DNA of 64,000 nt from Selenomonas dianae (GTDB lineage: Bacteria; Bacillota; Negativicutes; Selenomonadales; Selenomonadaceae). Of this stretch, positions 1 through 64,000 are shown one piece after another. How positions within the stretch are numbered: the stretch's first letter is position 1; each line of letters begins with the position of its first letter. The translations under genes were made by a program, and so were the position numbers. The stretch lies in contig NZ_CP128650.1 of the NCBI RefSeq assembly GCF_030644225.1, forward strand, positions 444,001 through 508,000, read 5' to 3'. Under the pieces are notes generated by a model, which worked only from the letters and a program-made list of their open reading frames with translations, had not been told where the DNA came from and did not search any database.

Positions 1-135
1 CAAATGCTCAAGGGTGTGATTGATTTTTTCATTATGGTGGAAAGATGGGGATGGGAAGATGCTGTTCTCACACTGATTGGTCTCTTTGTGCTCATTTGGG
101 TGGGAGAGAAAATATACGCTTTATGGAAGCGTTAA
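1..135 (+). CDS. small membrane protein, possibly cut by the window edge
   Basis: An open frame runs from the first base to a TAA at 133-135. With the ATG at 4 it would encode 43 residues; the gene may begin before the window. The peptide is hydrophobic in its middle (around AVLTLIGLFVLIWVG) and ends in basic residues, which fits one membrane helix with a cytoplasmic tail. I do not recognise a family. It lies 21 bases before the next small ORF on the same strand, so the two may be co-transcribed. Confidence 0.4.
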   Translation, partial: QMLKGVIDFFIMVERWGWEDAVLTLIGLFVLIWVGEKIYALWKR

Positions 136-156
136 AGGTGCACGGGAGGGGCGGTT

Positions 157-363
157 ATGGAACTCGTCAATATCAGCGGGAAATCGTTCCGTAAATGTGG
201 GTTCTGCAAGCATTGGTATGACCCGACGAATGCGGCGATCCGTCCGCGTGCGCCACGCATTGGACAGTGGGAGTATGAGCCGCAGATGAAGAACCGTTGC
301 CTCCTCACGAATGCGGAGCTGCCCGCCTTTCACTTCTGCGGGAAATACGAATGCAAGATTTAA
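157..363 (+). CDS. small cysteine-rich protein of unknown function
   Basis: This ORF encodes 68 residues and has a good ribosome site (GGGAGGGG, 144-151) just before its ATG. Cysteines lie at 14, 17 (CGFC), 48, 61 and 66, which suggests a small zinc-binding or metal-binding fold, although no family is recognised. The last codon is ATT and the TAA stop belongs to the inverted terminal repeat of the adjacent repeat element, so the native C-terminus may have been changed when that element arrived. It follows another small ORF closely. Confidence 0.55.
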   Translation: MELVNISGKSFRKCGFCKHWYDPTNAAIRPRAPRIGQWEYEPQMKNRCLLTNAELPAFHFCGKYECKI

Positions 364-526
364 GGAAACGCTGATAAATTCAGCCACGCCGTCTTGACGT
401 ATTTTTTTGCCCGCACTGCGCCCTCGATCCTCCACATAGCCCTTGCTATGTGTCCGGTTTGTCTCCTTGTTCGGACGAAAAAATCTACGCCAATCTGACG
501 GACTTCATTTTATCAGCGATTCCTTA
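361..526 (+). repeat. about 165-bp repeat with inverted ends, copy A
   Basis: The ends form an inverted repeat: 361-378 (TAAGGAAACGCTGATAAA) matches the reverse complement of 509-526 with one mismatch. The interior carries a short hairpin with arms CACATAGC and GCTATGTG. Related copies lie at 23773-23938 (inverted) and 55313-55479. There is no ORF inside, so it resembles a MITE or a structured intergenic repeat. With the terminator and promoter that follow, it fills the gene-free stretch 364-648. Confidence 0.85.
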
Positions 527-533
527 ATGAATG

Positions 534-571
534 ATCTGCTGCGGGAAATTTTTTCCTGCGGCAGATTTTTT
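534..571 (+). terminator. rho-independent terminator
   Basis: A 13-bp stem (534-546 with 554-566, two G-T pairs) is followed by a run of T to 571. It would end transcripts coming from the small ORFs and repeat copy A, and it isolates the next promoter. Confidence 0.75.
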
Positions 572-586
572 GTGGAAATGTTTCTT

Positions 587-615
587 TTGGTCTGTCTGTA
601 AAGATGTGGTATAAT
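587..615 (+). promoter_or_regulatory. sigma-70 type promoter of the Rpn gene
   Basis: TTGGTC (587-592) and a perfect TATAAT (610-615) are separated by 17 bases. The -10 box overlaps an upstream in-frame ATG at 604, which argues that the real start of the next gene is the ATG at 649. Confidence 0.75.
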
Positions 616-648
616 AACGAAAAACGATCTATTGAGGCAGGTGATCCG

Positions 649-1521
649 ATGCGTACGGCAGGAGGTCGGCAGTATCAGGACTCGGTGTTCCGTATGTATT
701 TCAACAACGAGGAGCGGTTGAGGGAGCTTGCGGGTGCGCTGCATGGATGCGTGTATGCGCCGGAGGAGCGGATCGAGATTGTAACGCTCGAAGGCACGTT
801 CCTGTCACAGATCAAAAATGATGTTTCGTTCGTGTTGGCGGATCGCTATCTTGTGTTTTTGGAGCATCAGAGTACGCCGAATGGAAATATGCCGCTGCGC
901 TGCTTGTATTATGTCTGCGAGCAGTTTCGGAAGGACATTGCGCCCAAGGAACTCTATGCAAAAAAGAAAATTCGGCTGCCAGTGCCGGAGTTTCACGTGT
1001 TTTATACGGGGGAGGACAATGAGCCCGAAGCGTATGAGATGAAACTCTCGGATGCATATGTCGCGGCGGGGGATGCCGTCAACTTGGAGCTTGTGGTTCG
1101 TTTTCACAATGTTTCCTATGATAAGGCAAAGGTGCTCCTACATCAAAGCCATGCCCTTCATGACTATGCCTTCTTGGTATGGTGTGTGAAGGAAAATATG
1201 CGACAGGGAATGGCACGGGAAAGTGCAATTCGTGAAGCAATTCGATACTGCATAGCACATGATGTGATGAAAGATTTTTTGGAAGCACATGAACGCGAGG
1301 TGATGAACATGGTCGGGTTTGAGTGGAATGAGAAGCTGTTTCGCGAAGCCGTATTTGAGGACGGTCTTGAACAAGGACTTGAGCAGGGACTTGAGCAGGG
1401 GCGTATCTCTGCTGTCCTCAATATGCTGAAGGAAAAACTTCCGCTCGACATGATCGCACGTGTGTCGGAGATGTCGGTCGAAAAAATTCGGGAGATCGGC
1501 AGAATGCACAGCTTGCTATAG
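649..1521 (+). CDS. Rpn family recombination-promoting nuclease/putative transposase
   Basis: This is a 290-residue protein of the Rpn/PD-(D/E)XK nuclease family. The known relatives RpnA-E are DNA endonucleases that raise RecA-independent recombination. The opening YQDSVFRMYF motif, Asp58 in KNDVSF and the E72-H-Q74 motif match the family active site, here with Gln in place of the usual Lys. Near the C-terminus the four-residue unit GLEQ is repeated three times, from a 12-base tandem repeat at about 1366-1402. I chose ATG 649 over ATG 604 because 604 lies in the promoter and 649 has a GGCAGG-like ribosome site. The gene stands alone between its own promoter and that of ilvB. Confidence 0.85.
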   Translation: MRTAGGRQYQDSVFRMYFNNEERLRELAGALHGCVYAPEERIEIVTLEGTFLSQIKNDVSFVLADRYLVFLEHQSTPNGNMPLRCLYYVCEQFRKDIAPKELYAKKKIRLPVPEFHVFYTGEDNEPEAYEMKLSDAYVAAGDAVNLELVVRFHNVSYDKAKVLLHQSHALHDYAFLVWCVKENMRQGMARESAIREAIRYCIAHDVMKDFLEAHEREVMNMVGFEWNEKLFREAVFEDGLEQGLEQGLEQGRISAVLNMLKEKLPLDMIARVSEMSVEKIREIGRMHSLL

Positions 1522-1542
1522 TTATCTTTCGTATGCTATAAT
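1513..1542 (+). promoter_or_regulatory. promoter of ilvB and possibly the pilus block
   Basis: TTGCTA (1513-1518) and TATAAT (1537-1542) are spaced 18 bases apart. The -35 box overlaps the stop codon region of the Rpn gene. Confidence 0.65.
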
Positions 1543-1580
1543 ATTCTTATCATTGTGTCGTGCTGTTGAGGAGTGCGTGT

Positions 1581-3245
1581 ATGAGAGGTGCGGAGGCGGT
1601 TCTGGCGTGTCTGCGGGAGCAGGATGTTGATACATTGTTCGGCTACCCGGGCGGGATGATCCTGCCGCTTTATGATGCGCTCTATGCACAGAAGGATATA
1701 CGCCAGATTCTTGTGACGCACGAGCAGAATGCCGCCCATGCGGCGGATGGCTATGCGCGTGCTACGGGGCGCGTCGGGGTCTGCATTGCGACGTCGGGAC
1801 CGGGCGCGACGAATCTCGTGACGGGACTTGCGACGGCGTATATGGACTCGATTCCGATGGTTGCGATTACGGGGCAGGTGGACATCGCCCTGCTCGGGCG
1901 CGATGCCTTTCAGGAGACGGACATCCTCGATGTGACGATGCCTGTTACGAAGCACAACTATAAAATTAAAAATGCGGCGGATCTCGTGCCGACGATTCGT
2001 CAGGCGTTCGCGCTTGCGCGCAGTGGGCGGCCGGGACCCGTGCTTCTCGATGTGCCGCGCAACCTCTTCTTCGAGGAGGTTTCCTACACGGCGGCGAAGC
2101 CGGAGGTGCGTACGCCGGGGAGTCCCGACGCGGACTTTATGATCTGTGCGGCGGAGGCGGCGGCGGAGATTGTCGCCTCCGCGCGTCCGCTCGTGATCGT
2201 GGGCGGCGGTGTGGTTTCTGCGGGAACGTCGGCGGAGGTCACGGCGTTCATCGAAAAGTATCATCTGCCCGTCGTGCATACGCTCATGGGCATGGGGGCT
2301 GTGCCGAGCACGCATCCGCAGATGCTCGGGTTTGCGGGGATGCATGGGGAGAAGGCGGCAAACTATGCCATCGGTGCGGCGGATCTCGTCATTGCGATCG
2401 GCAGTCGCTTTGCCGATCGCCAGACGGGCAACCTCAGCAAGTATACGGCAAACCGCAAGTTCATCCACATCGACATCGACCCTGCCGAGATCGACAAGAA
2501 CATCGAGAACAGCCTTGGTCTCGCGGGCGATATGCGTACGATCCTCGGGCTTCTCATGCGGCAGCCGCCAAAGAGTGATCTCGCGGCATGGTGGGAGCAG
2601 ATACGCACATGGCAGGAGGCATATGACTACGACTATCATGTCGGACGGCTGACCGTGCCGTGGGCGCTGCATCAGGTGGCGCAGAGCACGACGGGCAAGG
2701 CATATGCCTATGCGACGGATGTGGGGCAGCACCAGATGTGGGCGGCACTCCACCTGCGCGTGGAGGAGCCGCGGACGTGGCTGACCTCGGGCGGTCTCGG
2801 CACGATGGGCTACGGTCTGCCCGCTGCGATGGGCGCACAGCTCGCATGGGGGGACAGCCGCCGCGTGATCCACATCGCGGGCGACGGCGGTATCAAGATG
2901 ACGGGCAATGAGTTCTATACGATTGCGCGTCTCGGGTTGCCTGTGCTCTCGATCCTTGTGAACAACCGCAGCCTCGGTATGATCCGACAGCTGCAGAAGG
3001 TGCTCTACGATGAGCACTATATCGCCTGTGAGCTCGATCACGAGATGGACTATGTGAAATACGTGGAGAGCTTCGGCATCAAGGCGGTTGGTGTGTCAAC
3101 GCAGGAGGAGTTTGCAGCGGCGCTCAAGAGCGCACTGGAGGACAGAACACACCCGCGCGTGATCGTGATGGACGTGTGGCGCAGTTTCGTGGAGCCGATG
3201 ACAAAGGGCGGTGCGCGCATTGATGAGTTTGTGGACTTTAAGTAG
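1581..3245 (+). CDS. ilvB: acetolactate synthase, large (catalytic) subunit
   Basis: This 554-residue thiamine diphosphate enzyme joins two pyruvates, or pyruvate and 2-oxobutyrate, in the first shared step of valine, leucine and isoleucine synthesis. Visible signatures are FGYPGG near the N-terminus, the HEQNAAHAADGYAR segment with the catalytic Glu, and the thiamine-binding GDGG...NN motif. The sequence resembles anabolic IlvB more than catabolic AlsS. The start at 1581 is set by GAGGAG at 1568-1573. No ilvN regulatory subunit follows; the 3' end instead overlaps a pseudopilin gene, so the partner must be elsewhere or absent. Confidence 0.93.
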   Translation: MRGAEAVLACLREQDVDTLFGYPGGMILPLYDALYAQKDIRQILVTHEQNAAHAADGYARATGRVGVCIATSGPGATNLVTGLATAYMDSIPMVAITGQVDIALLGRDAFQETDILDVTMPVTKHNYKIKNAADLVPTIRQAFALARSGRPGPVLLDVPRNLFFEEVSYTAAKPEVRTPGSPDADFMICAAEAAAEIVASARPLVIVGGGVVSAGTSAEVTAFIEKYHLPVVHTLMGMGAVPSTHPQMLGFAGMHGEKAANYAIGAADLVIAIGSRFADRQTGNLSKYTANRKFIHIDIDPAEIDKNIENSLGLAGDMRTILGLLMRQPPKSDLAAWWEQIRTWQEAYDYDYHVGRLTVPWALHQVAQSTTGKAYAYATDVGQHQMWAALHLRVEEPRTWLTSGGLGTMGYGLPAAMGAQLAWGDSRRVIHIAGDGGIKMTGNEFYTIARLGLPVLSILVNNRSLGMIRQLQKVLYDEHYIACELDHEMDYVKYVESFGIKAVGVSTQEEFAAALKSALEDRTHPRVIVMDVWRSFVEPMTKGGARIDEFVDFK

Positions 3246-3648
3246 ACGTTTTTCCCGTGCGTGCAGGAGGGGGGAGCACGGCTTCTCCCTGCTCTCGACC
3301 CTGCTTGCCGTGATGATTCTCGCGGTGGTGCTTGCGATAGCCGTGCCGCGCTTCTCATCTGCGCTTGCAACGGCGAATACCGTGCGGATACAGGCGGATC
3401 TCACGGCGCTCGATACGGCGATTGTACTCTATCAGACGGCACATGGGACTGCCCCGACAAAACTCTCGGATTTGGAGCCGTATGTGACCAATGCGGAAAC
3501 GCTAAAGCCGCCCTCGGGAAATGTGATTCTCGATGGGAAGGAATCGTCTTTGACCAATCGAACTTATGAGATTACAACAAACGATAAGAAGATTTGTCGC
3601 GCGACCTGTGACGGAAAGACGGCGGAGGCATTCCGTCCGAAGGAATAA
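3223..3648 (+). CDS. type IV pilin-like protein (pseudopilin)
   Basis: A 141-residue protein with a class III prepilin leader: basic residues, then HG|FSLLSTLLAVMILAVV, cleaved after Gly20. Position +5 of the mature protein is Ser rather than the conserved Glu, as in some minor or initiating pilins. The rest would be a short periplasmic domain. The start lies inside ilvB (ATG 3223, with GTG 3211 as an alternative), because no start codon exists in this frame after the ilvB stop. It opens a run of overlapping pilus genes, so translation is probably coupled. It may be a T2SS G/H-like or a minor type IV pilin; which is not decided by sequence alone. Confidence 0.75.
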   Translation: MSLWTLSRRFSRACRRGEHGFSLLSTLLAVMILAVVLAIAVPRFSSALATANTVRIQADLTALDTAIVLYQTAHGTAPTKLSDLEPYVTNAETLKPPSGNVILDGKESSLTNRTYEITTNDKKICRATCDGKTAEAFRPKE

Positions 3649-3701
3649 TCGGTGTTCCCGTGGAGGGGGTACACTGTGTCAGAGAAACGGAGGTATATGC
3701 C

Positions 3702-4271
3702 ATGCAGGAGGAGGCGCAGATGCTTTTTCCCGCAGGTCGGCCTCTGCTTCTGCTGTCTGTGCTGTGGATGGTATCTGTCGGCGGCATCCTCTTTGTCTGC
3801 GGCTTTGGCGTACGCGCTCTGTGCGGCGGGCTCTTTGCGGCTGTTGTGCTGTGGCTTTCCTTTCTCGATCTGAGGGATGGTCTGCTCTATGACGTGATTA
3901 CCTTGCCGTTTGCGGCGGCGGGGCTTCTGTTTTCTCTGGCGGGCTTTTCCGTGCCCGTGGCAAATGCGGTAATTGGTGGGACGCTTTGTGGCGTCTTATT
4001 TTATTGCCTGTATATTGCCGCGCGGGGCGGGCTTGGCGGCGGCGATGTGAAATTTGCGGTGGGGCTTGGTGTGTGGCTCGGTTGGGAGGCTGCGGTGGTC
4101 GCTGTTTGGATTGCCTTTTTGCTCGGCGGCATTGCGGCGCTCTTTCTGCTTGTCACGCGGCGCAGAGGGCGGCGCGACGGGATTCCGTTCGGCCCTTTTC
4201 TCGCACTGGGCGGGTATGTCGCCTTTGTCGCCGGATCTGCGCTCTGGCGGCTTTACATGGGGCTCCTCTAG
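3702..4271 (+). CDS. prepilin peptidase, A24 family, short form
   Basis: This 189-residue membrane protein should cut prepilin leaders at the cytoplasmic side. The two catalytic aspartates of the family can be placed at Asp56 (in FLDLRDGLLYD) and in the GGGDVK motif. About six hydrophobic segments are visible. The N-terminal cytoplasmic methyltransferase domain with its cysteine motifs, present in PilD/GspO, is missing, as in archaeal-type and some Firmicute peptidases. ATG 3702 is chosen because ACGGAGG lies 8 bases before it. Its stop overlaps the next start (TAGTG). Likely substrates are the five neighbouring pilin-like proteins. Confidence 0.88.
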   Translation: MQEEAQMLFPAGRPLLLLSVLWMVSVGGILFVCGFGVRALCGGLFAAVVLWLSFLDLRDGLLYDVITLPFAAAGLLFSLAGFSVPVANAVIGGTLCGVLFYCLYIAARGGLGGGDVKFAVGLGVWLGWEAAVVAVWIAFLLGGIAALFLLVTRRRGRRDGIPFGPFLALGGYVAFVAGSALWRLYMGLL

Positions 4272-4759
4272 TGGGAAATATGCGCGGTATGGCGCTTCTT
4301 TCTGTGCTCATTGCACTCGCGGCTTTCGGCACGATCCTCTCGGCGGCCGTTCCGGTCGTGCGCGGACTCTATGCGCAGGCAGCAGTGGAATACGAGGCAG
4401 TGCAGCTCGTCGGGGAGCTGCGCCGCATACAGGCGGTCAGCCGCATGACGGCAATGCCGCTCTCCCTGTTTGAGGGACAGATCGCGTGGAAACGCGTGCC
4501 GCTCCTGCGGATTCACCCCAACGGTTATACGGTCAGTCACCCGTACAATGGCATTGTGTATGCGCACGCGCCGCTGCCGCTTGTGTGTTTCGAGCAGGAA
4601 ACGAAGAAGAATATGCCCATCGTGTTTGACCGCAACGGCGGCGTTGGTGAGGAGAGTCACAATATGACAATCCGCGTCTATGCTGTGGGCTGTGAGGATG
4701 TTGCTCTGCGTGTTGTGATTGATGGTGCGGCACGAATCCGCCTGGAACGGAGGAGGTAG
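4271..4759 (+). CDS. prepilin-like minor pilin
   Basis: A 162-residue protein starting at a GTG that overlaps the stop of the peptidase gene; ATG 4280 is an alternative. The N-terminus RG|MALLSVLIALAAFGTIL is a prepilin leader followed by the hydrophobic helix, again with Ser instead of Glu at +5. The remainder is soluble and contains no motif I recognise. The order within the block suggests a T2SS H- or I-like minor pilin that primes or caps the fibre. Confidence 0.7.
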   Translation: MGNMRGMALLSVLIALAAFGTILSAAVPVVRGLYAQAAVEYEAVQLVGELRRIQAVSRMTAMPLSLFEGQIAWKRVPLLRIHPNGYTVSHPYNGIVYAHAPLPLVCFEQETKKNMPIVFDRNGGVGEESHNMTIRVYAVGCEDVALRVVIDGAARIRLERRR

Positions 4760-4760
4760 T

Positions 4761-5159
4761 ATGCACCGAACGAGGTGTGGCGAGGCGGGGCACGTTCTCC
4801 TTGAGGCTGTTCTGCTCGGGCTGATTGTACTTGCGGTAGCGGCTTCGCTCGGCATTTTCGCGCGTACCGCGCTTTTGCGGGAGTACGCCGCTGCGCGTAT
4901 GGAGGCGGCACTTGTCGCACGCGCACAGTTTTCCCGCATGGAGGCGGCACTGGATACGGGGGTGCCGCCCCCATGCGGCGTGACCGAAGTCCGTGCAAAT
5001 GAGCGCATCTATCGGGTCGAAACCTCAGTCACACGGACAGAGGATTTTTACGATGTGCAGCTGCGGCTTTCGTGGCAGATTGCGGGGCACGCGGAAACGG
5101 TGGATTTTGTGCGGAGGATGCGGCATCATGTGCGCGTGGAAGATACGTCCGGAACGTAA
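4761..5159 (+). CDS. prepilin-like minor pilin with Glu+5
   Basis: This 132-residue protein begins at ATG 4761 with a strong ribosome site (GGAGGAGG, 4749-4756). The leader AG|HVLLEAVLLGLIVLAV has the expected Glu at +5 (residue 15), so it can probably make the salt bridge used in pilin assembly. A short, charged C-terminal domain follows. It overlaps the next gene by 32 bases. No closer family assignment is possible from sequence alone. Confidence 0.7.
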   Translation: MHRTRCGEAGHVLLEAVLLGLIVLAVAASLGIFARTALLREYAAARMEAALVARAQFSRMEAALDTGVPPPCGVTEVRANERIYRVETSVTRTEDFYDVQLRLSWQIAGHAETVDFVRRMRHHVRVEDTSGT

Positions 5160-5652
5160 TGACTGTGTGCGGGGCTTCCTGCTCACGGAGCTTGCCGTCG
5201 CACTGTCGGTCTTTGCACTCCTCCTGACGTTTCTTGCATTTGCACTCATGTGGAGTGTGCGGAGCTTTCGGCAGGAGTTGGCGGATGCCGAGCTGGAGCA
5301 GGAAATGCAGATCGCTGCGGCGCGGATTGTGGAGTCCGCCCTGCTGTCCGATCACATCGGCGAGCGGCAGCGCGGGATCTATGAGATGCGGCAGTGGGCG
5401 CGTACGGGCGCGGCACTTGACCGATATTGGCTCAGTGACGAGAATTTGGTGCTCAATGCGGTCACCAATCCAATCACCGGGGCATTCGAGGGGGCGGGCG
5501 TTCACATTACGGCGTTTTCCGTGGAGGAGGACGTGCACGTTCCGCGCCTCTATCACATTGAGATGAGGGGGGAGAGTACGGTGACGGGGCGTACATACAG
5601 CATTGCGACGGCAGTTTATCTGCGGGAGGATATGGGTGGACGGCAGCGATGA
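5128..5652 (+). CDS. prepilin-like protein, PilW/GspJ-like
   Basis: The 174-residue product has RG|FLLTELAVALSVFALLLTF at its N-terminus, with cleavage after Gly16 and Glu21 at +5. The pattern resembles PilW/GspJ minor pilins. ATG 5128 is supported by GCGGAGG at 5111-5117; GTG 5167 would also keep the leader. It overlaps both neighbours, which points to one polycistronic message. Confidence 0.68.
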   Translation: MCAWKIRPERNDCVRGFLLTELAVALSVFALLLTFLAFALMWSVRSFRQELADAELEQEMQIAAARIVESALLSDHIGERQRGIYEMRQWARTGAALDRYWLSDENLVLNAVTNPITGAFEGAGVHITAFSVEEDVHVPRLYHIEMRGESTVTGRTYSIATAVYLREDMGGRQR

Positions 5653-6097
5653 ACGCGGCGTAGTCTCCCTCGTCGGACTCTGTGTACTCATGGTGGTGCT
5701 CCTGTTCGGTCTTGCCCTGGCACATTTCGTGCACAGCGGCGGTGCGGTCGCAGCGGAGTATGAGCGTGAGATGCAGCTGCGGCTTGCGGCGGAGAGCGGT
5801 GTGGAGACGGCTGCCGCACGGCTCGAAGCCTCTGCGTCCGCCTACGGTGTACCGCCCGATCAAGGTGCGCACAGGCAGGTGACGATAGATCGTATCCCTA
5901 TGGCAGACGGCATTGAACTGTCCGTCTTTATCGAAACGCCGTCGGAGAATGCGCCGGCGGGGACGCTCGATGTCGCTGCGGCAGCACGCGACGTGAGCAC
6001 ACGGATGTCGGACGGCGTGACATGGCAGCGTGCAAAGGTCGTTCGTGCGCGTTTGGAGAAAAAGGGGGAGCGCTATGTTTGGCGGCGTTGGTTTTAG
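5636..6097 (+). CDS. PilX/GspK-like minor pilin
   Basis: This 153-residue protein starts at GTG 5636 after GGGAGGA. The N-terminus ERG|VVSLVGLCVLMVVLLF lacks Glu+5, which is the usual state in PilX and GspK proteins at the pilus tip. The body is rich in Ala and Glu (AAESGVETAAARLEA), as in PilX-type N-terminal helices. It is too short to hold the full GspK tip domain. Overlaps with both flanking genes are short and suggest coupling. Confidence 0.65.
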   Translation: MDGSDERGVVSLVGLCVLMVVLLFGLALAHFVHSGGAVAAEYEREMQLRLAAESGVETAAARLEASASAYGVPPDQGAHRQVTIDRIPMADGIELSVFIETPSENAPAGTLDVAAAARDVSTRMSDGVTWQRAKVVRARLEKKGERYVWRRWF

Positions 6098-7256
6098 GCT
6101 GCGTGCGCCGTGTGTGGCGGTAGGGCTGTATCCTGCGGTACATGGGCTGCTGCTCGTCCGTCTGGATGCCGTCGGAGCGGCGGACGGTGCGTGGCAGGTT
6201 ACGGAGTCACGCACGCCGGCGCACGGCTGCCCTGCACCCTCGGAGGCGCGTGCGCTTGCTGCGTTCGTGCGCACGGAACTCGTGCGTGCGGGGTGGGAGA
6301 ATCTGCCGCTTGCGCTCGCTCTTCCCGCCACCGAGGCAAAGACAGGACAGCGGGAGCTGCCCGTGCGGCTCGCGGGGGCGGAGCTGCGGGCGGCACTCCT
6401 CTGGGCGGAGCGTGCCGAGGCGGACGAGCGGGGAGAGCAGCTGTCCTGTGAGCGGTGCCTTTGCTGTATGGCACTGCCCGACGAGCCGTCGCCGTGCTAT
6501 TGGACGGCGTGTATGGAGGAGGAGCGCGTACGGGGATATTTCGCCGCATTCCGTGCGCTGGGGCTCGATCTGCGGCGCCTCACGATCTGCCCGGAGGAGG
6601 AAGGTGTATATGCGGATATGACCGCGGCGGCACGTGCGCCTCATACGTCATGGGAAACCGTACGCTCCGAAGCTGCACCTGCCGTCTATGCAGGGCTGCT
6701 CCTGCGCACGGGGACGGCGGAACATCTTTACTGGACAGAGGAAAAGCCGCTGCGCGAACGCATTCGTGCGGTCGCTGCGCCGCTGATCGCTGTCCTTGCG
6801 GGCGTGGTCTTTGTCGCCTGTGTGAGTGCCGACATAGCCTCCTGTATGACGGCGCGGGAGGCTGCCGCACGTGCCGGGGAGGAGTTGCAGCAGCACACGT
6901 CCGAACACGGTCATATGGAGGCCTTTGCCGCGCTGCGCGGGGATGTCGCGCAGCGCGAGGAAGCGTTGCGTGCGTTTGCCGCAGAATCTCTGCCGCTGCG
7001 TGCGCTGCTCGTACATCTCGGCAGCGTATCGACGGACGGCATTCGCTTTACAGATGTGCGGGCAGAGGGACGGTCTGTCCGCATGGACGGCATTGCGGCA
7101 GACTATACGGTACTCGCCGCATTCATGAAAACCATGGAGGAGGATTCCTTTTTCCCCGCAGCGGTCACGCTCGCACATACCGGCGCGGCATCGGCAAGGG
7201 AAGGTGAAGCAGCGTCCGCAGCAGGCATCCGTTTCACGCTGCACGGCGACTGGTAG
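6075..7256 (+). CDS. PilM/PilN-like pilus assembly protein
   Basis: A 393-residue protein. From about residue 232 there is one membrane helix (VAAPLIAVLAGVVFVACV), then a coiled region and a small alpha/beta domain typical of PilN/GspL C-termini. The N-terminal 230 residues take the place of the actin-like PilM/GspL cytoplasmic domain, but the nucleotide-binding motifs of PilM are not evident. I infer a GspL-like fusion of a degenerate PilM domain with PilN. ATG 6075 has GGGGGAG just upstream. It lies directly before the PilO-like gene, matching pilM-N-O order. Confidence 0.65.
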   Translation: MFGGVGFRLRAPCVAVGLYPAVHGLLLVRLDAVGAADGAWQVTESRTPAHGCPAPSEARALAAFVRTELVRAGWENLPLALALPATEAKTGQRELPVRLAGAELRAALLWAERAEADERGEQLSCERCLCCMALPDEPSPCYWTACMEEERVRGYFAAFRALGLDLRRLTICPEEEGVYADMTAAARAPHTSWETVRSEAAPAVYAGLLLRTGTAEHLYWTEEKPLRERIRAVAAPLIAVLAGVVFVACVSADIASCMTAREAAARAGEELQQHTSEHGHMEAFAALRGDVAQREEALRAFAAESLPLRALLVHLGSVSTDGIRFTDVRAEGRSVRMDGIAADYTVLAAFMKTMEEDSFFPAAVTLAHTGAASAREGEAASAAGIRFTLHGDW

Positions 7257-7264
7257 GAGGATGG

Positions 7265-7837
7265 ATGGGACGATTTTCAGAACGTCGGCGCATGGCACTT
7301 GCGTTGATCTGGGCGGCGGGGCTCTGCCTTTTCTACGTTTTTGCAGCTGCGCCGTATCTTTCAGCCGTACGCGGAGCGGCATATGCCGCGCGGATGGAGG
7401 CACAGGTGCAGTGTGCCCGTGTGGACGCATATCATCAGATGCTGCTGCGCGATGCACAGGCAGAGGAAAAACTGCGTCTGCGTCAGCTGCGCCTTGCCCG
7501 CGCGACCCCGAAGAACCTCGACCAGAGCGATTTTATCCATGCGGTTGAGACTCTTGTGCGGCGCAGCGGGGTGACAATGGACGGACTCACGTCCATGCCC
7601 TTCGAGCAGAGGGACGGGCTTGTCGTACAGCCGATGGAACTGCATCTGCACGGCAATTATTTTGATGTGCTTTCATTTCTTTATGGGATACAGGAGGGGG
7701 CGCGTGCGATTCGCTTCGGCGATTTTGCACTGACCACAGAGGGGGATGTGGTTCACGGTGTCTTTCGTATCGAGATTGCAGCGCGTGCGGGGGCGGAACA
7801 GCAGGCAGATATGGACGATCTATCCAACGATAAATAA
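7265..7837 (+). CDS. type IV pilus inner-membrane protein PilO-like
   Basis: A 190-residue bitopic protein: basic N-terminus, one membrane helix at about 10-31, a coiled segment, then a ferredoxin-like periplasmic domain (from about 85) as in PilO/GspM. It would form the alignment complex with the PilN-like protein encoded just upstream. The ribosome site GGAGG is 5-6 bases before ATG 7265. It is the last gene of the pilus block; the ATPase, platform protein and secretin genes are not in this window. Confidence 0.75.
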   Translation: MGRFSERRRMALALIWAAGLCLFYVFAAAPYLSAVRGAAYAARMEAQVQCARVDAYHQMLLRDAQAEEKLRLRQLRLARATPKNLDQSDFIHAVETLVRRSGVTMDGLTSMPFEQRDGLVVQPMELHLHGNYFDVLSFLYGIQEGARAIRFGDFALTTEGDVVHGVFRIEIAARAGAEQQADMDDLSNDK

Positions 7838-7877
7838 ACGTATGCTGCCCGGCAGGAAAAGAAAGAAAAATAGCGAA

Positions 7878-7896
7878 ATTATCCAAGTGGGATAAT
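7878..7896. promoter_or_regulatory. palindrome upstream of aroC, possible operator
   Basis: ATTATCC (7878-7884) and GGATAAT (7890-7896) form a perfect 7-bp inverted repeat with a 5-base spacer, in the only gap between the pilus block and the aro genes. It could bind a dimeric regulator; no T-run follows, so it is not a terminator. Confidence 0.4.
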
Positions 7897-7938
7897 GATT
7901 CTTGATGGAATATTACATAAATTTACAGGGGGATTTGG

Positions 7939-9108
7939 ATGAGCCATCTGCGTTTTGTCACGGGCGGCGAGTCGCACGGCGCAGCGCTCACGGCGATTCT
8001 CGACGGAATGCCGGCGGGGCTGCGCATCCCGCGTGAGGCGATCGACGAACAGCTGGCGCGACGACAGAAGGGGTATGGGCGCGGCGGCCGCATGAAGATC
8101 GAGACGGATCGCATCAGCGTCCTCTCGGGACTGCGGTTCGGGGAAACGCTCGGTGCGCCGATTACGCTGCAATTGGTGAACCGCGACTTTGCAAACTGGA
8201 CGGAGCGCATGGATCCCTTTGGGGAACCGACGGGCGCAAAGGTAACTGCCGTTCGTCCGGGACATGCCGATCTCGCGGGCGTGCTCAAATACGACCGTCA
8301 GGATGCACGTGACATCCTGGAGCGTTCGAGTGCGCGTGAGACAGCGATGCGTGTCGCTGTCGGCGCGGTCTGCCGCCGGCTCCTTGCGGAACTCGGCGTG
8401 ACGATCGCCTCTCATGTGACGGAGATTGGCGGCGTGACGGTTGACCGTGCGGCAATGAGTGACGCGGACATCGGCGTGACGAACAGTGATGATTTGAACT
8501 GCTGCGATCCTGCGGCAGAGATGCGGATGAAAGCCCGCATCGACGAGGCACAGGCGGCGGGGGATACGCTCGGCGGCATCTTTGAGATCGTTGTGCGCGG
8601 ACTGCCCGTCGGTCTCGGTTCTCATACGCAGTGGGATGCGCGTCTTGACGGAAAACTCGCAGGTGCGCTCATGTCCATTCAGGCGATCAAGGGCGTGGAG
8701 ATCGGCGCGGGTTTTGCGTGTGCGCATCTGCCCGGCAGCGCAATCCACGATGAAATCGATCGCGGGGAGGATGGGCAGCCCCGCCGCAGGACGAACCGTG
8801 CAGGAGGCATAGAGGGCGGCATGACGAACGGCGAGCCGATCGTCGTACGCGCGGCGATGAAGCCCATCCCTACGCTGATGACACCACTGAAGACGGTCGA
8901 TCTTGAAACAGGTGCGGAGGTCTTGGCGAGTAAGGAGCGCAGCGATGCCTGTGCCGTGCCCGCCGCCTCTGTGGTCGGCGAGGCGATGGTCTCCTTTGTC
9001 CTTGCCGATGCGATCTGTGCGCAGTTCCATGCGGACTCCATGACCGACCTCCACGCTTCGCTTTCCGCCTATCGTGCGCGGCTGGAAAGTCGGTGGACAA
9101 GTCGATGA
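7939..9108 (+). CDS. aroC: chorismate synthase
   Basis: AroC removes phosphate from 5-enolpyruvylshikimate-3-phosphate to give chorismate, using reduced FMN. The 389-residue length, the opening TGGESHG motif, the YGRGGRM segment and the GGIEGGMTNG motif identify it. ATG 7939 follows GGGGGA. It overlaps aroK by four bases (ATGA), and aroB follows, giving a three-gene shikimate operon directly downstream of pilMNO-like genes. Confidence 0.97.
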   Translation: MSHLRFVTGGESHGAALTAILDGMPAGLRIPREAIDEQLARRQKGYGRGGRMKIETDRISVLSGLRFGETLGAPITLQLVNRDFANWTERMDPFGEPTGAKVTAVRPGHADLAGVLKYDRQDARDILERSSARETAMRVAVGAVCRRLLAELGVTIASHVTEIGGVTVDRAAMSDADIGVTNSDDLNCCDPAAEMRMKARIDEAQAAGDTLGGIFEIVVRGLPVGLGSHTQWDARLDGKLAGALMSIQAIKGVEIGAGFACAHLPGSAIHDEIDRGEDGQPRRRTNRAGGIEGGMTNGEPIVVRAAMKPIPTLMTPLKTVDLETGAEVLASKERSDACAVPAASVVGEAMVSFVLADAICAQFHADSMTDLHASLSAYRARLESRWTSR

Positions 9109-9626
9109 AGAACGTCGTTTTGATCGGCTTCATGGGCACGGGCAAGACGAGCGTCGGACGGCTCCTTGCCACACGTCTTGGCTGCGCGTTTCACGATTTG
9201 GACAAAAAGATCGAGGAACGGCACGGCATGTCCATCCCGGAGATGTTTGCGCAGCACGGTGAGGCATATTTTCGTGCGTGCGAGAAGGATGCCGTACGTG
9301 CGGCTTCGGCGCGGACGAATCTCGTCATCGCGACGGGCGGCGGCACGGTCAAGGATGCGGAAAACGTGGCGCTGCTGCGTGCAAACGGCATCCTTGTCGC
9401 TCTCGCCGCAGACGTTGACACCATCCTGCAGCGGACGCAGACGCGCGGCAAGCGTCCCGTGCTCGACGGTGCGGATGCGGGTGACCGTCGTGCTGCGGTT
9501 GCGCGTCTGCTGGAGGAACGCCGTCACCTCTACGAGAGCGCCGACATCACGGTGGATACGAGCGGTCGCGCGCCGCTTGAGGTGGCAGAGCATATTATGC
9601 AGACACTGCGGATCTGGAGAAAGTGA
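9105..9626 (+). CDS. aroK: shikimate kinase
   Basis: AroK phosphorylates shikimate at the 3-hydroxyl with ATP. The 173-residue protein has a Walker A loop at 8-16 (GFMGTGKTS), the shikimate-binding DLD motif, and the GGG of IATGGGT. I prefer ATG 9105, which overlaps the aroC stop; GTG 9093 is an alternative adding four residues. It is followed one base later by aroB. Confidence 0.95.
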   Translation: MKNVVLIGFMGTGKTSVGRLLATRLGCAFHDLDKKIEERHGMSIPEMFAQHGEAYFRACEKDAVRAASARTNLVIATGGGTVKDAENVALLRANGILVALAADVDTILQRTQTRGKRPVLDGADAGDRRAAVARLLEERRHLYESADITVDTSGRAPLEVAEHIMQTLRIWRK

Positions 9627-9627
9627 T

Positions 9628-10716
9628 ATGAAGCAGAGGGTGGACGTTGCGCTCGGGAATCGCAGCTATGGGATCGTGATTGGCAGTGGCCTTGCGGACG
9701 ATATTACTTCGTTCGTCCGCGCGGCGGGATACTCCGCGCGCGGCATGATCGTTACGGATACCAACATCGCCCCGCTCTATGCCGCACAGACGGCGGAGCT
9801 CCTCGCGCGTGCGGGGGTGGAGGCGGAGGTCGTTTCTGTTCCTGCGGGCGAATCTGCAAAGAGCCTCACACAGGCGAACGAGCTTTTTACGCGAGCAATC
9901 GAGATGGGGCTCGATCGAAAATCTCCGATCATTGCGCTCGGCGGCGGGGTGGTCGGCGATCTTGCGGGCTTCGTCGCGGCGACCTATATGCGCGGCGTCC
10001 CCTTCATTCAGCTGCCGACGAGCCTGCTCGCGCAGGTGGATTCGAGCGTCGGCGGCAAGGTCGCCGTCAACCATCCGCTCGGCAAGAACCTCATCGGCGC
10101 ATTCCATCAGCCGGATGCCGTCTTTATGGATCTCGATGTTCTCAAAACCCTTCCGGCGCGTGAGATTGCGACGGGGCTCGGTGAGATCATCAAGTACGGC
10201 ATCATCTGCGACGCGGACTTCTTTGCGTGGCTTGAGGAACAATGTGCGGACGTGCTCGCCCTCGAACCTGCTGCGGCAATGCACATGATTGCCCGCTCCT
10301 GTGCGATCAAGGCGGATGTCGTGCGGCAGGACGAGCGCGAGGGCGGGTTGCGCCGCATCCTGAACTTCGGTCATACGATTGCACATGCCGTTGAGAAGGA
10401 GACGGGCTACGCACGCTATCGCCATGGCGAGGCGGTCGCGATCGGCATGGTCGGTGCGGCGGATATCAGCGTCGCGATGGGGCTGCTCGGGGGGGCGGAT
10501 CGTCGCCGTATCGAACGGCTGATTCGCACGATGGGACTGCCGTACACGGTCAAGGACGTGGCGCCGGATGCGATGTACGAGGATCTTTTTCACGATAAAA
10601 AAACAGTGGGAGGGCGCATTCATTGGGTGCTTGCCGAGGGCATCGGGAAAGTTTCTGTACACAGCGATGTACCGGAGGATGTCGTACGAGAAACACTGCT
10701 AGGACTTTCCTCCTGA
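9628..10716 (+). CDS. aroB: 3-dehydroquinate synthase
   Basis: AroB converts DAHP to 3-dehydroquinate, step two of the shikimate pathway, using NAD and a metal ion. The 362-residue protein shows the NAD-binding GGGVVGDLAGFVAATYMRG block, the DSSVGGKVAVN segment, and metal ligands in LNFGHTIAHAVE and RHGEAVAIGM. ATG 9628 is chosen from the GGAGAAAG ribosome site. It is the last gene of the aro cluster, ending 55 bases before the diguanylate cyclase. Confidence 0.97.
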   Translation: MKQRVDVALGNRSYGIVIGSGLADDITSFVRAAGYSARGMIVTDTNIAPLYAAQTAELLARAGVEAEVVSVPAGESAKSLTQANELFTRAIEMGLDRKSPIIALGGGVVGDLAGFVAATYMRGVPFIQLPTSLLAQVDSSVGGKVAVNHPLGKNLIGAFHQPDAVFMDLDVLKTLPAREIATGLGEIIKYGIICDADFFAWLEEQCADVLALEPAAAMHMIARSCAIKADVVRQDEREGGLRRILNFGHTIAHAVEKETGYARYRHGEAVAIGMVGAADISVAMGLLGGADRRRIERLIRTMGLPYTVKDVAPDAMYEDLFHDKKTVGGRIHWVLAEGIGKVSVHSDVPEDVVRETLLGLSS

Positions 10717-10771
10717 TACTGTTTAAGAATAATTTGTTTTATAACGAATAAGAATGTAAGGGGGTGGTTGG

Positions 10772-12571
10772 ATGATGTATCGGCGATTTTGCATATTTAT
10801 ACAGGCAATGATTTTTGTCTTGCTCCTGTGTACCGGACATACGGTTGCTGCCGCAGACACGGCACTCTCGTGGGAATATTGGCAGGAGAACGTACCAAAC
10901 CCGAATGCCAAGATGGAAAAGACCGTTCCCGACTTTCCGAAGGATGAGGGGCGTTGGCGGCGGTTCAATCCGCAGTTCGGTGTCTCCGCGCCCGAGGGGA
11001 CGCACTATGTCTGGGTACGTGTCTATATACCGCCGGATACGGGCGTGGATGAGAGCCTGTTTTTCTCGACGATTGATCAGTCCGTGCAGATCTTTTTGGA
11101 CGGCGTTTCCATCTATCGCTACGGAGATCTCTCGGTACACGGTCATTCCTACGGGCGCAAGTGGCACCTCGTCGACCTGCCCGCGTGGGCGGTCGGGCGG
11201 CAGCTCTATATGCAGATCCACTCGGACAACATCTGGGTGCTCGGCCAGTTTGACCGCGTGCGTCTGGATCGTGCCGCCCACCAGATCGAGGATGTATTTC
11301 TCTACGACTTCCCCTACGTTAGCGGCATTACAGCATTGGCGATCTTCATCATGCTGCTCGGTGTCTACTTTTTTACCGAGAAGGAACTGCGTGGTGTCTA
11401 TCTGCGTCTGATCGCCGTTCTGGTTGTTTTCTTTGTCTGGATGCTCAGTTCATCGAGCCTCGTCCTCCTTTGGCTGAATTGGCCTGTTTTTTGGTGGCAT
11501 ATGGAACTTGTTTCCTGCTACCTTATTCCTGTGACATCATACTCGCTCGTCTATCGGGTCATTGATGATGCGTACAAGAAGAAAGTCCTAAAGACGGCGT
11601 TTGTTTTCATTGGGATTTTTGTGCTTGCCATCCTGTTGGAGTTCGCCGGACAGAGCGGTCTGTATGTGATGCGATTCTTCTTCTATCCGGCGCTGCTCGT
11701 CTGCGGTCTCATGGTGGGGTATTGGCTCTATGAATGCCACAAAAGCGGGAATACGCGCTGCCGTCCGCTGCTCATCGCATTCGGAACGCTCTCGGCGCTT
11801 GCCGTAATCGACGGATTTTCGTTCCAGTATCGCGTCGTCACATGGCATACCTATCTTGTTCCCTTTGGCATCTACACGATCGGTTTCTTTATTGTTCAGC
11901 TGATCTTGGAGCGTGCGGAGCACGAGCGCTATCTCGCGGAGCTCTCCGTCAGTCTCGAAAATGAGGTCAGTGCGGTGACGCGGCAGATGGAGGTCGATCC
12001 TCTCACGGGTGCGTTCAACCGCAACAAATTCCCCGCAGCGACGCGCGACTTTATGCGGATCTCCCTTGAGATCAAGGAACCGTTCTCCCTCATCATGTTT
12101 GACATCGACCATTTCAAGAAAATCAACGATACCTATGGACACGATGTCGGCGACGTGGTGCTCGTCGGATTTGCACAGACGATCAACAGCTTCCTCGACC
12201 GCCGTCACGTCCTCATCCGTTGGGGCGGCGAGGAGTTTATCCTGCTTTGCCTCCACTACGACGGGGCGGAGGCGGAGGCGTTCGCGAACGAGATCCGCGA
12301 AGCGGTGTCCGAGGCGCACATCCACCCCTCGGATCAGGTGACGTGCAGCGGCGGCGTGGCGGTCTGGTACGGCACGGAAACGGATACGGCGGAGCACATG
12401 GTAAAGCGTGCGGACACGGGGCTCTACCGATCCAAGGAAAACGGGCGCAACCGCATCACCTGTGAGCCGGATTGGAAGGCACATATGCCAAAGCGCCGTC
12501 CGAAGCCGAAGGAAAAGCCGCTTGCGGGTGAGACCTCGGAGGATGCGGCGACGGGGATTCGGGGGCGCTGA
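10772..12571 (+). CDS. membrane diguanylate cyclase with 7TM sensor (7TMR-DISM type)
   Basis: A 599-residue signalling protein. A signal peptide (to about residue 28) leads to an extracytoplasmic beta-rich domain of about 150 residues, then about seven membrane helices (roughly 185-380), a short coiled link, and a C-terminal GGDEF domain beginning at DPLTGAFNR. The catalytic motif is GGEEF at 485-489, so it should make cyclic di-GMP from GTP. No RxxD inhibitory site lies before it. The 7TMR-DISM layout implies sensing of an external ligand, perhaps a sugar. AAGGGGGTGG sets the start. It is monocistronic as far as I can see. Confidence 0.88.
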   Translation: MMYRRFCIFIQAMIFVLLLCTGHTVAAADTALSWEYWQENVPNPNAKMEKTVPDFPKDEGRWRRFNPQFGVSAPEGTHYVWVRVYIPPDTGVDESLFFSTIDQSVQIFLDGVSIYRYGDLSVHGHSYGRKWHLVDLPAWAVGRQLYMQIHSDNIWVLGQFDRVRLDRAAHQIEDVFLYDFPYVSGITALAIFIMLLGVYFFTEKELRGVYLRLIAVLVVFFVWMLSSSSLVLLWLNWPVFWWHMELVSCYLIPVTSYSLVYRVIDDAYKKKVLKTAFVFIGIFVLAILLEFAGQSGLYVMRFFFYPALLVCGLMVGYWLYECHKSGNTRCRPLLIAFGTLSALAVIDGFSFQYRVVTWHTYLVPFGIYTIGFFIVQLILERAEHERYLAELSVSLENEVSAVTRQMEVDPLTGAFNRNKFPAATRDFMRISLEIKEPFSLIMFDIDHFKKINDTYGHDVGDVVLVGFAQTINSFLDRRHVLIRWGGEEFILLCLHYDGAEAEAFANEIREAVSEAHIHPSDQVTCSGGVAVWYGTETDTAEHMVKRADTGLYRSKENGRNRITCEPDWKAHMPKRRPKPKEKPLAGETSEDAATGIRGR

Positions 12572-12584
12572 GGAAAAATTTTTC

Positions 12585-12613
12585 TTGCGCGAAGCGTGAT
12601 CTTATGCTATAGT
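12585..12613 (+). promoter_or_regulatory. promoter of rplS
   Basis: TTGCGC (12585-12590) and TATAGT (12608-12613) are spaced 17 bases apart, with TGC before the -10 box (extended -10). Confidence 0.7.
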
Positions 12614-12681
12614 CACTGGGTATGTGTGTGGATGGTCCGCTGGGCGGCATGAGCCGGCTATGAACGTCCGAGCGAAGGAGG
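12614..12681 (+). promoter_or_regulatory. structured rplS leader, candidate ribosomal-protein leader
   Basis: The roughly 65-base 5' leader of rplS is GC-rich and holds short complementary segments (CCGC-TGG-GCGG, and GCTGG with CCGGC) ahead of AAGGAGG at 12675-12681. L19 leaders are known in other Firmicutes and bind the protein to limit its own synthesis; I cannot confirm that this one matches the known fold. Confidence 0.35.
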
Positions 12682-12688
12682 AAAACAT

Positions 12689-13030
12689 ATGAATATCATC
12701 GAGATCCTTGAGAAGGAGCAGCTTCGCTCCGACATCCCGAAGTTTGCGCCGGGCGATACGGTTCGCGTTCATGCGCGCATCGTCGAGGGCACGCGTGAGC
12801 GCATTCAGGTGTTCGAGGGCGTGGTCATCGCGCGTCAGGGGTCGGGCGTTCGTGAGACGTTTACGGTGCGCCGCATCGCGTCCGGTGTCGGCGTGGAGCG
12901 TCTCTTCCCCGTACACTCCCCGCGCATTGCAAAGATTGAGGTGACGCGCCGCGGTATCGTCCGCCGTGCGAAGCTCTACTATCTGCGCGGACTTACGGGC
13001 AAGGCGGCTCGTATTCGGGAAAAGCGCTAA
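12689..13030 (+). CDS. rplS: 50S ribosomal protein L19
   Basis: L19 sits at the 30S-50S interface of the ribosome. The 113-residue length and the segments [28 protein letters not shown] and [18 protein letters not shown] are characteristic. The ATG has an ideal ribosome site (AAGGAGG, 7-base gap). It has its own promoter and a strong terminator directly after it, so it is a single-gene unit here, without the trmD and rimM neighbours common in other bacteria. Confidence 0.98.
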
Positions 13031-13041
13031 CTGTACGATGG

Positions 13042-13071
13042 ATAGGGACTGCTGCGGCAGTCCCTATTTTT
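13042..13071 (+). terminator. rho-independent terminator after rplS
   Basis: A perfect 11-bp stem (13042-13052 with 13057-13067), a four-base loop and a T-run to 13071. Confidence 0.9.
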
Positions 13072-13101
13072 GCTGTATTCGTCATATGAGAGGAGGAGTT
13101 T

Positions 13102-13629
13102 ATGGAAAAGGAAAGATCCACCGCCGAGGAGATCAAGGATTGGGTGGTTTCCATCGTCGTTGCCGTTGCGCTCGCCATGTTCATTCGCACCTTTATCGTG
13201 GAACTCTACGTTGTGGACGGCCCGTCGATGCGCCCGACGCTCGAATCGGAGGAGCGTCTCGTCGTCAATAAATTCATCTATCGGTTCCGTCCGCCCGAGA
13301 AGGGGGAAGTCCTTGTCTTTCAGTACCCGCGCGACCCGAGCCGCGACTTTATCAAGCGCGTGATCGCGACGCCGGGCGATACGGTCGAGATCCGCGAGGG
13401 ACGCGTGCTCGTCAATGATCAGATTCTGACGGAGGACTACATTCTCGAAAAGACGCGCAGCGAGTACCCGAAATCGACCGTGCCCGAGGGACGCATCTTC
13501 GTCATGGGTGACAACCGCAACAACTCCGAGGACAGCCGCTTCGCCGATGTCGGCTTTGTGCCGTACGATCTCATCAAGGGTAAGGCGCTCCTTGTGTTTT
13601 GGCCGATTTCACAGTATAAGACGCTCTGA
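13102..13629 (+). CDS. lepB: signal peptidase I
   Basis: This membrane-bound protease cuts signal peptides from exported proteins. In the 175-residue, Firmicute-sized protein one membrane helix (about 14-33) precedes the catalytic Ser42 in GPSMRPTL and the general base Lys85 in RDFIKRVIATPGD; the GDNRNNSEDSR box near the C-terminus completes the family set. The ribosome site GAGGAG precedes ATG 13102. It lies just after rplS, a neighbourhood often seen in Firmicutes, and 12 bases before the exonuclease gene. Confidence 0.96.
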   Translation: MEKERSTAEEIKDWVVSIVVAVALAMFIRTFIVELYVVDGPSMRPTLESEERLVVNKFIYRFRPPEKGEVLVFQYPRDPSRDFIKRVIATPGDTVEIREGRVLVNDQILTEDYILEKTRSEYPKSTVPEGRIFVMGDNRNNSEDSRFADVGFVPYDLIKGKALLVFWPISQYKTL

Positions 13630-13641
13630 CGGAGGAACAAT

Positions 13642-14394
13642 ATGCGTTTTGTATCATGGAACGTCAATGGACTGCGTGCTGCGCTCAAAAAAGGATTCAT
13701 GGACGCCTTTCGGCAGCTTGACGCAGATGCCTTTTGTTTGCAGGAAACGAAGATGCAGGAGGGGCAGGCGATCCTCGATCTGCCCGGCTACGACCAGTAT
13801 TTTTACAGTGCGGAGAAAAAGGGATACTCCGGCACGGCGATCTTTACGCGGATCAAGCCGCTCTCGGTGAACTATGGAATTGGCACCGAGGAACACGACC
13901 ACGAGGGGCGCGTCATCACGATGGAGTTTGAGGATCTGTATCTCGTCACCGTCTACACGCCGAACTCGAAGAACGCGCTCGCACGCCTCGACTACCGCAT
14001 GGTCTGGGAGGATGCCTTTCGTGCGTTCCTGCTTGATCTGCGTGCGAAAAAACCCGTTGTCGTCTGCGGCGACCTCAACGTCGCACACACGGAGATCGAC
14101 CTCAAGAACCCCAAGAGCAACCGCAAGAACGCGGGCTTTACCGACGAGGAACGCGGCAAGTTCACGGAGCTCCTTGCCGCGGGATTTGTCGATACCTTCC
14201 GCGCACTGTACCCGGACAAGACGGGCGCATATACGTGGTGGTCGTACCTGCGCCATGCGCGCGAGACGAACGCGGGATGGCGCATCGACTACTTCCTCGT
14301 CTCGGAGGAGCTGAAGGATCGCATTGCGGCGGCAGAGATCCATGCAGATGTATTCGGGAGCGATCACTGCCCCGTATCATTGACGTTGAAATAG
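13642..14394 (+). CDS. xth: exodeoxyribonuclease III
   Basis: A 250-residue AP endonuclease/3'-5' exonuclease of the ExoA/ExoIII family, used in base-excision repair. Visible motifs are [16 protein letters not shown] with the metal-binding Glu, [12 protein letters not shown], and the terminal GSDHCPV with catalytic Asp-His. GGAGG lies before ATG 13642. It is probably co-transcribed with lepB and prfC. It would repair abasic and oxidised ends in the cytoplasm. Confidence 0.95.
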
Positions 14395-14402
14395 GGGAGA
14401 CT

Positions 14403-16028
14403 ATGGCAGAATTGAAAGCAGAACTCGCGCGCGAAATCGCAAAACGGCGCACATTTGCCATCATCTCACATCCGGACGCGGGCAAGACGACGCTGACCGA
14501 GAAATTGCTCCTCTACGGCGGGGCGATTCACCTCGCCGGCTCGATCAAGTCGCGCAAGACCCAGCGGCACGCCGTATCGGACTGGATGGAGATCGAAAAG
14601 CAGCGCGGCATCTCCGTCACGTCCTCCGTGCTCCAGTTCGACTATGACGGCTATCGCATCAACATTCTTGATACCCCCGGGCATCAGGACTTCAGCGAGG
14701 ACACCTACCGTACGCTCATGGCGGTGGACAGTGCTGTCATGATCATCGACGCGGCGAAGGGCGTTGAGGCGCAGACGCGCAAACTGTTCCGCGTCTGTCG
14801 GCAGCGCGGCATCCCCATCTTTACCTTTGTCAACAAGCTTGACCGCTTCGGCAAGGCACCGCTCGATCTGATGGATGAGCTCGAAAATGTTCTGGGCATC
14901 CGTTCCTATCCGATGAACTGGCCGATCGGCACGGATGGGACGTATCGCGGCGTGTATGACCGCGAGAAGAACCGCATCGAACTCTTTGCCGAGGATGTGA
15001 CGCACGGACAGGAAACGCGCGTCTCCGAGGTGTTCGCGCCGGACGATCCCGCATGGAAGGAGCGCGTCGGGGAGGACGTTGCCGCCGCACTCTTTGACGA
15101 CATCGAGCTGCTGCGCGACGCGGGCGAGGTGTTCGACCGTGCGGCGGTGGATGCGGGCGAACTCACGCCTATGTTCTTCGGCTCGGCGATGACGAACTTC
15201 GGCGTGCAGAACTTCCTTGAGGAGTACATTCGGCTCGCGCCAACCCCTGCGCCACGTATGTCCTCCGACGGTGTGATCGAGCCGGACGATGAAAAATTTT
15301 CGGGTTTTGTGTTCAAGATACAGGCGAATATGAACCCCGCGCACCGCGACCGCCTTGCGTTCATCCGCATCTCGTCGGGCAAGTTCGACCGCAACATGAG
15401 TGTGTGGCACGCGCCGACGGGCAAGCTCGTGAAGCTCGCGCAGCCGCAGCAGTTCCTCGCGCAGGATCGCCAAATCATCGACACAGCGTATCCCGGCGAC
15501 ATCGTCGGACTCTTCGACCCGGGGGTGTTCGGCATCGGGGATACCCTCTGCGACCCCGCGCACAAGTTCAAATTCGAGGACTTCCCCGTGTTCCCGCCCG
15601 AACGCTTCGCACGCGTTGCGGCGAAGGACACGATGAAGCGCAAGCAGTTCGTCAAGGGCATCGAACAGCTCACGCAGGAGGGCGCAATCCAGCTCTTTGA
15701 GCAGGTCGGCGCGGGGCTCGACAGCTACATCGTCGGCACGGTCGGTACGCTCCAGTTCGAGGTACTTGAGTACCGTCTGAGGAACGAGTACAATACCGAG
15801 ATCACGATGCAGATGCAGCCGTTCGAGACGGCACGCTGGCTCGCGTATCCCGACGGGCGCACGATCATGCCCGCCGATCTGCGCGGCGCGGATCGCGGTA
15901 TGTTCGTCCGCGACCGCTGCGGCAACCCCGTCCTCCTCGTGAGCAACGAGTGGGCGCTCGGCTGGATTCGCGAGAACAACCCCGATCTCATGCTCGGACA
16001 GGTGCCGTTTGACCGCAAAGAGGCATGA
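14403..16028 (+). CDS. prfC: peptide chain release factor 3
   Basis: RF3 is a GTPase that removes RF1/RF2 from the ribosome after termination. The 541-residue protein has the G1 loop SHPDAGKTT (22-30), ISVTSSV in switch 1, DTPGHQDFSEDTYR (G3) and NKLDR (G4). SVTSSV, where EF-G has a different sequence, separates RF3 from elongation factors. I chose ATG 14403 with AGGGGAG upstream; an open frame extends back into the exonuclease gene but without support. A large hairpin follows its stop. Confidence 0.96.
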   Translation: MAELKAELAREIAKRRTFAIISHPDAGKTTLTEKLLLYGGAIHLAGSIKSRKTQRHAVSDWMEIEKQRGISVTSSVLQFDYDGYRINILDTPGHQDFSEDTYRTLMAVDSAVMIIDAAKGVEAQTRKLFRVCRQRGIPIFTFVNKLDRFGKAPLDLMDELENVLGIRSYPMNWPIGTDGTYRGVYDREKNRIELFAEDVTHGQETRVSEVFAPDDPAWKERVGEDVAAALFDDIELLRDAGEVFDRAAVDAGELTPMFFGSAMTNFGVQNFLEEYIRLAPTPAPRMSSDGVIEPDDEKFSGFVFKIQANMNPAHRDRLAFIRISSGKFDRNMSVWHAPTGKLVKLAQPQQFLAQDRQIIDTAYPGDIVGLFDPGVFGIGDTLCDPAHKFKFEDFPVFPPERFARVAAKDTMKRKQFVKGIEQLTQEGAIQLFEQVGAGLDSYIVGTVGTLQFEVLEYRLRNEYNTEITMQMQPFETARWLAYPDGRTIMPADLRGADRGMFVRDRCGNPVLLVSNEWALGWIRENNPDLMLGQVPFDRKEA

Positions 16029-16034
16029 TTGAAA

Positions 16035-16083
16035 ATAATGATAAGGGCATCACGCTGCTGGGACGTGATGCCCTTATCATTAT
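16035..16083. terminator. 20-bp perfect hairpin after prfC
   Basis: Arms 16035-16054 and 16064-16083 pair perfectly with a nine-base loop. The T-run (AAAA before the left arm) favours termination on the minus strand, while on the plus strand the stem itself should stop or stabilise the prfC transcript. Confidence 0.6.
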
Positions 16084-16164
16084 GAAAAAATATTTCTTTT
16101 TTGCAAGAAATATGGTAGTATTGTCCTAAAACACTTATTGTAATGGACATAGGAGGATGATTCG

Positions 16165-19100
16165 TTGTTCAAGGGGAACAAATCCAAAAAACTGGCATTC
16201 TTTGCTGCGATGGCACTGGTCGGCGGAGCGTTCGCGCCGTATACCTATGCAGCGGATGTGACAATCGACCCCGCACATCCGCCGGTCAAGAATGTGCCGC
16301 GACCGCTCACCACAGGTGCTGCGGGCGATGTTGGCACAGGCAGCGCGGATGCGTCGGGGAATACGCTCACCATCGAGAACTATGATTATGAGAACAACGC
16401 TGTCTATGGCGGTGCTGCGCTCGGTACAGGAAATGCGGAAGGAAATACACTGACGATCGTGAACTCCAAAGTCCTGGTGGGGTATGGCGGTGTTGCACAG
16501 AACGGCGGCAACGCAAACCGCAACAAGCTCGTATTTCGTTCGGGCGAGGTCGGTGCAACGATGGCGGGCGGCTTTGTTGGCAGCGAGACGGGCAGTGCGG
16601 AGGGGAACTCCGTCACGGTGTATCGCGGAACGACATCGCACATCTACGGCGGATATTCCAAAAAAGCAAAGGCACGTGGGAACGTCCACAAGAATGAAGT
16701 CGTCGTCCACGGGGGAACGATTGACGGCAAGATCAAGGGCGGTGTCATCGACGAAGTCAAATCGACGGGCAACGTGACGGAAAATACGGTTACGATCAAC
16801 GACGGAACGCTCAAGGACGCGGTCTATGGCGGCGCAATTGAAAAAAGCAATTCCACCGGCAGGGTCGAGGGGAATCGCGTTACAATCAACGGTGGAATTA
16901 TTAAAAAGAACATCATCGGGGGTTTTGTGCGCGGTAAAGGAACGCTGACAGGGAACATTGTCACCATTGCGGGCGGCACGATTGAGGGCGAGGTATATGC
17001 CGCATTCTCCTCCGAGAACAGCAGGAGTGTGCTGACGAATAACGTGGTCAACCTCGGCGACGGGGAACATGCTGCGCCAGTGAATGTTTCCAAGTTTGTC
17101 TGGGTGGCGCGTGGAAAATACGGTGCGACCTCGTCCGGCAATACGCTCAATGTCAAGACACGTGCAGAGGCGGACTATGTCGGTGGTTTCGAGAAGCTCA
17201 ATTTCTATTTCAAGGAGGCGATTCAGCCGAAACTCGTCCTGCGCAAGTCGACGGATTTGAAGATAGCGAGCCTGAACGACATCGGGGTCTATGGATCGCC
17301 GCAGACGAAGTCGGGGACGCTGATCGAGAGAGAACGCGGCAAAATTATCATCAAGGACGGCATAAAATCCGCGACAATAACGGGCGATACCGCAGAGATG
17401 ACGCTCCGTCTGGACAGCACGGAGAAGAAACTCGACTATACGCGGCTGATCTTCAAGGGTGCGACGGTCGCTGAGTCCGAAGGAACGGACACATGGGGCG
17501 GACGCTCTGTGATCGGCAATACAACGGCGAAGAACAGTATCACCATCGACAGCGGCACACATACGAACATCTATGGCGGATGGACGAGCGGTTCGGGCTC
17601 GACGGCTGCAGCAGAGCGGCGCGGCAACAGCACGCAGAACAGTGTCACGGTGAATGGCAGTGCAGACGTCAGCGGAACGGTCTACGGCGGCTATACGGGT
17701 GTCGCGGGCGGCAAAGCAGAGCGCAACAGCGTCACCGTCGAGAAAAACCTTGCTGCGTACATCGTCGGCGGTGCGGCCGAAGGGGAAGCATCGGGCAACA
17801 TAGTCACCATTCGGGCGAACGCGGGTGATGTTACGGGCGGCGCATCCACGGGCATGGCATCGGGGAACATTGTCACCCTCGCCAACGCTGCGGTCAGCTC
17901 CGTCACGGGCGGCGCGGGTGCGGCAACGCATAACAATACCGTCAACCTCGCAGGCGGCGCGACCGTCAGCGGCGCAGTCACAGGCGGCACAGCGGCGGAC
18001 GGCACGGGCAACACGCTGAATGTCAAGGGGACGAACAAGGCACGGAACATCGCGGGCTTCCAGAAAGTCAAATTCGATGCCGCCAACGTCACTGCGGGCG
18101 CAGCGATGCTGGAGCTCACGGGCAGCGCGGCGACGACGCTCGACAAGAGCGCTGTCGACGCGACGGGCAGCACCGTCCGCGGCGGTGTGACGCTCCTCAG
18201 GAACGCGAACGGCATCAACCTCACGGGCTATACGGGCGGTGTATTGAAGTCCGAGACGGATGCGACGACGGAGAAGAACATCTCTGTTCATAAGACCGGC
18301 AGTAAGATCACCGACATCCGCTACGAAGGCTGGCAGTTTGCCGGGGTTACATCCCCCGTCTTTGATGGAGCGGATGCCTACGGCGGCATCTCCCGTGCGG
18401 GCAATACGACGACGGAGAACCGCATCACCATTGACAGCGGCACGCATACGAACATCTACGGTGGATGGACGAGCGGTGCGGGCTCGACGGCTGCGGCTGA
18501 GCGGCGCGGCGACAGCACACGAAACAGTGTTGCGATCAGCGGCAGTGCAGCCGTCAGCGGCACGGTCTATGGCGGCTATACGGATGTCACGGGCGGCAAG
18601 GCGACGGACAACACCGTCTCTCTCAGCGATGTGACCGTTACAGGATCGGTTACGGGCGGATATGGTGCGGTGACGAATGATAACACCGTCAGCCTCCGCA
18701 ATGCGAAGGTCACGGGCATGGTCACAGGCGGCACGGCGCATGGTACAGGCAATACTCTCGCTGTTTCCTATGGCACGCGGACGACGGAGATCGGTGACTT
18801 TGACGGTATTCAGAAAATCCGGTTTGACACGGGGTCCGCACCGACGCGCGGCGCACATCCCTTGCTGCGCCTGACGGCGGTGGGGGGCGACAAGAATATC
18901 GCGGGGATGGATCTTGATTTTCACCGCGACGGAGCGGCGAAGAAGTTTGCGCCGGGGGACAAGATTACGCTCATGGAGAATATGAGCGGCAGGGTTACAG
19001 GCAGTGACCATGTGACACTACAGGGAACGGACGGCATCTCACGCAGCTATACGTTTGAGGTCGTGTCCGAGGGGAATGCGCTCGTCGGCACGGTGGCGCA

Positions 19101-20028
19101 GACACGCATGACCGAGCAGTCCAAGTCCCCTGTCGAAACACGTACAGGTGCAAGTGCATTTTTGAACGCCGGCGGAGATTTTGCCGCAGGAGCGGGCATG
19201 GATGCAGCGAAGAAGGAGGCGGCACACGCGGCGGCAACGCCCGGTGCAGCTCCCTACGGACTTTGGGCGGGCACGGGCGCGGGCGCACTTCGTCACAACA
19301 CCGGCTCCCATGTCGATATGAGAGGCTGGAATATCGGTCTCGGTTGGGCGCGTGCGAATGCGCTGCGGACGGGGACGCTGACCTTTGGTCCTCTGATTGA
19401 ATACGGGCGCGGCAGCTACGACTCCTATCTCGACGACGGCACGCACGGCAGCGGCAGGACGAGCTACCTCGGTACGGGGCTCATGGCGAAATACGAAATG
19501 GCGGCGGGCAGGTGGATCGATGGATCGCTGCGCATTGGCAGGACACGGAGCGACTACCGTGGCGTTGCGTCCTATGATACGTCGAACGCCTACTATGCCG
19601 TACACGTCGGCGCAGGTAAGGAGTTCCGTGTCCGCGCGGCGGATACGGTCAGCGCGTATGTGCGCTATGCGTATACACATACGGCGGGGACAACGGCACA
19701 TCTGAGCTCCGGTGAGACGTATGACTTCGATGCGGTGAACTCGCACCGTCTGCGCATCGGCACGCGCTACACACATGGCGCGGCGGCGTACCGTCAGATC
19801 TATGCGGGGCTTGCGTGGGAGTACGAGTTTGACGGCGATGCGCGTGCAGTCGTGCAGGGGGACAGCACCCCGAGCCCGTCGCTTCGGGGCGGCAGTACAC
19901 TCTTTGAGCTTGGCTGGCGCTTTACGCCAAAGGCAAACAGCCGCCTCCGCTGTGATTTGAATCTCACCGGATGGCAGGGCAAACGGCAGGGCGTTACGGG
20001 CGGCCTTTCGATCAACTGGGCGTTCTGA
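16165..20028 (+). CDS. large autotransporter (type V secretion) surface protein
   Basis: A 1287-residue secreted protein. It starts at TTG 16165, fixed by AGGAGGAT at 16151-16158. A signal peptide ends near AYTYA-like residues 26-31. The passenger (about 32-1020) is made of short beta-helix repeats of the type GNTLTI...VYGG, poor in Cys. A 75-residue block is duplicated (codons at 17515-17739 and 18400-18624). From about residue 1028 (APYGLWAGTGAG) a roughly 260-residue autotransporter beta-domain ends in Trp-Ala-Phe, as expected for an outer-membrane barrel recognised by BamA. The passenger is probably an adhesin; no protease motif is seen. It has its own transcription unit. Confidence 0.9.
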   Translation: MFKGNKSKKLAFFAAMALVGGAFAPYTYAADVTIDPAHPPVKNVPRPLTTGAAGDVGTGSADASGNTLTIENYDYENNAVYGGAALGTGNAEGNTLTIVNSKVLVGYGGVAQNGGNANRNKLVFRSGEVGATMAGGFVGSETGSAEGNSVTVYRGTTSHIYGGYSKKAKARGNVHKNEVVVHGGTIDGKIKGGVIDEVKSTGNVTENTVTINDGTLKDAVYGGAIEKSNSTGRVEGNRVTINGGIIKKNIIGGFVRGKGTLTGNIVTIAGGTIEGEVYAAFSSENSRSVLTNNVVNLGDGEHAAPVNVSKFVWVARGKYGATSSGNTLNVKTRAEADYVGGFEKLNFYFKEAIQPKLVLRKSTDLKIASLNDIGVYGSPQTKSGTLIERERGKIIIKDGIKSATITGDTAEMTLRLDSTEKKLDYTRLIFKGATVAESEGTDTWGGRSVIGNTTAKNSITIDSGTHTNIYGGWTSGSGSTAAAERRGNSTQNSVTVNGSADVSGTVYGGYTGVAGGKAERNSVTVEKNLAAYIVGGAAEGEASGNIVTIRANAGDVTGGASTGMASGNIVTLANAAVSSVTGGAGAATHNNTVNLAGGATVSGAVTGGTAADGTGNTLNVKGTNKARNIAGFQKVKFDAANVTAGAAMLELTGSAATTLDKSAVDATGSTVRGGVTLLRNANGINLTGYTGGVLKSETDATTEKNISVHKTGSKITDIRYEGWQFAGVTSPVFDGADAYGGISRAGNTTTENRITIDSGTHTNIYGGWTSGAGSTAAAERRGDSTRNSVAISGSAAVSGTVYGGYTDVTGGKATDNTVSLSDVTVTGSVTGGYGAVTNDNTVSLRNAKVTGMVTGGTAHGTGNTLAVSYGTRTTEIGDFDGIQKIRFDTGSAPTRGAHPLLRLTAVGGDKNIAGMDLDFHRDGAAKKFAPGDKITLMENMSGRVTGSDHVTLQGTDGISRSYTFEVVSEGNALVGTVAQTRMTEQSKSPVETRTGASAFLNAGGDFAAGAGMDAAKKEAAHAAATPGAAPYGLWAGTGAGALRHNTGSHVDMRGWNIGLGWARANALRTGTLTFGPLIEYGRGSYDSYLDDGTHGSGRTSYLGTGLMAKYEMAAGRWIDGSLRIGRTRSDYRGVASYDTSNAYYAVHVGAGKEFRVRAADTVSAYVRYAYTHTAGTTAHLSSGETYDFDAVNSHRLRIGTRYTHGAAAYRQIYAGLAWEYEFDGDARAVVQGDSTPSPSLRGGSTLFELGWRFTPKANSRLRCDLNLTGWQGKRQGVTGGLSINWAF
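17515..17739 (+). repeat. autotransporter internal repeat, unit 1
   Basis: Encodes 75 residues beginning GNTTAKNSITIDSGTHTN. It is nearly the same as unit 2, which begins 885 bases later in the same frame; the shared core includes SGTHTNIYGGWTSG and GSTAAAERRG. Confidence 0.85.
18400..18624 (+). repeat. autotransporter internal repeat, unit 2
   Basis: Second copy of the 75-residue block, beginning GNTTTENRITIDSGTHTN. Substitutions are concentrated outside the conserved YGG turns. Confidence 0.85.
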
Positions 20029-20101
20029 GCGGCGTACGGTCAACCACTTCCTTAAGTGTTTGCGTGGAGCACATATCTCCGTAACATTTGATGCAGAACC
20101 T

Positions 20102-20151
20102 AAAAAGAGGGCTTGGATTTCCTCTGTCGGAGAAGTCCAAGTCCTCTTTTT
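20102..20151. terminator. bidirectional terminator
   Basis: A 20-bp stem with two G-T pairs (20102-20121 with 20132-20151) flanked by A- and T-runs. It serves the autotransporter on the plus strand and the exported-protein gene on the minus strand. Confidence 0.85.
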
Positions 20152-20158
20152 GCTGTGT

Positions 20159-20764
20159 CTATGTTCTGTTTTCGGCAAAGGCATCGTCCGCCCAGTTCAG
20201 CAGGGCGTCCTCGATGCCCGCCTCATGTTCGTTCACCGACTGCCCCTCGGAGGTGATATAGAGACTGCGTCCATCCGCATAGGCGATGCGGATGTTGTAG
20301 GCGGGATTCGTCACCGTCTCCGCGCGTGCGCCGTAGTCGTTCTCGGCGGCGAGGTTTTGTTCGGCGATGTGTGCGCGGAGGCTCGCCTCCAGTGCGGGTG
20401 TCCACGGGACATAATGCTCGCGGATGTCCAATGTGCGCCCGTTTGTGAACTCCTTGGCGACAAATTCCGCGAGGCATGGGATGAGCGCGTTCGGATCGAG
20501 TTCCTGTTCTGCGATTTCCTCCGCCGAGAGCGCGTCCTTGGCAAGACCGTCAATCCGCCAGATCATGCGCATGAGTGTGCCGTCTGCGACAGGGTGGCGG
20601 AACTCCATCATCAGCTGCTGAATTTCGGTGTGCTCGGACGGGGTGGTTCCAGTCGGATGTATGGGGGCTGCCTCGGGTGCAGCTTCGGCTACCGCGCCGA
20701 GGAAGAGCAGCGGGACGAATAGGACGGCGAACATATACCGTACCGTTTTATGCGCGAATGTCAT
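20159..20764 (-). CDS. exported protein of unknown function
   Basis: The 201-residue product has a clear signal peptide (basic start, hydrophobic core MFAVLFVPLLFLGAVAEA, cleavage near residue 28). The mature part is acidic, with no recognised domain and no cysteine pair. It ends facing the bidirectional terminator. It follows the RclA-like gene by 13 bases on the same strand and is probably in its transcript, which hints at a role outside the cytoplasmic membrane under the same conditions, but this is only inference. Confidence 0.65.
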   Translation of the reverse strand: MTFAHKTVRYMFAVLFVPLLFLGAVAEAAPEAAPIHPTGTTPSEHTEIQQLMMEFRHPVADGTLMRMIWRIDGLAKDALSAEEIAEQELDPNALIPCLAEFVAKEFTNGRTLDIREHYVPWTPALEASLRAHIAEQNLAAENDYGARAETVTNPAYNIRIAYADGRSLYITSEGQSVNEHEAGIEDALLNWADDAFAENRT

Positions 20765-20777
20765 CGTCGTTTCCCTT

Positions 20778-22142
20778 TCAGCTGAACAGATCGTTGAGTG
20801 CCTCGGTCATGGTCGGGTGGGTGTAGATGGCAGAGCCGAGCACGGCGGCAGTGATGCCGTGGTCGATTGCCATTTTCATGAGGTTGATCATCTCCTGCGA
20901 CTCGGGACAGAAGAAATGAGCACCGAGGATGGTGTCTGTCTTTGCATCCACAACCGCCTTGAGAATGCCGGCGGGCTTCTTGTAGACCTGTGCCTTTGGG
21001 ATGGCGGCGACCTCCAGGCGGAGGATGCGTACGTCAAAGCCTGCCGCCTCCGCCTGTGCCTCCGTCATGCCGACGCGCGAGAGCGGCGGATCGAGAAAGA
21101 CGGAGTAGGGGACGGCTCCGCGATTTGCTGTTGTGCGCGTTCCGCTGCCCGCGAGCTGATCCTTTACAATGCGGAAATCGTCGAGGGAGATGTAGGTGAA
21201 CTGCAGGCCGCCCGCGACATCGCCCATCGCCCATATGTGCGGTATGTTCGTGCGCAGGTGCTCGTCAACGGCGACCGCGCCGCGCTCCGTCACAGCAATG
21301 CCCGCCGCTGCAAGGTTCAGCCCTTCGATGTTCGGACGGCGGCCCGTTGCAATGAGGATGGCGTTCGCTGCGAGCCGCTTCTCCCCGTCCGCCGTCTGCA
21401 CGACGACGTTCGCACCGCCGGCACTGTCCTCGATGCGCTGTACCTTCGTCCCCATTAGGATATGGATGCCGCGATTATTTGTATGCTGTAGGACGCGTGC
21501 GGCGATCTCCGCGTCTTCACGCGGGATGAAGGCATCGCCGTCCTGCACGACGGCGACGGACGAGCCGAAGTTGGCGTAGTATGACGCAAACTCCAGCCCG
21601 ATGTAGCCGCCGCCGATGATGACGAGCTTTTCGGGCAGCTCGTCCAGCTCCATCATCGTCTCGCTCGTGTAGACGTGCGTGCTCTCTGCCACACCCTCGA
21701 TTGATGGGATGAAGGGCAGTGCACCCGTATTGATGAAAATGCGCTCCGCCGTGACGGTCTGCTCTCCGTCCGCGCCGACAATGCGTACGGTATGCGCATC
21801 GACAAACGATGCCTCCCCGTCAATGACGACAGCACCCGCACCCGTCACCTTGGCGTAGTTCTTTTCACGCAGCATCGCTGTGAGGCGGCGTTTCTCTGCA
21901 ATCGCCACACGATAGCGCTCCGCCTTTGCCGCGAAGTCGCCGCCCGCCGTTGCCGAGAGCCGCGCACTGTACTCCAGCGATTTCGATGGGATGCAGGCGA
22001 CGTTGATGCAGGTGCCGCCGTAGCGTTCTTTTGACCGCTCGACGAGGGCGACCGTCTCGCCCTTCTTCGCGAGAAAGCCCGCGAGCGTCTTGCCCGCCTT
22101 GCCAAAGCCGATGATGAGGTTTTGATAGGATGTGTTCTGCAT
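20778..22142 (-). CDS. rclA: FAD-dependent pyridine nucleotide-disulfide oxidoreductase, RclA-like
   Basis: A 454-residue flavoenzyme of the glutathione reductase/mercuric reductase class. FAD motif IIGFGKAGKTLAGFLAKKG, redox cysteines Cys45 and Cys50 in GGTCINVACIPSKS, NAD(P) motif IIGGGYIGLEFAS, and the second FAD motif IWAMGDVAGGLQFTYISLDD. The latter motif and the ending LNDLFS match RclA (YkgC), the E. coli copper(II) reductase that protects against hypochlorous acid. ATG 22142 has GGAG six bases upstream; an in-frame extension to 22202 lacks a site. A protective role against host oxidants is an inference. Confidence 0.82.
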   Translation of the reverse strand: MQNTSYQNLIIGFGKAGKTLAGFLAKKGETVALVERSKERYGGTCINVACIPSKSLEYSARLSATAGGDFAAKAERYRVAIAEKRRLTAMLREKNYAKVTGAGAVVIDGEASFVDAHTVRIVGADGEQTVTAERIFINTGALPFIPSIEGVAESTHVYTSETMMELDELPEKLVIIGGGYIGLEFASYYANFGSSVAVVQDGDAFIPREDAEIAARVLQHTNNRGIHILMGTKVQRIEDSAGGANVVVQTADGEKRLAANAILIATGRRPNIEGLNLAAAGIAVTERGAVAVDEHLRTNIPHIWAMGDVAGGLQFTYISLDDFRIVKDQLAGSGTRTTANRGAVPYSVFLDPPLSRVGMTEAQAEAAGFDVRILRLEVAAIPKAQVYKKPAGILKAVVDAKTDTILGAHFFCPESQEMINLMKMAIDHGITAAVLGSAIYTHPTMTEALNDLFS

Positions 22143-22247
22143 GGTATGCTCCATTTCTGTTGAAACCTGTTTTATGGATGTTATTATAACATTTTTTGAC
22201 AATGGAAAGAAATATTTTCAATCCGGGCTTTTTAGCAGTTTAAGAGA

Positions 22248-22288
22248 ACTATAAAGGACTGCCGCTTTTTGCAGCAGTCCTTTATAGT
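22248..22288 (-). terminator. hairpin terminator after fumC
   Basis: Perfect 15-bp arms (22248-22262 and 22274-22288) with an 11-base loop, located between the fumC stop and the start of the RclA-like gene. The T-run is weak. Confidence 0.6.
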
Positions 22289-22305
22289 ATGAGTGAACGT
22301 CGGCT

Positions 22306-23670
22306 TTACACCATCTGTTCGGGATGGAATACCTCGTCGAATTTCTCGGCGGTGAGGAAGCCGAGGGCGACGCACGCCTCCTTGAGGCTGATGTTCTCGT
22401 CGAATGCCTTGTGTGCGGTCTTTGCCGCATTCTCGTAGCCGATGTACGGGTTCAGAGCCGTGACGAGCATCAGCGAGCGATGGAGGTTCTCGTGCATCTT
22501 CTCACGGTTCGCCGTGATGCCCGTGACGCAGCGGTCGTTGAACGAGCGGAGGGAGTCGGTGAGGAGGCGTGCGGACTGGAGGAAGTCGTAGATCATGACG
22601 GGCATGAACACGTTCAGTTCGAAGTTGCCCTGTGAGGCGGCAATGCCGATGGCGGCATCGTTGCCCATGACCTGTACGGCAACCATCGTGACGGATTCGC
22701 ACTGGGTCGGGTTGACCTTGCCCGGCATGATGGAGCTGCCCGGCTCGTTCGCGGGGATTGTGATTTCGCCGAGACCGCAGCGCGGACCTGCGGCGAGCCA
22801 GCGGATGTCATTCGCGATCTTCATCATGTTTGCGGCGAGCCCCTTGAGACCGCCGTGTGCAAAGACGATCGCATCCTTGCTCGTGAGCGCGTGGAACTTG
22901 TTCGGGGCGGTGACGAAGCTTTTGCCCGTCAGCTCGCTTGCCGCCTGTGCGACGGCGACATCAAAGCCTTTCGGCGTGTTGAGTCCCGTGCCGACAGCAG
23001 TGCCGCCGAGGGCGAGCTCGTGGAGGAAGGGCAGCGCCGCCTGCAGCTGCTTCTTCGACTGCTCAAGCATCGCGAGCCAGCCGCTGATTTCCTGCGAAAA
23101 CGAGATGGGGACGGCATCCTGCAGGTGGGTGCGCCCCGTCTTGACGATGCCCTCGTTCTCCTTCATTAGGCGGCGGAAGGTATCGGCGAGGAGGTCGATG
23201 CTCGGAAAGAGCCCGTCCTCAATGGCAATGACCGCTGCGATGTGCATCGCCGTCGGGAACGTGTCGTTCGAGCTCTGCGACATATTGGAGTGATCGTTCG
23301 GGTGCAGGATCTTCTCTCCCGCGATTTCGTTGCCGCGGTTCGCGATCACCTCGTTGACGTTCATGTTCGACTGCGTTCCGCTGCCCGTTTGCCAGACCGC
23401 GAGGGGGAAGTGCTCTGCGAGCTTGCCGGCGATGATCTCATCGCATGCTGCCTTGATGGCATTCATCCGCTTTTCGTCGAGCTTGCCGAGTTTGTTGTTT
23501 GCAATCGCGGCGGATTTCTTCAGAATGCCGAACGCGTGGATGATCTCGGCGGGCATCTTCTCAATGCCGATGGGGAAGTTCTCGAAGCTGCGCTCCGTCT
23601 GTGCCGCCCAGTACTTGTCCGCCGGAACTTTGACCTCACCGAGGGAATCGTGTTCGATACGATACTCCAT
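22306..23670 (-). CDS. fumC: fumarate hydratase, class II
   Basis: This 454-residue enzyme interconverts fumarate and malate without an iron-sulfur cluster. The superfamily signature GSSIMPGKVNPTQCE is intact, and SGSGTQSNMNVNEVIANRG and GRTHLQDAVPI mark the substrate site. The ribosome site AAGGAGGA precedes the ATG. In Negativicutes it would feed the fumarate-succinate branch used for propionate production. It is flanked by repeat copy B upstream and a terminator downstream, so it is probably transcribed alone. Confidence 0.96.
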   Translation of the reverse strand: MEYRIEHDSLGEVKVPADKYWAAQTERSFENFPIGIEKMPAEIIHAFGILKKSAAIANNKLGKLDEKRMNAIKAACDEIIAGKLAEHFPLAVWQTGSGTQSNMNVNEVIANRGNEIAGEKILHPNDHSNMSQSSNDTFPTAMHIAAVIAIEDGLFPSIDLLADTFRRLMKENEGIVKTGRTHLQDAVPISFSQEISGWLAMLEQSKKQLQAALPFLHELALGGTAVGTGLNTPKGFDVAVAQAASELTGKSFVTAPNKFHALTSKDAIVFAHGGLKGLAANMMKIANDIRWLAAGPRCGLGEITIPANEPGSSIMPGKVNPTQCESVTMVAVQVMGNDAAIGIAASQGNFELNVFMPVMIYDFLQSARLLTDSLRSFNDRCVTGITANREKMHENLHRSLMLVTALNPYIGYENAAKTAHKAFDENISLKEACVALGFLTAEKFDEVFHPEQMV

Positions 23671-23772
23671 TTGGATTGTCCTCCTTAAATTGACATAGAA
23701 GAAAGAAAAATCAGCTAATAGAAGTATAGCATAAAAACATGAAATTGAGAATATTTATCGTAAATTTTCTGT

Positions 23773-23938
23773 AAAGGAATCGCTGATAAAATGAAGTCCG
23801 TCAGATTGGCGTAGATTTTTCGTCCGAACAAGGAGGCAAACCGGACGCATAGCCAAAGCTATGTGGAGGATTTGCCGACACAGTGCGGGCAAAAAAGATG
23901 CGTCAAGATGGCGCGGCTGAATTTATCAGTGCTTCCGT
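23773..23938 (-). repeat. about 165-bp repeat with inverted ends, copy B
   Basis: Same element as at 361-526, in reverse orientation: AAGGAATCGCTGATAAA at one end, and the segment TCTACGCCAATCTGACGGAC is identical to copy A once reversed. Its far end (ACGGAAGCACTGATAAA, minus strand) encodes the last residues and stop codon of the Gx-transporter gene. It separates that gene from fumC. Confidence 0.85.
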
Positions 23939-24405
23939 AAAATTGTCTGTGCAGCGATGCCGATGCCGATGCCCGTCAGAATACCGACGAAGCCGAGTAC
24001 GGGAGCGTAGGAAAAGAGGGCGGAGGTCTGCATGACGGCGGCGGCAACGAGGAGCTGCGCCATGTTGTGCAGGAATCCGCCCGCTGCACTGATGCCGACG
24101 ATGGACAGCTGCGTGTATTTTTTCAGCAGCACCATCGCGGCAAAACTCGCCGCACCACCTGCGAGACTGTAGAGCATGGGCGCGATACCTCCACCGAAGA
24201 ACGAGGAGAGGAGGATGCGCACCGTGAGCATCAGTGCAGCGTCGCGCGTCGGCAGGAGATGAAGTGCGATGAGTGTGACGATGGCGGCGAGCCCGAGCTT
24301 TGCGCCGGGGACGGGCAGCGGCAGAGGGAGGAATCCCTCAAGTACAAAGAGGATGAGGGAGAGCGCGGTAAGCAGCGCAATGCGCGTCATGCGGTGTATC
24401 GTCAT
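23926..24405 (-). CDS. Gx transporter family protein (HepS1-like membrane protein)
   Basis: A 159-residue, very hydrophobic protein with about five membrane helices and glycine-rich turns (SSFFGGGIAPMLYSLAGG). Homologues are annotated as 'Gx transporter' or 'heptaprenyl diphosphate synthase component I' and resemble the substrate-binding S component of ECF transporters. It follows the NusG-domain-II gene with one base between them, a pairing common in Firmicutes. The last codons (CGG AAG CAC TGA) lie in the end of repeat copy B, so the natural C-terminus may have been replaced. Confidence 0.75.
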   Translation of the reverse strand: MTIHRMTRIALLTALSLILFVLEGFLPLPLPVPGAKLGLAAIVTLIALHLLPTRDAALMLTVRILLSSFFGGGIAPMLYSLAGGAASFAAMVLLKKYTQLSIVGISAAGGFLHNMAQLLVAAAVMQTSALFSYAPVLGFVGILTGIGIGIAAQTILRKH

Positions 24406-24406
24406 A

Positions 24407-24745
24407 TCACTTTACTTCGATCAGGAGTTTGTGCGGCAGACAGGCGATCACATCGCCTTTTTTTGATGCCTTGCCCGTCTTGACGCAGACGAGGTCGGGG
24501 CAGTCCGCATCGACGACGGCAATGCTTTCATCCTCGATGCGGATCGTGTTCGCCCCGTGCTCATTCGCAATGACGATGTTCTCCGTACCCGTGTGTCCCG
24601 TGAGCGGGATGTCGTAGAGCTGCACATTGTTCTGTGTGATAACGGCATGACGCACGTCACTGTCCGTGTGTGTGAAAAAAAATATGGCACCGATCCCACA
24701 GAGGAGGAGCAGTGCGCCGATGAGGACGAAGTCGTTTTTCTTCAT
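24407..24745 (-). CDS. NusG domain II-containing protein, membrane-anchored
   Basis: The 112-residue protein has one N-terminal membrane helix (about 7-25) and a beta-rich domain with the pattern DADCPDLVCVKTGKASKKGDVIACLPHKLLIEV, typical of the NusG-II family: three cysteines in C-x4-C...C, then a conserved proline. Despite its name it is not the transcription factor. It is expected to be anchored in the membrane and to act with the Gx protein encoded next to it. The function is not known. Confidence 0.78.
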   Translation of the reverse strand: MKKNDFVLIGALLLLCGIGAIFFFTHTDSDVRHAVITQNNVQLYDIPLTGHTGTENIVIANEHGANTIRIEDESIAVVDADCPDLVCVKTGKASKKGDVIACLPHKLLIEVK

Positions 24746-24774
24746 TGATGTTTCCTTTACCTATGTGATATAAT
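24745..24774 (+). promoter_or_regulatory. promoter of the small-peptide gene
   Basis: TTGATG (24745-24750) and a perfect TATAAT (24769-24774) are 18 bases apart. Transcription would begin near 24781, giving a message of about 220 bases ending at the terminator at 24968-25001. It diverges from the NusG-II gene. Confidence 0.7.
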
Positions 24775-24828
24775 CCCCTTGCCACGGCTCTCATCCGGTC
24801 AATCAGGCACGGGAGGGAGGTTGGTGAC

Positions 24829-24918
24829 GTGCACATCTCTGATTTGTTGCTTTCGCTGCTCATCAGTGTTGTCGGGAGTGTTCTTGGCGCACTGATTGTG
24901 CAGAGGCTGAGGAGGTAG
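24829..24918 (+). CDS. 29-residue hydrophobic peptide, candidate Fst-type toxin
   Basis: The GTG at 24829 is 8 bases after GGAGG in a strong purine run (24811-24820). The peptide opens with a short polar segment (HISD), continues with a single membrane helix (LLLSLLISVVGSVLGALIV), and ends QRLRR, so it would insert in the membrane with a basic cytoplasmic tail. Its size and layout match the Fst/Ldr superfamily of type I toxins, although sequence identity is low. The gene has its own promoter, is followed by a bidirectional terminator, and faces an antisense RNA promoter. Toxicity is inferred from architecture only. Confidence 0.6.
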   Translation: MHISDLLLSLLISVVGSVLGALIVQRLRR

Positions 24919-24965
24919 AAGCAGCCTCCGCTGTGGCATCAGCCGGGTGCGTCTCATCAGCGCAC

Positions 24966-25033
24966 AAAAAAGCCTCGGGGTCATCACTCCCCGAGGCTTT
25001 TCTATTTGGTTGGCGCATGCGCACCTCTGATTC
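24966..25033 (-). ncRNA. candidate antitoxin RNA, about 68 nt
   Basis: Transcription from the minus-strand promoter at 25040-25068 would start near 25033 and end at the six T's of the shared terminator (24966-24971). The predicted RNA has no ORF. Its first part is complementary to direct repeats DRa (GGTTGG, 25008-25013) and DRb (GCACCTCTGATT, 25021-25032), which recur at the ribosome site and start codon of the peptide gene (24819-24824 and 24831-24844). Pairing there would block translation, as RNA II does to RNA I in the par locus of pAD1. Confidence 0.6.
24968..25001. terminator. bidirectional terminator shared by toxin mRNA and antisense RNA
   Basis: A perfect 13-bp stem (24968-24980 with 24989-25001) with an 8-base loop, A-run on one side and T-run on the other. 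Confidence 0.9.
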
Positions 25034-25039
25034 ATGATC

Positions 25040-25068
25040 ATTATAGCATTGATAGAAAAGCATTTCAA
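25040..25068 (-). promoter_or_regulatory. antisense RNA promoter
   Basis: On the minus strand TTGAAA (25068-25063) and TATAAT (25045-25040) are exactly 17 bases apart, a near-consensus sigma-70 promoter stronger than the opposing one. Confidence 0.8.
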
Positions 25069-25182
25069 GTGTATATGGGAATTTCGCCATAGCGGAAATG
25101 GGAGTGAGATCAAGAATGCGGTGACTGGAAAAATTTCGGTGGAGGTGTTACAATGTCTCAAGCAGAGATGCATATGCATCGG

Positions 25183-25671
25183 TCAGATGCCTTTCCCGAG
25201 TTCGCGCTGCCAGTAGGCAAGGTCGGGTTCGCTGAGCGGCAGATCGATGGTCTGACCGTTGTCGTAGTAGAAGCGGACGCGGATGCCCGTCGCCTTGCGG
25301 ACGGCGGGAAGGCTCGCACGCGGGAGCTCGACGAAGAATTTGTTTTCGTTCTTGTAGGGGTTGTCGGCATCGGGGACGGGATGCGGCGTATATTTGACTG
25401 CCGCCTTCATCTCCCATGCGGCGCCGTCCGTGTAGAGAACGACATCGGGCAGGAGCTTCGCCTCGTCAAAGCGGTAGTCCCACAGCGCGAGGGTTGCCCC
25501 CTCAAGTCGTCCCTCGCCCGTGTAGGATGCCTGAAAGTCGATGCGCGCATACGCGGAGAGGCTGCGTGCCGTGCGATGGTCGATCCGGTAGGTGTAGGAG
25601 AGCCCGAAGATGCCCGTGAGGATGAGGAGCATACCGATGAGGATGAGAAAGTTGCGGAATACGTTTTGCAA
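25183..25671 (-). CDS. membrane-anchored protein of unknown function
   Basis: The 162-residue product starts at TTG 25671, chosen because AAAGGAGG lies just upstream and no ATG in this frame has a site. A membrane helix (about 8-25, FLILIGMLLILTGIFGLSY) anchors a mainly extracytoplasmic domain. This domain has several Tyr/Trp-rich strands and one region, PDADNPYKNENKFFVELPR, that may be a surface loop. I do not recognise a family. It is divergent from the HAD phosphatase gene and sits next to the candidate toxin-antitoxin. Confidence 0.6.
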   Translation of the reverse strand: MQNVFRNFLILIGMLLILTGIFGLSYTYRIDHRTARSLSAYARIDFQASYTGEGRLEGATLALWDYRFDEAKLLPDVVLYTDGAAWEMKAAVKYTPHPVPDADNPYKNENKFFVELPRASLPAVRKATGIRVRFYYDNGQTIDLPLSEPDLAYWQRELGKGI

Positions 25672-25704
25672 GATGCCCCTCCTTTCGATCGTGTTTTCCG
25701 GGCT

Positions 25705-25734
25705 ATTATAACATAGGGGAATGGGATTTGTCAG
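25705..25734 (-). promoter_or_regulatory. promoter of the membrane-anchored protein gene
   Basis: On the minus strand, CTGACA (25734-25729) and TATAAT (25710-25705) with an 18-base spacer. Confidence 0.55.
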
Positions 25735-25758
25735 CATTTTGGGAAACAGGGGGATCAT

Positions 25759-26652
25759 ATGGCGATCAAATTATTCGTATCGGATTTGGACGGGACGATG
25801 CTGCCGGATGGGAATGTGGTTTCGGCGGAGAATATCGCCGCTGTGCGCTGCGCGGTGGAGGCGGGCGTTACGGTGACAATCGCGACGGGGCGCATGTTCG
25901 AGGCGACGCTGCCCGTTGCCGAGGCACTTGGCGTGGATGTGCCGATCATCTCGTACAATGGTGGGCTGATTAAAAGTCCGAGCGGACGCGTCTACGAGGA
26001 GCACACGGTCGATCCTGCGCTCGCGCACGACATCATCGCGTTCTGCAAGGCGCGCGGTTGGTACATCCAGAGCTACAGCGGCGGTGTGCTGCGCTATGTG
26101 GAGGCGTGCGATGAGTCCCGCTTTTACGAGAACTCTCAGAAGCTCGCGGGGAAGGCGGTCGGATGGGACGGGCTGTTTGTGCATACGGCGGGCAACTGTA
26201 AGCTGCTCCTTATAACGACGGAGGGGGAGTCCGCTGAGGAGCGTGTGGCGGCGGTGCGTACGGCATTTGGTACGCAGGTGGATGTGATGCGTTCGGCGGA
26301 GCGCCTGATTGAGGTTGTGCCGAAGGGAATCTCGAAGGCATCGGCACTGCGCTCCCTCGCGGCAAAGCTCGGCATCGCAATCGAGGAGACGATGGCAATC
26401 GGCGATGCGTACAACGATCTGCCGATGCTGCAGGCGGCGGGCAGGAGCATCGCGATGGGCAACGCGTTCCCCGCGGTGAAAGAGGTGACGGACTACGAGA
26501 CGCTGACCTGTGAGGAGAACGGGCTTGCGGCAGCGATCTATCACTATGTGCTCGGCATGGGGGCGGATGCGCCCGTGCCGATGAAGGGGGAACGGAATGG
26601 CGATCAAACTCATTGCGCTCGATCTGGACGGGACGCTTCTGACTTCGGATAA
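25759..26652 (+). CDS. Cof-type HAD-IIB phosphatase, first of two
   Basis: A 297-residue cytoplasmic phosphatase of the Cof/YidA type, acting on sugar phosphates or similar small molecules. Motif I is DLDGTML, motif II lies near IATGR, the lysine of motif III is in PKGISKASAL, and motif IV is GDAYNDLPML. GGGGGATC precedes ATG 25759. The last 18 residues are encoded in a different frame over the start of the second phosphatase gene, an overlap of 56 bases. It likely shares a transcript with the second copy and rapZ. Confidence 0.88.
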   Translation: MAIKLFVSDLDGTMLPDGNVVSAENIAAVRCAVEAGVTVTIATGRMFEATLPVAEALGVDVPIISYNGGLIKSPSGRVYEEHTVDPALAHDIIAFCKARGWYIQSYSGGVLRYVEACDESRFYENSQKLAGKAVGWDGLFVHTAGNCKLLLITTEGESAEERVAAVRTAFGTQVDVMRSAERLIEVVPKGISKASALRSLAAKLGIAIEETMAIGDAYNDLPMLQAAGRSIAMGNAFPAVKEVTDYETLTCEENGLAAAIYHYVLGMGADAPVPMKGERNGDQTHCARSGRDASDFG

Positions 26653-27391
26653 GAAGATCACAACGCGCACGAAGGACATCATCGCGCGTGCGATGGCACG
26701 TGGCGTCACGGTGACGATTGCGACGGGGCGTATGCTGCGCTCGGCGCTGTACTTCGCCCGCCTTCTCGCCTCGGATGCGCCCGTGATCTGCTGCAACGGC
26801 GGCTATGTCGGGACAGCGGAGGAAGAGCCTGTCTTTGCCCGCTATTTCGACCCTGCATTGACCGCCGAGTTTCTGACGTTTGCGTACGAGCGCGGCTGGT
26901 ACGTGAACTGGTACAGAGGATCGGACATCTATGCGCCGGAGTACCGCGCAGAGTATTTTACCGCCTACCGTACGACGGCAAATTTTCAGGTACACGAGGT
27001 CGGCGGCAACTACCTGCGCTATACGGAGAACGTGCCGCAGTTCGTCCTGCGTGAACTGACAAACGGGGTGGAATCCTATGTGCGTGAGGTGCGGGAGCAC
27101 TTCGCCGGTCAGCTTGTCCCGCAGCAGAATACGGGGACGAGCGTTGACATCAATCCGCCCGGCATCAACAAGGCGGTCGGCGTGCGGGCGCTCGCGGACG
27201 CGATGGGGCTCACCCTCGATGAGGTGATGGTGGCGGGAGATGCGGACAATGACTTTGAGATGCTGGAGATGGGAGCGTTCTCTGTCGTTCCCGAGAACGG
27301 GCTTCCGGAGGCAAAGGAGCGCGCCCGCTATGTGACGGCATCGAACGATGCGAACGGGATCGCGCTCGCGATCGAGAAATTTGTACTGTGA
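26597..27391 (+). CDS. Cof-type HAD-IIB phosphatase, second of two
   Basis: A 264-residue paralogue of the preceding protein, beginning with the same MAIKL pattern and LDLDGTLLTSD. Motif IV is GDADNDFEMLEMG, and INPPGINKAVGV provides the motif III lysine. The two genes probably arose by tandem duplication but have diverged strongly in the cap domain, which suggests different substrates. GGGGGAACGG before ATG 26597 is the ribosome site, inside the first gene. It ends 10 bases before rapZ. Confidence 0.88.
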   Translation: MAIKLIALDLDGTLLTSDKKITTRTKDIIARAMARGVTVTIATGRMLRSALYFARLLASDAPVICCNGGYVGTAEEEPVFARYFDPALTAEFLTFAYERGWYVNWYRGSDIYAPEYRAEYFTAYRTTANFQVHEVGGNYLRYTENVPQFVLRELTNGVESYVREVREHFAGQLVPQQNTGTSVDINPPGINKAVGVRALADAMGLTLDEVMVAGDADNDFEMLEMGAFSVVPENGLPEAKERARYVTASNDANGIALAIEKFVL

Positions 27392-27400
27392 GGTGACACT

Positions 27401-28312
27401 ATGGCTGATGTGAAACGGTCGGCGGAGAAGTTCCGCCCCGTGATTGTGACGGGGCTCTCGGGCGGCGGCAAGTCGCTTGCCGCACGCTATATGGAGGATC
27501 TGGGGTATTTCTGTGTGGATAATCTGCCGCCGGTCTTTATCCCGAAGTTCATTGACCTCTGCCGTGAGACCCACGGGCAGATCAGCCGCGCGGCGATTGT
27601 GGTGGACACGCGCAGCCGCGAGTTCTTCGATGATTTCGTACGGATTCTCGGGGAACTGGATGCGGGAAATGCCTCCTACGAGCTGCTTTTCATCGAGGCA
27701 TCCGACGATGTCATCATCCGTCGCTACAAGGAGACGCGCCGTCCGCACCCGCTTGCACCCGACGCACGCATCTCGGAGGGGGTGACGCGCGAACGCCGGC
27801 AGCTTGCCCCTGTGCGTGCGCGTGCCTCGCAGCTGATCGACACCTCGCACCTGCGCAAGGCGGAGCTGCGCGACATCATCCGACAGCACTACGACACGCC
27901 GGGCGGGGATGCGGAGATGAACGTCAACATCCTCTCATTCGGGTTCAAGTACGGCATTCCGCTGGATGCCGATCTCGTCTTTGACGTGCGTTTTCTGCCG
28001 AATCCGTTCTATGTGGATGCCCTGCGCAGCAAGAGCGGAACGGTGCCGCAGGTTGCGTCCTACATTGAGTCGTATGACGTGACACAGAAATTCGAGCAGT
28101 ACCTCGACGGTCTGATCGACTTCCTCCTGCCGCAGTATGTAAAGGAGGGCAAAAGTCAGCTCGTCATCGCCATTGGGTGTACGGGCGGGATGCACCGCAG
28201 CGTATTCATCGCAAAGCATCTCTATGACCGCATCAGGGGCGGCTATGAGGCACATCTGGAGCACCGCGACCTCATGAAAAACGAGGTGCAGGAACACGTG
28301 AGTGAGGGATAG
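27401..28312 (+). CDS. rapZ: RNase adapter/nucleotide-binding protein RapZ (YvcJ)
   Basis: The 303-residue protein has a Walker A loop in VTGLSGGGKS, the Walker B-like VDNLPP segment and the C-terminal IGCTGGMHRSV motif of the family. E. coli RapZ guides RNase E to the glmZ small RNA and so controls amino-sugar synthesis; in Bacillus YvcJ hydrolyses GTP and affects competence. It is the first gene of the conserved rapZ-yvcK-whiA cluster, four bases before yvcK. Confidence 0.95.
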   Translation: MADVKRSAEKFRPVIVTGLSGGGKSLAARYMEDLGYFCVDNLPPVFIPKFIDLCRETHGQISRAAIVVDTRSREFFDDFVRILGELDAGNASYELLFIEASDDVIIRRYKETRRPHPLAPDARISEGVTRERRQLAPVRARASQLIDTSHLRKAELRDIIRQHYDTPGGDAEMNVNILSFGFKYGIPLDADLVFDVRFLPNPFYVDALRSKSGTVPQVASYIESYDVTQKFEQYLDGLIDFLLPQYVKEGKSQLVIAIGCTGGMHRSVFIAKHLYDRIRGGYEAHLEHRDLMKNEVQEHVSEG

Positions 28313-28315
28313 CGG

Positions 28316-29611
28316 ATGCATCTCATGAAATGGCTCTATCCCGGCATGGGGTTCAAGCGATGGCTCTTTGTCTTTGCCGTCGGAACGCTCTGTGTCGGGC
28401 TTGGCGTAGCACTTATTTTCAATTACAAATACATTGACAGCATCGAGGAGGCTATTTTTCGCTTCGTCTATACATGGCAGGGCAGCTATGACTACGGCTT
28501 TACCGTGATTGCGGGCGTTGCGGTCGCACTTCTCGGCAGCGGGCTGATGCTCGTGGCGACGCGGCACATCATCCGATCCGTCATCACGGCGCTCATGCCC
28601 GAGGGGACATCGGCACGCCTCGTGGATCTCGTCTATGAAAAGACACGCCTCAGCCGCGGCCCCGCCGTCACTGTGATCGGCGGCGGACATGGGCTTTCCG
28701 TTCTCCTGCGCGGCATCAAGGAACTGACGAGCAATGTGACGGCGGTGGTGACCGTTGCGGACGACGGCGGTTCGTCGGGACGGTTGCGTGCGGAGCTCGG
28801 CATCATCCCGCCGGGCGATCTGCGCAACTGTCTTGTGGCACTCGCCGATACCGAGCCGCTGATGGAAAAGCTCTTCCAGTACCGCTTCGAGGGGCAGAGC
28901 AACCTCGCGGGACACAGTTTCGGAAACCTCTTTCTTGCGGCGATGGCGGAGGTTACGGGCGATATGGAGACGGCGCTACGCGAGTCCTCGAAGGTACTCG
29001 CCGTCAAGGGACGCGTGCTCCCCGCCTCGAAGCAGTCCGTCCGGCTTGATGCGATTCTTGAGGATGGTACGGTGGTCGAGGGCGAGTCGCGCATCCCGGA
29101 GGCGGCGGGGCGCATCCGCCGCGTACGTCTTTATCCGCAGGACGTTGTGCCTGTGCCGTCCGCATTGGAGGCGATCCGTACGGCGGACGCGATCATCCTG
29201 GGTCCCGGCAGTCTCTACACGAGCATCATGCCGAACCTTCTCGTGAATGGCGTCGCGGAGGAGCTTCGGCGAAGCCGCGCCCTCAAGATTTACATCTGTA
29301 ATGTGATGACACAGCCCGGCGAAACGGACGGCTATACCGCCGCCATGCACGCAGAGGCGATCATCAAACACGCGGGTCGCGGGGCAATCGACTTTATGCT
29401 CGTCAACAATGCACCGATCTCGGACAAACTTCGTGCAAAGTATGCCGCAGAGGGGGTTGCCCCTGTCGTGGTGGACGAGGAGTCCATCAACGCACTCGGC
29501 ATTGGTTTCGTCGCGGCGGACATCATCAACCAGACCGATGCGGTGCGTCACGATCCGGACAAACTCAGCCGCAACATCATGCGCATGATTTACGATTTTC
29601 GGGTGCGATGA
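28316..29611 (+). CDS. yvcK: YvcK family gluconeogenesis factor, membrane-anchored
   Basis: A 431-residue CofD-like protein that binds UDP-sugars and supports cell-wall synthesis during growth on gluconeogenic carbon in Bacillus. The core begins at about residue 115 with VTVIGGGHGLSVLLRG and VTVADDGGSSGRLR. Unlike Bacillus YvcK, it has about 110 extra N-terminal residues with two membrane helices (about 15-35 and 60-80), so it is tied to the membrane. It follows rapZ and overlaps the whiA ribosome site. Confidence 0.93.
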   Translation: MHLMKWLYPGMGFKRWLFVFAVGTLCVGLGVALIFNYKYIDSIEEAIFRFVYTWQGSYDYGFTVIAGVAVALLGSGLMLVATRHIIRSVITALMPEGTSARLVDLVYEKTRLSRGPAVTVIGGGHGLSVLLRGIKELTSNVTAVVTVADDGGSSGRLRAELGIIPPGDLRNCLVALADTEPLMEKLFQYRFEGQSNLAGHSFGNLFLAAMAEVTGDMETALRESSKVLAVKGRVLPASKQSVRLDAILEDGTVVEGESRIPEAAGRIRRVRLYPQDVVPVPSALEAIRTADAIILGPGSLYTSIMPNLLVNGVAEELRRSRALKIYICNVMTQPGETDGYTAAMHAEAIIKHAGRGAIDFMLVNNAPISDKLRAKYAAEGVAPVVVDEESINALGIGFVAADIINQTDAVRHDPDKLSRNIMRMIYDFRVR

Positions 29612-29612
29612 G

Positions 29613-30533
29613 ATGTCCTCGTTTGCCTCGGATGTGAAAAATGCGCTCTCGCGTACGGACACGGAGCGCGATTGCTGCCGGACGGCGGAGCTCGCGGCAC
29701 TCCTGCGTATGGGGGCGTCCATGGTTACGGACGGTGAACATGGCATGGGCCTGCGGTTCGAGACAGCGAGTGCGGCAGTTGCGCGCCGCGTGATCCGTCT
29801 CCTGCGTGCGATGGACGCATCGCTTGCAACTTCGGTCGCGATGGAGCGCACGCCGCAGCTGCGCCGCCGTACCTACATCGTCAACATCGCTGCGGGGGAG
29901 GGAGTTGCGCCGCTCCTCACGCGTCTCGGTCTGCTCGCGGGCGGTGCGCCTGTGGGGACAGATCCGACACTCCTGCGGAAAAAGTGCTGCCGTGCGGCGT
30001 ATCTGCGCGGGGCGTTCCTCAGCGGCGGGAGTGTCAACCGCCCCGAGGCAAGCTGTCATCTGGAGATCACGGCAAAACGTCCGGAGCAGGGGCGCGCCCT
30101 CCATACTCTCCTGCGCCGTCTGCACTTCCCCGTCGGTCTGACCGACCGACGGGATACCTATGTCGTCTATCTCAAGGAGGGGGATGCGGTCATGGATTTC
30201 CTCGCGCTCATCGGCGCGGAGGAGGCGGCGGAGAAGATCGAGGTCGCACGCAACCTCAAGGAGGTGCGCGCACAGGTGAACCGCATCGTTAACGTGGAAA
30301 CGGCAAATCTCCAACGCGCCGTGGATGCGGCGGCAAATCAGCTGGCGGCGATCGAGCGCCTTCGGGCGGCGGGGCGGCTTGCCACGCTGCCTGCTGATCT
30401 GCGTGAAACGGCGCAGATGCGTTGCGCCCATCCGGAGATCAGCATGGCGGAGCTTGCCGCGCTTTGCCACATCAGCAAGTCGGGTATGAGTCATCGTTTG
30501 AAGAAGATCTGCAGGGTTGCAGAGGAGGTATAG
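29613..30533 (+). CDS. whiA: DNA-binding protein WhiA
   Basis: WhiA has an N-terminal LAGLIDADG homing-endonuclease-like fold (AAYLRGAFLSGGSVNRPE lies in it) and a C-terminal helix-turn-helix (HPEISMAELAALCHISKSGMSHRLKKI). It controls sporulation division in Streptomyces and division or chromosome segregation in Bacillus. The 306-residue size is standard. It begins one base after the yvcK stop and completes the cluster. Confidence 0.95.
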   Translation: MSSFASDVKNALSRTDTERDCCRTAELAALLRMGASMVTDGEHGMGLRFETASAAVARRVIRLLRAMDASLATSVAMERTPQLRRRTYIVNIAAGEGVAPLLTRLGLLAGGAPVGTDPTLLRKKCCRAAYLRGAFLSGGSVNRPEASCHLEITAKRPEQGRALHTLLRRLHFPVGLTDRRDTYVVYLKEGDAVMDFLALIGAEEAAEKIEVARNLKEVRAQVNRIVNVETANLQRAVDAAANQLAAIERLRAAGRLATLPADLRETAQMRCAHPEISMAELAALCHISKSGMSHRLKKICRVAEEV

Positions 30534-30537
30534 AGAT

Positions 30538-31401
30538 TTGATCAGAGGAATTGCACGGCGGCTCTCAAAGGGGCTGCCGCTGCCCATACTCCTGTCGGCG
30601 GCAGTTGCCGGATGGATTTTGACGGCGGAGCCGTCTGCAGGGTTTCCCATCTTGGAATATCACATGGTGAAGGAGGATGCGCCGCCGGAGGAGCACCGCT
30701 ACGTTGTGCCGCCCGCCGATTTTGCACAGCAGTTGGACTACCTCGCGGAGGAGGGGTACACGACCATCACGCCGCAGGACTATGCACGCGCGCGCAAGGG
30801 CAAGCAGCAGCTCCCCGACAAGCCGATCATCCTCTCGTTTGACGACGGCTACGAGGACAATCGGCGCGTTGTTTTGCCCATGCTCGAAGAGCGCGGCATG
30901 AAAGCTGTGTTCTACATGGTGACGAACGCCATTGGAAAACCGGGCTATCTCACATGGGAGGATCTGTTTGATCTGGAGCACAGCGGCATGGAGATCGGCA
31001 GCCACACGGCGAACCATCTGCCGCTCACGACGCTCACGCGCGACGAGCAGCGCGACGAGCTGCGTCTTTCCAAGCTCCTCATGGAGTGGCGCGGGATGAA
31101 GACCATCTACAGCTTCTCCTATCCGAACGGCGCCTATGATGACGCTGTTGTCGCCATGCTCGCCGAGGAGGACTATCTGACGGCGGTGACAGGGGAGGCG
31201 GGGCTGAACACGCTCACAACGAATCCATATCTCCTGCACCGCGTCAATATCCCGCCGCCGCACTTCGGCATCACAGAGTTTCGGTTGCGCCTCCTCAAGG
31301 CGGATCTTGCCGCACGGTTGGAAACACGCCTCGCGCAGCTGCCCGAGGGGGTACAGGAGGGAATCGCGCAGCTGCGGGCAAAGCTGCACACCATTGGATA
31401 A
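30538..31401 (+). CDS. membrane-anchored polysaccharide deacetylase
   Basis: A 287-residue NodB-fold hydrolase (carbohydrate esterase family 4), which removes acetyl groups from peptidoglycan or surface glycans. The N-terminal helix (14-29) acts as anchor or signal. Catalytic and metal-site residues are Asp102-Asp103 in SFDDGYEDN and the His pair in HTANHLPLT; SYPNGAYDD matches motif 3. I chose TTG 30538 with GAGGAGG (30522-30528) upstream; an earlier TTG at 30517 lacks a site. It is read with whiA and the next exported protein. Confidence 0.88.
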   Translation: MIRGIARRLSKGLPLPILLSAAVAGWILTAEPSAGFPILEYHMVKEDAPPEEHRYVVPPADFAQQLDYLAEEGYTTITPQDYARARKGKQQLPDKPIILSFDDGYEDNRRVVLPMLEERGMKAVFYMVTNAIGKPGYLTWEDLFDLEHSGMEIGSHTANHLPLTTLTRDEQRDELRLSKLLMEWRGMKTIYSFSYPNGAYDDAVVAMLAEEDYLTAVTGEAGLNTLTTNPYLLHRVNIPPPHFGITEFRLRLLKADLAARLETRLAQLPEGVQEGIAQLRAKLHTIG

Positions 31402-31428
31402 AATCGAAGGGAATGTAAGCGAACATAT

Positions 31429-32658
31429 ATGAAAATGGGATTCTTTCAGAAAATAGCGGCTGCAGCGCTCACACTCATCTGTGCGGCAGGACATACGTAT
31501 GCGGCAAAGCATGACGGCGGCACAACGATTGTGCGGGAACGCGGCGCGGCGCAGGCAGATATACGCACCCGTGTGGCAAACATCCTCCGTGCGGAAGAAC
31601 CGCCGAAAAACCGCATCTTTTCACATGGGACATCACAGCTTATGCGCCGCTGGGAGGTGGAGTCCTACGACACGGGCGGTACGCTGCTCTTCTCGGACAG
31701 CCCGGAGTACGTCAAGGAGACGGGCATTCTCTACCGCGATACCGTGGTGGGGGATGCTCGTGTTCTTTACTACCACTTGAACGATACGGCGCAGCCGAAG
31801 AAGGTCGCCGTCGTGCTTGAGACGGCGGCGGATCTCGCTGCCGTTACGGTGACGCGCGGGGCGGCAGGTGCGCCAAGTACGGACTATCTGCATGTCGGCA
31901 AGGAGACGCAGCTCGGCTATTTTGACACGCGCGAGATGAACGAGCGCATCTATGTGACGAAGGAGCGTCCGCGTCTCCTCGTGCCCGCGATGAGCGAAAC
32001 GGTGCTCCTGCCGGGACAGCTGGTGTACGGGGTCTATGATTTTCACGCGAATGCCCCCGTGCGCGTCTCGGTCATCATGTACGGGGCGGATGTCGATCCC
32101 TTTGCGTTCCTGCGCATTGCCCATGTCCTGCCGCGTGACGAGATTGCCCTGCGCGGGACGTTCCGCGGGATGAACCGCGTCGTTACGTCACAGAAAGTCT
32201 ATCGTCCCGACGTGGACGGCGCGGTTTACTTCCCCATCGGTGACAACATTCATGACACCTACCGGCGTGGTGTCGATGCGACGGATGGAACACCCGTCGT
32301 GAACTACGGCAACTACGGCATCCTCTACCATCTGTCTATCCCGACGGCAGGACGTGGGAACACACGGTATTTCCTGAGCCCGCTGGGCGGTGTTTATGCG
32401 GGTGCCGTGCGTGCGGAGAGCGGGGGGCGCCGGATGCTCATTCAGACACCTGCGGTGCGCCCCTACTTTGGCGATCAGACGCCGCCGGAGACGCCGAACG
32501 TCGTACAGGCGCGTACAGAGGGGATGCTGCTGCTGACTCCGTACACGGAGCTTGCCGATCTCGGGACGTATGCGGGGACGCAGCCGGTGTCATTCGAGTA
32601 TTCGCCGCCCGGGGCCTCCAATCTGCCGGTGAACATCATTCTTATGCCGGAGAAGTGA
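31429..32658 (+). CDS. exported protein of unknown function
   Basis: A 409-residue protein with a signal peptide (FFQKIAAAALTLICAAGHTYAA, cleavage near residue 26). The rest is beta-rich with no membrane helix, so it is probably periplasmic or exposed. The order of repeated patterns (YDTGGTLLFSD, VYDFHANAPVRVSV, HLSIPTAGRGN) suggests a two-domain beta-sandwich. I do not recognise a family. It follows the deacetylase by 27 bases and may act on the same envelope glycan, but nothing in the sequence proves it. Confidence 0.65.
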   Translation: MKMGFFQKIAAAALTLICAAGHTYAAKHDGGTTIVRERGAAQADIRTRVANILRAEEPPKNRIFSHGTSQLMRRWEVESYDTGGTLLFSDSPEYVKETGILYRDTVVGDARVLYYHLNDTAQPKKVAVVLETAADLAAVTVTRGAAGAPSTDYLHVGKETQLGYFDTREMNERIYVTKERPRLLVPAMSETVLLPGQLVYGVYDFHANAPVRVSVIMYGADVDPFAFLRIAHVLPRDEIALRGTFRGMNRVVTSQKVYRPDVDGAVYFPIGDNIHDTYRRGVDATDGTPVVNYGNYGILYHLSIPTAGRGNTRYFLSPLGGVYAGAVRAESGGRRMLIQTPAVRPYFGDQTPPETPNVVQARTEGMLLLTPYTELADLGTYAGTQPVSFEYSPPGASNLPVNIILMPEK

Positions 32659-32698
32659 TTTCGATGGGATAAAATTTTCATCGAAAGAAGGGTTTTTT
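32659..32698 (+). terminator. possible terminator
   Basis: An 8-bp stem (TTTCGATG at 32659-32666 with CATCGAAA at 32679-32686) and a 12-base loop, followed after five bases by a T-run. Weak but well placed. Confidence 0.4.
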
Positions 32699-32778
32699 CC
32701 CGAGGCGTTGAATAGGAAATATAGCGAACAGCACATACGAAATTATTCACACCCGGATGGATCAGGGAGGAAGAAAAC

Positions 32779-33303
32779 ATGGCAGAAGACACAAAGATTG
32801 ACCACGAGCGGCTGCTCTCGGCGATTGAGCAGATTGCAACTTCGACGCAGACGGTCTACGAGGCGATCGAGCAGGTTGCAAAGAGCGCGACGGAGCTTGC
32901 CAGCGCAGGACAGGAGTCCGTCAAGCAGGCGAAGTTTCTCCAGGAGCGCAACGCCGACACGATCAAGGTCATCGACTTCATCACGAACATCGCGGGGCAG
33001 ACGAATCTGCTCGGGCTGAACGCTGCGATTGAGGCGGCGCGTGCAGGTGAGCAGGGACGCGGGTTCGCTGTTGTCGCAGAGGAGGTGCGCAAGCTCGCCG
33101 AGCAGTCGCGTGAGGCGACGGAGCGCATTCAGGTGACGCTGAACGAGATGAACCGCGCCGTTGAGGACATCTCGAAGTCCATTGAGACGACCGGCTCCAT
33201 CAGCAAGGAACAGGCGGCATCGACCGAGGAGATCACGGCGAACCTCTCGCGCGTGACGCGTGCAGCGGATGAGCTCAAGGACTATGTCAAGAGTCTCGCA
33301 TAA
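32779..33303 (+). CDS. minimal soluble methyl-accepting chemotaxis protein
   Basis: This 174-residue protein consists only of the signalling half of a chemoreceptor. The highly conserved hairpin tip region ([21 protein letters not shown], then [18 protein letters not shown]) that binds CheA and CheW is intact. There is no ligand domain, no membrane helix, no HAMP and only a short coiled-coil. It cannot sense from outside by itself; it may be cytoplasmic or pair with another receptor. GGGAGGAAG precedes ATG 32779. It stands alone with a terminator after it. Confidence 0.87.
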
Positions 33304-33314
33304 ATTTGCACATG

Positions 33315-33348
33315 AAAAAACCTCCCGTTTCATACGAGAGGTTTTTTT
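33315..33348. terminator. bidirectional terminator
   Basis: An A-rich/T-rich stem (33315-33328 with 33334-33347, one C-A mismatch), shared by the chemoreceptor gene and the minus-strand gene that follows. Confidence 0.85.
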
Positions 33349-33354
33349 GTGTCG

Positions 33355-33810
33355 TCACTTCTTTTTCTCTTTGTTCTTTGCGCGCGCCTTTGCCGCTTTT
33401 TCCTTCGCCTTTGTCTTGTCGCTGACCTTTTTTTCCTGTTGGTACTTCGCGTAGTCGACCCCCATGCTCGCCAGCTTGTGCTTGATCGTCATGATCGGGT
33501 GGCGCAGGAACATGCCGCGCTGCGTACTGTTCATGATGGTGAGGAACTCCTGTGTCGCCTTCGGACCGAAGCACGGACGGTCGCATCGGTCACAGATGGG
33601 CTTTGTGATGCCGTAGGGGCAGCGATCCATCTTGGTAAAGACAGTTGCGAGGAGCGCCGTGCAGGAGGGGCAGAGCTTGCCCTCCTTCGGGCTGTGGTGC
33701 TTCTTGCAGTATATGCCGAAGGTCTTGCGGATGTTCTCTTTCTCCTTCGGGATGTTGTTCTTGACCTCGGGCGGTTTGCGCTTCGGCAGGAAGCGTGAGA
33801 AGATGCTCAT
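33355..33810 (-). CDS. YgbA-like (nitrous oxide-stimulated promoter) family protein
   Basis: A 151-residue protein matching the YgbA_NO family: YCKKHHSPKEGKLCPSC, CPYGITKPICDRCDRPCF and HPIMTIKHK, a set of cysteines that could bind metal or zinc. In E. coli ygbA is in the nitrosative-stress NsrR regulon. The Lys-rich tail (about 125-151) is unusual and may bind nucleic acid. I start it at ATG 33810 with AGGTGA upstream; a longer frame reaches 34419 but covers the promoter and start of the kinase gene. It runs against the chemoreceptor gene. Confidence 0.75.
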   Translation of the reverse strand: MSIFSRFLPKRKPPEVKNNIPKEKENIRKTFGIYCKKHHSPKEGKLCPSCTALLATVFTKMDRCPYGITKPICDRCDRPCFGPKATQEFLTIMNSTQRGMFLRHPIMTIKHKLASMGVDYAKYQQEKKVSDKTKAKEKAAKARAKNKEKKK

Positions 33811-33960
33811 TGCGTTCACCTGTGCTTTCGTCTTATCTGTGTAGGACTGTATTACTCTCCATTTGGTCATTTTACCGATTTTTTTCGGAAAATGCAAGTC
33901 TGCGTGACTTTTGCCCTGAAATGGGGTACAATGAGCATGGATACAATGCAGGAGGACAGG

Positions 33961-35211
33961 ATGCGGACAGTAGAGAGACGGCGGCGGAGCGACAGGCAGA
34001 TGGACGAACAGATCATTGAGGGGTTCGAGGAGGGGCAGCTGCGCAGGCTGCTGACCAATACAATTGATACGATCGAGGACAACAAGACGCAGATCTTTGA
34101 CATCTATCAGAATACACGCGTGGAGGTGGACGATGCGCGTGATCGTCTGGCAGAGTTGAAGAAGAAGGTCATGGAAACAATCGACCGTGTAGATGCGCTT
34201 GAGGCAGAGGAGCAGAAGGCGCGGCAGCGGCTCGCGGAGGTGAGCCGCAACTTCATGGAGCACACGGAGGATGAGATCCGTTCCAGCTATGAGGCGGTAT
34301 CCATCATCCAGATCAACCTCGCGATCGAGCGCGAGAAGGAGCAGACGATGCGCGTGGAGCGCGACAAGCTGGAGATCCGTCTGCGCTATCTCTACAATGT
34401 TGTGGCACGCGCGGAGCATATGGCGCTCTCCATCGGCTCGGTACTCAGCTATCTCAGTACACAGGTCAGCGGCGTACTCTGGAAGATCGAGGCGGTACAG
34501 AAGGACAAGTTCGTCGGTGCGCGCATCATCAAGGCGACCGAGGAGGAACGCTACCGCATCTCACGCGAGATCCACGATGGACCTGCGCAGGATCTGGCAA
34601 ATGTACTCTTTATGACGACGATCACCGAGCGGCTGATGGATACGGATATGGCGGAGGCAAAGCATACGCTTGTGGATCTGCGCGGCGAGATCCGTAAATG
34701 TCTGACGAGTGTGCGGCAGATCATCTTTGATATGCGGCCGATGGCTCTGGATGATCTGGGGCTTCCGCAGGCGGTGGAGCAGCTCATCCGTCTGTTTGGT
34801 GAGCGCGGGAAGCTGCGTGGGACGTTCAGCCTTGAGGGGACGCATTATGCGCTGCCGAAACACGTGGAAATTGCAATTTTCCGCATTGTGCAGGAAGCGT
34901 TGAACAATGTCGTCCAACATGCCAAGACGGACAAGGTGCGCGTGCGTATGCACTATACGGCACAGGCTCTGACGGTGCTCATTGCGGACGACGGCGTCGG
35001 ATTCGATACGAACCGTGTGCCGGAGGAAAAGGAGGAGCCGGATGCACTCGATATGGAAACGCAGCGTCGTCTGCGCGGGCGGCACTTCGGTGTGATCGGC
35101 ATGGAGGAGCGCGCGAAGATCATCGGCGCGGCGATCCAGATCCTCTCCGAGCCGGGCAAGGGGACGAAGGTGCATCTGCGCGTGCAGAATCGCATGATGG
35201 AGGGGGATTGA
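33961..35211 (+). CDS. DegS-like cytoplasmic sensor histidine kinase
   Basis: A 416-residue kinase with no membrane segment. The N-terminal half (about 30-190) is a long coiled-coil as in the DegS sensor region. The HisKA_3 box is ERYRISREIHDGPAQDL with phospho-acceptor His205, followed by an HATPase_c domain (EALNNVVQHAKTDKV, ADDGVGFDTNR, GVIGMEERA). DegS controls degradative enzymes and motility through DegU; no response regulator is adjacent, so its partner is elsewhere. AGGAGG sits five bases before ATG 33961. Its stop overlaps the next start (TTGA). Confidence 0.86.
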   Translation: MRTVERRRRSDRQMDEQIIEGFEEGQLRRLLTNTIDTIEDNKTQIFDIYQNTRVEVDDARDRLAELKKKVMETIDRVDALEAEEQKARQRLAEVSRNFMEHTEDEIRSSYEAVSIIQINLAIEREKEQTMRVERDKLEIRLRYLYNVVARAEHMALSIGSVLSYLSTQVSGVLWKIEAVQKDKFVGARIIKATEEERYRISREIHDGPAQDLANVLFMTTITERLMDTDMAEAKHTLVDLRGEIRKCLTSVRQIIFDMRPMALDDLGLPQAVEQLIRLFGERGKLRGTFSLEGTHYALPKHVEIAIFRIVQEALNNVVQHAKTDKVRVRMHYTAQALTVLIADDGVGFDTNRVPEEKEEPDALDMETQRRLRGRHFGVIGMEERAKIIGAAIQILSEPGKGTKVHLRVQNRMMEGD

Positions 35212-36659
35212 ACGCGCCGCTCGCCGAGGCTCTGCTCCGCTATGCGGGGCTGGGCGTGCTGCCCTGCCACACGCCGGGACACAAGGGCGGGCGCGGGGCG
35301 TATCCTCTGCTCTACCGCTTCTTTACGGAGGAGGGGCTGCGTGCGGATGTCTCGCTCTCATCGGAGCTCGACGATCTCCATGCGCCGACGGGCTGTATCC
35401 GCGCGGCGGAGGAACGGGCGGCGGAGGCGTACGGCGCGGATGCGGCGTTTTTCATGGTGAATGGGACGACGGGAGCGGTTCACACAATGCTGCTCGCTGC
35501 GCTTGCACCGGGGGATGTGATCCTTGTGCCGCGCAATGTACATCGCTCGGTTGTGGGGGCGATGGTTCTTACGGGGGTACGTCCCGTCTATATGCAGCCG
35601 GAGATCGACACACGGCTCGGGATTGCGATGGGGGTGTCACTGCGTACCGTGGAACGTGCCGTGTGCGAGCACACCGAGGCACGCGCTGCGCTCCTCGTCT
35701 ATCCGACGTACTACGGCGTCGCGGCGGAGTTGGCGGCAATCGCGGCTTTCCTCCATGCACAGGGGAAACTCCTCCTCGTGGATGCGGCGCACGGGGCGCA
35801 CTTTGCGTTTTCCGATGAACTGCCGCCGTCGGCGATGGCGGCGGGGGCGGATCTCTCGGCAGAGAGCACACACAAGCTGCTCGGCTCGCTGACACAGACC
35901 TCAATGCTGCTCGCACGCGGCGGATGTGTGCCAACAGCGCGGATACGTGCGGCATCGGGCATCCTTCAGTCGACCAGCCCAAACGAGATCCTGCTCGCCT
36001 CGCTCGATCTCGCGCGTGCGCAGATGGCGGCGGAGGGGCGGGAACGCCTCTCCGCCGCCATCTGTGCGGCAGAGGAACTGCGGGCGAGGATCAACGAGAT
36101 CGAAGGGCTCTGGGCGTTCGGTGCAGAGTACATGGGTGCGGACGGGATGGCGGCACTCGATCCGCTGAAGATTACGGTGCAGGTGACGGGACTCGGGCTT
36201 TCGGGCTTTGCGGCGGAGGAGGAACTGCGACGGCGTAACATCGCGTGCGAGCTTGCCGACGCGCGGAATGTGCTCCTGCTTCTCTCCTATGCGGACGGGG
36301 AGCGGGAGACGGCGCGGATTTTGGCGGCATTGCGGGGGATGGCAGAAGAAAATGCGCCGATGTGCATTTCGCGCGGGGCGGCTACGTTTCTCACACTGCC
36401 TCCGATTCCGGAGACGGCACTCGCGCCGCGCGATGCGTATTTTGCACGCAGCGAGCATGTCAATCTCGGGGCGGCTGAGGGACGGGTCGCAGCGGAAACG
36501 ATCGTGTTCTACCCGCCGGGGATTCCCGTGCTCGCACCGGGCGATGTGATCGACGGCGCGACGCTCGCGTATCTGCGTGCGATGAAGGCGGTCGGGGCGC
36601 GTGTTGTCGGGGCGGCGGATGCGTCGCTCGGAACACTCATGGTGATTGCGAAAGGCTGA
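35208..36659 (+). CDS. Orn/Lys/Arg decarboxylase family PLP enzyme
   Basis: The 483-residue protein is a fold-type I, PLP-dependent decarboxylase, similar to the Bacillus speA/yaaO group that makes agmatine or cadaverine for polyamine synthesis. The N-terminus has CHTPGHKGGRG, and the PLP lysine lies in ESTHKLLGSLTQTS. The exact amino acid substrate cannot be read. It starts at TTG 35208 overlapping the kinase stop, and precedes tmk, as in Bacillus (yaaO-tmk). Confidence 0.87.
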   Translation: MNAPLAEALLRYAGLGVLPCHTPGHKGGRGAYPLLYRFFTEEGLRADVSLSSELDDLHAPTGCIRAAEERAAEAYGADAAFFMVNGTTGAVHTMLLAALAPGDVILVPRNVHRSVVGAMVLTGVRPVYMQPEIDTRLGIAMGVSLRTVERAVCEHTEARAALLVYPTYYGVAAELAAIAAFLHAQGKLLLVDAAHGAHFAFSDELPPSAMAAGADLSAESTHKLLGSLTQTSMLLARGGCVPTARIRAASGILQSTSPNEILLASLDLARAQMAAEGRERLSAAICAAEELRARINEIEGLWAFGAEYMGADGMAALDPLKITVQVTGLGLSGFAAEEELRRRNIACELADARNVLLLLSYADGERETARILAALRGMAEENAPMCISRGAATFLTLPPIPETALAPRDAYFARSEHVNLGAAEGRVAAETIVFYPPGIPVLAPGDVIDGATLAYLRAMKAVGARVVGAADASLGTLMVIAKG

Positions 36660-36660
36660 T

Positions 36661-37332
36661 ATGGCAAACGGAAAACTCTTTATCATCGAGGCGGGGGACG
36701 GCTCGGGCAAGGAGACGCAGGCACGGCTTCTCGCGGAGCGGCTTGTGCGCGAGGGGCATCGTGTTGTGCCTGTCACATTTCCCGACTACGCGGCGGACTC
36801 CTCCATGCTCGTGCGGATGTATCTGCGCGGGGACTTCGGCGCACGTGTGGACGATGTGAATGCCTACGCGGCATCGACATTCTTTGCCGTTGACCGTTAC
36901 GCTTCCTACCGCATGAAGTGGGGGCGGGACTATGAGGCGGGGGCAGTTATCCTTGCTGACCGCTACACCACGTCGAACATGGTGCATCAGGCGGTGAAGC
37001 TCACGGATGCGGTGGAACGCGACGCCTATCTCGACTGGCTCTATGATCTTGAGTTCCGCAAGATGGGGCTGCCCGTGCCCGATGCCGTGTTCTTCCTCGA
37101 TATGGAGCCGCGTGCGGCGGAGCGGCTGATCGCCCTGCGTGCGAAGGAGCAGGGAAGCACGCCCGACATCCACGAGCGTGATGCCGCCTATCTCGCACGC
37201 GCCCACGATGCCTACGTCCTTCTCGCGCAGCGATACGGCTGGGTGCGGATTCCGTCAAGTATGGATGGAGAGCCGCTGCCGATTGCGGAGATCCATGAGA
37301 AACTGTATGGGGAAGTTGTGAAACGGCTGTGA
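36661..37332 (+). CDS. tmk: thymidylate kinase
   Basis: Tmk phosphorylates dTMP to dTDP. The 223-residue protein has P-loop GDGSGKET (12-19) and the DRYTTSNMVHQ segment, a variant of the DR(Y/F) motif seen in clostridial thymidylate kinases. The lid region contains basic residues (RLIALRAKEQG). The ATG follows the decarboxylase stop by one base, and the stop overlaps the rnmV start. Confidence 0.92.
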   Translation: MANGKLFIIEAGDGSGKETQARLLAERLVREGHRVVPVTFPDYAADSSMLVRMYLRGDFGARVDDVNAYAASTFFAVDRYASYRMKWGRDYEAGAVILADRYTTSNMVHQAVKLTDAVERDAYLDWLYDLEFRKMGLPVPDAVFFLDMEPRAAERLIALRAKEQGSTPDIHERDAAYLARAHDAYVLLAQRYGWVRIPSSMDGEPLPIAEIHEKLYGEVVKRL

Positions 37333-37865
37333 TTAAAGAAGTCATCATTGTCGAGGGGAAGATGGATGTGCGGGCGGTACGGCGGGCAGTCGAAGCAGAC
37401 TGCATCATCACGGACGGCTTTCGCCTGCGCAGTGCGGCGATCAAGAACATCCGCGCCGCGTACGAGAAGCGCGGCATCATCATCCTCACCGATCCCGATA
37501 CCGTGGGGGAGCGCATTCGGGCACGGTTGACGGAGCTGTTCCCACATGCGCGCCACGCCTTTGTTCCCGTTGAGGATGCGACGAATCTCGGCGATGGCGA
37601 CATCGGCATCGAGCAGGCAAGCCCTGCCGCGATCCGCGCCGCGCTGGAAAAGGTGCGGACACCGATGGATACTCCCGCAGAGATTTTCTCAATGGCGGAT
37701 ATGATGGCGCACGGGCTGACGGGCACGGAGGATGCTGCCGCACGGCGTGCACGCCTCGGACGCTCCCTTGGGCTCGGATTTGCCAATGCGAAGACATTTC
37801 TCCGTCGTCTGAACACCTACGGGATTACCCGCGAGGAATTTATATCCGCAATAGAGGAGTTATGA
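37329..37865 (+). CDS. rnmV: ribonuclease M5
   Basis: RNase M5 trims the precursor of 5S rRNA in Firmicutes. The 178-residue protein is a Toprim-domain enzyme: VEGKMD with the general-base Glu9, and TDPD holding metal-binding aspartates. It starts at GTG 37329 over the tmk stop and shares an ATGA overlap with ksgA, a pairing also known in Bacillus (rnmV-ksgA). Confidence 0.94.
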   Translation: MIKEVIIVEGKMDVRAVRRAVEADCIITDGFRLRSAAIKNIRAAYEKRGIIILTDPDTVGERIRARLTELFPHARHAFVPVEDATNLGDGDIGIEQASPAAIRAALEKVRTPMDTPAEIFSMADMMAHGLTGTEDAAARRARLGRSLGLGFANAKTFLRRLNTYGITREEFISAIEEL

Positions 37866-38743
37866 TGAACGCAAGTATTCCCGTCATTGCCGATCCGAAG
37901 GTCACGCGCCACATCCTGAACGCCTTTCACCTGCGTGCAAGCAAGCGTCTCGGGCAAAACTTTCTCGTGGACAGGGGCGTGGTGCAGGGCATTGTTGATG
38001 CGGCGGAACTCTCGCCCGCCGATACCGTGCTTGAGATCGGACCCGGCATCGGGACGCTGACGCAGGGGCTTGCCGAGACGGGGGCACGCGTTGTCGCCGT
38101 CGAGCTGGACAAGAAGCTGCCCGCCGTACTCGCCGAGACGCTGAAGGGCTATGACAATGTAACGATTGTGCCAGGCGACATCCTGAAGCTGAATATCATG
38201 GAAACACTCGGATTTCGTGCGGGGGAGCGATTCAAGGTCGTTGCGAATCTGCCCTACTACATCACAACGCCGATCATCATGACACTGCTTGAGCAGAGAC
38301 TGCCAATTGAGCGTCTGGTGACAATGGTGCAAAAGGAAGTCGCTGTCCGTATGACGGCGCGTCCCGGCTCGAAGGACTACGGAGCACTCTCCGTCGCTGT
38401 GCAGTATTTCACCGTGCCGCGCATGGTGATGGATGTGCCGCCGCGCTCCTTCCTGCCTGCGCCCGAGGTGACGAGTGCCGTCATCGCCTGTCATGTGCAG
38501 GATGTGCCGACGGTTCAGCCCGCCGACGAAAAGCTCTTCTTCCGTCTCGTCCGTGCTGCGTTCGGTCAGCGGCGCAAGACCCTGCTCAACGCGCTCACGG
38601 GGGCAGGTCTTTCAAAGGAGATGAGCCGCGCGGGGCTTCTGGCGGCGAGCATCGCGGAGAATATGCGCGGCGAGCAGCTCTCGCTTGCGGATTTTGCGCG
38701 GCTGTCCGATGCGGTCGGCTCGTTGGAGCGGCAGGAGGAATAA
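37862..38743 (+). CDS. rsmA: 16S rRNA dimethyladenosine transferase
   Basis: RsmA (KsgA) dimethylates two adjacent adenines near the 3' end of 16S rRNA during 30S assembly. The 293-residue protein shows LGQNFLVD, SAM-binding VLEIGPGIGTLTQGLAE, VAVELD and the catalytic ANLPYYITTPI. It overlaps rnmV by four bases and is followed after two bases by the PHP phosphatase gene. Confidence 0.97.
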   Translation: MMNASIPVIADPKVTRHILNAFHLRASKRLGQNFLVDRGVVQGIVDAAELSPADTVLEIGPGIGTLTQGLAETGARVVAVELDKKLPAVLAETLKGYDNVTIVPGDILKLNIMETLGFRAGERFKVVANLPYYITTPIIMTLLEQRLPIERLVTMVQKEVAVRMTARPGSKDYGALSVAVQYFTVPRMVMDVPPRSFLPAPEVTSAVIACHVQDVPTVQPADEKLFFRLVRAAFGQRRKTLLNALTGAGLSKEMSRAGLLAASIAENMRGEQLSLADFARLSDAVGSLERQEE

Positions 38744-38745
38744 CG

Positions 38746-39525
38746 ATGTACTTTGACAGCCATATCCACACGGAGTTCTCTGCCGACTCGGAGATGAAGG
38801 CGCAGGATGCTCTGCGTGAGGCGGGGCGGCAGGGGCTTGGGCTCGTCTTTACCGAGCATCTCGACTATGACTATGTCGTGGACGGCGTGGAGGAGTTCAC
38901 CTTTGACCCCGAAGCGTATTGGGCGGCATATGAGCCGCTGCGTGCGGGCGGAAAGCTCTCGCTCGGTGTCGAGATGGGGATGATGGCGAGTGCACGCGAA
39001 AAAAATGCCGCATTCCTGCGGCGTGTTCCGTTTGACCAAGTGATCGGTTCGATTCACTTTTTGGAGTACAAGGATCTTTACTACCCCGAGACGTTCGAGG
39101 GGCGCGAGAAACGGGAGATGTATCACGAATACTTCACTGTCATGCGCGATGAGATCTATGCGCATCCGTTCATCAACACGCTCGCACATATTGACTTCAT
39201 CGCACGCAACGCGCCGTTCGACAATCCCGAGCTTTCGTACGGTGAATTTAGTGAGGATATTGATGCAGTTCTGCGTGCCCTCGTTGAGACGGACACCGCC
39301 ATCGAGATCAACACGCGCCGCCTCGGCACACCGCGCGGCATCAAGGAACTTGCCCCCATCTACCGACGCTACCGCGAACTCGGTGGAAGCTGTGTCACCA
39401 TCGGCTCGGATGCACACGTCCCCGAGGGAGTCGGTCAGCGTTATGACCGTGCACGCGAACTCGCCCGTGCTTTTGATCTCACCATCGTCACATTTCGTGA
39501 ACAGCAGATGCGGATCTGTGAATAA
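38746..39525 (+). CDS. PHP-domain histidinol-phosphatase (HisK type)
   Basis: A 259-residue PHP-fold phosphoesterase, most like histidinol-phosphate phosphatase, which makes histidinol in histidine synthesis. Metal ligands appear in FDSHIHTEFS, FTEHLDYDY, SIHFLEYK and the late SDAHVPE. The acid-rich start and size match. Other his genes are absent here, so a related phosphate ester may be the substrate. It is co-transcribed with ksgA and ends 101 bases before the AEC gene. Confidence 0.85.
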   Translation: MYFDSHIHTEFSADSEMKAQDALREAGRQGLGLVFTEHLDYDYVVDGVEEFTFDPEAYWAAYEPLRAGGKLSLGVEMGMMASAREKNAAFLRRVPFDQVIGSIHFLEYKDLYYPETFEGREKREMYHEYFTVMRDEIYAHPFINTLAHIDFIARNAPFDNPELSYGEFSEDIDAVLRALVETDTAIEINTRRLGTPRGIKELAPIYRRYRELGGSCVTIGSDAHVPEGVGQRYDRARELARAFDLTIVTFREQQMRICE

Positions 39526-39568
39526 AATACAACGAATTTACCGACTTTCGTGCAAGTGCTTTTATGCG

Positions 39569-39597
39569 TTGCCTCTCCTCCTCTTTCCTGCTATAAT
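39569..39597 (+). promoter_or_regulatory. promoter of the AEC transporter gene
   Basis: TTGCCT (39569-39574) and TATAAT (39592-39597), spacer 17. The expected start at about 39604 leaves no leader for ATG 39606 and supports GTG 39627. Confidence 0.7.
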
Positions 39598-39626
39598 ACA
39601 GAAGAATGGGTGGGGAGGCTTTTTTT

Positions 39627-40568
39627 GTGCTCAGCAATTTTTTTGTCGCGCTCGGCGGCGTCGTTCCCCTCTTTTGTCTGATGGCGGTCGGCGTGTTTGT
39701 GAAGCGTTCGCGTCTTCTCAGTGAGGAAGAACTTCGGCATATGAACCGCATGGTGTTCCGGGTGTTCTTTTTCTTCATGATGTTCTACAACATCTACGTC
39801 TCCGATCCGGGGACGGCGTTCCAGCCGGGGCTCATGCTCTTTGGTGCGGGCGGTGTGCTGCTCACAGCACTTGTCTTTACGGGCATTGTCTGCCGCATTG
39901 AGCCGGACAATGCGCGGCGTGGTCCGATGATCCAGGCGGCCTTTCGCGGCAATTACGTCCTCATGGGCATCCCGCTCGTCAGCAATATCTTCGGTGATGC
40001 GGCGATTGCGATTCCGACCATGATGATCGCTGCCATCGTTCCGCTCTACAATGTACTCGGCGTACTCGTGCTTGAGACCTTTCGCGGCGGACGATTTGAC
40101 CTCCTGCCGACCCTGCGCAGCGTACTTATGAATCCCATGATCCTAGGGGCGATTACGGGGGCACTGTGCCGTCTCGTAGAGCTGCCGATTCCTGCGCCTG
40201 TGCTGAAGCCCGTCGCGCAGATTGCGGCGGCGACTACGCCCGTTGCGCTCATCATCCTCGGTGCATCCTTTCACGGTGGGAGCTATCACGCACATCTGCG
40301 CCAGCTCATCTTTTCGGTCGCCTCGCGGCTCATCATTGTGCCTGCCATCGTGCTTTCGCTTGCGATCATGCTGGGCTTTCGCGGTGTCGAGCTCGTGACA
40401 CTCATCGCCGTGTTCGCCACGCCCTGTGCCGTCGCCGGCTTTGCCATGGCGCAGCAGATGCAGGCGGATGCGGAACTTGCGGGCAACTGCGTCGTCTACA
40501 GCAGCGCACTTGCGTGCTTCACCATTTTTGGATGGGTGTTCCTCTTAAAGACAATGGCTTTCTTTTGA
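39627..40568 (+). CDS. AEC family transporter
   Basis: The 313-residue membrane protein belongs to the auxin efflux carrier family; bacterial members carry malate or other organic acids. About ten hydrophobic helices are visible in two halves of five, with RMVFRVFFFFMMFYNIY in the first half and charged loop LLSEEELRH after helix 1. GTG 39627 is preferred because GGGGAGG lies eight bases upstream; ATG 39606 would be at the transcription start. Transported acid is not identifiable from sequence. Confidence 0.83.
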   Translation: MLSNFFVALGGVVPLFCLMAVGVFVKRSRLLSEEELRHMNRMVFRVFFFFMMFYNIYVSDPGTAFQPGLMLFGAGGVLLTALVFTGIVCRIEPDNARRGPMIQAAFRGNYVLMGIPLVSNIFGDAAIAIPTMMIAAIVPLYNVLGVLVLETFRGGRFDLLPTLRSVLMNPMILGAITGALCRLVELPIPAPVLKPVAQIAAATTPVALIILGASFHGGSYHAHLRQLIFSVASRLIIVPAIVLSLAIMLGFRGVELVTLIAVFATPCAVAGFAMAQQMQADAELAGNCVVYSSALACFTIFGWVFLLKTMAFF

Positions 40569-40580
40569 ACGGTGTATAAC

Positions 40581-40608
40581 TTGACAGGAACTTTGGCTTT
40601 TGTATAAT
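40581..40608 (+). promoter_or_regulatory. near-consensus promoter of the polysaccharide locus
   Basis: TTGACA (40581-40586) and TATAAT (40603-40608) with a 16-base spacer: both hexamers match the sigma-70 consensus exactly. It drives the exporter gene and probably much of the downstream operon. Confidence 0.85.
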
Positions 40609-40642
40609 TTGGATGAACTTATAAAAAAGGAGTCAGACATTC

Positions 40643-41401
40643 ATGATAGGGAAGAAAAGTTTCGCGGCTGTCGGTGTATGTGCGCTGATCGGGTGCGCAG
40701 GGCTGCCGGATATGCCCGCATACGCTGCAGGCAATACGCCTGTCTGCACAGAGGCGGCGAGCGATATGCCGACACATGTGGTCGAGGGCGGCGATTTCAA
40801 GGTCGCGACGCTCAAGCCCGACCGTCTGCTTGAGACCTACCGTCTGACCAAATACGATGTGATCGACGTTCAGGTCATCGGACTCCCGGGCGGTGCCGGC
40901 ATGAGCGATGTTATGATCGGTCCGGACGGCTATGCCCAGCTGCCCTACGTCGGCTCGGTGAAACTCGCAGGAATGACCCTTGACGAGGCGAAGCAAGTCC
41001 TCATCGAGCGTATGAGCGAATATCTGCGCGTTCCGGATCTGTCACTCCTGATGAAGGCCTACGGTCCGCGCAAGGTCTATGTCATGGGGGAGGTTGGCAC
41101 ACCGGGCATCCATAATCTCGGGGTCGATAATCTCAACGTTTATGCTGCGATCGCCTCTGCCGGCGGTGTGACACGACGCGGACGCAGTACACAGGTTCAA
41201 GTGCTCCGCGTCGTAGGTGATACCATGTACTATAAGCAGCTCAATATCAAGAATTACATTAAGAAACATGACCTCACACAGAACGTCGTCTTGCAGGATG
41301 GTGACATCGTCTACGTGCCGCGCTCGAATGGCATCAAGTTTGACGAAGATGTTTTGCCGTATATCAACGTGTGGACGATGTATAAGGCTGTGACGAACTA
41401 A
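40643..41401 (+). CDS. polysaccharide export outer-membrane protein (Wza/OPX-like)
   Basis: The 252-residue protein has a lipoprotein-type signal (VCALIGC, lipid Cys18; LIGC is a good lipobox), then a Poly_export domain (about 65-150, YRLTKYDVIDVQVIG) and an SLBB domain (VYVMGEVGTPG). It would form the channel through which polymer leaves the periplasm. It lacks the long C-terminal transmembrane helix of E. coli Wza. AAAGGAG is ten bases before ATG 40643. It is the first gene of the polysaccharide operon. Confidence 0.88.
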   Translation: MIGKKSFAAVGVCALIGCAGLPDMPAYAAGNTPVCTEAASDMPTHVVEGGDFKVATLKPDRLLETYRLTKYDVIDVQVIGLPGGAGMSDVMIGPDGYAQLPYVGSVKLAGMTLDEAKQVLIERMSEYLRVPDLSLLMKAYGPRKVYVMGEVGTPGIHNLGVDNLNVYAAIASAGGVTRRGRSTQVQVLRVVGDTMYYKQLNIKNYIKKHDLTQNVVLQDGDIVYVPRSNGIKFDEDVLPYINVWTMYKAVTN

Positions 41402-41418
41402 GTGGGAGAGTGAAGAAT

Positions 41419-42765
41419 ATGGAACGAAATGAGGACTCAATCGACCTCTCGCACCTTTTTCGGGTGATGGGACAGCACAAGCCTGTCGTTTTTAGCATTG
41501 TCGGTATTTGTACCATCGTCGCTTTCGTGATTTCCCTGCTTCTGCCGAAGCAGTATGAGTCCACGACCCTTGTTCAGACACGAAGTGCGACAAAGGTTGA
41601 CATTTCAGGAGCTGCCGCTGCTATGGCTGCACTTGGAGTAGGTGGAGGGAATGTTTCCTCGCCAACAATGAATTACATTGAGTTGATGAAAACGCGCACC
41701 GTACTTGATCCAATCATTGATTCGCTTGATTTTGAAGAGGATCAGAAACCTGATGCGAAGAAGTTTGTAAAGGGGTATCTTGATATCCGCAATACAAAGG
41801 GAACAAACCTGATTGAGGTTGCCGCACGCGGAAAAAGCCCTGAGGAAGCGCAGTACATCTCACAGGCGGTCGTCGACAATTTCCTTCTCATGCAGACTGA
41901 TATGAACCAGCAGACGCAGTCTCTGCTCATGAAGTTCCTCGATGATCGCATTGGAACCGCCAAGCATGAGGCTGAGGATGCGGAAGCGAAGCTGGCACAG
42001 TTCAGTCGCGAGCACAAACTCTACAGTCCTGATGATCAAGCGAAGGCGGCAATTGAGCAGATGGCGGCGTACGATAAGGCAATCGGCGAAGTCGAGGTGG
42101 CGGCGAAGACGGCGCAAGCATCTCTTGATGCGGCGAACGAGAAGCTTGGTGAACAAAAATCTGCAAGCAAGGCGTATAGTATCTCGGACAATTCAACCGT
42201 GCAGAAGATTCGCGATCAGATTGTTGCAAAGCGTGTTCAGATTGTCGGCCTTGAACAGAACTATACGGATCTTCACCCCAGCGTTCAACAGGCACGCAAG
42301 GAACTTGAGCAGTTGCAGAACAGTCTCAATGCCGAGGTCATTGCAAGTGTTGAATCCAATGCGACCACGCTGAATCCGACACAATCGCAACTTCTTAGCA
42401 ACCGTGCGCTTGCTGCGGTCAACCTTGCTGTTGCAACGGCAAGTGAGAGCGCTCTGAAAAAGCAGCAGGCGAAGAAGGAAGAGGAGCTTGGTACATTTCC
42501 GGATGATGTCATGGAGTATATGCGTCTCAGCCGTGACTCGAAGATCAAGAATGAAGTTTATCTGAATCTTGTTAAGCAATATGAACAGAACAAGATTCAG
42601 GCGGCGATGGAGAGTATGGACATCCAGATCATCGATGCGGCAAATTTGCCCGATATCGAGAAGCCTGTTGCCCCGCGTAAGAAGCTGATTACTGCAATCG
42701 GCTTAGTGGTAGGTGTCCTTCTTGCGATGGGGTACAGTTTGCTTGCTTATCGTCGCGAAGCATAA
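41419..42765 (+). CDS. Wzz/chain-length determinant family protein
   Basis: A 448-residue polysaccharide co-polymerase. Two membrane helices (about 24-44 and 420-440) bracket a long periplasmic coiled-coil domain; the C-terminal pattern PVAPRKKLITAIGLVVG is the family Pro/Gly signature. It lacks a cytoplasmic tyrosine kinase domain. It likely fixes the length of chains made by the Wzy-like polymerase. ATG 41419 is supported by GGGAGAG; GTG 41410 is possible. Confidence 0.86.
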   Translation: MERNEDSIDLSHLFRVMGQHKPVVFSIVGICTIVAFVISLLLPKQYESTTLVQTRSATKVDISGAAAAMAALGVGGGNVSSPTMNYIELMKTRTVLDPIIDSLDFEEDQKPDAKKFVKGYLDIRNTKGTNLIEVAARGKSPEEAQYISQAVVDNFLLMQTDMNQQTQSLLMKFLDDRIGTAKHEAEDAEAKLAQFSREHKLYSPDDQAKAAIEQMAAYDKAIGEVEVAAKTAQASLDAANEKLGEQKSASKAYSISDNSTVQKIRDQIVAKRVQIVGLEQNYTDLHPSVQQARKELEQLQNSLNAEVIASVESNATTLNPTQSQLLSNRALAAVNLAVATASESALKKQQAKKEEELGTFPDDVMEYMRLSRDSKIKNEVYLNLVKQYEQNKIQAAMESMDIQIIDAANLPDIEKPVAPRKKLITAIGLVVGVLLAMGYSLLAYRREA

Positions 42766-42789
42766 TACAAAAAGGAGGGGAGCATATTC

Positions 42790-44229
42790 ATGCATACGGA
42801 AACTCGGATTTCGGCTCGCATACGCAGAATATGTGCACCGCTCCTTTTTATCTGTTTTGACTATTTTGCCATACTTCTCGCAGAGAAAATGGCATTTGGT
42901 CTGCATGATATCTATGGTCTCTTGATGGGGACATCCTATCACGTTTCCGACGCTTATCTTTACTTTTGGATTCCCCTTGTTTTCATTGCATTTCTTGCTA
43001 TCTCACAGACCTATACGAAGATGCAGCCGATTTTGGAGACGGTACGTCAGATCTTCTATGCAGTGCTCTATGCGCTCATTACTTGTATCCTAGCTCTTTA
43101 CTTCATGGAGGCGAGCATGCTTGCCTCACGTCTCTACGTTGTTCTCTTTGGTGTACTTGCACTGTTTAATATTTATGCTGCTCGATATGTCCTGTTGAAG
43201 GTTCTAAAGACAACAAATCTGCTGATGAAACCTGTTATCCTGATTGGTGCGGGGAAGACGGCGGAGTTGGTGCTCCGTTCATTCAATTCTGATCTTGGTT
43301 ATCGCTATAAAATTGTCGGCATATTGGACGATGCCCCCATTTCAGAAATATTGCCTCGGAAATTTCTCCTGATGGGAACATTGGACGATGCGGCAAAAAT
43401 TGTGCGTGACACCTATGTTAAGACTGTCATCGTCACAGTGCCGGGAATGGAAAAGGAGAAGCTCCAAGCACTCTTAGAAAACATACAGCCTTATGTAAGG
43501 GATATAATTTTCGTTCCGGATCTCATCGGTGTTCCACTCTACAACGTGGAAGCACAGACATTGTTCAATGAGCAGATTATGATGTTGTCCCTCCGAAACA
43601 ACCTTGCACGTCGCAGAAACCGAGCATTCAAACGAGTTTTTGATACCTTTGTGGGAGGCTTCCTGTGTATTCCTATTCTTCCCATTCTACTTGTTATTGC
43701 GATTTGTATTAAGATTGATTCGAAGGGTCCTGCGTTTTTCAATGGTCAACGCATTGGTAAGAATGGGAAAACATTTACTTGCTATAAGTTTCGATCCATG
43801 TATACGAATGCCGGCGAGATTATGAGAGAGTATCTTGCTGAGCATCCCGCAGCGCAAGAAGAGTGGAATACATTTGCAAAGCTTCGCGACTATGATCCCC
43901 GTGTTACGAAGCTCGGGAGATGGATTCGTAAGTATAGTCTGGATGAACTTCCACAGATTCTGAATGTGATCAAGGGGGATATGAGCCTTGTCGGTCCCCG
44001 CCCTTATCTTCCAAGGGAAAGAGACGATATTGGTGAATATCTCTCGACAATTACACTTACTGTCCCTGGAATTACTGGATTTTGGCAAACGAGTGGGCGC
44101 AACGATGTTAGCTTTGCGGGGCGTGTTGCTATGGATACATGGTATGTGCGAAACTGGTCAATTTGGCTTGATTTGATGTATTTATTTAAGACGGCAAAGA
44201 TTGTGTTTACGGGAAAAGGTGCGTATTGA
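42790..44229 (+). CDS. undecaprenyl-phosphate sugar phosphotransferase (WbaP-like)
   Basis: The 479-residue initiating enzyme transfers a sugar-1-phosphate to undecaprenyl phosphate. About four helices and a nucleotide-binding-like segment ([17 protein letters not shown]) precede the C-terminal phosphoglycosyltransferase domain: [49 protein letters not shown]. This order matches WbaP (galactose-1-phosphate). Sugar identity remains inference. AGGAGGGG precedes ATG 42790. Confidence 0.9.
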
Positions 44230-44256
44230 ATCAATTCATGTACGGAGGGAAATAGA

Positions 44257-45030
44257 TTGGATGTAAAAATCATTGTGGCTACACATAAAAAATATTGGAT
44301 GCCGGATGATAAGGTGTACTTGCCTCTTCATGTAGGTCATGCGGGAAAAGAAGATCTTGGTTATCAAGGTGACGATACGGGAGATAATATCAGTCAAAAG
44401 AATGCAAATTATTGTGAACTCACTGGTCTCTATTGGGCATGGAAAAATCTAGCAGCAGAGTATATTGGTCTGTGTCATTATAGAAGATATTTTGTAAAAA
44501 ACCGTTGGGGGAATGCCCGAGAAGCTGTTTTTAAAAAGAGAGATTTTGAAGAGCTCTTGGTACAGCACCCCGTGCTTGTTCCGAGAAAAAGACGTTACTA
44601 TATCGAAACGATTCGTAGTCATTATAATCACTCACATTACGCTAAAGATTTATATATGACAGAGATGGTTATAACTGAATTATACCCGAAATATATCGTT
44701 TCGTTTAATAATGTAATGGAACGAACTTGGGCGCATATGTTCAATATGCTTGTAATGAGAAAAGATTTGCTCGATGGGTATTGCAGATGGCTCTTCCATA
44801 TATTAAGTGAAGTTGAGCGGAGGACAGACATCTCACATTATGATCCTGTCGAGGCAAGAATATATGGGTATTTGTCTGAACTTCTTTTAGATGTTTGGCT
44901 TGAAACAAACAATATTCCTTACGAAGAAGTACAAGTGCGCTTTATGGAACGACAGAATTGGGTGAAAAAAGGTGGTATTTTCCTCAAACGTAAGTTTTGG
45001 AATGGAAAACGAGCAACAAAAGAAACTTAA
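44257..45030 (+). CDS. DUF4422 glycosyltransferase-like protein
   Basis: A 257-residue protein of the DUF4422 family, found in capsule and exopolysaccharide clusters and thought to transfer sugars. Shared features are IIVATHKKYWMPDD, YCELTGLYWAWKN, GLCHYRRYF and YPKYIVSFN. The start is TTG 44257, set by CGGAGGGA and the absence of an in-frame ATG nearby. Base composition turns clearly AT-richer here than in the preceding genes, which suggests foreign origin for this and the next genes. Confidence 0.8.
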   Translation: MDVKIIVATHKKYWMPDDKVYLPLHVGHAGKEDLGYQGDDTGDNISQKNANYCELTGLYWAWKNLAAEYIGLCHYRRYFVKNRWGNAREAVFKKRDFEELLVQHPVLVPRKRRYYIETIRSHYNHSHYAKDLYMTEMVITELYPKYIVSFNNVMERTWAHMFNMLVMRKDLLDGYCRWLFHILSEVERRTDISHYDPVEARIYGYLSELLLDVWLETNNIPYEEVQVRFMERQNWVKKGGIFLKRKFWNGKRATKET

Positions 45031-45964
45031 GATAAGTGTTATTCTTCCTGTATATAACGTAAGAGCATATATTGAACGTTGCTTAATTTCTTTTATACAA
45101 CAAGGCCTAGATGATCTGGAGTTGATTTGTATAGATGATGGATCCACCGATGGTAGCGGGAAAATTTGTGATGATTATGCTTTAAAATATAAGGAAATTA
45201 AAGTATTTCATAAGGAAAACGGAGGTGTTGGTTCAGCCAGAAGTTTAGGCTTGCAGAAATCTTCCGGAGATTATATCGCATGGTGTGACCCAGATGATTA
45301 CGTTGATATGCGATGGAAAAACAAGATCTTTGAGGCTCTGTTTACGGAGCCAGATTGTGTTGTGATTGGGCTAACCAAGATTACTGACGAAAAACCTGTT
45401 CCTCAACCATTGCCCTTTGATGGTTATATAAAAATAGAGAAATATCTATATGAACTCTCTTGCGATCGATATATTAAAAGTTATTTATGTACGCATATTC
45501 TTAAATCTTCAATAGTCAAAAGTGTTCCGTTTAGCTCTTCGTTGAAGTATTATGAGGACTATGATTTTTTTACGAGATTTTCTGTCAAACTAAAAACGAT
45601 TTATTTTATTCCTTATAGTCTGTATTACTATGCATATCGATCAACTAGCTTGACGCATCAAAGAAAACCGGCGGCTTTCATCAGACAATCTTTTGTTATT
45701 GCACATAAAAGGTACAATCGTTTTTTACGCTCTGGTATTGCTTGCTCTAAAGCTGGTTATTGGAAAACACTTCTCGTTGGGTGTATGGCGCTCTCTTTAT
45801 ATGCAGAAGGGAGAGTCCTATACGAAAAAGGAAGATATCTCATTAGTAAAAATCTGTGTGACATTATGCAAAGTACAGATTTGCGAAAAAAGGATAAATT
45901 GGCTGCATTAGTTGTCACTTTCACGCCATATCATTTGTTAAAGGCACTTCTATCAAAGTGCTGA
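45002..45964 (+). CDS. glycosyltransferase family 2
   Basis: The 320-residue GT-A fold enzyme has KISVILPVYNVRAYIERCL, IDDGSTDGSG, GGVGSARSLGL and the metal-binding DPDDYVD, all typical of family 2 transferases. Its first 29 bases overlap the end of the DUF4422 gene; GTG 44972 would be an earlier option. The sugar and acceptor are not readable. A C-terminal hydrophobic segment (TLLVGCMALSLYAEG) may touch the membrane. Confidence 0.85.
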   Translation: MENEQQKKLKISVILPVYNVRAYIERCLISFIQQGLDDLELICIDDGSTDGSGKICDDYALKYKEIKVFHKENGGVGSARSLGLQKSSGDYIAWCDPDDYVDMRWKNKIFEALFTEPDCVVIGLTKITDEKPVPQPLPFDGYIKIEKYLYELSCDRYIKSYLCTHILKSSIVKSVPFSSSLKYYEDYDFFTRFSVKLKTIYFIPYSLYYYAYRSTSLTHQRKPAAFIRQSFVIAHKRYNRFLRSGIACSKAGYWKTLLVGCMALSLYAEGRVLYEKGRYLISKNLCDIMQSTDLRKKDKLAALVVTFTPYHLLKALLSKC

Positions 45965-45988
45965 CACTATGTGAATAGAGGAGGATAA

Positions 45989-47392
45989 ATGGATAAAATC
46001 GAAATTCGATATCACTCTATCTGCATAGGTATGGCGATACTTTTCTTTCCCTTTATTACATCGATTAAAGGAATAGCAAATTTAGGTTGGTTGGGAAAAG
46101 AACTAAGTTTTTATCCACTTATGGCTGGAGTCTTTATCTGGGGACTTAGTTGTCTTTGTTATGGAAGAAAAGTATATATCCCTCGTATCAGGTCTGTGGT
46201 ATGTCTATGGTTTTTTGTGCTTGCTGTTATTTTATCAGGATTGCTAAACTTTGTGGAGTTATGGGGGATCACCTATGGAGACAGAACAGGGGTATATATA
46301 TGGTTTATGCAGATGGTATCTATTTGTGTTTATGTAGCTATTTCTCTCTATACATATAATTGGCTTAGATGCTATGATGGTGACGTGTTTCGATTCTTGT
46401 ATAAGTATCTGATATTGTCTTTTTTTGTTGCAGGTATATACTCTATATTTGAATTGGGAAGTCTTGTCGGACAAAGTGTCTTTGGTGATGTTCTATCGTT
46501 TTTGGACTCCTTATTTCGTGAAAGTGATAGTCAAAATATACTTTTAACTTATGGGCGCGTGAGATCTGTAGCTGTTGAAGCTTCATATTTTGGTATGTAT
46601 TCCGGGATTCTAATGCCATGGTTGTTTTCGTTGATTTTTCTTGCGAAAAGTCGGTATAGAATTCTTGTCGTTCTTGGGTGGATCTACTTTACTTTATTAA
46701 ATATTATGAGCATATCAAGGACAGCCTATTTTATCTTTCTTGTTGAAATGATTGTCTATTTATTGTTGTTTAGAAGAGAGCTTCAGAAAAAATTTTTTTG
46801 GATAGCTCTTTATGGGGGCAGCCTTATCCTTTTAGGGGTGGGCGGGGGCGTAATCTATGGTGATTTTGTCAATGTTGACATCTTTGCCGTTTTTGGGTCT
46901 CTTTTAGGTGGAAATGCAGGGAGTTTTAGTAGTTCAAATGATGCACGATTAGGTTCTCAGTTTGCTGCCCTGCAGCTTTTTCTTGACTATCCTGTTTATG
47001 GAGTTGGTTTTGGTACGGCTGGCTTATATCTTGTAAATTATTACCCTCTATGGGCGTATGCGAGTCCTGAAATTCATATATGGATACAGGAATATATTGC
47101 CCAGAGCGGACTGGTATCTACACATGGGCTGTATTCTCGCCTACTGGCTGAAACAGGATTGCTTGGCTTTTTTGCTTGGGTGCTATATTATATCTCTTTA
47201 TTTTCTGGTCTTTTACGTTCAGTAGGGATAGAAAAACTATCCTTTCAGCTGATTGTCAAAAAGAATCTTTTTGTGACCTTGGTTGGAACGAGTTTGTTCG
47301 CCTTCAATATTGATGCTTTTCGACTTATGTCTTATTGGGTGCTTTTTGCTTTTGTTTGGTGTGTTATAGCAAGAGATGGTCATGTCAGATGA
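45989..47392 (+). CDS. O-antigen polymerase/ligase-like membrane protein (Wzy-like)
   Basis: The 467-residue protein has about eleven hydrophobic helices and a large periplasmic loop between about 290 and 390 (containing DARLGSQFAALQLFLDYPVYGVGFG), the layout of Wzy polymerases and O-antigen ligases. It likely joins repeat units on the periplasmic face. GAGGAG precedes ATG 45989. It overlaps the next gene by four bases. Polymerase rather than ligase is inferred from the operon. Confidence 0.82.
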   Translation: MDKIEIRYHSICIGMAILFFPFITSIKGIANLGWLGKELSFYPLMAGVFIWGLSCLCYGRKVYIPRIRSVVCLWFFVLAVILSGLLNFVELWGITYGDRTGVYIWFMQMVSICVYVAISLYTYNWLRCYDGDVFRFLYKYLILSFFVAGIYSIFELGSLVGQSVFGDVLSFLDSLFRESDSQNILLTYGRVRSVAVEASYFGMYSGILMPWLFSLIFLAKSRYRILVVLGWIYFTLLNIMSISRTAYFIFLVEMIVYLLLFRRELQKKFFWIALYGGSLILLGVGGGVIYGDFVNVDIFAVFGSLLGGNAGSFSSSNDARLGSQFAALQLFLDYPVYGVGFGTAGLYLVNYYPLWAYASPEIHIWIQEYIAQSGLVSTHGLYSRLLAETGLLGFFAWVLYYISLFSGLLRSVGIEKLSFQLIVKKNLFVTLVGTSLFAFNIDAFRLMSYWVLFAFVWCVIARDGHVR

Positions 47393-48516
47393 AGATTTTA
47401 ATGATAACAAGGTCCTATCCACCTCTCCGAAATCCAAGAGCGTTTCGTTCTTATGAACTGTTGCGAGGATTCTGTGAAAGAGGCTTATGCGTAGATTTGG
47501 TAGCTCCTGAGGGGATTAAATGTAGTGATAGCGATCTGTGGGGGTATCATCTTGTATCCTATGGCGGGAATTATGATAAAAAAAAGGCTGGTACAAAACA
47601 ATATTCTCGCTTGAAAAAGTATATCAGGAAAATATCAAGCTATTTTTTAGGCGACTCACCTAGCAATATTCTTTATTCAATATATTTGTTTAGATTACTA
47701 TTGGAAAAGAGAATGTTAAATCATTACGATGCAGTGGTAGTTATCAGCTACCCCTTTTATAATTTGGTTGCTGTTTCCTTATTTGCGAAGCTGTTTTCAT
47801 TAGAAATTCGACTCATTGCTGACTGTGGAGATCCCCTGTATCATAATTCTTCCTTTGCAAAAGCTTTGTATTTGAAGTGGTTTGAACGGTGGGTGCTAAA
47901 GTCTTTTGATTATGTTACTATTCCGTTTGAGCATGCTCAGAAAGCATATCAAGAGGCTGTTTCGCAAGGGAAGATTAGAGTGATTCCTCAAGGTTTTCAT
48001 ATGATCGATATTTCTGTTGGTATGTATCAAGAAAATCTTATACCAACGTTCTGTTATGCGGGAGTCTTTTATGAACAGATACGTAATCCGGAGTTTTTTT
48101 TCGAATATCTTATGATGATACAGGGGGATTATCGTTTTATTGTATATGCGCTGGATGAGCCGTTTACACAATCACTACTAGTGAAATATCAGGTGCGATT
48201 AAAAGATCGGTTGATTGTTATGCCTCCTGTTGATCGTGAAGATCTAATTCGCGCAATGGCAAAGATGGATTTCGTCATTAACTTTGATAATGATAATGCA
48301 ACACAACGACCAAGTAAGCTGATTGACTATGCCATGAGTCGGAGGCCTATCTTGAGCTTTAACCGCCAGACGTTTCGACCAGAAGTCTTTCAAGCATTTC
48401 TGAAAGGGGACTACAGTGCACAATATCATGTTGATTTAGAGCAATATGATATTCGTCATGTGGTGGATCAGTTTGAGGCATTATTTGAGGAGAAAGCAGG
48501 GGAAGAGGCACAATAA
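47389..48516 (+). CDS. glycosyltransferase, GT-B fold (family 4-like)
   Basis: A 375-residue enzyme starting at ATG 47389 over the preceding stop. The N-terminus MKILMITRSYPPLRNPRAF and the C-terminal VDREDLIRAMAKMDFVINFDND...PSKLIDYAMSRRPIL resemble GT4 enzymes, although the usual E-x7-E is degenerate. It would add one sugar of the repeat unit in the cytoplasm. Low GC and rare codons continue through it, ending sharply at the next gene. Confidence 0.8.
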   Translation: MKILMITRSYPPLRNPRAFRSYELLRGFCERGLCVDLVAPEGIKCSDSDLWGYHLVSYGGNYDKKKAGTKQYSRLKKYIRKISSYFLGDSPSNILYSIYLFRLLLEKRMLNHYDAVVVISYPFYNLVAVSLFAKLFSLEIRLIADCGDPLYHNSSFAKALYLKWFERWVLKSFDYVTIPFEHAQKAYQEAVSQGKIRVIPQGFHMIDISVGMYQENLIPTFCYAGVFYEQIRNPEFFFEYLMMIQGDYRFIVYALDEPFTQSLLVKYQVRLKDRLIVMPPVDREDLIRAMAKMDFVINFDNDNATQRPSKLIDYAMSRRPILSFNRQTFRPEVFQAFLKGDYSAQYHVDLEQYDIRHVVDQFEALFEEKAGEEAQ

Positions 48517-49734
48517 ATGAAAAATGTATGTGTGATAGGGCTCGGCTACATCGGTCTTCCAACGGCGACGCTGATTGCCAACAACGGCTTCAAGGTCTAT
48601 GGAATGGATCCGGTGGAGTGTGTCGTGGAGACGGTCAATCGCGGGGAGATTCACATTGTGGAACCGGAACTTGCGACGTATGTGAAGAAGGCAGTCTCCT
48701 CGGGAAATCTCCATGCGGATGTAAAGCCGCATGAAGCGGATGTGTTTATCCTCGCGGTCCCTACACCATTTAAGGGGGATAAGGAACCAGATTTGTCTTT
48801 CGTAGAATCGGCGACATGTGAAATTGCTCCATATGTCAAAGAGGAAAATCTGATTATCCTTGAGTCGACCAGTCCTGTTGGAACGACGGAGAAAGTTCGA
48901 GACTGGCTATTTGAGGAGCGAATGGATCTTGTGGGGCAGTCTGTTTACTTTGCCCATTGTCCGGAACGTGTCCTGCCCGGCAAGATCGTTGAGGAACTGC
49001 CACATAATGATCGCATTATCGGCGGTATTGATGAGGAATCGACGAAGAAAACCATCGACTTTTATAGCCGTTTTGTCACAGGGGCGCTTCTCCCTACGGA
49101 TGCGAGAACCGCAGAGATGGCAAAACTCACGGAGAACTCCTTCCGTGATGTGAATATTGCATTTGCAAATGAACTCTCGATTATCTGCGACAAGCTCGGC
49201 ATTGATGTCTGGGAGCTGATTCGTCTTGCAAATCGCCATCCGCGCGTCAATATCCTTCAGCCGGGCCCCGGAGTCGGTGGACACTGCATTGCTGTGGATC
49301 CATGGTTTATCGTAGACTCGGCACCGCGTGATGCACGACTGATTCGTGTTGCGCGTGAGGTCAATGACAGCAAACCGCACGTTGTTATGGAGAAGGTATA
49401 TGAAGCAGTTCGCACGACTGAGAATCCGAAGGTTGCATGTCTCGGTCTTGCGTTTAAGCCAGACATTGATGATCTGCGCGAGAGTCCGTCGCTGCAGATT
49501 GCGGAGAAACTCGCAGCAGGGACGCTTGATGAGCTGCTCGTTGTAGAGCCGAATATCCATACACTTCCTGCTTGCCTTGCAGATAAAAAAAATGTACGCC
49601 TTGTATCGGTAGAGGAAGCCATGCGGGATGCGAATATCATTCTGCTGCTCGTCGATCACAAGGAGTTTAAGGCAATGGATCGGAGTTTTCTTAATGGGAA
49701 GACGGTCATCGATACACGGGGGATTTTTGCATGA
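48517..49734 (+). CDS. wecC: UDP-N-acetylmannosamine dehydrogenase-type enzyme
   Basis: The 405-residue NAD-dependent enzyme oxidises a UDP-sugar C6 alcohol to a uronic acid. Motifs are GLGYIGLP (8-15), SPVGTTEKV, AKLTENSFRDVNIAFANELS and GPGVGGHCIAVDPWF with catalytic Cys257; the last matches WecC rather than UDP-glucose dehydrogenase. The product would be UDP-ManNAcA, although no wecB epimerase gene is next to it. GC content returns to the chromosomal level. Overlaps the next gene (ATGA). Confidence 0.88.
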   Translation: MKNVCVIGLGYIGLPTATLIANNGFKVYGMDPVECVVETVNRGEIHIVEPELATYVKKAVSSGNLHADVKPHEADVFILAVPTPFKGDKEPDLSFVESATCEIAPYVKEENLIILESTSPVGTTEKVRDWLFEERMDLVGQSVYFAHCPERVLPGKIVEELPHNDRIIGGIDEESTKKTIDFYSRFVTGALLPTDARTAEMAKLTENSFRDVNIAFANELSIICDKLGIDVWELIRLANRHPRVNILQPGPGVGGHCIAVDPWFIVDSAPRDARLIRVAREVNDSKPHVVMEKVYEAVRTTENPKVACLGLAFKPDIDDLRESPSLQIAEKLAAGTLDELLVVEPNIHTLPACLADKKNVRLVSVEEAMRDANIILLLVDHKEFKAMDRSFLNGKTVIDTRGIFA

Positions 49735-51854
49735 AGCAGGTACTGATTAAACGTGGATGCGCTGTTGCAGAGGATATTCCTATCCCGCAGATAGAGGCTG
49801 ACAAGATTTTGGTGCATGTGGCAAATTCGTGCATTTCCATCGGTACCGAGATGAGCGGTGTGCGTGCGAGTTCCGTTCCTCTATGGAAGCGTGCCCTCAA
49901 GGAACGTGACAAGGTCAAGAGAGTCCTTGATATGGTTGCTGAAAAAGGTGTTGCACAGACACGTGAAATTGTCAAAGGGAAACTCGAAGCGGGGGCACTT
50001 GTCGGGTACTCAGCGGCGGGTGTCGTCATTGGTGTCGGTGCAAATGTGCGTGACGTGAAGATCGGTGAGCGTGTCGCCTGTGCCGGCGCGCAGTGCGCAC
50101 ATCACGCAGAGATTATCAATGTACCTCGTAACTTGCTCGTGAAGATTCCAGAATCCGTTTCTTTTGAAGAGGCAAGTACGGTTACACTTGGCTCGATTGC
50201 CATGCAGGGCGTACGCCGTGCCCATACAACACTCGGAGAATGTTTCGTTGTGATCGGCCTTGGCGTCATCGGACAGTTTGTTGTACAAATGCTCAAAGCA
50301 AGCGGCTGCAAGGTGATCGTCAGTGATTTGGATGCGGGACGCATCGAGATTGCACTGAAACATGGGGCGGACTATGCCATTCAGCCGGATGGCACGACGG
50401 ATGCCGAGCAGGTAGCGCGTCTGACGGATGGGATTGGTGCAGACGGCGTTATCATTACGGCAGCGGCAAAGTCCGATGCCATTGTTTCAACCGCATTTAA
50501 GATGTGTCGTCGCAAGGGGCGCGTTGTTCTTGTCGGTGATGTCGGTCTGCATCTGAACCGTGCAGACTTCTATGAGAAGGAGATTGATTTCTTCATCTCC
50601 ACTTCCTATGGACCGGGGCGCTATGATAGTATTTACGAGGAAAAGGGACTGGAATACCCCGTTAGCTATGTACGCTGGACAGAGAACCGCAATCTGCAGG
50701 AAGTGCTGAATCTGATTGCAGCGAAAAAACTCTCCGTTATGGATATGGTGTCGAAAATCTATCCCGTGGAGGAAGCGGACGCCGCATACGAATCACTGAA
50801 AACTGCATCACCGAAGCCTCTCATGGTGCTTCTCTCCTACCCTCAAGAGGACCAGGAAGAAGCGGATGTTGTAACCGTTGCTGCACATCCAACACATAAG
50901 GAAAAGATACAGGTTGCTCTGATCGGTGCGGGCGGCTTTGCCAAAGGGATGCACCTGCCGAATATCAAACAGCTCGGCAATCTCTACCAATTGCGCGGCG
51001 TGATGAGTCGCACGGGAACCAATGCCGAAGCGGTCGCAAAGCAGTTCGGAGCTGACTATGCGACAACGAATTACGAAAAGGTGCTTGCGGATGATGCCGT
51101 TGACATGGTGCTTATCGCAACACGTCACAACCTTCATGCCGATATGGTCTTGGCAGCACTCAAATCGGGCAAACATGTCCTTGTTGAAAAGCCTCTTGCC
51201 ATCAATGCCGAGGAACTGGCAAGGATCGAGCTGTTCTATCGGGAACATCATGATGCACCTTTTCTTTTGACCGGATTCAATCGTCGCCATTCACGCTATC
51301 TGCAGGAGATCGCGAAGCACACGACTGCACGCCAAAATCCTATGATCATTCACTATACGATGAATGCAGGCTACATTCCGCTTGATCATTGGGTGCATAC
51401 TGAAGAGGGGGCGGGGCGCAACATTGGAGAGGCGTGCCATATCTATGATGTATTCAACTTCCTCACGGGAGCAAAGGCTGTTTCTGTCAGTGCATCCTCC
51501 ATTCAGCCGAATGGGGCATATTATAGTGCCAAAGACAATTTTATTGCCACGGTTACTTACGACGATGGTTCTGTAGCCAATCTCATCTATACGGCTGTGG
51601 GCAGTAAAGAATTTCCCAAGGAAACGATGGAAGTGTTCTTTGACGGGAAGATGATTACGCTCAATGATTACAAGTCGATGAAGGGATACGGTGTAAAGCT
51701 TGCCTCGATTGAGACGAAGGGCAGCGAAAAGGGGCAGCTCGAAGAACTTGAGGCATTTGGTAAGTCAATCAAAGAAGGGCGTGAAGCTCCGATTTCCCTT
51801 TGGCAGCAGGTGCAGGCAATGCAGATTGCCTTTGCGGTGGAAGAGCAGATTTGA
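49731..51854 (+). CDS. bi-domain oxidoreductase (MDR alcohol dehydrogenase + Gfo/Idh/MocA)
   Basis: A 707-residue fusion. Residues 1 to about 360 form a medium-chain zinc-type dehydrogenase with FVVIGLGVIGQFVVQMLKASG as its nucleotide site. From about 393 a Gfo/Idh/MocA domain starts with VALIGAGGFAKGMHLPNIKQL and contains EKPLAINAEELA. Such fusions occur in polysaccharide loci with heparinase II/III-like genes, as seen here at 61 kb. Its last 53 bases recur, diverged, at 53797-53849. Confidence 0.85.
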   Translation: MKQVLIKRGCAVAEDIPIPQIEADKILVHVANSCISIGTEMSGVRASSVPLWKRALKERDKVKRVLDMVAEKGVAQTREIVKGKLEAGALVGYSAAGVVIGVGANVRDVKIGERVACAGAQCAHHAEIINVPRNLLVKIPESVSFEEASTVTLGSIAMQGVRRAHTTLGECFVVIGLGVIGQFVVQMLKASGCKVIVSDLDAGRIEIALKHGADYAIQPDGTTDAEQVARLTDGIGADGVIITAAAKSDAIVSTAFKMCRRKGRVVLVGDVGLHLNRADFYEKEIDFFISTSYGPGRYDSIYEEKGLEYPVSYVRWTENRNLQEVLNLIAAKKLSVMDMVSKIYPVEEADAAYESLKTASPKPLMVLLSYPQEDQEEADVVTVAAHPTHKEKIQVALIGAGGFAKGMHLPNIKQLGNLYQLRGVMSRTGTNAEAVAKQFGADYATTNYEKVLADDAVDMVLIATRHNLHADMVLAALKSGKHVLVEKPLAINAEELARIELFYREHHDAPFLLTGFNRRHSRYLQEIAKHTTARQNPMIIHYTMNAGYIPLDHWVHTEEGAGRNIGEACHIYDVFNFLTGAKAVSVSASSIQPNGAYYSAKDNFIATVTYDDGSVANLIYTAVGSKEFPKETMEVFFDGKMITLNDYKSMKGYGVKLASIETKGSEKGQLEELEAFGKSIKEGREAPISLWQQVQAMQIAFAVEEQI
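51802..51854 (+). repeat. duplicated 3' end of the oxidoreductase gene, copy 1
   Basis: These 53 bases, encoding QQVQAMQIAFAVEEQI and the stop, match 53797-53849 at 47 of 53 positions. Four of the six differences are silent third-position changes. The pair brackets the ATPase/nuclease genes. Confidence 0.9.
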
Positions 51855-51899
51855 TTGCTTTTCGGCAGGAGGATATTCGAAGATATAAGGAGAACATTG

Positions 51900-53249
51900 A
51901 TGCGAAAATTAAAGATAAAAGGCTTTGGTCCGTTAGATCATATTGACCTTGACTTGGATAAATCGTGCAACCTCATCATTGGGGAACAAGCCATAGGTAA
52001 GAGTACACTAGCTAAAACGATATACTTTTCGTTAAAAATACGAGATTACCTATTGGAATGCTTGTCTGATTTGTCAGAGCTTCACCCGGGAGAAACACGA
52101 TACGCTCGTTTTTTGTTCTATGTAAGACGATGCTTTATGGGGTGTTTTGGAACAACGAAGCATATGCGTCCCTTCAAGATAGAGTTCGACTATGCGTGCG
52201 GTTCAACGCCAAAAGGAACGAAACAACTTATACTGACGTTGAAAGATGGCTTTGTGGACATTAAATTTTCACGTGTTCTACAAAATGACATTCAGGCTTT
52301 GTTTCAACGTGCAGAAGAATTGTATGGGCAACGAGATTTAGTACAACATATAGGTGTCTATGATGATGTGATTCAAGATTTACAGGCCAGCCTGTTGATA
52401 CGTCAACATTTGCGGCAGACGGTCAATGCAATGTTTGATATACAGGGAGATGTTTTGTATATTCCGGCAGGTCGAAGTATTTTGGCCACACTGTCTGAGC
52501 AGCTGCAGGAGATTGATACAACAGATACGTCTCAGATGGATTTACCGTTGAAGGAGTTTATTGCACTTATCCAAAAGTTGAAAAAACGATTTGGAACGCA
52601 GCTGGAATATATCGTTGAGCAGTATACAAAAATGGAAGGGAGGAATATTCGTAGACATGATGTTCAGCTTGCCATAGATACAATCAGAAAAATTTTAAAG
52701 GCAAGCTATATCAATGAACAAGATACAGAAAAACTCTATTATGATAATGAAAATTGGGTAAAACTCATGTATGCCTCGTCCGGTCAGCAGGAATCCCTAT
52801 GGATTTTGCTGCTGATTTTTCAGCGCCTTTTATTACAGCAAAAAACTTTTTTGATTGTAGAAGAACCCGAAGCACATTTATTTCCTATTGCACAGAGGCA
52901 TATGATGGAGATGGTGGGATTATTGATGTATGCTACGGGAAGCGAGGTGTTTATTACCACTCATAGTCCCTATGTGTTAAACTCCTTAAATGTGTTGGCA
53001 TACTCTGGAAAGATTGAAGGCAAGGATGCGAATATCAAGAATGCTGTCGTGCCTAGAGGTTATAGAATTCTTCCGGGGCAGCTTGAAGCGTACCTTCTTT
53101 TGCAACGTGCGGGAACATCATCTCTTGTATCTATTATGGATAAAAATGAAGGCTTAATCCAATCTCACAAGATCGACAGACTTTCGGATATTATAGAGCA
53201 AGATATGGAAAAGCTGCTTGAAAAAGAGGTACAATATGATTTGCAATAA
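51900..53249 (+). CDS. AAA_15/ABC-type ATPase, OLD/RecF-like without Toprim
   Basis: A 449-residue ATPase. Walker A is GEQAIGKST (28-36), a signature-like SSGQQES lies before Walker B in TFLIVEEPEAHLF, and VFITTHSPYVLNSL holds the switch His. The fold is that of the overcoming-lysogenization-defect/RecF ATPases used in several phage-defence systems, but the C-terminal Toprim nuclease is absent. Instead a small nuclease-like protein is encoded immediately downstream with a 14-base overlap. AAGGAGA precedes ATG 51900. Not a polysaccharide enzyme. Base use is AT-rich. Confidence 0.82.
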   Translation: MRKLKIKGFGPLDHIDLDLDKSCNLIIGEQAIGKSTLAKTIYFSLKIRDYLLECLSDLSELHPGETRYARFLFYVRRCFMGCFGTTKHMRPFKIEFDYACGSTPKGTKQLILTLKDGFVDIKFSRVLQNDIQALFQRAEELYGQRDLVQHIGVYDDVIQDLQASLLIRQHLRQTVNAMFDIQGDVLYIPAGRSILATLSEQLQEIDTTDTSQMDLPLKEFIALIQKLKKRFGTQLEYIVEQYTKMEGRNIRRHDVQLAIDTIRKILKASYINEQDTEKLYYDNENWVKLMYASSGQQESLWILLLIFQRLLLQQKTFLIVEEPEAHLFPIAQRHMMEMVGLLMYATGSEVFITTHSPYVLNSLNVLAYSGKIEGKDANIKNAVVPRGYRILPGQLEAYLLLQRAGTSSLVSIMDKNEGLIQSHKIDRLSDIIEQDMEKLLEKEVQYDLQ

Positions 53250-53763
53250 TGCAAAACAGTGTATGGAAGAAGTGTTAAAATCTAATACAACTACTTTGAA
53301 TTGCACAAAATCGGAAAAATGTCTCGAATTCTGTGATTCGAGATCACTTGTTAAATGTGAAGAGAAAGGAATCGAGTATTATATTCAAAACCATCTGCCA
53401 AGCGAATTGGAGATAGCCAAGATTCATGTGGATAGCCATATGATTACATCACCGGAATTGAAATGTGATTACATGGTAATTATGAAAACAAAGGACACGT
53501 CGGAAGTTGTCCTTGTTGAATTAAAAGGGAAGGATTATCAGCATGCGATTCACCAACTGAACAAGACACTAGACAATTTGTCTGATGCACTGACATTGTT
53601 TCATAGTATTCATGGAAGAATCGTTTGGCGCACAAAAAAAGCTCCAAAAATGGATGCAGATCCTGATATACTAAAACTTCGTCGAAGATTTTTGCAGCAT
53701 AGAGGTGACTTGAAAGTGGAGAAATCTCCTTTTGAAGAATCCAGTAGCTGTTTTCTGATATGA
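53236..53763 (+). CDS. small PD-(D/E)XK-like protein partnered with the ATPase
   Basis: The 175-residue product overlaps the ATPase gene by 14 bases, with AAGAGG upstream. Its central part reads KCDYMVIMKTKDTSEVVLVELKGKD: Asp78, Glu95 and Lys97 give the D...ExK pattern of restriction-type nucleases, followed by a helix with AIHQL. Cysteines at 3, 9, 23, 29, 33, 41 and 77 might bind metal. I infer an effector nuclease regulated by the ATPase; no known system is matched from memory. Confidence 0.6.
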   Translation: MICNNAKQCMEEVLKSNTTTLNCTKSEKCLEFCDSRSLVKCEEKGIEYYIQNHLPSELEIAKIHVDSHMITSPELKCDYMVIMKTKDTSEVVLVELKGKDYQHAIHQLNKTLDNLSDALTLFHSIHGRIVWRTKKAPKMDADPDILKLRRRFLQHRGDLKVEKSPFEESSSCFLI

Positions 53764-53849
53764 TTCGTGGATATTGCGTATATTTGAATCATGTTCGGCA
53801 GCAGTTGCAGGCAATGCAGATTGCTTATGCAGTAGAAGAACAGATTTGA
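53760..53849 (+). pseudogene. remnant of an oxidoreductase 3' end, fused to a short ORF
   Basis: From 53797 this is a second, diverged copy of the last codons of the bi-domain oxidoreductase gene, ending with the same EEQI and stop. It is in frame with an ATG at 53760 that overlaps the nuclease stop (ATGA), so a 29-residue peptide could be made. I regard it as a scar of recombination with a related locus rather than a functional gene. Confidence 0.7.
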
Positions 53850-53858
53850 GGTGTAGAC

Positions 53859-55238
53859 GTGCTTCGGGAAATATATCATAACTTGCCGCCCTTTCTTCAG
53901 CGTGGTATCGATGAGTTGTGGAGTGCGATTCCGCCGAACATCAAGCTAGGTACGGCATATGGCGATATGCGTAAACTTTTGTCTGCGTCAGATTCATGGA
54001 CACAGGATCAAATTCATGCTTGGCAAAATGTTGCAATAAAGAAACTACTTCAGCATGCTTATAGCACTACCGTATTCTATCGGCGCATATTTGACGATGC
54101 CGGCTTTCATCCAGAGTCGTTTCGAGATGTTTCTGATCTTCAGCGTATTCCATCCATCACGAAACAAACCGTTCAGGAAAACATGCAGGATATGCTGTCG
54201 AATGCGTTTTCATCCAAGCAACGCATTCGAATGACTACCGGTGGTACTACGGGACGCCAGCTTGTTTTTTATGCGCAAAAACGATTTACAATAGCGAGAG
54301 AAAAGGCTTTTTTTGATCATCTTTGGTCGAAGGTCGGCTACACTGCCGGGACATCAGAAAAAGTGGTATTGCGAAATAATGTATTAACAAAAGGTGCATT
54401 GTGGCAATACAATCATCGAGATAAAAGTCTGATATTAGATCCCTATCATCTGACTGATGATAACTGTGCCAGAATTATGGAAACGCTAAATGAGGTGCAA
54501 ATTCCGTTTTTCCATGTGTACCCATCATCTGCGTTGATGCTTGCCGACTATATCAACAGGACAGATCATCGGTTAAGGTATACTCCGAAAGCTGTATTTG
54601 CAAGTTCGGAGAATCTTTATAAAGGACAGCGTGAGATTGTAGAAGCCGCATTCGGCTGTCCTATGTTGCTTCACTATGGACATTCTGAGATGTGTTGCGT
54701 AGCGTCATGGTGCATTGAAGAAAATCACTACCATCTGGAAGAGATTTATGGTTATACAGAACTTTTGGATGAGGAACAGAAGGTTATTATGCAACCGGGA
54801 CAAATGGGAGAAATCACGGCAACGGGATTTAACAACTATGTGCTTCCCTTGATTCGCTACCGTACTGCGGATTATGCTGCATATGCTGAACATAATTCGA
54901 AATGTCATTACTCTGGGAGAATTTTGCAGGATGTGGAAGGTCGTTGGCTGCAGGAGATGCTTGTTACATCGAAAGGAAATAAAATCTCGATGACGGCGAT
55001 TAATTTTCACTCTGATATTTTTGATCGTGTGAAGTTTTATCAGTTCTATCAAGATACTCCCGGTAAAGTTACGATGCGTATTGTCAAGAATGATGGATAT
55101 ACTCAAATGGATGAGACTGCAATACGTCACGCCATGGAGGAAAAACTGGGAGAGTTCCTGCATTTTGACTTTTCCTATGTGGACGCAGTTGAACAGTCGA
55201 AGAATGGGAAATATCGGTATATTATATCGAAGTTGTAG
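53859..55238 (+). CDS. phenylacetate-CoA ligase family (CapK-like) protein
   Basis: A 459-residue adenylate-forming enzyme of the PaaK/CapK family, common in capsule clusters. The AMP-binding loop is MTTGGTTGRQ; HYGHSEMCCVASW and GFNNYVLPLIRYRTAD are the later nucleotide and hinge regions. It may activate an acyl group that decorates the polymer, matching the GNAT-like and MBOAT genes downstream. It starts at GTG 53859. AT-rich. Confidence 0.82.
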   Translation: MLREIYHNLPPFLQRGIDELWSAIPPNIKLGTAYGDMRKLLSASDSWTQDQIHAWQNVAIKKLLQHAYSTTVFYRRIFDDAGFHPESFRDVSDLQRIPSITKQTVQENMQDMLSNAFSSKQRIRMTTGGTTGRQLVFYAQKRFTIAREKAFFDHLWSKVGYTAGTSEKVVLRNNVLTKGALWQYNHRDKSLILDPYHLTDDNCARIMETLNEVQIPFFHVYPSSALMLADYINRTDHRLRYTPKAVFASSENLYKGQREIVEAAFGCPMLLHYGHSEMCCVASWCIEENHYHLEEIYGYTELLDEEQKVIMQPGQMGEITATGFNNYVLPLIRYRTADYAAYAEHNSKCHYSGRILQDVEGRWLQEMLVTSKGNKISMTAINFHSDIFDRVKFYQFYQDTPGKVTMRIVKNDGYTQMDETAIRHAMEEKLGEFLHFDFSYVDAVEQSKNGKYRYIISKL

Positions 55239-55312
55239 CTGTTGTACCATTTTTAGGAGCTACACTTTTAAGGGGGCATTTTTTGTGAGCGAGAAGTGTT
55301 ACAGGAAAATCA

Positions 55313-55479
55313 ATTGAGCGTTGATAAATTCAGCACGGCTATCTTAAGCATATCTTTTTTGCTCGTACTGTGTCCTAGAATCCTCCATCATAGCCTTTGT
55401 TATGTGTTCGGGTTATCTCCTTATTCGGATGGAAAATCTACGCCAATTGGTCGGACTTTATTTTATTAATAAAGCCTTA
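55313..55479 (+). repeat. about 165-bp repeat with inverted ends, copy C (diverged)
   Basis: The same order of segments as copy A: GATAAATTCAGC, a hairpin region CATAGC...GTTATG, TCTACGCCAAT and CGGACTT near the end. Several changes make it AT-richer. It lies in the gene-free stretch 55239-55540 between the CoA ligase and flippase genes; no clear promoter was found there. Confidence 0.75.
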
Positions 55480-55540
55480 ATTTATAAGAGGGGCGGATGC
55501 CTGAATATGACTATAGTGCAAGAATGCGAAGCAGATTGCT

Positions 55541-56959
55541 ATGTTTGCTAGATTATTAAAAACAATCTCGGTGTATTTTGGTGCAAATCTTTTTGCAAAA
55601 GCTTTGAATTTTTTGTTTTTTGCATGGCTGAGCCGGCTCCTCTCCATTGAGGAGATGGGGGAGTTTTCGCTGTTGAATATGGCAGTGACAATCCTATCGC
55701 TGTTGATGTTACTAGAGATGCCGAGTGGTTTCAATAGGTATTATCTCGATCAGGCGTTGGATGAACGGGAAGTTTTTGAGAACTCGATTATCAACTTCCT
55801 ATTGATTGTCAATGCCATACTTGTAGGGGGGCTCATTGTTATATATGCGGCTTTCCCACAGATCTTCGCTGTTCTGCCGCAAGATGCATGGGCATTGGGC
55901 TTTATCCTTCTTATACCATTTGGTAACGCTGTCGTCAGCATTTACCAGACGAAGATGCGTCTCCTACAACGAGCCACGAATGTGGCTTGGGTTATGTTGG
56001 TGCAGTCTCTTGGTTATATCGGTACGTTTTTTCTGCTATGGCAATTGGGGTTCAGTAAACTGGCTGCTCTTATGGGGGCGTTTGTTGGTCAAAATGTGTT
56101 TATAGTTATACTCCGTTATAAAGATTTCTGTACATGGAGACCAACGTTTCGGTGGGAAAAAATTAGAGAGTGTGCACGGTTCTCGGTTTGGCTGATTCCA
56201 TCAAGCATAGGGGCATATTTTTCTCTTCTCTCCGGCAAATATTTTCTTGGTCGCGCGAATATGATTCGTGAGGTCGGTATTTACGAGGGAAACAACAAGG
56301 TTGCAAATACCTTTCAACTTGTGATGGAGCCCATCTACATGGCAGTGTCGCCAATGTATTTTGCGCGCTATAAAGAGAACAGCTATCGCCATTTTTACTT
56401 ACAAACTGTAGGTGGAATTGCCTTGTTGATGCTCATGGTTGCTATTGTGACAGGCTGCTTTGCTCGTGAGATTGTCTGGGTTATTTTAGGCGAAAAGTAT
56501 GTTGCTTATTACTACTATTTATATTTCTTCATGGGCATTGCGATATTTTCTTTTTTAGCGAGAATTGTAGCCGTCAACATACATTTAGCACAGAAAAGTC
56601 AATATGACACTGCGATTGAGCTTTTTAGTGGATTTTTAAATTGCGGTCTCTGTTTCACTGTCCTCGTCCTTTTAGATGGCGGGTTGACAGAGCTCGTGAC
56701 TGTGATTACTGCCTGCTATGGGATTCGCTTGATGCTATACCTTGTTGTCGCAAATCACAGTTTTCCTAAAACGGCCGTACCTCTTTTCTATGGAGGAGTG
56801 TTTGTCATCAGCGGTGTTGCCATCTGCTTTTTTAATCTGATGATACAACCGAGTACGTTTAGCTGGCGTATTGTTGTTTGTATGGCGGAGCTGGTAGGAA
56901 TATTGTGGGGGGCCATTTATGTTGGACATGTTAACCTTATCGATCTTTTGAAGCGCTGA
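55541..56959 (+). CDS. polysaccharide flippase, Wzx/MOP family
   Basis: The 472-residue membrane protein has about 14 hydrophobic segments, the number usual for Wzx flippases. N-terminal LLKTISVYFGANLFAKALNF and LSRLLSIEEMGEFSLLNMAVTI are typical of the family. It should move lipid-linked repeat units across the membrane before polymerisation by the Wzy-like protein. It follows repeat copy C and belongs to the AT-rich part. Confidence 0.87.
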   Translation: MFARLLKTISVYFGANLFAKALNFLFFAWLSRLLSIEEMGEFSLLNMAVTILSLLMLLEMPSGFNRYYLDQALDEREVFENSIINFLLIVNAILVGGLIVIYAAFPQIFAVLPQDAWALGFILLIPFGNAVVSIYQTKMRLLQRATNVAWVMLVQSLGYIGTFFLLWQLGFSKLAALMGAFVGQNVFIVILRYKDFCTWRPTFRWEKIRECARFSVWLIPSSIGAYFSLLSGKYFLGRANMIREVGIYEGNNKVANTFQLVMEPIYMAVSPMYFARYKENSYRHFYLQTVGGIALLMLMVAIVTGCFAREIVWVILGEKYVAYYYYLYFFMGIAIFSFLARIVAVNIHLAQKSQYDTAIELFSGFLNCGLCFTVLVLLDGGLTELVTVITACYGIRLMLYLVVANHSFPKTAVPLFYGGVFVISGVAICFFNLMIQPSTFSWRIVVCMAELVGILWGAIYVGHVNLIDLLKR

Positions 56960-56983
56960 TGTGAAATATGAGGAGGAAAGATA

Positions 56984-58105
56984 TTGTTGTCTTTTGAAGT
57001 ATACAATGATTTCGAACACCCTGCGGTTCGAGAAACCTATGCAATATTAGAACGAGAGGGAGAACATCTTCTCAATACTTCCTATATATGGACGAAAACA
57101 TGGTGGGATGTATTTCGTGATCATACAGTTTTTGGATATGATAAACAAATCTATCTCATTCGTGTTCTTCGCGAAAGTGTACCTTGTGCCATGCTTGCAC
57201 TGATGAGGTATAAAAAAGTCGTCAGGAAAAGCATGGGGCTAGTTTCCTACACGACATTGGGCATTTGTGGTGATGTATGGGGCGCAACATTTGAAGGCAT
57301 CCTTGGAGATTTAAGTGTTGAAGAGACTCAAGAACTCATGAATTTTGTCCGACGCTCAATTTCGTACGATCAGCTGATATTTTCGCATATACCCGCTGCT
57401 TCACCACTAATGCAGGTCATACCCAATCAGATTCTTTTATCTGCGTGTCCGACAATTTCCTTAGTAGATTACGATGACTATGATCAATTTTTACATAAGA
57501 TATATTCTAAAAAGTTGCAACGAAATATTCGTGCGCGAAAGAGACATGCAATAAATGACGGACGTGAATTGACTTTTCAGAGTAAATGCTTTTCAGATGT
57601 TGACTTTTGTACGTTGAAATCATTGTCAATATCGAAATTAGCCAGTGGGAAGCATTCAATTTATCTTGATTCGACAAAAGAACGGTTTATTAAGTGTTTG
57701 CTCAAGTATCATTTGGGGAACGTTGTTGTGGTGAAATGTGGTGAGGAACCAGTTGCGTATCGGTTAAATTTTTTCGTTGGTAAGAAAAAGTATTGTGTTG
57801 ATGCTTCATATAATCGGGAATTCAGTAAATACGGAGTTGGTATAATGTCGCTTGATGCTAGTTTAAGGGATACGTTTGAATTAGGACAGACGTGCCATTG
57901 TGAAGGGACGGGGGTTGATACCTATAAACTGGAATGCTTGAAGACGGTAATTCCGATTTACGTATTATCTGAACCAGGAAACACATGGAAAGGACGGTTG
58001 CTTTTTCCCATTAAACTTCACCGTATGAGGAAACAGGAGAATGCCTTTAAGAATGAACTTTTGATGTTAAAGGAAAAATATTCCTTAACGATTCTAGACG
58101 CTTAG
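56984..58105 (+). CDS. GNAT/FemAB-like acyl- or aminoacyltransferase
   Basis: A 373-residue protein with the double-GNAT pattern of the FemAB/CelD group: an N-terminal lobe with TSYIWTKTWWDVF and a second lobe with the basic stretch KKLQRNIRARKRHAINDGR and VAYRLNFFVGKKKYCVDASYNREFSKYGVG. It probably transfers an acyl or amino acid group to a sugar. Start is TTG 56984 after AGGAGGAAAG, with no suitable ATG. It lies just after wzx. Confidence 0.72.
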   Translation: MLSFEVYNDFEHPAVRETYAILEREGEHLLNTSYIWTKTWWDVFRDHTVFGYDKQIYLIRVLRESVPCAMLALMRYKKVVRKSMGLVSYTTLGICGDVWGATFEGILGDLSVEETQELMNFVRRSISYDQLIFSHIPAASPLMQVIPNQILLSACPTISLVDYDDYDQFLHKIYSKKLQRNIRARKRHAINDGRELTFQSKCFSDVDFCTLKSLSISKLASGKHSIYLDSTKERFIKCLLKYHLGNVVVVKCGEEPVAYRLNFFVGKKKYCVDASYNREFSKYGVGIMSLDASLRDTFELGQTCHCEGTGVDTYKLECLKTVIPIYVLSEPGNTWKGRLLFPIKLHRMRKQENAFKNELLMLKEKYSLTILDA

Positions 58106-58129
58106 AAAATGATGCAGCTATGACTAGGA

Positions 58130-59113
58130 ATGAGGCATAAGAAAGTAGTGCAGAAGATTGTTATGAGAAAATGTCATATAGGTCCTCTTCCGCCTCCACT
58201 TGGTGGTATATCTGTGTATCTATATCGTCTGAAACACCTAAAACCCAATGATCGATATATAAACAGTAATACATTGGGGAAAATTGGCTTTTTAAGATTA
58301 TTATGCAAAAAAAAGGAAGAACTCGTTCTTCATGGATATAACATGAAGAAACTTACTGCGTTGTATTTTGCGTCACTCTTTTTGGGGCTTAAATATACCG
58401 TTGTGTTGCATGGGGAGGGGGTATTTCAAAGAAAAAATGTAATTTCATGGTATCTCTTGCGCAAATCGTTACAAAGAGCGCAGTCGATTCAATTCGTGAA
58501 TCAAAAATTAAAAGAGAGAATGGGGGAGATGTTTCCAGAGCTCCTGTCGTGCTTTTGTGTTCAGAGCCCATTTTTACCACCTCCTCTTGAGGATGAAGCT
58601 GCTATCCTTGGCACCTATCCAAAAGAACTGCATCATTTCATAACGAATAGCTCACCACTCTTGGTTGCAAATGCTTTCAAGATTGTTTTCTGGAACGATG
58701 GAACTGAGTTATACGGTTTGGATATGTGCGTGGAACTCGTTCACAGACTCAAATCGCAATATCCACAGATTGGGTTGGTCTTTGCCTTGGCTGATGATAG
58801 CAGTGAGCCGGACTATTTTGCCAAGGTCAAAGAACGGATTTTAACAGATAAACTCAATGAACATATTTATTTTATGACAGGGCAACGGGAGCTATGGCCT
58901 CTGTTTCGGAAAGCAGATTTAATGGTGCGTCCGACCTGTACAGATGGGTATGGTATCAGTATTGCAGAGGCATTGTATTTTGATTGTCCGGCAATAGCCA
59001 GTGATGTGTGTGTGCGACCAGAGGGGACGATCCTTTTTAATAGCCGCGATATGGATGATTTCTATGAAAAGGCGAGCGAGATATTGAGTCGCAAGGATTT
59101 TCCGCTATTGTGA
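58130..59113 (+). CDS. glycosyltransferase, GT-B fold (family 1-like)
   Basis: The 327-residue protein has the N-terminal glycine-rich loop CHIGPLPPPLGGISVYLYRL and C-terminal ADLMVRPTCTDGYGISIAEALYFDCPAIASDV, the donor-binding part of GT1/GT4 enzymes. It likely adds one sugar to the lipid-linked unit. The start at ATG 58130 is uncertain; ATG 58163 is also possible. AT-rich like its neighbours. Confidence 0.8.
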   Translation: MRHKKVVQKIVMRKCHIGPLPPPLGGISVYLYRLKHLKPNDRYINSNTLGKIGFLRLLCKKKEELVLHGYNMKKLTALYFASLFLGLKYTVVLHGEGVFQRKNVISWYLLRKSLQRAQSIQFVNQKLKERMGEMFPELLSCFCVQSPFLPPPLEDEAAILGTYPKELHHFITNSSPLLVANAFKIVFWNDGTELYGLDMCVELVHRLKSQYPQIGLVFALADDSSEPDYFAKVKERILTDKLNEHIYFMTGQRELWPLFRKADLMVRPTCTDGYGISIAEALYFDCPAIASDVCVRPEGTILFNSRDMDDFYEKASEILSRKDFPLL

Positions 59114-59137
59114 CAGAATCTGTGGGGGATTTAACAT

Positions 59138-60310
59138 ATGGAAAAATGTCTGTACTATAATGATCATCAAACTGCAGCAATACTGATGATTGACGATCCG
59201 TCCTTTGTTTCGATCATGCAGAATGGGAAAATTGTTCCGCAGTCTGACTGGGGAGGAGGTCTGACCGCTTCCGGAAGTATTTATCGTTATGTTGCTGATA
59301 CGCTGTTGACATGGTTTCCTGAAATTCGCGGTACATTCTTTTTTCCGATAGCAGATCATGGACTGATGAATCCTAACTCAAATTATGAGCTTTACTACAA
59401 CCGAGATGCCACTGCACAACGGAAGTTTTTTGAGATTTCAGGTCAATTTTTTGAGGTTGCATATCACGGAACAGATCATGGGCGTTATCGGGATCAGAGC
59501 AACTGTGCGTTGTTCGATAATTGGGATCAGGAATTTTCTTATGTTACATTGGATGATGTGCCACGTATTCGGAGCATGATAGATAAAATTGAGGAGTTGT
59601 ACGATATACACATGACAGGGGGGAAATACCCCGGGTATGCCAAAAATAAATGCGCTCATACTGTGGTAGAATCATTGGGGTTTCGTTGGTGGGCTGCCGA
59701 TTCGGATATGATTGATCGAAAATGTGAAAAAAATCGCCGCGCTTACTATGAGGGGGATAAAGTCGTCTTGATACCGACGAATGTTTCCGGCAGTATATTT
59801 TTTAGAAATAGCACATCTTTGGCTCGGGACAAATGGAAAGCAAAGGTGAAGAAAAAGATGCCCCTGATACGATCCCTATGGTGTTTGTATCAGGACTTAC
59901 GGGCAGAGGCATATATTAGTTATCTCTATGAAAAACGATTGATTATCTCTGTACAAGAGCATTTTGTAAACCTTCGTACCGATGGGAAACGCCAAACCCC
60001 CAATATCTATGATGACGTATTCTCTGTTGCCAGGATATATGCACTGTTGAGAGGAATGGATGTATGGCATACAACCTGCGGAGAACTCGCGCACTATATT
60101 GAGAGTTATGATCATAGTCGATTGGTACGAAGAGAGGACGGCCTATGGGATCTGTCTTATCATGGAAGTTGGGATGATATGTTCCTGACGATTTGCTCTA
60201 CGCACCCTCATCTCAGAAATCATAGCAACGATAAAGTCATTCATGGCGTATATCGTATGGGAAAGTGGGTCTTTAATCATGTGGAACCAGGGCTATATGA
60301 GGAACTCTGA
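59138..60310 (+). CDS. polysaccharide deacetylase-like protein
   Basis: The 390-residue protein lacks a signal peptide. Motifs compatible with the NodB superfamily are MIDDPSF, FFPIADHG and VAYHGTDHG, which would supply the Asp and His metal ligands. The C-terminal half is not recognised. If active it removes acyl groups from a cytoplasmic glycan intermediate; the assignment rests on few motifs. It lies between glycosyltransferase and methyltransferase genes. Confidence 0.55.
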   Translation: MEKCLYYNDHQTAAILMIDDPSFVSIMQNGKIVPQSDWGGGLTASGSIYRYVADTLLTWFPEIRGTFFFPIADHGLMNPNSNYELYYNRDATAQRKFFEISGQFFEVAYHGTDHGRYRDQSNCALFDNWDQEFSYVTLDDVPRIRSMIDKIEELYDIHMTGGKYPGYAKNKCAHTVVESLGFRWWAADSDMIDRKCEKNRRAYYEGDKVVLIPTNVSGSIFFRNSTSLARDKWKAKVKKKMPLIRSLWCLYQDLRAEAYISYLYEKRLIISVQEHFVNLRTDGKRQTPNIYDDVFSVARIYALLRGMDVWHTTCGELAHYIESYDHSRLVRREDGLWDLSYHGSWDDMFLTICSTHPHLRNHSNDKVIHGVYRMGKWVFNHVEPGLYEEL

Positions 60311-60360
60311 AATAGATAATTACGGTAATAGCTTCTTTTGCCCGATGAGGAGGATCTTTT

Positions 60361-61221
60361 GTGTCTATGGTGTGTAAATTTTGTGAATCGGAGCATGTGG
60401 ACGACCTGCGTAAGATTCAAAGTCCGTATAGTGAAGAGAAATATACGTTATATGAATGTCGGGATTGTAAGCAACGGTTTTTTCGGATGGACGAAAGGGA
60501 AAACTCTCGAGATATATATAAAAAACTTTATGATGGCCAAGCTGAGAAAAACAAAAACATATATGGTCTTGAATTTACGACCTCAAAATATTGGAAAAAT
60601 GAGGTCAAGGAAATTACGGCGCTTCATTCGGGGGGGGGGATTCATAGCGTTTGTGATATTGGGTGTCGTACCGGTGACTTTTTACTGCATTGGCCAAATC
60701 GGGTAGAGCGTGTTGGGGTAGAGCTGTCGGAGTATGCTTCCGGTGTTGCTCAACAGCGTGGAATTCACGTTGTGCGTGACTTTGTTGAAAATGCATCGTT
60801 TGACCACCCTTTCGATGTCGTGTCTTGCTATGCTTTATTAGAACATCTGGAACAACCCAAGCTGGTCTTGGATACATTCTCCAGAATGTGTAATCAAGGC
60901 GGAATATTGGTCATATTGGTTCCTGCTTTTGATACATGGAAGCAACATAAGATATGGAAAAATGAAAATGAACGCTGGCACATGTACAGCCCGCCAGAAC
61001 ATCTGAATTTCTATACAAAAGAATGGCTGGCAGAATACTTATCTTCTGATTTTGAACTGCTACACTATAAGTATACAACGGGGGGGATGGTGAATCCGCT
61101 CCGAGGAATTCCACTGCTATCAAGGGTTGGTAGTAGGCTCATGTGGGTGTGGGATATTACCCGATTTACAAATCAGAGGCCTGTTTTTGATCATTTGTAC
61201 TTGTATTTACGAAGAAAGTAG
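60361..61221 (+). CDS. SAM-dependent methyltransferase with N-terminal zinc finger; contains a G10 tract
   Basis: This 286-residue protein starts at GTG 60361 after GAGGAGG. An N-terminal C-x2-C...C-x2-C set (CKFCESE, CRDCKQRF) is a zinc ribbon, then a class I methyltransferase domain with VCDIGCRTGDFLLHW and FDVVSCYALLEHL. It would methylate a sugar or a lipid-linked intermediate. Bases 60630-60639 are ten consecutive G in an otherwise AT-rich gene, in frame here; gain or loss of one base would truncate the protein near residue 95. Phase variation is inferred. Confidence 0.82.
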   Translation: MSMVCKFCESEHVDDLRKIQSPYSEEKYTLYECRDCKQRFFRMDERENSRDIYKKLYDGQAEKNKNIYGLEFTTSKYWKNEVKEITALHSGGGIHSVCDIGCRTGDFLLHWPNRVERVGVELSEYASGVAQQRGIHVVRDFVENASFDHPFDVVSCYALLEHLEQPKLVLDTFSRMCNQGGILVILVPAFDTWKQHKIWKNENERWHMYSPPEHLNFYTKEWLAEYLSSDFELLHYKYTTGGMVNPLRGIPLLSRVGSRLMWVWDITRFTNQRPVFDHLYLYLRRK

Positions 61222-61292
61222 TAAATGAGTATATTGTGATCTGAGGAGTGTAGGATTGTTTCATTGGATCTTGAAATCATGAGGGGTGACTG

Positions 61293-63464
61293 ATGAGCCG
61301 TTATTGGAATAAGATCCGAACGCTTCCTTTGGATGAAGTCCTGCGCCGTGGTTCTCGCATGATACAGCATAGAGCTTTGAGTAAACTGAACAAATGGAAA
61401 GCCGAATTTCAATCGACCTATGCCACGCGTGAAGATCCATGTCTTGAAGTACCGGTGCGCTTTTCTAATGACTCATTTGAGGAGAATGGTGCTCAGGTAA
61501 CTGCGTTAGCAAATCTCTTTCGAGTGCATAAATTTGATCTTCTTGGCAGTGGTTGGCGCAGAGTATATTATGGCATGATCGCTCTCGGCGTCGAAGGAAA
61601 TGTGTACCCGCCGCACGAGGCTGTCATCGCTGATCGTGCTGGGGACTGGCTTTCGGGTAAGATTCCGTCTGTCAATCTTCATTATGCAAAAAAAGTGTGG
61701 ACGCTGATTGATGCGGACTATGAGCCGATTCCTTGGCAGATGGATTTTAAGTCCGGCTATACATGGTCTGCTGAGACGTGGTATACGGAGATTGCTTACG
61801 GACATTTGCCGGGTGTTGATGTGAAGGTGCCGTGGGAGCTCGCCCGTATGCAGCATTTGCCGATGCTTGCACGGGCTTTTCGCGTGGCGGAGGCATCGGA
61901 ACGGAATGTGTATGTGCGAGAGTTTCGTAATGAGATTCTGGACTTTATTGCAACGAACCCGCCACAGTTTGGTGTGAACTGGCACTGCACGATGGATGTG
62001 GGGATTCGCGTAGCCAACTGGCTCGTTTCCTATGATCTTTTCAAGACATTCGGGGCTTCATTTGATGAGGTTTTTGAGCGTGTTCTCGCCGCATCTGTAT
62101 ATGATCATGGCAGACACATCATCCGCAATTTGGAGTATAGCCCGGCGTTTCGTTCTAATCATTACCTTTCAGATATTGCAGGGCTTCTGTTTGCTGCGCT
62201 TCATCTGCCAACCTCCGATGAGACGGATGGTTGGCTTGCTTTTGCACTCCAAGAGCTTATCTCGGAGATGGCGCACGAATTTCATGAGGATGGCAGCAAT
62301 TTTGAGGGGTCAACCAGTTATCATCGTCTCTCAACGGAGCTGATGCTGTATAGTGCCCTTTTTGCTGTGCAGATGGATCCGGCGCGACGCAATCGAGTGA
62401 AGGATTATAAGTGTTCTCTTCATCATGCTCAGCCCCCATTAAAGCCGATAGAGGAGCAGGCATTCGATCTGGATGGTAATGAAATTTTCCCCGCATGGTT
62501 TTGGGAGCGGTTGGCAAAGGCTCTGCGGTTTACCTCTGATCTCATGCATGAAGATGGGACGATCCCACAGGTCGGAGATAATGACAGCGGTCGTTTTTTG
62601 AAACTGAACCCTGTCTATGATGTGCTGACGGAAGACGATGCAGTTGCGAAATATGGAAACCTCAAAGGTTTTCCCGCGATGCAAGATGTTTTATACTATG
62701 ACGAGAACATCCTCAACCATGAGCATCTGAAAGGTGCATATCGTGTTTTGTGTGGTCTTGGCAATAATTCACCGATCGATTTTGAAATGGTACTCCTTCG
62801 ATCTCTGGCAAAAAAAATACCCACAGGTCACCTTGCGGATAATGTTTTGTTATCGGATGACTCTGTGCGTGTGAAAGATTTTGTTGATGCGTTGCCTGTG
62901 GCAGACCTTGATATGCAGGAATATCATTTTCCAAAGCCGAAAGAGCAGGTTTCGGCTTTACGTTGCTATCCATATGAGGGGATGGGGCTATATATCTTCA
63001 AATCCCCCCATCTTTACATGACCGTGCGTTGTGGTGAGATTGGTCAGAAGGGGAATGGCGGACATGCGCATAACGACCAGCTCTCCATTACTCTTCGGAT
63101 TGATGGGAAGGATATTATTGTCGATCCCGGAACATATCTTTATACACCTCTGCCCGAGCGGCGCAATGAATTTCGCTCAACAATGGTACATTTCACCGTA
63201 CAGAAAGATGGTGCAGAGCAGAATCCGTGGCATCCGGGGAGCGAAGGGCTTTTCTCGATGATGCATGAGGCTACCTCTGCTAAAGTTCTGCTGCTGACAC
63301 CAAACGCTATTGTTATGGAGCACAGCGGATTTGGCGATAAGGTTTATCGTGTGGTAGAAATCTTGGAGGATGAGGTGTGGATACGAGATTATGGTGATGG
63401 GATTACACGATGGTTGTCATCCGCAGCAATTTCCAATGGGTATGGAAAAATAATCGCAGAATAG
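61293..63464 (+). CDS. heparinase II/III family protein (alginate lyase-like)
   Basis: The 723-residue protein shows an N-terminal alpha/alpha toroid domain and a C-terminal beta-sandwich with GNGGHAHNDQLSITLRIDG and IVDPGTYLYTP, the heparinase II/III signature. In exopolysaccharide loci such proteins act as lyases or epimerases of uronic-acid polymers, which fits the WecC-type dehydrogenase upstream. No signal peptide is evident. GAGGGGTGACTG precedes ATG 61293. GC content rises again here. Confidence 0.86.
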   Translation: MSRYWNKIRTLPLDEVLRRGSRMIQHRALSKLNKWKAEFQSTYATREDPCLEVPVRFSNDSFEENGAQVTALANLFRVHKFDLLGSGWRRVYYGMIALGVEGNVYPPHEAVIADRAGDWLSGKIPSVNLHYAKKVWTLIDADYEPIPWQMDFKSGYTWSAETWYTEIAYGHLPGVDVKVPWELARMQHLPMLARAFRVAEASERNVYVREFRNEILDFIATNPPQFGVNWHCTMDVGIRVANWLVSYDLFKTFGASFDEVFERVLAASVYDHGRHIIRNLEYSPAFRSNHYLSDIAGLLFAALHLPTSDETDGWLAFALQELISEMAHEFHEDGSNFEGSTSYHRLSTELMLYSALFAVQMDPARRNRVKDYKCSLHHAQPPLKPIEEQAFDLDGNEIFPAWFWERLAKALRFTSDLMHEDGTIPQVGDNDSGRFLKLNPVYDVLTEDDAVAKYGNLKGFPAMQDVLYYDENILNHEHLKGAYRVLCGLGNNSPIDFEMVLLRSLAKKIPTGHLADNVLLSDDSVRVKDFVDALPVADLDMQEYHFPKPKEQVSALRCYPYEGMGLYIFKSPHLYMTVRCGEIGQKGNGGHAHNDQLSITLRIDGKDIIVDPGTYLYTPLPERRNEFRSTMVHFTVQKDGAEQNPWHPGSEGLFSMMHEATSAKVLLLTPNAIVMEHSGFGDKVYRVVEILEDEVWIRDYGDGITRWLSSAAISNGYGKIIAE

Positions 63465-63486
63465 CGTTTGCAAGAGGAGGATTCTT

Positions 63487-64000
63487 GTGCTCTTCAATTC
63501 TTACGAGTTTATCTTTTTGTTTTTACCGATCGTATTATGCTGTTACTTTATTTTTTCCTCCTATGGGAGAGTGCAGGGGCATATAGTTCTTGTCTTTGCG
63601 AGTCTGTTTTTTTATGGATGGTGGAATCCAAATTATTTGGCTCTGATTTTGTTTTCCGTATGTATGAACTTTACATTGGGGAAATATTGCATTCAGGTTG
63701 GAGAGCGTCGTTGGCTTGCTGCAGGTGTTGCGCTCAACCTGGCTTTGCTTGGTTATTATAAATATACGGATTTCTTTATTGAAAATATCAATGTGCTTTT
63801 TCATGCAGACTATGCGCTTTATCACCTAGTGCTTCCACTCGGAATTTCCTTCTTTACATTTACACAGATAGCGTATCTTGTGGAGACATATCGCGGGAAG
63901 GTTTTTCAACATCATTTTCTCAGCTATATCCTGTTTGTGACCTATTTTCCGCATCTGTTGGCGGGTCCCATTATTCATTATGAAAATATGATGCCGCAGT
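63487..64000 (+). CDS. MBOAT family O-acyltransferase (AlgI-like), 5' part
   Basis: The gene starts at GTG 63487 (AAGAGGAGG upstream) and is cut by the window end after 171 codons. Motifs FYGWWNP, YYKYTDFF and PLGISFFTFTQIAYLVE are typical of MBOAT acyltransferases such as AlgI and DltB, which move acyl groups across the membrane to extracellular polymers. Its catalytic His is beyond the window. With the CoA ligase and GNAT-like genes it suggests an acylated polysaccharide. Confidence 0.88.
   Translation, partial: MLFNSYEFIFLFLPIVLCCYFIFSSYGRVQGHIVLVFASLFFYGWWNPNYLALILFSVCMNFTLGKYCIQVGERRWLAAGVALNLALLGYYKYTDFFIENINVLFHADYALYHLVLPLGISFFTFTQIAYLVETYRGKVFQHHFLSYILFVTYFPHLLAGPIIHYENMMPQ

What the first reader, a model, noticed from the sequence alone, without database searches (positions are those of the whole stretch)
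24745..25068. Candidate Fst/par-type I toxin-antitoxin locus
A 29-residue membrane peptide has its own promoter and strong ribosome site, a bidirectional terminator after it, and a near-consensus antisense promoter facing it. The predicted RNAs are about 220 and 68 nt, close to RNA I (about 210) and RNA II (about 65) of pAD1 par. Such loci are known from Lactobacillales and Staphylococcus plasmids and chromosomes; I know of none described in Negativicutes. The peptide sequence is only loosely similar to Fst, so architecture carries the argument.
Basis: partly seen in the sequence, partly recalled or inferred. Interest (0 to 1): 0.9.

Follow-up and report, generated by a model that had tools for sequence, protein, structure and literature searches.

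The report
Fst-style RNA-controlled toxin module in Selenomonas
This short stretch of an oral Selenomonas-type chromosome looks like a real toxin gene kept silent by a matching antisense RNA, one of a large family of such modules whose RNA "address labels" change together from copy to copy, in a bacterial class where I found no earlier description of them.

Summary
A 29-codon membrane-peptide ORF (24829-24918) has its own promoter, a strong Shine-Dalgarno, a 13-bp terminator readable on both strands and an 11-of-12 convergent antisense promoter. Relatives show that this is design. Two paralogues in the same genome have different peptides and different repeats. Across 34 distinct modules each toxin start matches its own antisense far better than others (permutation z 20.5). 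A second address, a loop motif shown three times in the toxin mRNA, also co-varies (z 5.9-7.3). The module is an insertion: 12 of the 14 genus genomes have the empty site. Most likely it is a type I toxin-antitoxin module of par/Fst architecture. The peptide fails the Fst/Ldr sequence definition (no Trp, no P/D/S/TXXXG, below model cut-offs), but intermediates on the same RNA scaffold link it to KWLD peptides that resemble Fst/Ldr and match widely in Negativicutes. Expression and toxicity are untested. Verdict: new variant of a known kind.

The parts
24745..24774 (+). toxin promoter: -35 TTGATG, 18-nt spacer, extended -10 TATAAT
   Evidence: promoter at the corresponding place in 39 modules, mean score 9.05 vs 6.95 in shuffles
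24781..25003 (+). predicted toxin mRNA (RNA I-like), about 223 nt
   Evidence: promoter and terminator positions; fold z -3.7
24781..24788 (+). GCCACGGC, 5' arm of the helix that closes the 5' end onto 24930-24937
   Evidence: (five core pairs kept in 42-43 of 43 mRNAs)
24791..24795 (+). loop-motif copy 1 (UCAUC) in the 5' leader
24811..24820 (+). Shine-Dalgarno GGGAGGGAGG, predicted to pair with the leader pyrimidine stretch
24819..24844 (+). direct repeat copy 1 (GGTTGG then TGCACATCTCTGATT): target of the antisense RNA, over the translation start
24829..24918 (+). toxin ORF, GTG start, 29 aa MHISDLLLSLLISVVGSVLGALIVQRLRR, one membrane helix (max 19-residue hydropathy 2.68)
   Evidence: codon-position bias
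24930..24937 (+). GCTGTGGC, 3' arm of the 5'-3' helix
24947..24965 (+). pre-terminator hairpin with loop-motif copy 2 (UCAUCA, 24954-24959)
24968..25001 (.). terminator shared by both RNAs, 13-bp stem, loop UCAUCACU (motif copy 3)
   Evidence: (plus strand); minus-strand T run read
24966..25033 (-). predicted antisense RNA (antitoxin, RNA II-like), about 68 nt
25008..25032 (.). direct repeat copy 2 (GGTTGG then TGCGCACCTCTGATT): 5' part of the antisense RNA
25040..25068 (-). antisense promoter, TTGAAA, 17-nt spacer, extended -10 TATAAT
   Evidence: 39 modules mean score 10.13 vs 6.78 in shuffles

Best explanation
It is a type I toxin-antitoxin module with the par/Fst architecture. A toxin mRNA encodes a 29-residue single-helix membrane peptide. 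Its leader is folded so that the 5' end is tied to the 3' part of the mRNA and the Shine-Dalgarno is masked. A short convergent antisense RNA shares the terminator. The terminator loops (and probably the two further copies of the same loop motif in the mRNA) make first contact; the 5' tail of the antisense RNA then pairs with the direct repeat over the start codon and blocks translation. The pairing tails are specific to each locus, so several modules can coexist in one cell. The module is a horizontally gained insertion; relatives sit on chromosomes and on a plasmid with phage genes, so its likely role is addiction (maintenance of the DNA that carries it), possibly put to other use on the chromosome. 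SHOWN by sequence: the parts, their conservation, the locus-specific co-variation of both pairing sites, the empty site. INFERRED: transcription, RNA pairing in the cell, RNA stabilities, toxicity, biological role.
For: Parts. Paralogues at 574192+ and 2316055- of the same genome with different peptides and start repeats. Direct repeat: 34 distinct modules (of 51 extracted), mean own-locus score 11.1 vs 6.1 for other loci; 26 of 34 have no better partner; 0 of 20000 permutations reach it, z 20.5. In the window's genome the predicted antisense tails pair with their own toxin start at -41.0, -34.9 and -29.6 kcal/mol and with the others at -14.2 to -20.1. The loop motif co-varies between leader, pre-terminator hairpin and terminator (49 modules, z 7.3, 6.9, 5.9; 0 of 20000 each). 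Five core pairs of the 5'-3' helix are kept in 42-43 of 43 mRNAs. The antisense promoter beats all 50 shuffles in 30 of 39 modules. 34 distinct peptides align without internal gaps; the four most variable positions, residues 2-5, lie inside the repeat. Empty site in 12 of 14 genus genomes, own included; module about 96-97% identical to the Centipeda periodontii copy while flanking genes are 80-83%. A scaffold relative lies on plasmid pSRC3 of Selenomonas ruminantium TAM6421, which carries a phage tape-measure gene.
Against: No expression or toxicity data. The permutation tests ignore relatedness. For the window alone the repeat is modest (2 of 100 shuffles). A cruder duplex test on 39 modules made the own antisense the strongest in only 28 (its fixed window also held untranscribed bases). 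Modules that fail or nearly fail the repeat test: G069a (rank 18 of 34), G008 and G180b (rank 3), G031, G140, G167, G069b and the window itself (rank 2, the window behind its near-identical ortholog G007a); among KWLD modules G118, G180/L173, G133, L184 and L190. The paralogue at 574 kb has weak promoters (antisense reached by 10%, toxin by 42% of shuffles). Partial relics and one disrupted frame exist. No curated family matches above cut-off. tblastn with a close relative finds nothing in the plasmid and phage collections; the one viral scan that ran found nothing.
Confidence: 0.9

Rival explanations
1. The peptide is a true, divergent member of the Fst/Ldr protein superfamily, not a separate toxin family on a par-like chassis.
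For: Intermediates on the same RNA scaffold carry the Trp: MIFVFRVLVELLISVLCDLIERWLGW in the same genus, MHLREFLTSVLASVIGSITIELVKHWLGW (NCBIfam Fst 19.1 of 26 bits, E 8.7e-4). Profile-profile match to the KWLD set, probability 96.7, with the Trp column over Arg26. KWLD peptides reach Fst 21.7 of 26 bits and the C. difficile type I model 32.4 of 60 bits; one finds LdrD in the PDB at E 0.37; a KWLD peptide finds 402 plasmid records at E up to 10, 329 of them Enterococcus.
Against: No hit whose cut-off was shown reaches an Fst cut-off; two KWLD peptides hit the Pfam Ldr model weakly (best E 0.021; cut-off not shown). The KWLD profile finds neither Fst nor Ldr in the PDB at E <= 10. Short hydrophobic helices resemble each other by chance and convergence. 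Two Lactobacillales plasmid peptides (L207, L208) do not match the Fst model either.
Confidence: 0.5
2. A leader peptide or attenuator: the short ORF regulates a neighbouring gene and is not a toxin.
For: Short ORF followed by a terminator.
Against: The downstream gene (25183-25758) runs on the opposite strand. The module is absent from 12 of 14 genus genomes between the same two genes, occurs elsewhere in the same genome, and has a convergent promoter and start-codon repeats that an attenuator does not need.
Confidence: 0.02
3. A mobile non-coding repeat (MITE-like) whose ORF is incidental.
For: Insertion at an empty site; a 161-bp MITE-like repeat with at least 41 genome matches lies beside some modules; relics exist.
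Against: Nearly constant ORF length, fewest differences at second codon positions (105, 55, 173 at positions 1, 2, 3), intact ORF in 16 of 16 scaffolds found in the genus, ORF-linked repeat co-variation.
Confidence: 0.03
4. The module now serves phage defence (abortive infection) or stress response, not addiction.
For: Chromosomal copies without plasmid genes in view; a relative on a plasmid with phage genes.
Against: No direct evidence either way; I did not test linkage to defence genes.
Confidence: 0.25

Closest known systems
par of plasmid pAD1 (Fst; RNA I/RNA II), Enterococcus faecalis
   Same: Convergent promoters, bidirectional terminator, two RNAs of comparable size, direct repeats that cover the translation start, 5'-end helix and Shine-Dalgarno masking, locus-specific repeats allowing coexistence (features from PMC7472228: abstract, introduction, sections 2, 3 and 4 read).
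   Different: Peptide lacks the PXXXG motif and the acidic tail and falls below the Fst models. The terminator-loop motif is present in three mRNA loops; the sections I read mention no such copies for par.
Fst/Ldr superfamily at large (PF13955, PF13940, NF033608)
   Same: Short single-helix peptide under antisense RNA control; intermediates with Trp; sub-threshold scores.
   Different: The window peptide has Arg where the conserved Trp aligns, no P/D/S/TXXXG, and no score above cut-off.
Clostridioides difficile type I toxins (NF047374; e.g. CD0977.1-RCd11, PMC7699646, start of abstract and passages seen)
   Same: One KWLD relative scores E 9e-8, 32.4 bits against this model; convergent, specific antitoxins, some on prophages.
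   Different: Longer model (51 positions); all scores are far below its cut-off of 60 bits.
KWLD modules of Lactobacillales plasmids (L. salivarius pBNS11-37kb, C. maltaromaticum pL21581-1)
   Same: Start-region repeats downstream of the ORF (scores 14.5 and 11, 0 of 100 shuffles).
   Different: Different leader scaffold and KWLD C-terminus; no gene listed under the match in the PLSDB table, which is incomplete.

Membership tests
par/Fst architecture (type I TA) | convergent promoters for toxin mRNA and antisense RNA | tested here: met
   39 modules, (9 of 39 antisense promoters do not beat all 50 shuffles)
par/Fst architecture (type I TA) | shared bidirectional intrinsic terminator | tested here: met
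   stem; plus strand flagged by the scan, minus-strand T run by reading only
par/Fst architecture (type I TA) | direct repeats: toxin start region repeated in the antisense tail | tested here: met
   modules that fail are named in the Against line
par/Fst architecture (type I TA) | helix sequestering the 5' end and masking of the Shine-Dalgarno | tested here: met
   predicted only: consensus fold of 43 mRNAs
par/Fst architecture (type I TA) | both RNAs expressed, toxin mRNA more stable than antitoxin | not testable with these tools
   no transcriptome available
type I toxin | overproduced peptide stops growth, antisense RNA protects | not testable with these tools
   needs a bench test
Fst/Ldr protein superfamily | Trp between the membrane helix and a charged C-terminus | tested here: not met
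   Arg26 aligns with the Trp; the tail RLRR is charged; Trp present in some relatives. The review notes that pAD1 Fst itself has Val there
Fst/Ldr protein superfamily | P/D/S/TXXXG motif in the helix | tested here: not met
   window has I12-S-V-V-G16 and G16-S-V-L-G20; conserved GSxLG instead
Fst/Ldr protein superfamily | score above curated cut-off of PF13955, PF13940 or NF033608 | tested here: not met
   window peptide: no such hit at E <= 10; own genome PF13955 0 over cut-off
Rfam RNA families (known antisense antitoxins) | match above gathering score | tested here: not met
   window: none; permissive mode on the locus and on 18 relative loci: one antitoxin family, ohsC_RNA, at 25.7 of 50 bits in L114

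The most novel reading that the evidence does not exclude
These modules use a two-part, co-evolving RNA address: a locus-specific start-codon repeat plus a loop word (UCAUCA, UAACCA, UGACCA, UUACC, UUCGUCA, CCAUCA and others) displayed three times in the toxin mRNA, so that the antitoxin's terminator loop can dock at three hairpins before blocking translation. The first residues of the toxin vary because they double as the address. This would let one genome hold many mutually orthogonal addiction modules, in a class of bacteria where type I systems have, as far as I found, not been described.
Probability: 0.45. Interest if true: 0.75.

Novelty: new variant of a known kind. Interest (0 to 1): 0.62.

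Why it matters
It would extend par-type type I toxin-antitoxin systems to a class of diderm Bacillota (Negativicutes) as a large family that standard protein models do not name. It also supplies a natural data set (dozens of modules) in which toxin start and antisense tail change in pairs. The three-loop motif is a testable new element of antisense recognition. The window's own genome holds six modules with a start repeat (three of the window's kind, three KWLD, one of these marginal), so the question why chromosomes collect such modules becomes directly testable.

Tried and rejected
Chance assembly of promoter, terminator and ORF: rejected by the paralogues and the co-variation tests. Known RNA family: nothing at gathering score, only sub-threshold hits in permissive mode (real tRNAs in L114 aside). 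Known protein family: only sub-threshold hits (without cut-offs). PDB: one weak LdrD hit, no Fst/Ldr by profile. Plasmid and phage tblastn with a close relative: none. Viral contigs: none. Leader/attenuator and MITE readings set aside (see rivals). Fozo et al. 2010, a main survey of type I systems (known here from a reference list), is not held, so an earlier listing there cannot be excluded. Literature on Negativicutes: searches returned 1, 0, 0, 2 and 1 papers, by title and abstract start none on such a locus; I did not open them. Other searches: 35, 36, 58, 94. PMC10903887 and PMC8309996: passages only.

Rows dropped or weak: of 71 places, 51 were extracted; the rest are mostly weak hits, many in long frames; four fetched stretches (L088, L091, L092, L093) were not analysed. 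One search left out one module cut by a contig end and repeats of the same start region. One search left out G069a, G115, G116 by choice and those skipped (G150a, G156a, G069b). Terminator detection failed for several modules (for example G153, G146a, G156c); these were kept and weaken the loop test. In alignment A2 the G116 peptide was cut from 39 to 29 residues and G069a/b were left out.

Full report
1. Is it there? Yes. The toxin promoter (24745-24774), Shine-Dalgarno (24811-24820), GTG ORF of 29 codons (24829-24918), 13-bp terminator stem (24968-25001) and antisense promoter (25068-25040) are as described. The scan flags the terminator on the plus strand only; the minus-strand run CTTTTTTG was read directly. 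The predicted RNAs are about 223 and 68-70 nt; both fold better than all 200 shuffles. In pAD1 par such repeats (DRa/DRb) let the antisense RNA sequester the start site (PMC7472228).

2. Relatives. The whole-locus DNA finds two paralogues in the same 2.39-Mb genome and matches in 9 of 14 genomes of the genus, own included, named in part as oral Selenomonas and Centipeda periodontii. A peptide profile finds matches at E <= 0.1 in 53 of 189 family genomes; many of the weakest lie inside long frames and look like chance. Of the 71 places listed I extracted 51 as modules. The 34 distinct peptides used (G069a/b left out, G116 cut from 39 to 29 residues) align without internal gaps; apart from G116, 30 are exactly 29 residues and three have 30-33, with core LLIS-x-LGSILG-x-LILQ-x-LG. 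In the class (380 genomes) the profile finds 48 genomes at E <= 0.01; outside the own family only 4, of which one (G355) has the module anatomy.

3. Co-variation of the direct repeat. The repeat differs from module to module but matches within each. For 34 modules with distinct start regions, own-locus scores average 11.1 and cross-locus 6.1; 26 of 34 have no better partner; permutation z 20.5, none of 20000 permutations as high. The closely similar modules G120 and G121 differ in both copies together. In the window's genome each toxin start prefers its own antisense tail by at least 15.1 kcal/mol, and each tail its own start by at least 12.9. A cruder duplex test over 39 modules agreed overall (z -20.5) but ranked the own antisense first in only 28. 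The repeat lies mostly in codons 1-6; residues 2-5 are the most variable of the peptide (entropy 2.3 to 3.1 bits): these residues seem to serve as an address.

4. A second address. The loop of the terminator, the loop of the hairpin just before it and a stretch of the 5' leader carry the same word within most modules, and the word differs between modules: UCAUCA (window), UUACC (paralogue at 2316 kb), UAACCA, UGACCA, UUCGUCA, CCAUCA and others. Own versus permuted: z 7.3, 6.9 and 5.9 for the three comparisons over 49 modules, 0 of 20000 each (first version, 43 modules). Modules without a clear shared word include G115, G175, G120, G121 and those with failed terminator detection. The antisense RNA carries the complement in its terminator loop, so it could kiss any of the three. 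The sections of the review that I read describe initiation at the terminator loops but no extra copies. Relatedness is not modelled, so the z values are upper limits; genomes G000, G005 and G180 each hold modules of two word classes.

5. Leader fold. The consensus fold of 43 mRNAs pairs GCCACG at the 5' end with YGUGGC behind the stop codon (five core pairs kept in 42-43 of 43) and pairs the Shine-Dalgarno with the leader's pyrimidine stretch. These pairs vary little, so this is conservation more than compensatory proof.

6. Coding. Codon-position differences between close pairs in codons 8-29 are 105, 55 and 173. A covariance model of the leader finds 16 scaffolds in 11 of 14 genus genomes (only 150 of 370-562 candidates per genome were scored). 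All 16 are followed by an uninterrupted ORF, 15 of 29 codons and one of 26. Against this stand three partial relics, L024, L025 and L026, and a module in another genus with a disrupted frame, G172.

7. Mobility. Their modules are about 96-97% identical, the flanking genes 83% and 80%, which suggests recent transfer of the segment. A scaffold relative (G143) sits on plasmid pSRC3 of S. ruminantium TAM6421, 1.3 kb from a phage tape-measure gene, with no gene listed under it (PLSDB's gene table is incomplete).

8. Links to Fst. Some relatives on the same scaffold carry a Trp (HWLGW, RWLGW). A profile A3 of Trp-bearing and KWLD relatives gives matches at E <= 0.01 in 145 of 380 class genomes and 33 of 102 genera; not all of these were checked. 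I examined 25 of the 30 loci returned (the other five were seen); 21 of the 25 have a start repeat reached by at most 2% of shuffles. With four from the own genome, 26 distinct modules give z 15.2, 20 of 26 ranked first (dropped: two duplicates, one cut by a contig end). The window's genome holds KWLD modules at 1993872, 813470 and 2093305 (the last marginal, 3% of shuffles), one at 200173 whose repeat failed the automated test, and one at 2101877 whose antisense half is missing. A KWLD peptide also finds 402 plasmid records at E up to 10, mostly Enterococcus (E-values of the 20 listed run from 3e-4 to 0.3), and two Lactobacillales examples have the start repeat. No peptide reached an Fst cut-off (best 21.7 of 26 bits). 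So I file the locus as par-type by architecture and leave superfamily membership of the peptide open (0.5).

9. Mechanism and confidence. Best reading: type I toxin-antitoxin module, 0.9. Transcription, pairing and toxicity are inferred. Role: addiction of mobile DNA most likely; chromosomal function unknown.

Noticed in passing
window 23776-23936; also window about 359-509; genome-wide: A 161-bp MITE-like repeat with terminal inverted repeats (GGAATCGCTGATAAA ... TTTATCAGTGCTTCC); at least 41 matches in the genome (only 40 of 110 candidates were scored).
   Followed up: partly
L184 (genome 2101850-2101936), MITE-like copy from 2101950: A KWLD-type toxin gene (ending CQWLDSCLR) followed after 13 nt by a copy of the MITE-like repeat where the antisense gene should be: a toxin that seems to have lost its antitoxin.
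   Followed up: partly
L024 (G004), L025 (G007), L026 (G007): Partial relics of the module: leader and terminator without the ORF, or only the 3' half; possible solitary antitoxins.
   Followed up: no
G005:C1:312744-313320; G180 (seven scaffold modules); L114 (two modules around a tRNA cluster): Neighbouring modules or several modules with different addresses in one genome, in one case with tRNA genes between them.
   Followed up: no
L207 (L. salivarius pBNS11-37kb), L208 (C. maltaromaticum pL21581-1), L209, L210: KWLD-type modules with strong start-region repeats on Lactobacillales and uncultured-bacterium plasmids, with no gene listed under the match.
   Followed up: partly
window 16165-20028: A large ORF (1287 aa) that looks by eye like an autotransporter; not examined.
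   Followed up: no
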